Source of the DNA: a virus
Length of the DNA stretch: 27,516 nt
IMG/VR virus record: IMGVR_UViG_3300024264_000138
Location: 1-27,516 of that record
Strand: one strand, 5' to 3'
Shown here: positions 1-27,516 of the stretch, in pieces
Layout: every line of letters starts with the position of its first letter
Numbering within the stretch: position 1 is the stretch's first letter
Notes under the pieces: model-generated
Seen by the model: the letters and a program-made list of their open reading frames with translations, nothing else
Databases searched by the model: none
Told to the model about the DNA's origin: nothing
Position numbers and translations under genes: made by a program

Positions 1-4
1 TCAT
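1..4 (-). CDS. possible start codon of the next gene (cut by window edge)
   Basis: An ATG lies at positions 4-2 on the minus strand, six bases after the TAA stop of the giant virion protein gene. The spacing matches the tight junctions elsewhere in this window. Only the start codon is visible, so nothing can be said about the product. Confidence 0.25.
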
Positions 5-10
5 AATATC

Positions 11-3000
11 TTAGTTAAATTTTCTTGTTTTAAATTTTCTTGTTTTAAAAGTTTGTTTTCTTTTTATAAGCTTTCTTTTTTTAGGTTTCTCCTCCTCTTT
101 TATACCTAATTCCCAGTCTTGCCAACCAGCAAATAATGCTACTCTCTCCCATAGCTCCATATCACTTTCTGTTGCCTTAACTACGTTGTTTATTTTCTTA
201 ACAACTCTATCTAAAGGTATATTTGTAAGAGCAGATACGACATTACCACCAGCTAAAAAAGCTGGGTTATCTAAACTAAAACCTTTTGTCATCATCTCTT
301 TTTTATTCCATTCATAAGCTCTAGCAGCTTGATTTATACGAGAGATCTTAGCTGATATAGGTGGTGAAATTTTAAGAAGCTCATATCCAACCTTTTCATA
401 CTTAGGTCTTTTCTTTTTAGACTCTTTAATTATTCTTATAATAGCGTTTTTACCTACAGAAATAACTGATCCCGCAATACCAGTACCTCTTAGTAATGAA
501 TCAGCCATACCGTTAGCAATACTAACATACTTTTCTTGTTTCTTTTCATCTTCAGGTTCTTCATCACCGAAAGCCATAGCAAATAAAGCTTGCTGCACAG
601 CATTGAATATAATGTTTTGAACTGTTGTGTAGTATATTATTTTACTTATATTAGTTTTAGCATCACCTCTACTATTTTTAAGATCACGTATCGCTTTATC
701 TGTTAATCTAGCATACTGAGCAGGTGTATTAGCAAAAGCTAATATTAATCTACCTAGTGGTCCGGCTTGCTGCGCTGATATTTTATCTGGTCTAGAAGAC
801 TGTTGAGACTCTTCAGCGTTTTCTCTAAAATCTTGAAAAGCTTTTTCCTCCGCTTGAGCTTGATCCATACCTTCTTTCATATATGTTTTAGCCCTGTTTC
901 TATAGAAAGTAGCTCCTCCAGATGCAATAGCAAAACTATCCGCTATTTGTGTAGGTGCAAAACCTAACTGTAACAGTTTGTTTATAACACCTCTTGGTCC
1001 TTCCTGTTTAGCCATGTCTGCTATATCAGCTTCACTGACATTTATACGTAAACCAGATCTACGTTCTTTCAAGAAGTCTGAGTTCATCAATGTAGTAAAG
1101 TCTTTCCAGTATTGTTTTTGATTACCAAAAGCTTTAGCTGCAGCATAAGGATTGTTGTCGGTAAAATTAACGAAGTTAACAGCAGACAAAGTTTGAAGTA
1201 TAGCCGATCTAGTATTAAAGAACATTATAGCACCAACACTACCCTGCAGCCAATCGGTAAATCTACCGGTTAAGCTATCATCAGAGAAAGATCTATTTCT
1301 ACCAGTCTTCATACGTTGCAAACTGTTCTCTAAGGCTTTAACATAATTTATACCATAAGCAGCTTCTAATTTGTTTTTATTTTCTTTGCTGAATATTGCA
1401 TCAACATTTGCTTGCCATTGCTCTAAGTATTTAACTCTTTTAATAGTATTTAAACCTCTTAACATATCAGTGGATATACTACCAGATACCCAACTCTCTC
1501 CAGGTTCTGGATACATATCGCCTTTTTGTATAGCCATTAATTGATCTGCAAATACCTGTAGCTCAGCATTGTTTGCTACAAAACTATTTAAATCTTTTAG
1601 ATCATTTTTACTTATACCGGGCACTTCAGTACCTTGCTTACTCCAAACATACACCCTAACAGCTTGTTCTCTAGTCCAGGGCTCTCCAGGTATTTTTTTA
1701 CGTAAATTTTTAGGCACAATACCTAATTGTTTTTTTAATGCTCTATAATCGTTCATCATAGCAAGTCTTGCTGAAGACAAATCATTCATAGCTCTAGCGT
1801 AAGGGTCTAGTAAGTTTTGTTTATACCAAGCCATTTGAGCATCACCTTCTTTTCCTTTACCCAATGTCTCGTACAATAAACCTACAAAATCTTGAGCAGA
1901 ATAAGCTATACCTCTAAATACTTTACCTCTACTAGCTCCAGCTACTTGAGCTTTAGCTTTTCCGTAAACTTTCTCAGAAGCAATACCAGTAGCACCTTCT
2001 ATTATATCGTTAAAGTCTTTGTTTAGTTTACTAGGTTTACTGAATTTAACGTAAGCTTGTTGTACTTTAGATTTAACATCTAAAACACTTAAAGCATCTC
2101 TAACGGCTTTAACGTTTTTAGTAGCATCATCTGCAAAATAAAAATCATTGTAACCTTCAGCAGCCTTATCCACCATCCATCTAGCTTTTGCTTGAGCGGT
2201 GCCATCACCTAAGCCTGTTATGTTTTCTAATGGAATATTTAACCCCATACTATCTAAAAATTCCTTTATAGGACCAGCAGCATCTTGAGGTCTAGCGGTT
2301 AAAACAAACACATCTCTCTCGCCTTTTGCATCATTTATAAATTTAGCAATATCAAGTAAAGGACCTTTTTTGCCATCTATAACTTTACTAAATTCTGAAA
2401 AATCAAATGTAGCACCATTAGCTTCCATTTCACCGGCTTTGTTAGCGAATTCAGTAGCTGTTAAAAATCCTGTCTTACCATCAGGCATTTCGTACACAAC
2501 TCGACTTTTTGATCTAGCTAATGTATCGTCAAAGTCAAATACCCTAATTTTTTTAATTGGAGCATCAGCATTTCTAGCTATAGACAATGCTTTATCTATA
2601 TTACCTAAGTTGTTTAATATGTTTTGATTAGTGTTTTTGTTAGATACTTTAGAGAACTTTAAACTGTTAGGTGCCTTGTTATTGTTTGTATTTTTTGTTT
2701 TTACGTAATCTCTATAATTTTCAAGTATATTTCTAACCATAATGCCTTCAGCACTAAGTTTATTTCTACTAACACTACCTATTTTTTGAATTTGACTAGA
2801 GTTTAAGTTTTGAGCTATAAACTCAGCCATATTTATGCCAGTAAAATCTTTACCTATATCTAATTTATAAGTACCTATAGGTATTTGGTCAACAGCATCT
2901 TTACCTAAGAATGTTATAGGATCTACAAAATCTCTAACAGAAGCACCACTAGCATCTTTTTGAACTCTCATTCTTTCTGATATTACCGCCTGCTGCAACT

Positions 3001-6000
3001 TATCAACGTTTTGCTTTACTGTTTTTCTTAAAACGCTTTCCGATATTTTACCATTAATAAACTTATCAAGTGTAATTAAAAAGTCCTTGTTAGCGTTAAA
3101 AAGTTCAATTAAATGCTCATTATGCATTAGCTTATTTTGGTTTTTAGTGTCACCTCTTTCAGGCTTCATACTAAAACTTGTCATAGGGACCATCCCTTTA
3201 AATAAACCGGTAGCTCTATTAACTTGAGACTCTAAAACATCAGCGACAAACCCTAAAGATTCCTTGCTTTTATTTTTGATAACAAAATTTACTAAAGATG
3301 AATAGCCTCTGTTTAAAAGTTCTCTATTTGATTTTATAGTTTCATCCACAGTGCTTCCTTCGGCTGATAATAGTTTTTCAACCTGTAATTTAGCTTCACT
3401 AGGTGTAACACCCTCCTTTAGTACAATGTTTTCAACTTTTCTTCTGAAACCACCCCAGTTTCTCGGAGCAAAGACTGCCCTACTATTACTGTAATCAGAA
3501 CCAGTACCTACAATAACATCATCTCCAAAAACTTTTTTAAGTAAATTACTATAACCTTTTACTCCATTAGTTATTTCTTTATAGGTCAAAGGTCTTCCAC
3601 CTAAAGTTATTCTAGTATCTCCAAATCCTACAGAGTCAACAATAGCTTGCTGCACAGACTTAGGTAAATCGTCAAATGTTTTTCCTTTTGGTATTAGATC
3701 TTTAATAAAAAATTTATACGTAGATTTTAACTTCTCGGAGTTTTCAACTGAAGTTATATTTTTTTTACCACCCTCTTTTATATTAAGTAAACCTCTAAGT
3801 TTTTTATATTTAGATATATTATCGTTTATATTTAATAATACATCTCGAGGTTCTATACCTAATTCTTCTGATATTTTCTGTATTGCTAAAACTTCTTGAG
3901 CAACTTGTATATCACTTAATCCTTTAGTTAGTTTTTTAAACTCTTTTGCTTTACTAAACTTAGCACCAGCTTTAATATCTACTCTAGCCTTAGGCTCTGC
4001 TGTTTCAGCTGCTTTTTCTACTATTAAGTTTCTAAAAGACATTGCAGCTAAACCTTTTATGGTTTGCGCTTCAGCAGCTCTATAAACGCTACCGTCTATT
4101 TTACCTAAAAGATCTTTGTAGTCTTGTACGGTCTTAGTAGGATCTTTCTCCCACTTACCTTTATCGTTTTTTCTATATAAAGCGTTTAGTATATTGTTAG
4201 GTATAAATGTTGATTTACCTTCTATAGTACTAGGACCAGCATAAGCATCTGGTAGTAAAGAAAAATCCTTTGCAGCATTATTATCTAGAAACTGTCTTAA
4301 GTTTCTTAAACCATCAAGTTCTTTTTTCTGTATATTTCTAGTCTTTTTAGTAAATACTTCTGGATTTAAACCAAAGGCTTTACCAAGTGTTTTAGCTAAG
4401 TTAGTACCGATGTTTCTACTCTCACCAAAAGTTTTAATTGGTTTGGTCTTTAAGTCAGTTTCTATGGCTTTATCAATCACATTAGAAACTTCTGAGCCAC
4501 TAACTCCTAAATTACTTGCTACAACACCAGTATATGTTTTAAGCTTCTTAGGACTTATCTTTTTAACAGGTTTGTCTTTAGCATCAACTACAACTTCTTC
4601 AGCTGCTACACCCTTAGCCTCTGTAACATCATCTGTAAACTCTTCACCTAACACTCTTTTCGATGCTTCAATCGCTCTAGCAGGTAAAAATTTATTTATA
4701 TAAGCAGCTAATGGCACACCTGATTCTGGCTTATATTCCTTTATAAGATCAAATATACCACGCTTACCTGTTTCTATTTCATCAGTTAATAACTGTTTAT
4801 CAAAATTTGGAGCATCTCTTCTACGCTCTACGATTTTATTTGTTATTGGTTTAAACTTTTCTAGTATATCAAAAGCACCGGCAACACCTTGTTCATCATA
4901 TATTCTTTGTACCTCTTGAGAAGCTTCTTCGGATTTAGCTTCTTTTACTATTGTTTCATCAGTAGTTTTTACTTTTGGTTTTACTAATTCACCTTCAATA
5001 CCTTCTGCGGTTGCTTTTTCTTGAGTCTTTGTTAACTTACCTTTAGCAACGCTCTTATTGTAGTCTTTTACAAAGTTGTAAACATCCCTACCCTCATTAA
5101 ACTTAACTTTAATACCTATACTTTGTAAAGCTCTACGTATTACATCTCCTATTTTTGTAAATACATTTTCGTTAAACTTTATATCACCTGATGTTAAAGC
5201 GTCAGAAAAAAGAGTAAGCACCTCCTCGCTTTGAGTAGCTTTATCTGAGTCTTTATATTGTTTTAATCTTTCAGCAAAATTACTATTCTTTATTTTAGAA
5301 GTATCTATGTTGTTTATGTAATTGCTTAAGGATTCTCCTAAAGCTATTTGAGTTTCAGGTGAACCTTTTACTGTATTAAAAAGTACAGCATGTAAAAATT
5401 CATGACCAGCTATGTTGACTGCTTTTTGTTTTTTAGAAACGTCTTTATTTATGATAATTGTTTGCGCACCTGTTTCAGGGTTTTGATATATAAAACCTTG
5501 CTCTTCTGATGCTTTTTTATTATCTACATCAATATTATTTTCTTTTATAAATTCAGATACAGCTTCAGAGTTTTCTAAAGGTTTAAACGTTAAACCCTCA
5601 ACACCTTTAGCTATTTTTTCTACAGACTGTATATTTCTCTCTACTCTTCTATCACTAGATTCTTTAAATAAAGTTTTGTTTACTTCCTGTAGAGTTTTTA
5701 ACTTGTCTTCAGCTAACTTTTTAACAACGTCTTTTTGACCACTTTTATTTATAGTAGATTTTAGTTCGTTAATTTTACTTTTGTTATTAGCGTAAGATCT
5801 TACTTCATTAGGCGTCATGTCGTTTAACGCTCTGCTGTTTTGCTTTTTTATATTTAATATTCTAGCTGTCTCTAACTCTATAGCTTCATCTATTAAAGCC
5901 ACTCCTTCAGGTTCAGCACTGGCCTTATCCTTATATAGTTCAGATATTTTTTTACCAGACTCTTCAACTACATTTTTTACTTGGTCAGGCATTAACACAT

Positions 6001-7423
6001 ACTCTGCAGCTTGAACAGCATCAACATTTCTATTCCTAACTGCCCCAACCCCTGTTCCTGATATACCAAATACAGATCCAACAATAGCGTCTTCAGCAAT
6101 CAACTTCCAGTCTCTACCAAGGTCAAAATCTCTACCTGGCAACATAGCCGCGTCTAGTAACAGTGTACTGGTCCTTGTTAAAGCTTCAGAACCTGCTTCG
6201 CTAGCAGTGTTGATCCCTAGACCTTTGATTAATGACTCTGATCCGCCCCTTATTAAGTCTTTAGCAGCTTTAGCATTACCTTGATTAGATAATATACCTG
6301 CTCTTTTTAACACGCCTCTTGTAGCTAACTCGAAACCAGCTTCAATTACACCAGTTGCTAAAGCATTTGAAACTAAAACACCTGTATTTATAGATGGATC
6401 TTTTTCAAACTCTTCTTCAAATTTACCACCAGCAGAGCTACCACCTAACACAATAAGCCCGCCTAAGCCTAAACCAGCAGCTACTATAGAAGGAAGTGAC
6501 TCTAAAGAAGCTCCAACTGCTCTTTCACCAGCTAAAAGATAATTACCTTCAGCTATATCATCTACTATATTTTGATTTTCGTATTTTCTTATGTATGGAT
6601 CTAGTTTTTCTGTAAAAGTTTGAAAGTCTAAGCTTCTAGGAGAACCCATAGGGCCTATAGTTCCTGACTTTACAACTCTCATTATAGCCTCTTTATCATC
6701 GGCAGTTCCCTCGTAATCATCTCCAAAAACCTCTAAGCCAGCTTCCAGTATAGAAAACTTAGTCATATCTAAAAAGTCTATAGTACCTTTTGCAAAGTTA
6801 CTAAAACCTCTAGCCGTTTGAGCCGCGTAGCTCTTTATTAAACCAGGTTTGTTTTTTTCTTTTAATAACTCCTTTGCTTTATTATCTAATTCTTCATCTG
6901 AAACTTTAAAATCAATAATACCCTTAGAATTATAATCTTCTATTATTTTTTTTCCTGCTATTTCCTTGAGCTTTACTTTTTCTTCGTTTTCCAACTTGTT
7001 AAAATCTTCACTAGAAAAATCAATGAAATCTATATTGTCTTTAGATTGTTTTTCTCTATATAGTTCTCTAGGTAACCTTTGTCTGTCGCTGTAGCTCAAC
7101 TGCTTTTTTTCATCAGCAGTCATTGTTTTAAATTGTTCTAAAGTAACTTCACTATCTTCTTGTGAATCCGAAGAAGTATCTTCCGAAAGCGACTCCGTAA
7201 CGCCCGCTTGTGATGCTGTCATTGGCTGCACTACATCCGCATCCGCTGCAGCGCTTGTTGGAAAATCCTGTGTCTCGTCTTTAATTTCTTGCTCTACAAC
7301 TATACCTTCTTCATCTAAAACACCTATAAAAACAGCATTGCTGAATTTACTTAAAAATTCTTGTTCTTTAGCATCAGATACATCATAAGGATTACCGTCA
7401 ACTTCATATCTTTTTACTGGCAT
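11..7423 (-). CDS. giant multidomain internal virion (polyvalent-type) protein, 2470 aa
   Basis: A 2470-residue ORF at the end of the structural module, where T7-like and crAss-like phages encode large proteins packed in the head and ejected with DNA. In order it shows: a small N-terminal domain (about 1-50); an Ala/Asp/Ser-rich linker of higher GC (about 53-85); charged helices; a Gly-rich hydrophobic stretch (about 310-335) that could insert in a membrane; a zinc metallopeptidase motif HEFLH (about 674-678) with a downstream EEVLTLFSDA segment that could supply the third ligand; a segment resembling sigma-70 region 2 (about 893-930); a HAD phosphatase domain with DFDDT (about 1628), LTARP (about 1706) and FADD (about 1759); and a C-terminal region with FFNTRSAILQ (about 2070) and FANTPAQYARL (about 2230), like the large polyvalent protein families. 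It ends in a duplicated KTRKF tag. The start is ATG after an A-rich leader, 16 bases past the previous stop. The internal-virion role is inferred from size and position; the HAD motifs are the clearest. Confidence 0.85.
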   Translation of the reverse strand: MPVKRYEVDGNPYDVSDAKEQEFLSKFSNAVFIGVLDEEGIVVEQEIKDETQDFPTSAAADADVVQPMTASQAGVTESLSEDTSSDSQEDSEVTLEQFKTMTADEKKQLSYSDRQRLPRELYREKQSKDNIDFIDFSSEDFNKLENEEKVKLKEIAGKKIIEDYNSKGIIDFKVSDEELDNKAKELLKEKNKPGLIKSYAAQTARGFSNFAKGTIDFLDMTKFSILEAGLEVFGDDYEGTADDKEAIMRVVKSGTIGPMGSPRSLDFQTFTEKLDPYIRKYENQNIVDDIAEGNYLLAGERAVGASLESLPSIVAAGLGLGGLIVLGGSSAGGKFEEEFEKDPSINTGVLVSNALATGVIEAGFELATRGVLKRAGILSNQGNAKAAKDLIRGGSESLIKGLGINTASEAGSEALTRTSTLLLDAAMLPGRDFDLGRDWKLIAEDAIVGSVFGISGTGVGAVRNRNVDAVQAAEYVLMPDQVKNVVEESGKKISELYKDKASAEPEGVALIDEAIELETARILNIKKQNSRALNDMTPNEVRSYANNKSKINELKSTINKSGQKDVVKKLAEDKLKTLQEVNKTLFKESSDRRVERNIQSVEKIAKGVEGLTFKPLENSEAVSEFIKENNIDVDNKKASEEQGFIYQNPETGAQTIIINKDVSKKQKAVNIAGHEFLHAVLFNTVKGSPETQIALGESLSNYINNIDTSKIKNSNFAERLKQYKDSDKATQSEEVLTLFSDALTSGDIKFNENVFTKIGDVIRRALQSIGIKVKFNEGRDVYNFVKDYNKSVAKGKLTKTQEKATAEGIEGELVKPKVKTTDETIVKEAKSEEASQEVQRIYDEQGVAGAFDILEKFKPITNKIVERRRDAPNFDKQLLTDEIETGKRGIFDLIKEYKPESGVPLAAYINKFLPARAIEASKRVLGEEFTDDVTEAKGVAAEEVVVDAKDKPVKKISPKKLKTYTGVVASNLGVSGSEVSNVIDKAIETDLKTKPIKTFGESRNIGTNLAKTLGKAFGLNPEVFTKKTRNIQKKELDGLRNLRQFLDNNAAKDFSLLPDAYAGPSTIEGKSTFIPNNILNALYRKNDKGKWEKDPTKTVQDYKDLLGKIDGSVYRAAEAQTIKGLAAMSFRNLIVEKAAETAEPKARVDIKAGAKFSKAKEFKKLTKGLSDIQVAQEVLAIQKISEELGIEPRDVLLNINDNISKYKKLRGLLNIKEGGKKNITSVENSEKLKSTYKFFIKDLIPKGKTFDDLPKSVQQAIVDSVGFGDTRITLGGRPLTYKEITNGVKGYSNLLKKVFGDDVIVGTGSDYSNSRAVFAPRNWGGFRRKVENIVLKEGVTPSEAKLQVEKLLSAEGSTVDETIKSNRELLNRGYSSLVNFVIKNKSKESLGFVADVLESQVNRATGLFKGMVPMTSFSMKPERGDTKNQNKLMHNEHLIELFNANKDFLITLDKFINGKISESVLRKTVKQNVDKLQQAVISERMRVQKDASGASVRDFVDPITFLGKDAVDQIPIGTYKLDIGKDFTGINMAEFIAQNLNSSQIQKIGSVSRNKLSAEGIMVRNILENYRDYVKTKNTNNNKAPNSLKFSKVSNKNTNQNILNNLGNIDKALSIARNADAPIKKIRVFDFDDTLARSKSRVVYEMPDGKTGFLTATEFANKAGEMEANGATFDFSEFSKVIDGKKGPLLDIAKFINDAKGERDVFVLTARPQDAAGPIKEFLDSMGLNIPLENITGLGDGTAQAKARWMVDKAAEGYNDFYFADDATKNVKAVRDALSVLDVKSKVQQAYVKFSKPSKLNKDFNDIIEGATGIASEKVYGKAKAQVAGASRGKVFRGIAYSAQDFVGLLYETLGKGKEGDAQMAWYKQNLLDPYARAMNDLSSARLAMMNDYRALKKQLGIVPKNLRKKIPGEPWTREQAVRVYVWSKQGTEVPGISKNDLKDLNSFVANNAELQVFADQLMAIQKGDMYPEPGESWVSGSISTDMLRGLNTIKRVKYLEQWQANVDAIFSKENKNKLEAAYGINYVKALENSLQRMKTGRNRSFSDDSLTGRFTDWLQGSVGAIMFFNTRSAILQTLSAVNFVNFTDNNPYAAAKAFGNQKQYWKDFTTLMNSDFLKERRSGLRINVSEADIADMAKQEGPRGVINKLLQLGFAPTQIADSFAIASGGATFYRNRAKTYMKEGMDQAQAEEKAFQDFRENAEESQQSSRPDKISAQQAGPLGRLILAFANTPAQYARLTDKAIRDLKNSRGDAKTNISKIIYYTTVQNIIFNAVQQALFAMAFGDEEPEDEKKQEKYVSIANGMADSLLRGTGIAGSVISVGKNAIIRIIKESKKKRPKYEKVGYELLKISPPISAKISRINQAARAYEWNKKEMMTKGFSLDNPAFLAGGNVVSALTNIPLDRVVKKINNVVKATESDMELWERVALFAGWQDWELGIKEEEKPKKRKLIKRKQTFKTRKFKTRKFN
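17..46 (-). repeat. perfect 15-bp tandem repeat encoding KTRKF twice
   Basis: Two exact copies of AAAACAAGAAAATTT (minus strand) sit directly before the last Asn codon and stop of the giant protein, giving KTRKF-KTRKF-N. A degenerate third unit (KQTF) precedes them. The scaffold-like protein at 19669-20793 ends in a single KTRKFN encoded by nearly the same bases. Confidence 0.9.
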
Positions 7424-7447
7424 ATTTTATTTAATTTTATTAGTTAA
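7424..7447 (-). promoter_or_regulatory. A-rich SD-less translation leader, repeated junction sequence (copy 1)
   Basis: Between the end of the 588-aa gene and the giant gene, the minus strand reads TTTAACTAA, then AAAATTAAATAAAAT, then ATG. It has no Shine-Dalgarno sequence. The same arrangement recurs before the capsid gene (19654-19677) and before the gene starting at 26774. A role in translation initiation is inferred. Confidence 0.5.
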
Positions 7448-9206
7448 AGTCTTGATTAGCTTTACGACCACCATCTCTACTCTGTTTTTTTACAAAATCT
7501 TCAAAATCTTTTTTACTTTGCTCTGGAGAAAAAGGCGTATTGTTTTTTAACCCTTCTGTAAAACTATTTTTAGAGCCTTTTGGAAAAGTTTTGTCTATAA
7601 TTCTCATTATTTCTCTACTAGCTTTATCACCGCCGACTTCACCTTTTATTAAGTCTCTAAGTAATCTTTTACCTTGTGAACTATTTATAGGAAAAGACTT
7701 CTCTTCTTGCTCTTCTAACTCTATAATGGCATCATCTCCTTTTCCAACTTTAAACTCTTTATCTGGTGGTCTAACTGTTATTAACCCATCTTTAAATGAC
7801 ATTTCTTTATAAAAACTACCTTCTTCTCCTACAGAAAATCTATCCTCTAAGAAGCTGACCGGATCTTTAAGAAAAGAGTCTATATAGTTTTTAGCTATAA
7901 TAGGTGCCTCTGATTTATTACCTTCTTCTATTGGTTTAATAGCTCGTCTACCAAGTTCTTTGAATATTATAGGATCATTTTCTTTTATACCAGGCATAAC
8001 TTCTTGTAGAGTTTTAACATCTTGTGATGTTGCTTTTCTAAAGTTACCTAGTTTTTTAACAGCTTCCATTTCTAATTGACCTTCATAGAAAGCCAGTCTA
8101 TCTTCTCTAGATTTACTAAAAAAATCTTCAGTCTTCATATCTCCCCAACCAAATCTGTTTCTTACAAAATCAATTTGATCTTTTTCTGATCTAGCATCTA
8201 AACCAGCAGCTTTACTCTTTATTTCTGACTTAAACGCTGAGTTATTAAATAGCTTGTTATAATCTAAAACTCTCTCAGTGGTTAAAGACTTTGTACCGTC
8301 TTGATTACTTAATGTTTGCTGTAATGTAGGAGTAACGTATAGACTTTCGTTAGCAGTGCCGTTTTTATTTATTAAACCTGAGTTTTCCATCACCGAGTTA
8401 ATATCTATAGCTGGAGATATTTCGTTTACAAACTGACCTTCTTCTCCCCATTTAGCTAAGTTTCTCTCCCAAGTTATTTTAACTCTACCATCTTTGTCAT
8501 ACTCTAATTCATCTTCATCAAAAGCGTTAGCATTTTTCCAAGCATTGTATGTCTTACTATCTTTGTCTAAGTAACCTACAACCTTTAAACTATTAGTACC
8601 ATCTTCATTATATACTAGATCTTTTTCATAACTAAAACCTTCTAAAGCTTTATTTTCTAAAGCCCTCATAGCCATTAAGTTCTGTAGCTCGTTTATATTA
8701 CTATCACCTGCGACAGCATAATTATCAACCAGCTGTTGAGCACTTTTATCTTTTGTCATCTCAAGAGCTGATGTCACATAACCTATCTCTTGAGCACTAT
8801 TAGACATATAACTTTGATAAGCCTTTACTTTATCTTTATACTCTTTTAAAATGACCTTATCTTTGGGTGGATTCAATGTTAATTGAGTATTATACCATAT
8901 TGCTCCTTTATCACCACCACCGTCGCCATCGGCTAGTAGTTTTGCTCTTTCAGTAAACTTTTGTTGAAGCGTAACGTCTTTTATTGTTTTAGACATTTTG
9001 TTTCTAAGAGCACTTTGCTTTAAATCACCCTGTATCATGGTGGTGTTTATAGCTTCATCTTTCTTTTTCTGAACCTCTTCACCTTTTTTCTTAGCTGCAA
9101 AATAAGCTTCTATGCCCTTATTCATTACGTCACCTATTTTAGCAACACCTTGAGCCCATACCTCAGCCGATCTATCTATTATTATTTGTGGGTTTCTGTA
9201 ACTCAT
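7440..9206 (-). CDS. putative internal virion protein, 588 aa
   Basis: I do not recognise a defined domain. The protein is hydrophilic and mostly helical by composition. Its N-terminal 70 residues begin SYRNPQIIIDRSAEVWAQGV and continue into a Lys/Glu-rich helix (about 40-55) that looks like a coiled coil. The middle (about 200-330) has acidic, beta-like patches, and the C-terminus is basic and ends in DFN. Its position between the 238-aa and 2470-aa genes matches the gp14-gp15-gp16 order of internal core proteins in T7-like phages, so a gp15-like role is suggested by order only. The ATG start follows an A-rich leader that begins at the previous TAA-TAA double stop. The last codons (TTTAACTAA) are shared with the ends of the scaffold-like and giant proteins. 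Confidence 0.75.
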   Translation of the reverse strand: MSYRNPQIIIDRSAEVWAQGVAKIGDVMNKGIEAYFAAKKKGEEVQKKKDEAINTTMIQGDLKQSALRNKMSKTIKDVTLQQKFTERAKLLADGDGGGDKGAIWYNTQLTLNPPKDKVILKEYKDKVKAYQSYMSNSAQEIGYVTSALEMTKDKSAQQLVDNYAVAGDSNINELQNLMAMRALENKALEGFSYEKDLVYNEDGTNSLKVVGYLDKDSKTYNAWKNANAFDEDELEYDKDGRVKITWERNLAKWGEEGQFVNEISPAIDINSVMENSGLINKNGTANESLYVTPTLQQTLSNQDGTKSLTTERVLDYNKLFNNSAFKSEIKSKAAGLDARSEKDQIDFVRNRFGWGDMKTEDFFSKSREDRLAFYEGQLEMEAVKKLGNFRKATSQDVKTLQEVMPGIKENDPIIFKELGRRAIKPIEEGNKSEAPIIAKNYIDSFLKDPVSFLEDRFSVGEEGSFYKEMSFKDGLITVRPPDKEFKVGKGDDAIIELEEQEEKSFPINSSQGKRLLRDLIKGEVGGDKASREIMRIIDKTFPKGSKNSFTEGLKNNTPFSPEQSKKDFEDFVKKQSRDGGRKANQDFN

Positions 9207-9222
9207 GTTTTATTTTTTTTTA

Positions 9223-9939
9223 TTAACCACCTATTTCTCCAAAAGCACCTCCAACAGCAGCGGATGTTATGTTACCGCCTATTGAACTTAACGCGTTACT
9301 CCACGCAGATGCTTTAGCTTGATTAGCCGAAGCCTCTTGAGCTTGTGCTTGTGATACTTGACTAGCTGCTCTATCAAGATCCATATTAGTTCTACTTTCT
9401 TCGGCTTGAAACATAAACTGTTGACCAGCTGCTTCTGCTGCTTGCACTCTTTGACCTTCTGATATAGCTACGCTTTGCATACGTTGTTGTTCAGCCATTT
9501 TAGCGTTCATTAAGTTTTGCTTTCCTTGAGCTTTCAGCTTTTCGTTTTGAGCTTCTTGTTGCTCTATACTAGCCGCAACACCTTTTTTACTTTGCAAAGC
9601 CGCCTGTGCCAAAGCAGTTGCACCTCCAGCACTTGCTCCTGTAGCTCTTAACGTATCTAAGGTATTAGCTAGAGATATATCAGCTTGCTCTATTTGTATT
9701 TCGGCCGCTTTTGTAGCTACACCTAAGTCATCAAAGGGATTTGATAATTGACCACTCAAATCAGAAGCTAAACTACTAAGATCTTGTGTTGATGCAAAAG
9801 GGTTTGTTATTTCTTGTCTAGAGTTTTTTACAGACTGTAACTCAGCCTCCGCAGCAGCTTTATCGCTTCTAGCTCTTCTTGCTGCTTTTTTAGCTGCTCC
9901 TGATGCCACTGCACCGCCGATTGCTGAAAATACTGCCAT
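9223..9939 (-). CDS. putative internal virion protein, T7 gp14-like in character, 238 aa
   Basis: Ala- and Gln-rich helical protein. A Gly/Ala-rich hydrophobic N-terminus (about 1-18, FSAIGGAVASGAAKKAAR) is followed by basic residues and a long helical, probably coiled-coil region rich in Ala, Gln, Met and Glu (about 105-205). It ends in a Gly-rich tail (SSIGGNITSAAVGGAFG). This layout, with short hydrophobic ends and a long Q/A helix, is common in small internal core proteins that form channels during podovirus genome ejection. The assignment rests on composition and on its position just before the 588-aa and giant proteins. It is separated by one base from the preceding GNAT-like gene, which suggests translational coupling. 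Confidence 0.7.
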   Translation of the reverse strand: MAVFSAIGGAVASGAAKKAARRARSDKAAAEAELQSVKNSRQEITNPFASTQDLSSLASDLSGQLSNPFDDLGVATKAAEIQIEQADISLANTLDTLRATGASAGGATALAQAALQSKKGVAASIEQQEAQNEKLKAQGKQNLMNAKMAEQQRMQSVAISEGQRVQAAEAAGQQFMFQAEESRTNMDLDRAASQVSQAQAQEASANQAKASAWSNALSSIGGNITSAAVGGAFGEIGG

Positions 9940-9940
9940 A

Positions 9941-10345
9941 TTAAAAGAATTTTACTATTTCATGAGAATGACTAGGGTCTACTTTCCACCCAAGCTCCTC
10001 ATGTGTTTTAATTAATGATTTGTTTCTACCTATAGAGAACATGTACTTTACACCATTACTTTTACAAACCTCTTCGGCTGCATTTATTAAAAGCGCTATA
10101 GCTTGTTTTCTGTCAGCCTCCTTATAATCTGGATTAGACACAACCCATTCTAATAAAGCTCCTTTAGAGTTAGTGTAATATATGAAACCTGCCACAATAG
10201 GCACGTCTTTTTCAACCATCAAACCTCCTTTACCATTGTCAGGTAAAAAATCTCTAGGTGGATTTTGCCACTCAGGCCATTCATCCCACCAAGAACATAA
10301 GGTTTCCCAGTCGCTCTCTTTTAATTTTCTAATATTTAATTGCAT
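9941..10345 (-). CDS. GNAT-like acetyltransferase-fold protein, 134 aa
   Basis: A short protein with the GNAT pattern: an N-terminal strand-helix opening (NIRKLKESDWETLCSWW), a central strand (ALLEWVVSNPDY) leading into the cofactor-side helix (KEADRKQAIALLINAAEE), then a strand and helix (YMFSIGRNKSLIKTHEELGW) typical of the fold's C-terminal half. The usual Q/R-x-x-G-x-G/A acetyl-CoA loop is degenerate: residues around RKQAIA lack the glycines. Catalytic activity is therefore uncertain, and a structural or modified-substrate role is possible. It lies inside the virion gene cluster, between the tail-stabilization and internal virion genes, so it may be a virion component or may modify one. 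The upstream leader is A/T-rich with no SD. Confidence 0.7.
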   Translation of the reverse strand: MQLNIRKLKESDWETLCSWWDEWPEWQNPPRDFLPDNGKGGLMVEKDVPIVAGFIYYTNSKGALLEWVVSNPDYKEADRKQAIALLINAAEEVCKSNGVKYMFSIGRNKSLIKTHEELGWKVDPSHSHEIVKFF

Positions 10346-10355
10346 TTAATTGTAT

Positions 10356-11726
10356 TTAATAAGCAGATGTCACATAATCTGATGACACTGCGAATAATTC
10401 AAGTGGCAAACTTCTGTTGTCACTATCTGATTTTATTGTAACTGTTGAATAATAACCCTTAACACCAGTCATACTAGCACCAAATACAACTTCTCCAGTA
10501 GTAGCTGGACTAGAGTTAACTAGATTAGCGTAATACTTACCTTCTTTTTTATCAAACCCAGCATGTACTTTTACTCCATAAGTTGGATCTATATAAGCAC
10601 CATCGTCAAAACTTAGTACAGGTTTAGACGTGTCATTTGACTCAAAACTTCTAGCCGCATTAAAGCTTGAAACTTCCCAGCCATTAGAGCCTTCGTAGTT
10701 CACAGTTTTAAATACTTTTGATGTACTAGGGTTTGGATTAAACACGAACTCTATAGATGAATCGTATTGAAATCCGTATAAGTTATTTCTAAGTGCTGTT
10801 GGTGAATAGTGTTGCCATAATTTACCGCTTTTAACTGAATAGTAGTTACTACCTAAGCTAAAAACTTGTTCTGGATTATAGTCGAAAAAACTAGTCCAAC
10901 CAAGTACAGCTTCATCAAAAGACAATGTATTATAACTACTTGTTTTTTGTAAGCTTAAAACATACTGCTTATTATGAATATCCCAAGCTCCAACAGCTTT
11001 ACCAGGTATAGATATATTATCTAAAGTTGATAATTCATCTCTAAAATAATCAACCATACCATAGTTAGATATTTCAGTTATACCATCTCTTGATAGTCTT
11101 AAAACAGCATTTCTATTTTTATCTGTAAAGTATTTTCTATAACCATATACAGCAAAGCTTTCTGGGTTTTTACTTATACCGAAGTTTCCTGCGTAAGGTA
11201 CTATTTGACCTATAACTAAGTTAGATGAAGTAACACTACCACCTCCTTCAGCGGAGTATATAGCGTCTTTATCTATTAGTGCTCTACTAACTTTATTTTC
11301 TTGAAATACAATTAAGTTAGTATCTTCAGCATAAAGCTTTTGTATACTACCATTAGCTGGATCTACAGATTTAGTTATATCTTTACCAACACTAAATACG
11401 TTAGTATCGTTTACACCTGTTCTAGAGTTAAATATACCCGAGTATATCATTGAGTTAGATCTAGTTGATGAGTTAGGCTCGTCTTCAACTAAATAAGCTC
11501 TAACACCGTAAGACACGTTTGTATTGTTGTAACCTCCTCTAATTCTTGCCTCCTCAATATAGTAGCTATAATTTTGATTAACCGTGCTTGATGATAAAAC
11601 AGGGTAACTACCAGCTACACCGCTAGGCACACCAGTGGATCCATTCCAAACAGGAACATTACTATTGTTCTGAGTCTTCTTTAAAATAAAAGAGTTAAAA
11701 AACTTAACTTCTATTACTGCCGCCAT
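10356..11726 (-). CDS. tail stabilization protein, C-terminal-half-like, 456 aa
   Basis: Beta-rich protein with segments I associate with the tail-stabilization (P22 gp10-like, 'muzzle') proteins of crAss-like and related marine phages: YYIEEARIRGGYNNT (about 53-67), SIQKLYAEDTNLIVFQENKV (about 126-145), and NPESFAVYGYRKYFTDKNRN with VLRLSRDGITEISNYGM (about 183-225). The C-terminal 100 residues look like an added beta-sandwich. It starts 36 bases after the stop of the 1048-aa gene and in the same reading frame. Three in-frame stops (TAG, TAA, then TAA) lie between, so readthrough is unlikely. It may be the second piece of a split stabilization protein, or a separate gene in the whole family. 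It would form part of the short tail below the ring proteins. Confidence 0.75.
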   Translation of the reverse strand: MAAVIEVKFFNSFILKKTQNNSNVPVWNGSTGVPSGVAGSYPVLSSSTVNQNYSYYIEEARIRGGYNNTNVSYGVRAYLVEDEPNSSTRSNSMIYSGIFNSRTGVNDTNVFSVGKDITKSVDPANGSIQKLYAEDTNLIVFQENKVSRALIDKDAIYSAEGGGSVTSSNLVIGQIVPYAGNFGISKNPESFAVYGYRKYFTDKNRNAVLRLSRDGITEISNYGMVDYFRDELSTLDNISIPGKAVGAWDIHNKQYVLSLQKTSSYNTLSFDEAVLGWTSFFDYNPEQVFSLGSNYYSVKSGKLWQHYSPTALRNNLYGFQYDSSIEFVFNPNPSTSKVFKTVNYEGSNGWEVSSFNAARSFESNDTSKPVLSFDDGAYIDPTYGVKVHAGFDKKEGKYYANLVNSSPATTGEVVFGASMTGVKGYYSTVTIKSDSDNRSLPLELFAVSSDYVTSAY

Positions 11727-11759
11727 TGTTTTATAATTACTTGTTGATTAGATAAATTA

Positions 11760-14700
11760 CTAAAAAGGTTCAGGATCATTTACTTCTTCAAAATTAACAC
11801 TAAATGTTTTTGTAACACTTAAGTTTGATGGGCTACCACCATCCTCTAGCTTTAGCTGAAAAGTTCCATCACCTACAGATGTACCATTGGTATTTATAAC
11901 TGATATACCATCTGTTGTGTCTATCTCAAAACTACCAGCACCAGACTGTGCACTTATAGAAAATATTAAATTATCTGTTGATTTACCACCAGCTGGATTT
12001 GAACCATTTACTCCTGTTGCTTTACCGGTAGGTGTACCACCCACTAAAGGTACGTCTCTAGCGCCTTTGGATAGCATTATGGTATCACTGTTGTTGTTGC
12101 TTATAATAGGAACTATATTTGTTAATGATTGATTAAGTTTAGAAACATTACTCGCAGGATCTCCATTGCTTATAGTAACTGAAAAAACAAAATTAAAAAT
12201 ATTCTTAAGATTATTAGTGTCATAGTAGAAATACTCACCACTTGCTATTTGCACTTTGAAAGAGTTGTTAGTTGATGAGCCATTTCTAATTAAGCTAAAT
12301 CTTGAGGTAACATCTTCGTTAGCACCGTTAGTTACACTCATTGTAACGCTGTATATACTTGAAATACTACCACCTAAAATATCTTGAAACGCAAAACTAG
12401 ACCCGCTTATGAAATCACCAGGAGACGACGCTTCTGTATGATCATAATCCCAGCCAGATATAAGAGCTGCTTGAGTACTGCCTTGGTTTATAGCTTCATT
12501 TAACTCAGATACTAATCCAGAAGTTGAAGTCTCCCAGTATATATCTAGCCTAGAAGTTACTGGCTTTGTTTCTAGTATAGATAAATTGTCATACTTAGTG
12601 TAAACCAAGCTACTTGTGTAGCCACTGTTTATAGCACCAAACTGATCATCAGCGTCTTGAGATGTTATTAGCTCCGCTATAAAAGGATTTGACTCTGATC
12701 TAAAAAAAGAATAATAAGGGTTATTGCTATCTGTAATTGGAGGTGCTGTACCTGTAGCGTTAAAATCTGCAACATCAAATAGATCAAACAAATTCTCTAT
12801 AGTGTTTGTTGTAAAAGATCTTCTACCTGGAAAGTATTGTGCATTTTTTCCTGGATATGTTCCTGGGTTAAATGTAGGGTCTGCTAAATCTACTCTACCA
12901 AAAAGCACAGCAGAACTTCTAAACTGCTTATCTTGAGGTCCTACCTCAGTTAAATCTCTAGGTACTTTATTTATATTGTCATTTATAAGTGTTATAAACG
13001 ACGCATTTTGCCCACTTGGATTAATAGCTGAAATAGAGCCTGTATAATAAGGCGTTCCTTTCATAGCACTAGGAGCATACACATTGTAATACTCTTGCTC
13101 GTTTTGTTTTATAACTATTTTGTAAGAATACCAACCAAGTGGATTATAGTCTGGGCTAGCTGCATTACCGTTGTAGAGACCAGGTATACCGTTTATTTCA
13201 TTTTTATCAAAACCAACACCACTAAACACTGCATTAAACTTTGTTTTTATAGAATTACCAAGAAAAGTTATAGAGTTATTAGTAGAATTATAAGGTAGAT
13301 ATACTGTATCAGATCCAAAACCAGAGCTTAAGTTACTTGTATTGTTTGAAAGTATAACCGTAGACTGTCTACCAAACTTATCTGCTAATACCACGCCAAC
13401 TTGATAATTTCTATTTTCTTTTACGTTATGGTTTGGATATTCTACTGTAGACTTAGCAGAGCCGGCTACAGAGGTAGATAGCTTATCACCAACAGAAACT
13501 TGATAGTCTATAAAGTTAGGTGGAGTATGTTTATTTTGAAAGTTGCTGTATACAACTCTATTGCTAATTATTTCTTGACCAAGCGCCTTAACAGGTATTT
13601 TATCGTAAACTCTTATTATTTCATCTGAAGGTAGTGTTTTGTAGGGTTTTTGAGAAGTGTAGGTGTAAATATAAGTTGATGAACTTCCACTTATGCTAGA
13701 GACTGGTATAGTTTCTACAACTTGTACAGTGTTAGAATCAGACTCTTTATATATGATGTCTATATCTGTTATTAAGTAATCACTCTCTAAATTGTTAGAA
13801 GTTGATGGTAGTGGTATTTGTAAGTCTATTTTATCCACCTTATTCTCCATAAATTCAACAATTGTACTTGCAACAGTCTGGTCTTCATCTCCATTTAAAA
13901 AATAACCGTCTTGTTTAGGTATAAAAGCTGCTTGAGTAAATGGCGCTATTATAGAGTATTCACCGTCTATGAACTTAAATCTATAGCTAAACCTAACAAA
14001 TTTATCTTCTAAATACTGTGGATCTCCTGAAAAACTAGCGTTGTAGTATGGGTTTAGTTGAGAGAAACTTAATTTAGTATTATCATCAAGTGTTTGGTTA
14101 GAGCTAACTTGTAACGAGTTAGACGTGGTATTGTAATTAACAACAGTGGTATTAGCTACCACACCTTCACCTGTTACAAAAAAACCAACGTTAATTGTTC
14201 CTTTTCTATTGTCAATATTAAAAGTAGCTGTATTACTTACCACACCGTTAACAAAAGCTGTAGATTGAGGTGGTAAAAATTCATTAGAAACATTGTACAT
14301 AGTAGTTTCGTAAACTCCAGTACTAATTTCTTTTATAACATTAGGTGATTTATATGGGTTGTATTTAGCAACAGATATTTTATCTTCACTATTGTAGTAT
14401 GATATACCGTTGCTTATAGCTATACTTGTATTTATTTTTCTAGGTTGATTTCTATCGTCTGTCCAAAACAAAAGGTTCTCTAGTAAATTAACACCTATAA
14501 TAGGTTTATTTGTGGAGAAATTTAAAAAAGCACCTTGTAAAAGCTTTGTTCGTTCACCAGTAAGTATATTGTAGGCGTATATAAAGTTCTTAGCTGTAGT
14601 GCTATAACTAGACACATCACCTGCGTAAGGATCTGTATAATCAGTAAAAAATAAATAAATAAAACTACTAGACTCGTCAACAACGTAGCCTATACACTCT

Positions 14701-14906
14701 ATATTAGGAGCCGAAGCGTCTGTTGCGAAATCACCATTTACAGTAACAGCATTACCAAGTATATTCTCTAAAGCTCCTACATCTTCACCTTGAGATCTAC
14801 TAACTTGTATATTCTTAGCATCTCTATACTCTCCATTAGGTATAAGTCTAGAATCCAAGTCTTTATTCATCTTGGATTTTATGAAAGCATTTTTAACTTC
14901 AGCCAT
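11760..14906 (-). CDS. tail stabilization (muzzle-type) structural protein with cadherin-like C-terminus, 1048 aa
   Basis: The N-terminus carries a signature I recognise from crAss-like tail-stabilization proteins: KSKMNKDLDSRLIPNGEYRD (10-29), then NIQVS and an ENILGN motif. This kind of start also resembles P22 gp10 and T7 gp12. A large beta-rich body follows, with landmarks LITDIDIIYKESD (about 375-388), NRVVYSNF (about 450) and ADKFGRQSTVIL (about 505). From about 945 to the end there is an Ig/cadherin-like module finishing TFSVNFEEVNDPEPF, whose NDPEPF resembles the cadherin-repeat terminus. It should form the lower tail and may contact the host surface. It starts six bases past the preceding TAG stop. 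Its own stop is a TAG-TAA pair. Confidence 0.8.
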   Translation of the reverse strand: MAEVKNAFIKSKMNKDLDSRLIPNGEYRDAKNIQVSRSQGEDVGALENILGNAVTVNGDFATDASAPNIECIGYVVDESSSFIYLFFTDYTDPYAGDVSSYSTTAKNFIYAYNILTGERTKLLQGAFLNFSTNKPIIGVNLLENLLFWTDDRNQPRKINTSIAISNGISYYNSEDKISVAKYNPYKSPNVIKEISTGVYETTMYNVSNEFLPPQSTAFVNGVVSNTATFNIDNRKGTINVGFFVTGEGVVANTTVVNYNTTSNSLQVSSNQTLDDNTKLSFSQLNPYYNASFSGDPQYLEDKFVRFSYRFKFIDGEYSIIAPFTQAAFIPKQDGYFLNGDEDQTVASTIVEFMENKVDKIDLQIPLPSTSNNLESDYLITDIDIIYKESDSNTVQVVETIPVSSISGSSSTYIYTYTSQKPYKTLPSDEIIRVYDKIPVKALGQEIISNRVVYSNFQNKHTPPNFIDYQVSVGDKLSTSVAGSAKSTVEYPNHNVKENRNYQVGVVLADKFGRQSTVILSNNTSNLSSGFGSDTVYLPYNSTNNSITFLGNSIKTKFNAVFSGVGFDKNEINGIPGLYNGNAASPDYNPLGWYSYKIVIKQNEQEYYNVYAPSAMKGTPYYTGSISAINPSGQNASFITLINDNINKVPRDLTEVGPQDKQFRSSAVLFGRVDLADPTFNPGTYPGKNAQYFPGRRSFTTNTIENLFDLFDVADFNATGTAPPITDSNNPYYSFFRSESNPFIAELITSQDADDQFGAINSGYTSSLVYTKYDNLSILETKPVTSRLDIYWETSTSGLVSELNEAINQGSTQAALISGWDYDHTEASSPGDFISGSSFAFQDILGGSISSIYSVTMSVTNGANEDVTSRFSLIRNGSSTNNSFKVQIASGEYFYYDTNNLKNIFNFVFSVTISNGDPASNVSKLNQSLTNIVPIISNNNSDTIMLSKGARDVPLVGGTPTGKATGVNGSNPAGGKSTDNLIFSISAQSGAGSFEIDTTDGISVINTNGTSVGDGTFQLKLEDGGSPSNLSVTKTFSVNFEEVNDPEPF

Positions 14907-14912
14907 TTAATT

Positions 14913-16142
14913 CTAGTGTTTTAACCATTTAGATTTACCTCTCATAGTTTGAACTATTTCATCAAGCTTTATGTTAGATAATCTTATCTTTGCGTTTCTA
15001 AGTTTTGCAGACTTTTCTTTCTTAAGTCTTTGTACAATATACTCTGGTTGATTTATTCTAGTAGAAATTATAGCATGTGAAATATAAGCATACATAGCTT
15101 CTTCAATCATTTTAGGTATTCTAGTGTCTAAGCTAGAAGACAAACCATCAGATATATATTCTAAAACTATTAATTTATCAACTAAGTTAGATGAAAAAGA
15201 AAATTTACCTTCTCTATCATTTATAGTGAACCAACCATTAGCGTTTGCGTATTGAGGATCTAAACCGTAAACTCCTCCATAACCATAACCAACTCCGTTA
15301 CCGTAAAGACCGTTAGCTAAAGCGTTGTCAATGTCAGCTGATTGGTCATTTTTGTAAAAGTTACTTTTCCATCTTTCCTCAACCACCGAAGTACTTTCAA
15401 TGTTGTTACTGTTAGCATCTTGAGTAGGTTGGCCTTCACTATCCTGTACGGGTGTTTGATAGGGGTTTGTTGTTAGTTTTGTTGGGTATATTTTGTGAGC
15501 AATACCTTGACTATCGTACCAAGACATGCTAACATAGTTAACGTAGTCTTGAGGCATTATAACACTAAGGTTATTAGGTATTGTTAATTCTTGAGAGTTT
15601 ATGCTTTTAAGCGTATCATAACTAAACTCTTGCATTGCGCGTTTAGCGTGAAATATAATATCTGTTCTCTTACAGCTAGGTATTAATTTACCGTTACCAA
15701 TATATGCGACTATAAAGTTATTTATTATGTCATTTAACTTAATGTAACCATAAGACCCGTAGTTATCTTCGGTGGTATTTCCATAAGCTTTTTCGGAAGC
15801 TGTATTACCATATACTCCACCATCTAGTCTTTTTAACTGAACAACTACAGTTGCGCTCGCTGCTATAGCTCCAGTTATAGTCACGGTGTTATTCGACACA
15901 GTGTAAGCTGTAACCTCTGTAAAACTACCACCAACACCGGTTGGGCTTACATAAACCTTAAAATTGTTTAAAGCGTATTGTGGGTCGGTCGTTACAGTAG
16001 AGTAAAATACTAGATTAGTATCGAAAGTGGTGGTAAAACTCTGTCCAGTTAAATCACCAGAAGCTTTTCCCGTGAAACCTTGTGCACCCTCGTAGTATTG
16101 TCTATTGTTTTCGGTTATTAAACCACCATTTGGTAAAGGCAT
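14913..16142 (-). CDS. tail tubular / ring protein, head-tail interface, 409 aa
   Basis: The N-terminal 115 residues form a beta-rich domain (Thr/Val-rich, with FKVYVSP and VTITGAI strands). The core then begins at about 131 with YIKLNDIINNFIVAYIGNGK and continues KRTDIIFHAKRAMQEFSYDT and LPQDYVNYVSMSW-like segments. This core resembles the ring/tail tubular proteins next to the stabilization gene in crAss-like and related marine phages (P22 gp4 / T7 gp11-like role). The C-terminus is helical and strongly basic (about 365-409). Role: part of the gatekeeper stack between portal and tail. It ends TAG, AAT, TAA and the next gene starts immediately. The Gly/Tyr-rich loop at about 275-300 (YGNGVGYGYGG) is unusual. 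Confidence 0.75.
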   Translation of the reverse strand: MPLPNGGLITENNRQYYEGAQGFTGKASGDLTGQSFTTTFDTNLVFYSTVTTDPQYALNNFKVYVSPTGVGGSFTEVTAYTVSNNTVTITGAIAASATVVVQLKRLDGGVYGNTASEKAYGNTTEDNYGSYGYIKLNDIINNFIVAYIGNGKLIPSCKRTDIIFHAKRAMQEFSYDTLKSINSQELTIPNNLSVIMPQDYVNYVSMSWYDSQGIAHKIYPTKLTTNPYQTPVQDSEGQPTQDANSNNIESTSVVEERWKSNFYKNDQSADIDNALANGLYGNGVGYGYGGVYGLDPQYANANGWFTINDREGKFSFSSNLVDKLIVLEYISDGLSSSLDTRIPKMIEEAMYAYISHAIISTRINQPEYIVQRLKKEKSAKLRNAKIRLSNIKLDEIVQTMRGKSKWLKH

Positions 16143-16148
16143 ATCTTA

Positions 16149-17213
16149 TTAGCTTTTTTGATTTATTTCGTTTTGTTGTACTTCGCTAGCGGCTGCTTGC
16201 ACTATCTGGGGATCTCTTATTATTATACCTGCATACAATAATATTTTAAGTATAAGTCTAGTTTGTTCTGATTCTTGAAGTTCAAAATTTGTAGAACCAT
16301 AAGTACTACCACCGTTAAAGTCTGATGCTTTTAAAGTTATAACTGGTTTTTGAGATCCGCTACCAAGTTGACCATTGTTTATAGTAATAACATCACCAAT
16401 AGCATATCCAGTACCAGGTGATACTATATTGACAGAGACGGTAGTTGCATCTGTAACTACAGCACTTAAAGTTAAACCATTACCAGATCCTCCTGTAAAA
16501 GTTGGCGTGTAAGTTCCTGCTGTTCCACTAGCTAAAGGTGTAGTTATACTGCTAGTTAAAGACCCTCCTTTGTTTAAAAGACTTGGATTATAAATAGTTG
16601 GGTCGTATATATACTGACCTACGCTTCCAGAATAATAACCCCACCTTACGTTAAGTGGTTTTCTTAAAAAGTCTACAGTTATATTACCAGCTTGATTTAT
16701 GCTAGTTGGCCTAACGTATAGTTTTTTATTCTCGTATAAATACGTAGGAAAGTCTTTTGTTGATGCTGTTAGTGGTGATTTTTCTATATTGTAAAATTCA
16801 CTACGTGGTAATCTCTGTAGCTCTACTGGTAATCCAATAGAAGGATTATATGTTACAGTACCTAATTTGTAGAAAGAGACTTGGCTAGCGCCAGGCTCTT
16901 GACCATCATAGAGTATTGTGTTTAAGTAAGCATCCGTAGTTGGCAACTGCCAAGTTCCAGCATTATAAGTGCAGCTTCCAAATGTTTTAAACGGAGATAT
17001 TTTCTCATCTATGTTTAACTGTCTATCTGAGTAATCTAGATCGACTTGTGGCACTCGTAACTGTTGGTTTAAATCATCAAAGTATTGATCAAATATGTCA
17101 AGTTGTGATTGTGTAGCTATTCTGTTATACTCTACAGGTGTCATATATCCACGCTGCTCTTTATTTAGTATCAACAAAACGGTTTGATATACAGTATTTA
17201 CGTTTATTGCCAT
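16149..17213 (-). CDS. ring / head-tail connector protein with an inserted beta domain, 354 aa
   Basis: The N-terminal helix pair (VYQTVLLILNKEQRGYMTP, then YNRIATQSQLDIFDQYF, 8-45) and the strands through LYVRPT (165-170) and FLRKPLNVRWGYY (182-194) look like the connector or ring proteins that sit under the portal in crAss-like phages. The core resumes at about 308 with STNFELQESEQTRLILKILL and a terminal helix. Between them, about 205-305 is a Gly/Thr/Ser-rich insertion with an SPGTGYAIGDVITI motif, a beta module seen in many marine phage structural proteins. The insertion suggests an exposed decoration on a conserved ring protein. The gene lies downstream of a strong hairpin (17228-17260) and is preceded by an A/T-rich leader. 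Confidence 0.7.
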   Translation of the reverse strand: MAINVNTVYQTVLLILNKEQRGYMTPVEYNRIATQSQLDIFDQYFDDLNQQLRVPQVDLDYSDRQLNIDEKISPFKTFGSCTYNAGTWQLPTTDAYLNTILYDGQEPGASQVSFYKLGTVTYNPSIGLPVELQRLPRSEFYNIEKSPLTASTKDFPTYLYENKKLYVRPTSINQAGNITVDFLRKPLNVRWGYYSGSVGQYIYDPTIYNPSLLNKGGSLTSSITTPLASGTAGTYTPTFTGGSGNGLTLSAVVTDATTVSVNIVSPGTGYAIGDVITINNGQLGSGSQKPVITLKASDFNGGSTYGSTNFELQESEQTRLILKILLYAGIIIRDPQIVQAAASEVQQNEINQKS

Positions 17214-17227
17214 TATTTTATATTTAA

Positions 17228-17260
17228 ATATATGGAGCGGTTTTACCCGCCCCTATATAT
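17228..17260 (-). promoter_or_regulatory. strong RNA hairpin between the auxiliary and ring protein genes
   Basis: On the minus-strand transcript GGGGCGG pairs with CCGCUCC around the loop GUAAAA (seven pairs, one G-U). One bulged A follows, then a further six A-U pairs from the ATATAT arms. The G-U pair becomes an A-C mismatch if read on the plus strand, so the structure fits minus-strand RNA. No U-tract follows, so a classical terminator is not supported. Transcript processing, 3'-end protection or a partial terminator are possible. Confidence 0.6.
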
Positions 17261-17269
17261 TATTACCTG

Positions 17270-18100
17270 TTAATTAATCTTTTTATCTATAGATTTGTAT
17301 ATTTCAACACCTTCATCTGTTTTTAAGAAGTATGCAAATGCTGAATAAGGATTTTCATCGAAAGGAACTTCCATTAATTTTCTTCCGTTACTAGCCCAAG
17401 TAAAGTATCTCTGGTCATCTGACAAGTTTATGATATTAGCCTCAGTGGCTTGTATTGCAAAATTCCTTAATTGTACATTTTCATCATTAGCTAAATCTAA
17501 GAACAAACCTGGACTCATCTTAGCAAACAATAGTAAATCTCTTTTTAGCTCTTTAGAACTCATCTTAGACACCTTAGATCCTAACTCAACTCTCAATATT
17601 GCTTCAGCATGGTCTATATCCATACCTCTTGCGGCATTTAAAGCATCAATTTGGAGTTCTAATATATCTAGTTCATCTTCTGCTATCTCAACTTGATCAA
17701 GTTCTTTGTATAATCTATTTTTCAAAGGGTGATACAAAGATAATACTTTTTGAAGATTTTGTTTTTCTTTTGGAACAAATAACGCACCATCTTTAAATAT
17801 AATGTGACCTAAAGTAGCTTCACCTTGTTGCTCTTTTACGAACGGAGAAGATTGGTTTGTTGCATATCTTATTTCTTTTTGTTCACCAGTGTTTTTATCA
17901 AAGTGTAGTAAAGCGTGTTTTGACGTGTGTTTACTAGGTATTGTAAATGTTATTGGTGATTTATTAGAATTTAATACGTATGTTCTATCTTTTATTTCCC
18001 AACTTGGTTTAGCTGGTTGTGTTTTTGTAGGAGCTTTTGCTACTACTTCTTGTTGAGGAGCAACCTCAACTTTCTTTGCTGGTGCTTTTTTTGCAGCCAT
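17270..18100 (-). CDS. putative auxiliary head or minor virion protein, 276 aa, with basic Lys/Ala/Pro N-terminal tail
   Basis: I do not recognise the family with certainty. The first 32 residues are a Lys/Ala/Pro/Val-rich, histone-tail-like low-complexity arm (AAKKAPAKKVEVAP...). A small beta domain follows (about 33-115) with strands around TYVLNSNKSPITFTIPS and HIIFKDGALFVP. The rest is an acidic helical region: a coiled-coil-like segment (about 130-165), then helices ending YFLKTDEGVEIYKSIDKK. Its position directly after the major capsid gene suggests a head-associated protein. The basic tail could contact DNA or acidic partner surfaces. It is bracketed by two RNA hairpins, so its expression may be separated from its neighbours. 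Confidence 0.65.
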   Translation of the reverse strand: MAAKKAPAKKVEVAPQQEVVAKAPTKTQPAKPSWEIKDRTYVLNSNKSPITFTIPSKHTSKHALLHFDKNTGEQKEIRYATNQSSPFVKEQQGEATLGHIIFKDGALFVPKEKQNLQKVLSLYHPLKNRLYKELDQVEIAEDELDILELQIDALNAARGMDIDHAEAILRVELGSKVSKMSSKELKRDLLLFAKMSPGLFLDLANDENVQLRNFAIQATEANIINLSDDQRYFTWASNGRKLMEVPFDENPYSAFAYFLKTDEGVEIYKSIDKKIN

Positions 18101-18127
18101 AATATAATATAATTAAATAGTTTATAA

Positions 18128-18170
18128 GGGTAATAATTACCCCCGTTAGTTCAACGAGGGTAAGAATTAC
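18128..18170 (-). promoter_or_regulatory. overlapping alternative hairpins and 13-bp direct repeat after the capsid gene
   Basis: In the 86-base gap below the capsid gene, the transcript can form ACCCUCGUU/AACGGGGGU (nine pairs, 18139-18161, loop 18148-18152), extended by A/U pairs beyond an internal loop. The overlapping 15-mer at 18128-18142 (plus-strand GGGTAAT-A-ATTACCC) can instead form its own stem. The two share the ACCC bases and exclude each other. On the plus strand GGGTAATAATTAC (18128-18140) and GGGTAAGAATTAC (18158-18170) are direct repeats with one mismatch. No U-tract follows. Confidence 0.55.
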
Positions 18171-18186
18171 ATTTGTTATTTAGTGA

Positions 18187-19653
18187 TTACACACCTTTGA
18201 ATAATACAAAGTTGTTAGCACCTTGTACACATAAACATCTTTCAGATAAGAAGTTTACTTCCATAGCATCTAGATCAGATGTAGAAGCTCCACCGGCAGA
18301 ACCAGTTACCCATTGCTTCATTCTTCTGTCATTTGCTTGAGAAGCTCTATATCTTACGTGTAAGAAAGGACGTCTGATGTTTGTACCTAATACTTGATCA
18401 TAAACCGTAGAAGTTCCAGCTGGTACTAATACACCTTCGATAGAAGAAGTTCCAGTCATAGCTCCACGAGTAGAAGCATCGTTTAAGTATTTCCAGTCAG
18501 TCTTATAGAAGTCATAAGAACCTCTTCTGAATCCAGAGAAACCTAAGTTCAATGCCATTTCTTCAGAGTTTTCAAATAATCCGTAAGCAGTACCACCTTG
18601 AGCACCTCCAGAGATTGCAGCTAACATATCGTCAAAATCTAAAGACGTTTGTCTTTGTAAGAATAACATGTTTTCTTCAATAGCTCCTTGAGTATCTAAA
18701 TTTTTCAAGATATCATCGAAAGTATCAAGACCTGCAGAAGCAGTAAACCCTACGTTTACGTTACCTCTATCTTCGATAGCAGCGAATAAACCTTGAGTAC
18801 CTTTATACCCAGCAGCAGCAGCTGATCCAGCACCAGCCCCTGTAGCTTTTTCTCCTTCTACTACAGACATTTCTAGGTAGTCTTCAAAACGTAGTCTAGT
18901 TTCAGACTCAGCTTTTAAGTACCATAAATATCCAGATGTTCCGTCTTCAGTAGCAACTTCTACCCAACCGATTTGAGCCATATCAGATCCGTTTACAACG
19001 TATTTATTTCTGATGATGATTGGTGAGTTAGAAAATTGAGTGAAAGAAGGATCTACAGATACATATCCGTCAGCAGCTCCTGCGCTTACAGTAGAGTTAG
19101 GTGTAGATGAACCTTTTCCATATTCAGATCCAAATACAAAAATCTTTACACCTGTAGCAGCTAAACCAGCGATGGTTGCAGCAGAGTAAGGACTTACAAC
19201 TAAAGCTCCAGTTGTTAAGTTAGATGAAATTACAACAGCTTTGATTTCAAAACCTGTTGAATCCATAGCAACGATAGTAGCTCCAGGAGATACAACGTTT
19301 GCAACGTAATCTTTAGGATCAGCTGGGTTTAAAGCAACTGGGATAGTAATTGTACTTGTTGTTCCTGCTACACCACTAGTACATCCTTCGTAAGAGATAT
19401 GTAATCTATTTTGCTCAGACCAAATTACTTGATCAGAAGTCATTGGCATTTCAGCACCTACCATTCTTAAGAATCCAGATAAAGTTCTGTTTCCGTAACG
19501 CTCTACTTCTTGTTCGTAGATTTCTGGTAAGTATTGTTGTGCGAAAGTATCAGTATTACCTGCACCTCCGTCGTTAAACTTTAGATAATTGCTATCTAAA
19601 ATTTCTTGTTTTTGAGATGGTTTCAATGAACCAAATGTTGGACTTAAACTCAT
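18187..19653 (-). CDS. major capsid protein (probable HK97 fold), 488 aa
   Basis: Size, position (after terminase, portal and scaffold-like genes) and sequence all fit a major capsid protein. The N-terminal arm is LSPTFGSLKPSQKQEILDSN. Next come FLPEIYEQEVERYGNRTLSG (about 42-61) and VIWSEQNRLHISYEG (about 77-91), segments I associate with capsid proteins of related marine phages. A Thr/Ala/Val-rich beta region spans about 95-200, and the helical and E-loop-like body follows to about 460. Composition differs from its neighbours: two hand-counted lines gave 38-40% GC versus about 30% elsewhere, with more CGT Arg and C/G-ending codons, as expected of the most highly expressed gene. No separate capsid protease is visible in the window. 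The ATG follows a repeated A-rich leader shared with two other genes. Confidence 0.85.
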   Translation of the reverse strand: MSLSPTFGSLKPSQKQEILDSNYLKFNDGGAGNTDTFAQQYLPEIYEQEVERYGNRTLSGFLRMVGAEMPMTSDQVIWSEQNRLHISYEGCTSGVAGTTSTITIPVALNPADPKDYVANVVSPGATIVAMDSTGFEIKAVVISSNLTTGALVVSPYSAATIAGLAATGVKIFVFGSEYGKGSSTPNSTVSAGAADGYVSVDPSFTQFSNSPIIIRNKYVVNGSDMAQIGWVEVATEDGTSGYLWYLKAESETRLRFEDYLEMSVVEGEKATGAGAGSAAAAGYKGTQGLFAAIEDRGNVNVGFTASAGLDTFDDILKNLDTQGAIEENMLFLQRQTSLDFDDMLAAISGGAQGGTAYGLFENSEEMALNLGFSGFRRGSYDFYKTDWKYLNDASTRGAMTGTSSIEGVLVPAGTSTVYDQVLGTNIRRPFLHVRYRASQANDRRMKQWVTGSAGGASTSDLDAMEVNFLSERCLCVQGANNFVLFKGV

Positions 19654-19677
19654 TTTTGTTTAATTTTGTTAGTTAAA
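19654..19677 (-). promoter_or_regulatory. A-rich SD-less leader of the capsid gene, repeated junction sequence (copy 2)
   Basis: Reading on the minus strand: TTTAACTAA (the end of the scaffold-like gene), CAAAATTAAACAAAA, then ATG. It is nearly the same as the junctions before the genes starting at 7423 and 26774. There is no Shine-Dalgarno sequence even though this should be the most strongly translated gene. Confidence 0.5.
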
Positions 19678-20793
19678 TTTTCTAGTTTTTACTTTTAATT
19701 TTGAAGAATCAGCACCTGAAATAGCTCTAACTTTTAAACCATTAATAAACACGTCACCACTACTAGTTTTTCTAGGTTCAGTTGAAATGTTTTTTGATTT
19801 GACCATAACATCTCTAACAGCATCAGCTTTGCCTTGCTCATAAAAATGTTGTGCTATAGTATCAGCGTTTCTAGCAGCATATAAAGCTTTGTGGTAACCT
19901 TTAGTATCTTTAACCTCTCCTTTGTCATTTAGGAACGTCCCAATGAAGTTAGAGATATCAGATTGTGCTTCTGCTACCTTTTGTGGATTTTTCACGCTGT
20001 ACCTAAATTTACTTTCACCAACATTGAAATCAAAACCTTTGAAATCGTCGGTTAGTAATTCATTAGTACGTTTTAAAAATTCCGAGTGTTTTGCTTTACC
20101 AGCTTTCTGCTCTTCGTTATATCGGTTAAAAAAGTCAGTTGCTTTTTGTTGGTCTTGAGTTACGCCTGGTCTCAACTTGATCTCATCGTAATATTTACTC
20201 TTAGTTTCCTCTAAAAAGTTTCTAGCTTTTGCAACTTCTTCTTTAAATGCAAGTTTCTTCTTGCGTATGTCTCTTTGCTCATCGATATCTTCATCATATG
20301 AAAAATCTTCTAACATTAGACTTATATCGTCACCTTCTAAATAAGGTTTCGTTTGTTTATAATATTCTTTTAATAATGTTTCGTTATCTACATTAGAGTA
20401 ATCAGCGTTAAGCCTGACATAGTCATTTATGTTACCACCAGTCTCCTCCATAAAAGAAACTAGCTTTTCGATGTTTTCTGGTAAAGGTTTACCAATTACT
20501 TTTTCATCTCTAATAGCTTCTTTATATTCAGCCTCTACTTCTTTAACCTCTTCTTCAACTTCTTCGACTAGCTGTATAGGCGAGTTTGACTCTTCACTAG
20601 TAACCACTGTTTCTTCAACTACAGGCGCTTCTTCTTCTTTTATTACCACTTTTGTAACCTCTGGCTCTGTCTCAATCAAAGGTTCTTTCATGCTAACCTT
20701 AGTAACATTGTTATCTGGTGTAGCTAATTTTTTAGGTGTCTTTCTTTTTTTTAATTTAAATTCACCCTCTTGTTTTACTGTTTGTTCTGACAT
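19669..20793 (-). CDS. scaffold-like head assembly protein, 374 aa, ending in KTRKFN
   Basis: It lies between portal and capsid genes, the usual place of a scaffolding protein. A short basic start (about 10-25, KLKKRKTPKK) precedes a very acidic Glu/Val-rich low-complexity region (about 45-100). Helical, charged segments follow (about 165-260 with a coiled-coil look). The C-terminus is small and basic (SKLKVKTRKFN). An acidic, helical body with a basic C-terminal tail fits phage scaffolding proteins, in which the C-terminus often binds the coat protein. No protease motif is seen. The final six residues match the duplicated tag at the end of the 2470-aa protein. The ATG follows an A/T-only leader 31 bases below the portal stop. 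Confidence 0.7.
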   Translation of the reverse strand: MSEQTVKQEGEFKLKKRKTPKKLATPDNNVTKVSMKEPLIETEPEVTKVVIKEEEAPVVEETVVTSEESNSPIQLVEEVEEEVKEVEAEYKEAIRDEKVIGKPLPENIEKLVSFMEETGGNINDYVRLNADYSNVDNETLLKEYYKQTKPYLEGDDISLMLEDFSYDEDIDEQRDIRKKKLAFKEEVAKARNFLEETKSKYYDEIKLRPGVTQDQQKATDFFNRYNEEQKAGKAKHSEFLKRTNELLTDDFKGFDFNVGESKFRYSVKNPQKVAEAQSDISNFIGTFLNDKGEVKDTKGYHKALYAARNADTIAQHFYEQGKADAVRDVMVKSKNISTEPRKTSSGDVFINGLKVRAISGADSSKLKVKTRKFN

Positions 20794-20824
20794 AATATAA
20801 TAATATAAAATTAATAAAGTTTTT

Positions 20825-23245
20825 TTATCTAGGGTCGAATTGTTCTAATCCGAAACCACCTAGTGAGTCAAAACCTGAAGACTCAAAATTCTTGGGTAGT
20901 TCATCGTTCTGACGTTGTGCTATAAGCTCTGATTGTTGTGTAGCTTGTATTCTAGTTCTTTCGTCTTTACGATCTTCTATATCTTTTTCTTTTCCTTTTT
21001 CAGCATCAGCCCTTGCTTTAGCTAACTGAATATTGTAATTAAATTCTTCAGCCATAAGCTCTTTTTTAATTTGAGCCTCAGCTTGCATGCGTTGCATCTC
21101 GAATTGAGATTTACCTTGTTCTATCTGAAGAGTCGTCTGAGCTAATGCTTGTTGCTTTTGAACCTCAGCCATAGCAGCTTTTTCAGCACCCTGAGCATTT
21201 GCTTGAGCTTGAGCCTGTATATTCTCCATTTGAGCTTTTCTATCAGCCTCCATTTTCTGCTTACGTTTTATTTTAAGCATTTGGTTAGCTAACTTAATAT
21301 TAGATATTTGTCTTAAATCTATAACATCTTCAAGGTCAATACCTCCAGACTGTAATGCTATCTGTATATTTCTTTCTAGTATTTGTTTTTCTTCTTCATC
21401 AGGCTCTAAATCCAAGAATATACCAAACTCGTGCATGTTTAGTTTTTCCACTTGCTCTAAAGTGTTTACATTAAAACTACTTATAGAGTTCATTAAAGCG
21501 TTTTTAGTTAAAGGGAAGTTCAACATATCAGCCGCTCTTAGACTTATATTCTCACATATCCTAACAGTGATATACATTAATGATTGAAGTATGTGTTTAG
21601 TAGCTGTGTTTGATGCGGCTGCTGCTAGTTTTTGTAAACCAACTAAAGAGTCTTTTGCTGGTTGACTACCATCTCTAGCTTCATTAAGCCCTGTGACATC
21701 TCTTATCATTTGTAAGTAATACTGATAAGTTTGTATAAGCGCTTGTATCTTGCTCATACCTGACGATGTTTGTAGTTCTTGTATAGGCACTTTAGCTCTG
21801 TTAGGATCACCATCTTGTGTTAATGATCTACCAACAATACTACCAGTTTGGAAGTACATATTAAGAGCTTCTTGCGGATTATAGTTTGTTCCGTTACCCA
21901 AATCAACCTCAGCTAATCCATCTACATCCACAAAGACACCGTCTGGCACCATACGCGCTAATACCTGTTGTATCTTCAAATGAGTTAATTGTATCATATC
22001 AGCAAAACCAATAGTCTTACTGACTATACTTTCAACTCTACCTTTATACATCCTAGGAGCAGATATAGTGTAGTTCATATTAACTCTAGTCTGATCACTA
22101 AAAGGTCTAGTCATATTTTCTGCTAACTCCCATTTTAGCATTTTTTCATAGCCTAATATCTTAGCACCACTATATAATACCTCTATAGATCTACTAACTC
22201 TATTAAAGTTATCACTTTCGGGTGGATCAAAAGTATCGTCTTTTTCTAAAGCTTTTTCTAAACCTTGATCTGTTTGTTTTATTTTAAATACTTGATTACT
22301 ATATGTCTTGTATTCAAAATAAAGTACTTGTACGTTATCGTAGTTACCGTCTTGGCCATTGAAACTTCTATTATAGCTAGAGTCACCTGGAAATCTTTGT
22401 ATCTCTATAAGATCCTCATCTGTTAAGTCTGGAAATTGTTTTTTAACTTCCTCCAACGAAACACTTTTTACTTCACCTACATAATATATATCCTCAAAGT
22501 TAGGGTCTTCAGTGTATGAGTAAACCAAGTTAACTGGATCTACATAATCAACAGTAACTCCATTAGCTAAATTAAAATCAGTTTTACTTGCTCCAACACC
22601 TAATACTACTAAATCGTATGCTACTCTTTTCTTTACCTCTTCATACTTATTATAATCTAACACATTGTTTATAAGCTCTTCTTCAGCTATTTCTATAGCC
22701 TGCTTATATGTTAGTTGCATATGTAACTCAAGTTCCTCCTTACTTTTAGGTAATTGATCTTTAGGTACATTAGTTCTACTTAAGTCAATTCCAAAATTTT
22801 GCTGTGCTTCTTGTATTAAGTTTTGTGAAAAAGCATCTTCAGCTAAATCAGAGGCGTGTTGTGTTCTTTCTTTTACAGCGAAAGGATCTGAAGCAAACGA
22901 CTTTATTTCGTATCCCTTATCTGTCATCCCATTAACAACAATGTCAACAAACTTAGACAGTACAGCTACAGGTTTCCAGTCTAGATTTAAATAGCTTAAA
23001 TCACCGTTTATAGATAATTCATCTTTATACTTTTGCACGGATTGTTCTCCTCTGGCGTATAATCTTAATTTGTGAAAGTATTGCCAATTGCTTGCGAATC
23101 TACCACCAATATTAGTACCTCTATCACCCTTGAACCATTCATTTTCAATAGCTCTACCTACAGCGTAACCATATTCTAAGGTTTGCTTTTCTGCGTCTGG
23201 TACTACCTGACTAGGGAAAGAACTGTTTGTGTTAGTATAAATCAT
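20825..23245 (-). CDS. portal protein, 806 aa
   Basis: Located directly after terL (TAA immediately followed by ATG) and of portal size. The N-terminal half has portal-like features: FHKLRLYARGEQSVQKYKD (about 56-74), a KRVAYDLVVLGVGASKTDF segment with VDYVDPVNLVYSY (about 206-245), and IRDVTGLNEARDGSQPAKDS (about 511-530), where turn-plus-helix sequences of crAss-like portals occur. From about 655 to 775 there is a long Ala/Gln/Glu/Lys coiled coil without obvious breaks, which would form the barrel extending into the capsid. The C-terminus is Gly/Phe-rich (SLGGFGLEQFDPR). It forms the dodecameric ring at one vertex through which DNA is packaged and ejected. Confidence 0.85.
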   Translation of the reverse strand: MIYTNTNSSFPSQVVPDAEKQTLEYGYAVGRAIENEWFKGDRGTNIGGRFASNWQYFHKLRLYARGEQSVQKYKDELSINGDLSYLNLDWKPVAVLSKFVDIVVNGMTDKGYEIKSFASDPFAVKERTQHASDLAEDAFSQNLIQEAQQNFGIDLSRTNVPKDQLPKSKEELELHMQLTYKQAIEIAEEELINNVLDYNKYEEVKKRVAYDLVVLGVGASKTDFNLANGVTVDYVDPVNLVYSYTEDPNFEDIYYVGEVKSVSLEEVKKQFPDLTDEDLIEIQRFPGDSSYNRSFNGQDGNYDNVQVLYFEYKTYSNQVFKIKQTDQGLEKALEKDDTFDPPESDNFNRVSRSIEVLYSGAKILGYEKMLKWELAENMTRPFSDQTRVNMNYTISAPRMYKGRVESIVSKTIGFADMIQLTHLKIQQVLARMVPDGVFVDVDGLAEVDLGNGTNYNPQEALNMYFQTGSIVGRSLTQDGDPNRAKVPIQELQTSSGMSKIQALIQTYQYYLQMIRDVTGLNEARDGSQPAKDSLVGLQKLAAAASNTATKHILQSLMYITVRICENISLRAADMLNFPLTKNALMNSISSFNVNTLEQVEKLNMHEFGIFLDLEPDEEEKQILERNIQIALQSGGIDLEDVIDLRQISNIKLANQMLKIKRKQKMEADRKAQMENIQAQAQANAQGAEKAAMAEVQKQQALAQTTLQIEQGKSQFEMQRMQAEAQIKKELMAEEFNYNIQLAKARADAEKGKEKDIEDRKDERTRIQATQQSELIAQRQNDELPKNFESSGFDSLGGFGLEQFDPR

Positions 23246-25474
23246 TTATTTTATTATTTTTGAAATACTTCCGTTGTTGTCATATCGATTAAAAGATAAT
23301 TGCACTTTTTTCTTTTGTGTTATGTATACTGGTGAATACTTATTTTTATTACAAGCCATAGCAGCAAGTCCAGAACTTATCGTAGCATCATGCTTTGTTC
23401 TATTATTTATATTAAATCTTGCCCAGTCTTCAAGTGTTCTTTGAAAGTACATTTGTCCATAACCTTCTCCAGTATAACCAACATGATCTTCTATGTATGT
23501 TTCTATAGAAGCTGCATGGGCTTGTTTAATATCTTCACTAGAGTTTGGTATTCCACCAATTTCTTTTTCAGTTACAGATAATTTGTTATATGCTTTATCA
23601 GGTCTATTTATAGAGAAGTTTCTATAACCTCTTCTTCTTAAATAATATAGTAATCTAGGTTTATTATTCTCTGCTAGTATTGGCATACCATAGAAATGTA
23701 ATGCCATTAAAACATCTTCAAAAAATATCTCAGCTGTTTGCGGTCTAGCTATATACTCTAAAAAAAACATGTTAGATGGAGCATTATCCATATTAAACTT
23801 AGTTAAACCATGCAAAGACCCATTAGATCCTCTTTTATCTACTGTTCCTGATATATCGTAGCTATCACACCCAAAAGCGCCTATATGCTCGTTACCAGGA
23901 TATTTAAGACCATTTTTTATAATAACATTGTTTTGCAAGTTCATAGATGGAATCCAAGACACGTAAAATCTACCATTATTGTTTGGTTTAAATTCAACCA
24001 TAGTGTCTTTAACATCGCCCCTCCATTGGAAACTACCTCTTGTTACTAAGCTCTTGTTTCTAACCTCTTCATTGAAATCTATCTGTTCATATATCTTAGT
24101 TAGGTTGTATAGAGATAATTTTGCTTCATCTCTAAAAGCATGTTTTTCTGTTCTTGGAAACTGACGGTAGTATTCGTTTAAACCGTCTTGATCACTTTTT
24201 AAACCATCTACTTCATTTTCCCAATGTTCTATTACTCCTGTGGTTATTAATTCACCGCTTGGATCGACAGTTTCTTTACTTGGCGTATCGAATACAGGTA
24301 CTCCATAAGCATCGATGAATCCTTCGTAATTCCATTCCATAGGTATGAACAAACTATATAATCCTGAGCTAGTCTGTCCGTTGCGGTTTCTCTCCCTGAC
24401 GTCTGAAGCATAATATAATTTTTTAAAATTAGAACCACCTTTCTCTAAAGCATTCGATGTACTACCCATCATACACTTTCCTACTATTCTTTTACCTAAA
24501 CGTAAACAAGTTTTAGTAACCCTCCAATTGTTTAGTATATTATCAGGTCTTTCCCACTTACCACTTTCATCGTGGACTAATAGTTTTAATTTTTCCCCGT
24601 CGTACGAGTTGTCCCCGGTGTTTTTCCAGTCGATCGTCGTATCGAGCCCTTGTCTTTCTTCGGAGGCGATACCTTCGTCAAGTTTTTTTCGCGTAAGTTT
24701 GGAGGCCGGGACCCTGTACGCAAGCTCCGTCTTTGGCCTGTCCATACCGTCCTGGATTGGTTTGAAGAAGAACGGATAGTTAACTGAGATGGGTACGACC
24801 TTATCTGTAAACATCTTTTTTGCATCCTGACCAGACTTTGATAAAATGCCGAATCTGGAGTCTGTTGATATTGTAGCTTGATTAACCGTTTCGCCTGAGG
24901 CCATGAAAGAAAACCCTGACCGTCTGTTCTTAAGATAGCACATTCCGTAACAACGAACATCTGATTTACAAGCTTCCCAGAATATAAAGAATAGTCTGTT
25001 TGATTCCCTATAGTCTGCTGCCCCAACATCAATCTTGGACCACTGCAAGAACATATAGTGAGTGCCAGTAATATAATTAGCAACACCATTGTTTTTGAAC
25101 CAAAAACCTTCCTCACGTCTTTTAAACTCTTCATCAATATAGTCATACCATTTCTCTTTAAACGCGTTAGGATATTTCTCCCAGTCAAACACGCTTTTTA
25201 TTTTTAATAGCTCTTTAGGATAGTTTAACTTTTCCCACTTCTGCTCTGCCTTCTTGTTTGAACGCTTATAAACTTTCTCAGGCTCAGATGGCAAACCTAT
25301 AACTAGGTTTTGTATTTGTATTACTTCACCTAAAGTACCATCTTTACTTATTATAACTATATCGTGATCAGCATTGTAACCATAATCCCACCTCTTGTGT
25401 CTGTTATTCTTTTTTATAACTGATGGCTTAATATAATCGTTCAGCTTTTTTACTAATGTTTGCTCGTACATCAT
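23246..25474 (-). CDS. terL: terminase large subunit (TerL), 742 aa
   Basis: ATP-driven DNA packaging motor with nuclease. The ATPase half shows a deviant Walker A loop, KNRRSGFS (about 182-189), of the kind seen in crAss-like TerL, and Walker B LKLLVHDE (about 296-303) with the catalytic Glu. Next comes a coupling motif with GSTSN (about 337-341). The nuclease half has the first metal ligand in FGCDSYD (Asp at about 537), and further acidic residues follow at about 602 (LAENNK) and in the C-terminal HDATISSG segment, as in the RNase H-like fold. Bases 24601-24780, coding about 232-292 just before Walker B, are 52% GC against 27-30% in two lines counted elsewhere in the gene, with G/C-ending codons. 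The start overlaps the upstream stop (ATGA), indicating coupling. A second Met codon follows the first. Confidence 0.9.
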   Translation of the reverse strand: MMYEQTLVKKLNDYIKPSVIKKNNRHKRWDYGYNADHDIVIISKDGTLGEVIQIQNLVIGLPSEPEKVYKRSNKKAEQKWEKLNYPKELLKIKSVFDWEKYPNAFKEKWYDYIDEEFKRREEGFWFKNNGVANYITGTHYMFLQWSKIDVGAADYRESNRLFFIFWEACKSDVRCYGMCYLKNRRSGFSFMASGETVNQATISTDSRFGILSKSGQDAKKMFTDKVVPISVNYPFFFKPIQDGMDRPKTELAYRVPASKLTRKKLDEGIASEERQGLDTTIDWKNTGDNSYDGEKLKLLVHDESGKWERPDNILNNWRVTKTCLRLGKRIVGKCMMGSTSNALEKGGSNFKKLYYASDVRERNRNGQTSSGLYSLFIPMEWNYEGFIDAYGVPVFDTPSKETVDPSGELITTGVIEHWENEVDGLKSDQDGLNEYYRQFPRTEKHAFRDEAKLSLYNLTKIYEQIDFNEEVRNKSLVTRGSFQWRGDVKDTMVEFKPNNNGRFYVSWIPSMNLQNNVIIKNGLKYPGNEHIGAFGCDSYDISGTVDKRGSNGSLHGLTKFNMDNAPSNMFFLEYIARPQTAEIFFEDVLMALHFYGMPILAENNKPRLLYYLRRRGYRNFSINRPDKAYNKLSVTEKEIGGIPNSSEDIKQAHAASIETYIEDHVGYTGEGYGQMYFQRTLEDWARFNINNRTKHDATISSGLAAMACNKNKYSPVYITQKKKVQLSFNRYDNNGSISKIIK

Positions 25475-25740
25475 TTAGATCTCCCTTCCGCAAAACCTCT
25501 AAAAGGTTTTTCTTTAGCATTTTCAGTATCATTTATCATACTCTTCTCCTCTTCTATGCGAGTGAGTATCTCAAAAGCATCAAATATAGCTAGTTTCTTT
25601 GTAGCCGCAGCGTTCTTCAATCTATCGGCAGTTATATCATCACCTGAATCTACTATAGGTTCCTTAGCTACTTTTATTAATTCCTCAACTGCTCTTTGCC
25701 CAGCTTGGATTATATTGAGCTTGGTTTTCTTTGTGCTCAT
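25471..25740 (-). CDS. candidate small terminase subunit, 89 aa
   Basis: Small helical protein directly upstream of terL, with a 4-base overlap (ATGA). Its core, LNIIQAGQRAVEELIKVAKE (8-27), is followed by an acidic turn and ATKKLAIFDAFEILTRIEEE (about 46-65), giving two amphipathic helices and a disordered tail. Position suggests a small terminase or another terminase partner, but no helix-turn-helix can be proven by eye. The ATG at 25740 lies inside the previous gene, a 56-base overlap. It is supported by an AATTAAAT leader like those of other genes here, and there is no later Met before residue 68. Confidence 0.6.
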   Translation of the reverse strand: MSTKKTKLNIIQAGQRAVEELIKVAKEPIVDSGDDITADRLKNAAATKKLAIFDAFEILTRIEEEKSMINDTENAKEKPFRGFAEGRSK

Positions 25741-26290
25741 ATTTAATTACAATGTCTTTTGATTTCATACAATATAATAATTCATCGTTAACGACAAATT
25801 CAAATTCGCTGTTAGGTGTAAAACCTATAACATCTCCTTTGTTTATTTTAAGAGCTTCTAAGGAGCTATTACCATATCTTAGTATTCCAATATGGTTTTT
25901 ACGCTTCTTTAACTCTAACTCATCCTTATTAATTATAGGTGCCACAAAGCATCTATTATTGAAAGGTTTCCACGAGTTGTCTTTACCATATAAATATATT
26001 TGATCTAATTGACAAAAATATTTATTATCTTTAAAGTATTTACTGCTATTTACCTCTTTACCTTTTTGGTTGTAGTATCTTCTAAATACATTATGGTGAA
26101 TAATAACCTCATCACCTACCTTTATAGGGGTTTTAAAGGCTATTGGCACAGATATTACTTTAGCTTTATTATTTATAAATTTGTGACTTTCTATTTTGGA
26201 ATTTAAAACTAATTTCTTGTCACCTATTTTTAACTCGTTGTCGTATCTTTCTCCTACTGGTTCTACGATAAAGTCATATACACTTCTCAT
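25685..26290 (-). CDS. tandem GroES-like (co-chaperonin-type) protein, about 201 aa
   Basis: Two halves each resemble the GroES/Cpn10 fold. Half 1 (about 4-100): FIVEPVGERYDNELKIGDKK, AKVISVPIAF, then IKVGDEVIIHHN and FCQLDQIYLYG. This parallels the GroES order of an N-terminal strand, a mobile-loop region, a VxAVG strand, VKVGDxVxF and a C-terminal xxESDILAI strand. Half 2 (about 108-190): NRCFVAPI, HIGILRYG, INKGDVIGFTPNSEFE and LLYCMKSKDIVIKYE, an even closer match. A mobile-loop-like stretch is visible only in half 1. A phage co-chaperonin would help the host chaperonin fold the capsid protein, like T4 gp31. I start it at ATG 26290, overlapping the previous stop as TGATG, rather than at the TTG codon at 26293. 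Confidence 0.6.
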   Translation of the reverse strand: MRSVYDFIVEPVGERYDNELKIGDKKLVLNSKIESHKFINNKAKVISVPIAFKTPIKVGDEVIIHHNVFRRYYNQKGKEVNSSKYFKDNKYFCQLDQIYLYGKDNSWKPFNNRCFVAPIINKDELELKKRKNHIGILRYGNSSLEALKINKGDVIGFTPNSEFEFVVNDELLYCMKSKDIVIKYEHKENQAQYNPSWAKSS

Positions 26291-26517
26291 CAATACTGAA
26301 GATCATACTCAATGGATATTGCCATGTTAGAATTAAACTTCTTCCATGGCATTACCTCATTGTTTTTTTTGATATGTATGTTATAAGAATTGTCTTCTTC
26401 GTCTAGCAGTATATAAGCTATCCTGTGACCTCCATAAACTTCTTGACCTACAGAGTAATGCATCGCATCATTTTTGTAGTCTGAACCTATGCTTATCTTT
26501 CTTATAATAGAACTCAC
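26290..26517 (-). CDS. small conserved-looking phage protein, 75 aa
   Basis: Function unknown. It has a compact beta-rich composition: a basic N-terminus (SSIIRKISIGSDYKND), then HYSVGQEVYGGHRIAYILLD, and a C-terminal half with YNIHIKKNNEVMPWKKF and ISIEYDLQY strands. The start is GTG, overlapping the preceding gene's TAG stop by one base (TAGTG). No in-frame ATG upstream fits better. The stop overlaps the next gene's ATG, so the three genes are probably translationally coupled. I recall similar short proteins next to terminase genes in uncultured marine phages but cannot name a family. Confidence 0.65.
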   Translation of the reverse strand: MSSIIRKISIGSDYKNDAMHYSVGQEVYGGHRIAYILLDEEDNSYNIHIKKNNEVMPWKKFNSNMAISIEYDLQY

Positions 26518-26774
26518 TATTCCGCTACTTGAAGAGTTTTTGATTCTTCAGCTTCTACCTTTTCAAAAGATCCATCAGCTAAGTTTACAGTGATATCACC
26601 GTATTGTTCCTTTAATTCTGATTTAACTTCTTCTAACGCTTTAGCAGCTTCAAAATGTGCTCCTAAGAATTCTGCTTTTTTAGCTTCCAAGAAACCGATT
26701 TCAACTAATATAGCGTTAACCTTTCCTTGTCCTTCTTTTACTGATTTTAATTGTTCTTCTGTTAATTTTCCCAT
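26517..26774 (-). CDS. small coiled-coil protein, 85 aa
   Basis: Function unknown. Charged helical protein: two helices, about 4-35 (EEQLKSVKEGQGKVNAILVE and on) and about 36-57 (FEAAKALEEVKSELKEQYG), form a likely helical hairpin. A short beta segment follows (ITVNLADGSFEKVEAEE). It could be a small oligomerising accessory or virion factor. The ATG follows an A/T-rich leader that repeats the junction sequence before the capsid and giant protein genes. The stop is TAG immediately followed by an in-frame TGA. Confidence 0.65.
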   Translation of the reverse strand: MGKLTEEQLKSVKEGQGKVNAILVEIGFLEAKKAEFLGAHFEAAKALEEVKSELKEQYGDITVNLADGSFEKVEAEESKTLQVAE

Positions 26775-26857
26775 TTTATTTAATTTAATTAGTTATTTTT
26801 ATATATAATCACACTGTTTATTGTAAAATTACTCATTACGTAATTACTATACTTTAT
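26775..26857 (-). promoter_or_regulatory. 83-base AT-rich intergenic region with palindrome and repeated leader (copy 3)
   Basis: It contains the palindrome ATTACGTAAT (26835-26844) within a 6-bp inverted repeat (AATTAC/GTAATT, 26827-26845). Next to the ATG it carries the leader AACTAATTAAATTAAATAAA, matching those at 7424 and 19654. I find no clear Bacteroidota -7 element (TAnnTTTG), so a promoter is possible but not shown. Confidence 0.3.
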
Positions 26858-27148
26858 TTACTTCAAAGCTACTATGTCAGTAGCAGTAGTACCTGTAGAT
26901 AAAACATAGTCCACAATCACATTTAAAACCGATCCACTTTGAACGTTTTTAAATACAATAGCTTCGTTAGCTGTTGGAAGCCCTGAGCCAGAAGCTCCTG
27001 TTACACCAGAAAGTATTACCTTTACATCACCACCGGTTCCTACGTATAAGCAAGAACTTTTTAAGTTAGTTGCTACACTTATTGTGTCGTTTTTAGTTAC
27101 ACTAGCAGCAAAAGTGCCAAAGTCTGGTTGATTTGCGTATTGTCCCAT
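26858..27148 (-). CDS. small beta-rich virion-associated protein, 96 aa
   Basis: A Gly/Ser/Thr/Val-rich protein with alternating strands. GQYANQPDFGTFAASVT opens the chain, followed by LYVGTGGDVKVILSGV (about 34-49), a Gly-rich loop, and FKNVQSGSVLNVIVDYVL (about 66-83). It looks like a compact beta-sandwich or trimeric decoration module of the kind found in many marine phage genomes. The family is recognised only loosely and no enzymatic motif is present. It lies 8 bases after the holin-like gene and has an A-rich (poly-A interrupted by T) leader. A capsid-surface or spike-associated role is inference from composition. Confidence 0.6.
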   Translation of the reverse strand: MGQYANQPDFGTFAASVTKNDTISVATNLKSSCLYVGTGGDVKVILSGVTGASGSGLPTANEAIVFKNVQSGSVLNVIVDYVLSTGTTATDIVALK

Positions 27149-27156
27149 TTTTTTAT

Positions 27157-27516
27157 TTATTTATTTTTATTGAATAGTGGCCCTAGTTTGTCCACAATTT
27201 TTTCACCACTCCTACCTATTACATAACCTCCAATACCTATTTCCAGTAAACCCCAAAATTGAGGTTCTAATGTAGGTGTTATTAGCTGTGCTGATAGTTG
27301 TGATATAAATTTAGTGTATATAATTATAAAACCAAACGAAAGCATTAGTATTGGTCTCCAGCTTCTCTGCAACCAATTGCCATTAGCTTCAGCTACAATA
27401 ATTTCAGTCTGCATTTTTTGCAACTCTAACTGAGCATCTTGTAGTACTTTGAATATTTCATTTCTAGCATTTAATCTTTCTTCCTCACTAGTGAATAGGT
27501 TATCAACCACATCACC
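27157..27516 (-). CDS. 3-TM holin-like protein (GTA holin family-like), 5' end probably outside window
   Basis: A charged N-terminal helix (SEEERLNARNEIFKVLQDAQ) leads to the signature EANGNWLQRSWRPILML. It is followed by a hydrophobic helix (FGFIIIYTKFI) and a C-terminal WGLLEIGIGGYVIGRSGEKI segment. This matches the pattern of the 3-TM holins first described for gene transfer agents (Pfam GTA_holin_3TM). Role: forms membrane lesions that release endolysin at lysis. A GTG at 27510 could start it, but the frame stays open to the window edge (Gly-Asp codons precede it), so the true start may lie beyond 27516. At most two or three membrane segments are visible. The short Lys/Asn-rich tail is typical. 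Confidence 0.8.
   Translation of the reverse strand, partial: GDVVDNLFTSEEERLNARNEIFKVLQDAQLELQKMQTEIIVAEANGNWLQRSWRPILMLSFGFIIIYTKFISQLSAQLITPTLEPQFWGLLEIGIGGYVIGRSGEKIVDKLGPLFNKNK

Follow-up and report, generated by a model that had tools for sequence, protein, structure and literature searches.

Three distant gene boundaries in the window, a virus record of 27,516 bases analysed over its whole length, carry nearly the same sequence between the end of one gene and the ATG of the next, which raises the question of whether such junctions serve as a translation signal of this phage, as points where recombination exchanges gene modules, or in some other way. The window is 66% A+T, and all 19 genes assigned to it, picked by eye from the list of open reading frames, lie on the minus strand. 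The genes and sites that bear on the question are the following.

11..7423, minus strand: gene of the 2470-aa giant protein, with a polynucleotide-kinase-like stretch (PHROG 415) and the C-terminus KTRKFKTRKFN
7424..7447, minus strand: site 1, TTTAACTAATAAAATTAAATAAAAT, followed by the ATG of the 2470-aa gene; last codons of the 588-aa gene (Phe-Asn-stop) and A-rich leader
7440..9206, minus strand: gene of a fast-evolving 588-aa protein, upstream of site 1
17270..18100, minus strand: gene of a conserved 276-aa protein (PHROG 34748; structural model with pLDDT 77.8)
18187..19653, minus strand: major capsid gene, 488 aa, PHROG 13704 virion structural protein; a Calle_1 relative is annotated as major capsid protein
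19654..19677, minus strand: site 2, TTTAACTAACAAAATTAAACAAAA, followed by the ATG of the major capsid gene; Phe-Asn-stop of the putative scaffold gene and A-rich leader
19669..20793, minus strand: gene of a 374-aa putative scaffold protein, between the portal and major capsid genes, with a conserved C-terminal peptide
26517-26774, minus strand: 85-aa gene, downstream of site 3
26775..26796, minus strand: site 3, ATAACTAATTAAATTAAATAAA, followed by the ATG of the 85-aa gene; A-rich leader

The putative role of the 374-aa protein as scaffold is taken from its gene position, and the protein matched no family; the model of the 276-aa protein matched no PDB fold at E 0.001 or better, and the window contained no Rfam family at gathering score. 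Relatives were collected through the capsid protein (the best 80 of at least 600) and through the giant protein (the best 80 of 158, with 50 of those 80 loci searched for a capsid gene). Among named phages, 85 records carry a capsid relative (68 Flavobacterium, 15 Cellulophaga, 1 Maribacter and 1 unclassified), all with less than 60% identity to the capsid protein of the window.

C-terminal codons and an A-rich leader at the junctions

The near-identity of the three boundaries noticed in the preliminary description is real, lies on the minus strand, and is correctly placed to within 1-2 bases. The codons for Phe-Asn that it ascribed to the upstream genes are present in sites 1 and 2; site 3 overlaps no gene end, the previous gene stopping at 26858. 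A degenerate pattern derived from the three sites, with up to 3 mismatches allowed, matches exactly these 3 places in the window, against a mean of 0.03 matches in 100 dinucleotide shuffles, and thus exceeds the expectation from AT-rich sequence. With the start-anchored leaders of relatives as a stricter null (521 distinct leaders and 125,066 cross-gene pairs, scaffold and 276-aa genes excluded), the best pair in the window, identical at 21 of 23 positions, would be expected 0.002 times among 153 pairs, and a pair with at least 20 identical positions 0.05 times; these chance figures are optimistic, because the pattern was chosen after looking. An additional TTTAACTAA stands at the end of the 2470-aa gene itself (window 11-19), absent from the preliminary list.

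As a translation signal, the junction is supported for the part 3′ of the stop codon, the A-rich leader, and is not supported as a single 24-nt linker, TTTAAC being coding sequence. When the profile was scanned over both strands of 2.19 Mb of relatives, which contain near-duplicates and one record (L002) 98% identical to the window, 18 of 21 matches had an ATG within -2 to +9 nt of the match end and 3 lay elsewhere. The ATG-linked matches precede the 85-aa gene family (11), the giant gene (3), the capsid gene (2) and starts not assigned to a gene (2), and site 3 is the most often matched of the three sites in relatives (11 of the 21 profile matches). The string AAATTAAA exceeds its shuffled expectation in the leaders of the capsid gene (44 observed, 10.5 shuffled), the giant gene (18, 2.5) and the 85-aa gene (33, 3.2), starting mostly 10-13 nt 5′ of the ATG and also elsewhere (-17, -42), and it is absent from the leaders of the portal, terminase, 409-aa, 1048-aa, scaffold and 276-aa families. 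Because it is enriched in some gene families and absent from others, AAATTAAA is regarded as a frequent, non-universal start signal.

Leaders of this kind have a counterpart in Flavobacterium johnsoniae, where initiation is described as favoured by an A-rich stretch from -14 to -11 and by A at -3 and -6 (Baez et al. 2019, PMC6847099). Set against that description, the positions -3, -6 and -11 to -14 are all A in site 2; site 3 has A at -3, -6 and -12, and in site 1 the A's stand at -3 and -12 to -14, with T at -6. All three are A-rich, stand at gene starts and have no Shine-Dalgarno sequence, as in the initiation region outlined in that source. The phage leaders differ from that region in being more uniform, through AAATTAAA, in some families. 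A Shine-Dalgarno-free leader with a AAATTAAA core about 12 nt 5′ of the ATG and A's beside the ATG would be expected for phages that infect Bacteroidota; A's near -12/-13 and -3/-6 would favour the ribosome and make base pairing with 16S rRNA unnecessary.

The other half of the junction belongs to the upstream proteins. Among the best 80 of at least 600 capsid relatives, the usual C-terminus of the protein encoded 5′ of the capsid gene is GLKVKxISGxDSSKLKIKT[KR]KFN or FNN, with some variation, and its stop codon is followed by a variable A/T-rich spacer, mostly 5-20 nt, to the capsid ATG; exceptions are L032, without a gene in the scaffold position, and L078, with a spacer of 2 nt. Since this C-terminus is conserved among relatives, TTTAAC at site 2 is protein sequence. 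Scaffold endings in FN are encoded 36 times as TTTAACTAA, 3 times as TTTAATTAA and once as TTCAACTAA, and 21 more genes end in FNN; in twelve window genes, the Asn codon is AAC in 264 of 577 cases, and the excess of AAC at scaffold ends, counted among related sequences, may hint at some constraint at the DNA level. For the 588-aa protein, the C-terminus had to be judged mainly through the gene adjoining the giant gene, because its family has only 6 recognised members. The closest relative among the matches listed with the same gene pair, L082, reads TATAACTAA (Tyr-Asn) at site 1 with an identical spacer, and L105 likewise has Tyr-Asn; since the Phe codon of site 1 is Tyr in these relatives, the near-identity of sites 1 and 2 is partly coincidence.

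An alternative account derives the DNA similarity from a C-terminal capsid-targeting peptide, KTRKFN, shared by the scaffold and the giant protein. KTRKFN does end both proteins in the window, whose tail score was reached by 6 of 5000 shuffles of the giant tail (a test made after the match had been seen), basic-hydrophobic tails end many giant proteins of relatives, often other than KTRKFN, and over 45 tail pairs (3 of 48 dropped, two for open ends and one for a scaffold that was not found) the mean score lay above residue shuffles in all but 10 of 300. In the same pairs, however, tails from the same record matched no better than permuted ones (191 of 500 permutations reached the score), and in three records whose capsid protein is 97-98% identical, the giant protein ends quite differently, in ...GGITFDEF. 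The shared tail is striking within the window and not group-wide, and we consider this account improbable. In L082/G001, the scaffold ends in KTRKFN and the giant protein in KTRKFKTRRFN.

The proposal that the sites are recombination points that swap gene modules could draw on the unrelated genes flanking them and on a site similarity above that of other leaders, but no gene-content break was seen at any site in the relatives compared. Of six relatives aligned at site 1, L082 retains unbroken similarity through it. In three others (L083, L084 and L101), the alignment is lost between about 9050 and 7265. This stretch, too diverged or replaced to align, comprises the greater part of the 588-aa gene and the beginning of the giant gene and is occupied in them by a gene of about 530 aa still matching the 588-aa protein; site 1 lies inside this stretch and not at its edge. 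The last two (L105 and L113) show no alignment around the site. For sites 2 and 3, the comparison covered one relative, L002, which aligns at 98% across both without a break. With similarity, wherever relatives align, continuing through the sites or the edges of the diverged block elsewhere, and with the Phe codon of site 1 replaced by Tyr in two relatives, exchange at these linkers is very improbable. A product of AT-rich background alone, for which the base composition of the window speaks, is scarcely credible against the 3 matches where 0.03 were expected and the 18 of 21 profile matches at start codons. The junction is a compound of two ordinary things, the Phe-Asn-stop codons of the upstream gene and an A-rich translation leader beside them, and is itself ordinary.

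Element E before the scaffold and 276-aa genes

A second sequence, here called element E, is far more strongly conserved than the junction. It has two copies in the window, and hairpins lie near the second.

20794..20817, minus strand: element E copy 1, TTATTAATTTTATATTATTATATT, immediately followed by the putative scaffold ATG
18130..18170, minus strand: hairpin that separates the capsid gene from element E copy 2, with -19.8 kcal/mol and z -4.8; it probably terminates the scaffold-capsid unit
18101..18124, minus strand: element E copy 2, TAAACTATTTAATTATATTATATT, immediately followed by the ATG of the 276-aa gene
17227..17261, minus strand: hairpin 3′ of the 276-aa gene, with -18.2 kcal/mol and z -5.1; it is probably a terminator or an attenuator

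The consensus of element E, about 24 nt long, is (T)TAA[CT]TATTTAATTATATTATATT; it consists almost only of A and T, stands directly against the ATG and is found in most relatives. When leaders were compared among relatives, a set that includes near-duplicates, 2,651 of 5,280 scaffold/276-aa pairs were identical at 19 or more of 23 positions, far above other gene pairs, with 48 of 5,135 for the capsid/giant pairs that correspond to sites 1 and 2. Over the last 24 nt, the 68 distinct leaders of the scaffold gene hold 25.3 bits of information and the 56 of the 276-aa gene hold 30.0 bits, compared with 5.7-19.2 bits for eight other genes, the highest value being that of the portal leader, which lies inside the end of the terminase gene.

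The occurrence of element E is near-exclusive to these two genes. With a profile built from these leaders, a score of at least 12 followed by an ATG was found at 161 places in 2.3 Mb, of which 77 precede the scaffold gene, 64 the 276-aa gene, 4 the 85-aa gene and 16 genes left unassigned, 15 of the last beginning, by eye, like scaffold or 276-aa proteins. Weaker matches to the profile (score at least 12) away from an ATG numbered 82 in the same 2.3 Mb, against about 17 expected from simulated sequence. The string TTAATTATATTATATTATG, with up to 2 mismatches, occurs in 47 of 50 whole records with 78 matches (2 for the reversed control), 74 of them within 1.3 kb of the capsid gene, including 10 that sit 0.4-1.2 kb beyond its end, and 4 away from it. 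Matches of 16 or more preceding an ATG were absent from 262 kb of other regions in 8 records. Copies usually number one or two per record.

Records reached through the giant protein (capsid identity 54-98%) have element E with a score of at least 12 directly before the scaffold ATG in 40 of 48 cases; the 8 misses comprise 4 with a shorter form, 1 with a related form, 2 weak matches and 1 record (G033) in which the scaffold was not located and which was counted as a miss. Two variants occur, one shortened by 5 nt and one with TATC at its end. From a second source, loci in genome bins, element E was recovered in 14 of 22; the bin names comprise 14 of 22 from Bacteroidota groups and 8 others, which suggests Bacteroidota hosts. 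The element shows no conserved -35-like block above -24, differs from the favoured translation leader in having T, not A, at -6 and -12, and is missing from the capsid gene itself. TTAAC occurs about 22-25 nt 5′ of the ATG in element E; the capsid-gene leaders of relatives have it at the same distance, owing to the Phe-Asn codons of the scaffold gene, possibly by chance.

Hairpins flank the 276-aa gene on both sides (window 17214-17269 and 18125-18186; folding covered the window sequences), and relatives have a hairpin-like stretch 5′ of this gene at the same place with a differing sequence, of the CCCTCGTT..AACGGGGG or GGGCGCTTCGGCGCCC types. From these hairpins and the gene order, we infer the borders of the units: the scaffold gene would be the first of a scaffold-capsid unit, and the 276-aa gene would form a unit of its own between hairpins.

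Host-type promoters in related phages

The -7 promoter box of Bacteroidota is given as TAHHTTTG, and F. johnsoniae promoters of this host type leave a leader of 33 nt on average (PMC6847099). Of the 85 records with a capsid relative, the five examined for element E, referred to here as the named phages, are all without it: Maribacter Panino, Flavobacterium elemoE, Cellulophaga phi40:1 and phi46:3, and the environmental record ctfjg026. Their capsid proteins are 22-50% identical, and their gene order of portal, scaffold-position gene, capsid and 276-aa-type gene is that of the phages with element E (phi46:3 has extra genes). In place of element E they carry host-type boxes, and no sigma factor of the kind described below was found in them. 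TAHHTTTG precedes the scaffold-position gene in 5 of 5, the next structural gene compared in 5 of 5 and the 276-aa gene in 2 of 5 (elemoE and ctfjg026), and 20 boxes were counted in the 4.6 kb of leaders of the five, compared with 2 in the reversed control. Likewise, L342, L344 and L345, three loci from genome bins of which the last two have identical leaders, carry the box before the scaffold gene and no element E.

The leaders of phages with element E show no excess of the box: 15.1 kb of them yielded 5, the same number as the control, and 6.2 kb yielded 2, where the control gave 1. The late leaders among them represent 14 loci out of the best 80 of at least 600 capsid relatives, and the non-late leaders 8 records; in the non-late regions, too, where host-type promoters were considered as a candidate, the box was not enriched. 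Within 90 nt of the start, TAHHTTTG occurs in none of 66 leaders of the 276-aa gene and in 7 of 80 of the scaffold gene, 2 of these being Panino and ctfjg026 and the other 5, from phages with element E, all lying inside the portal gene. A host promoter of this type at element E is thus not supported for either gene. Element E differs from the -7 box of that source in its sequence, in abutting the ATG where host-type promoters would leave a leader, and in occurring in phages without box enrichment; the five named phages have the box in the place of element E before the scaffold gene. Element E thus occupies a position that a promoter takes in relatives.

Element E as a candidate promoter and its possible reader

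Taken together, we consider it likely that the junction is made of C-terminal codons and an A-rich leader and that element E is, most plausibly, a phage-specific promoter. Judged by comparison among relatives, element E is probably such a promoter, for it holds a conserved position where transcription units would start and where relatives have a promoter. It would do the job of the TAHHTTTG promoter found at the same place in related phages, with transcription starting at or a few bases before the ATG, and could be read by a phage-encoded sigma-70-family factor. A plain translation booster is disfavoured because element E has T at -6 and -12 and the capsid gene lacks it. The promoter reading is weakened by the strict spacing to the ATG, equally expected of a translational operator, by the lack of a -35-like block although the phage sigma factor seems to have region 4, by the presence of the host-type box before the 276-aa gene in only two of the five named phages, and by the surplus of weaker matches away from an ATG.

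Scaffold proteins are known to regulate themselves in other phages, a precedent for the alternative that element E is an operator at the mRNA level, in which a phage protein, for example the scaffold or capsid protein, would bind the AU-only leader and co-control translation of the scaffold and 276-aa genes. Strict abutment to the ATG at 141 scaffold and 276-aa gene starts, the usual one or two copies per record and the unstructured leader would all suit such an operator. Against it stand the host-type box at the same place in related phages, the lack of a box excess in phages with element E, and the position of copy 2, which would need a new transcript start because it follows a probable terminator hairpin. 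We regard the operator as unlikely, though worth keeping in view beside the promoter.

A candidate reader of the element as promoter was found in records of the group, together with a further promoter-like motif.

L220:13259-14023, minus strand (also L233-L328): sigma-70-family protein, near ERF, PDDEXK-like and helicase-primase genes
L215, L218, L220, L223, L224, L227, L229, L230 and L231 (records G002, G036, G009, G017, G045 and G032): loci of the bipartite motif

The protein belongs to the sigma-70 family by homology to regions 2 and 4: with relatives limited to the best 80 of 87, Sigma70_r2 is matched by 63 of 73 members and Sigma70_r4 by 46 of 73 at E 0.01 or better, although member 1 falls below the Pfam curated cut-offs. 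Its PDB profile match reaches 1e-9, to SigA and FliA chains, and its structural model matches sigma chains at 5e-6 with a TM of only about 0.3. The protein is present in 16 of 40 records of this phage group and, by profile search, in 0 of the 5 named phages; among 20 records with a strong helicase-primase match, the 4 without the sigma gene end before its expected place. The helicase match of the named phages is weak or absent, and because the rest of their replication module differs too, the contrast in the sigma gene may stem from distance. As a fragment, the window lacks the sigma gene, and the presence of one in its phage is inferred from record G002, whose capsid protein is 97% identical.

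The bipartite motif, often TTNRCA, an A-rich stretch and GATAATATA, then AA[CT]GTAAC, lies in the early/middle (non-late) region. Non-late leaders contain GATAATATA in 15 of 151 cases against 0.65 expected by shuffling, and it was absent from 71 late-region leaders and 51 leaders of named phages. In G036, the motif and the sigma gene share a strand, with the motif about 4.4 kb upstream, so that the sigma factor could serve other promoters; the position would fit an order of early motif, sigma factor and then element E. A search for a T7-type polymerase (PF00940) gave 0 of 45 records and was uninformative, as the control likewise had no match. G036 also encodes a GroEL-type chaperonin (L218:4648-6201, PHROG 5725).

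T4 late promoters, of the TATAAATA type, are read by the phage sigma factor gp55. Element E resembles them in being AT-rich and compact, at capsid genes and accompanied by a phage-encoded sigma factor; it differs in being longer, in occurring mostly once or twice per record and in being fused to the start codon, and the sigma factor here seems to keep region 4, its reading of element E being a proposal. Among the open-licence PMC full texts listed by literature searches, no title concerned a promoter, an element like E or a sigma factor in this phage group.

In its most specific form, which we put forward tentatively, the promoter reading would make element E a capsid-specific late promoter read by the phage sigma factor, with transcription starting at the start codon, so that one 24-nt sequence would set the start of both transcription and translation, the mRNAs of the capsid units would be leaderless, and the host promoter would have been abandoned. 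If this is true, relatives of the Flavobacterium, Maribacter and Cellulophaga phages would form a lineage that gave up host promoters for a promoter system of its own, and the hosts of these leaderless transcripts would be bacteria whose ribosomes ignore Shine-Dalgarno signals. The precise 24-nt sequence and the sigma factor can be tested together, and element E is a candidate marker for capsid units in metagenomes.
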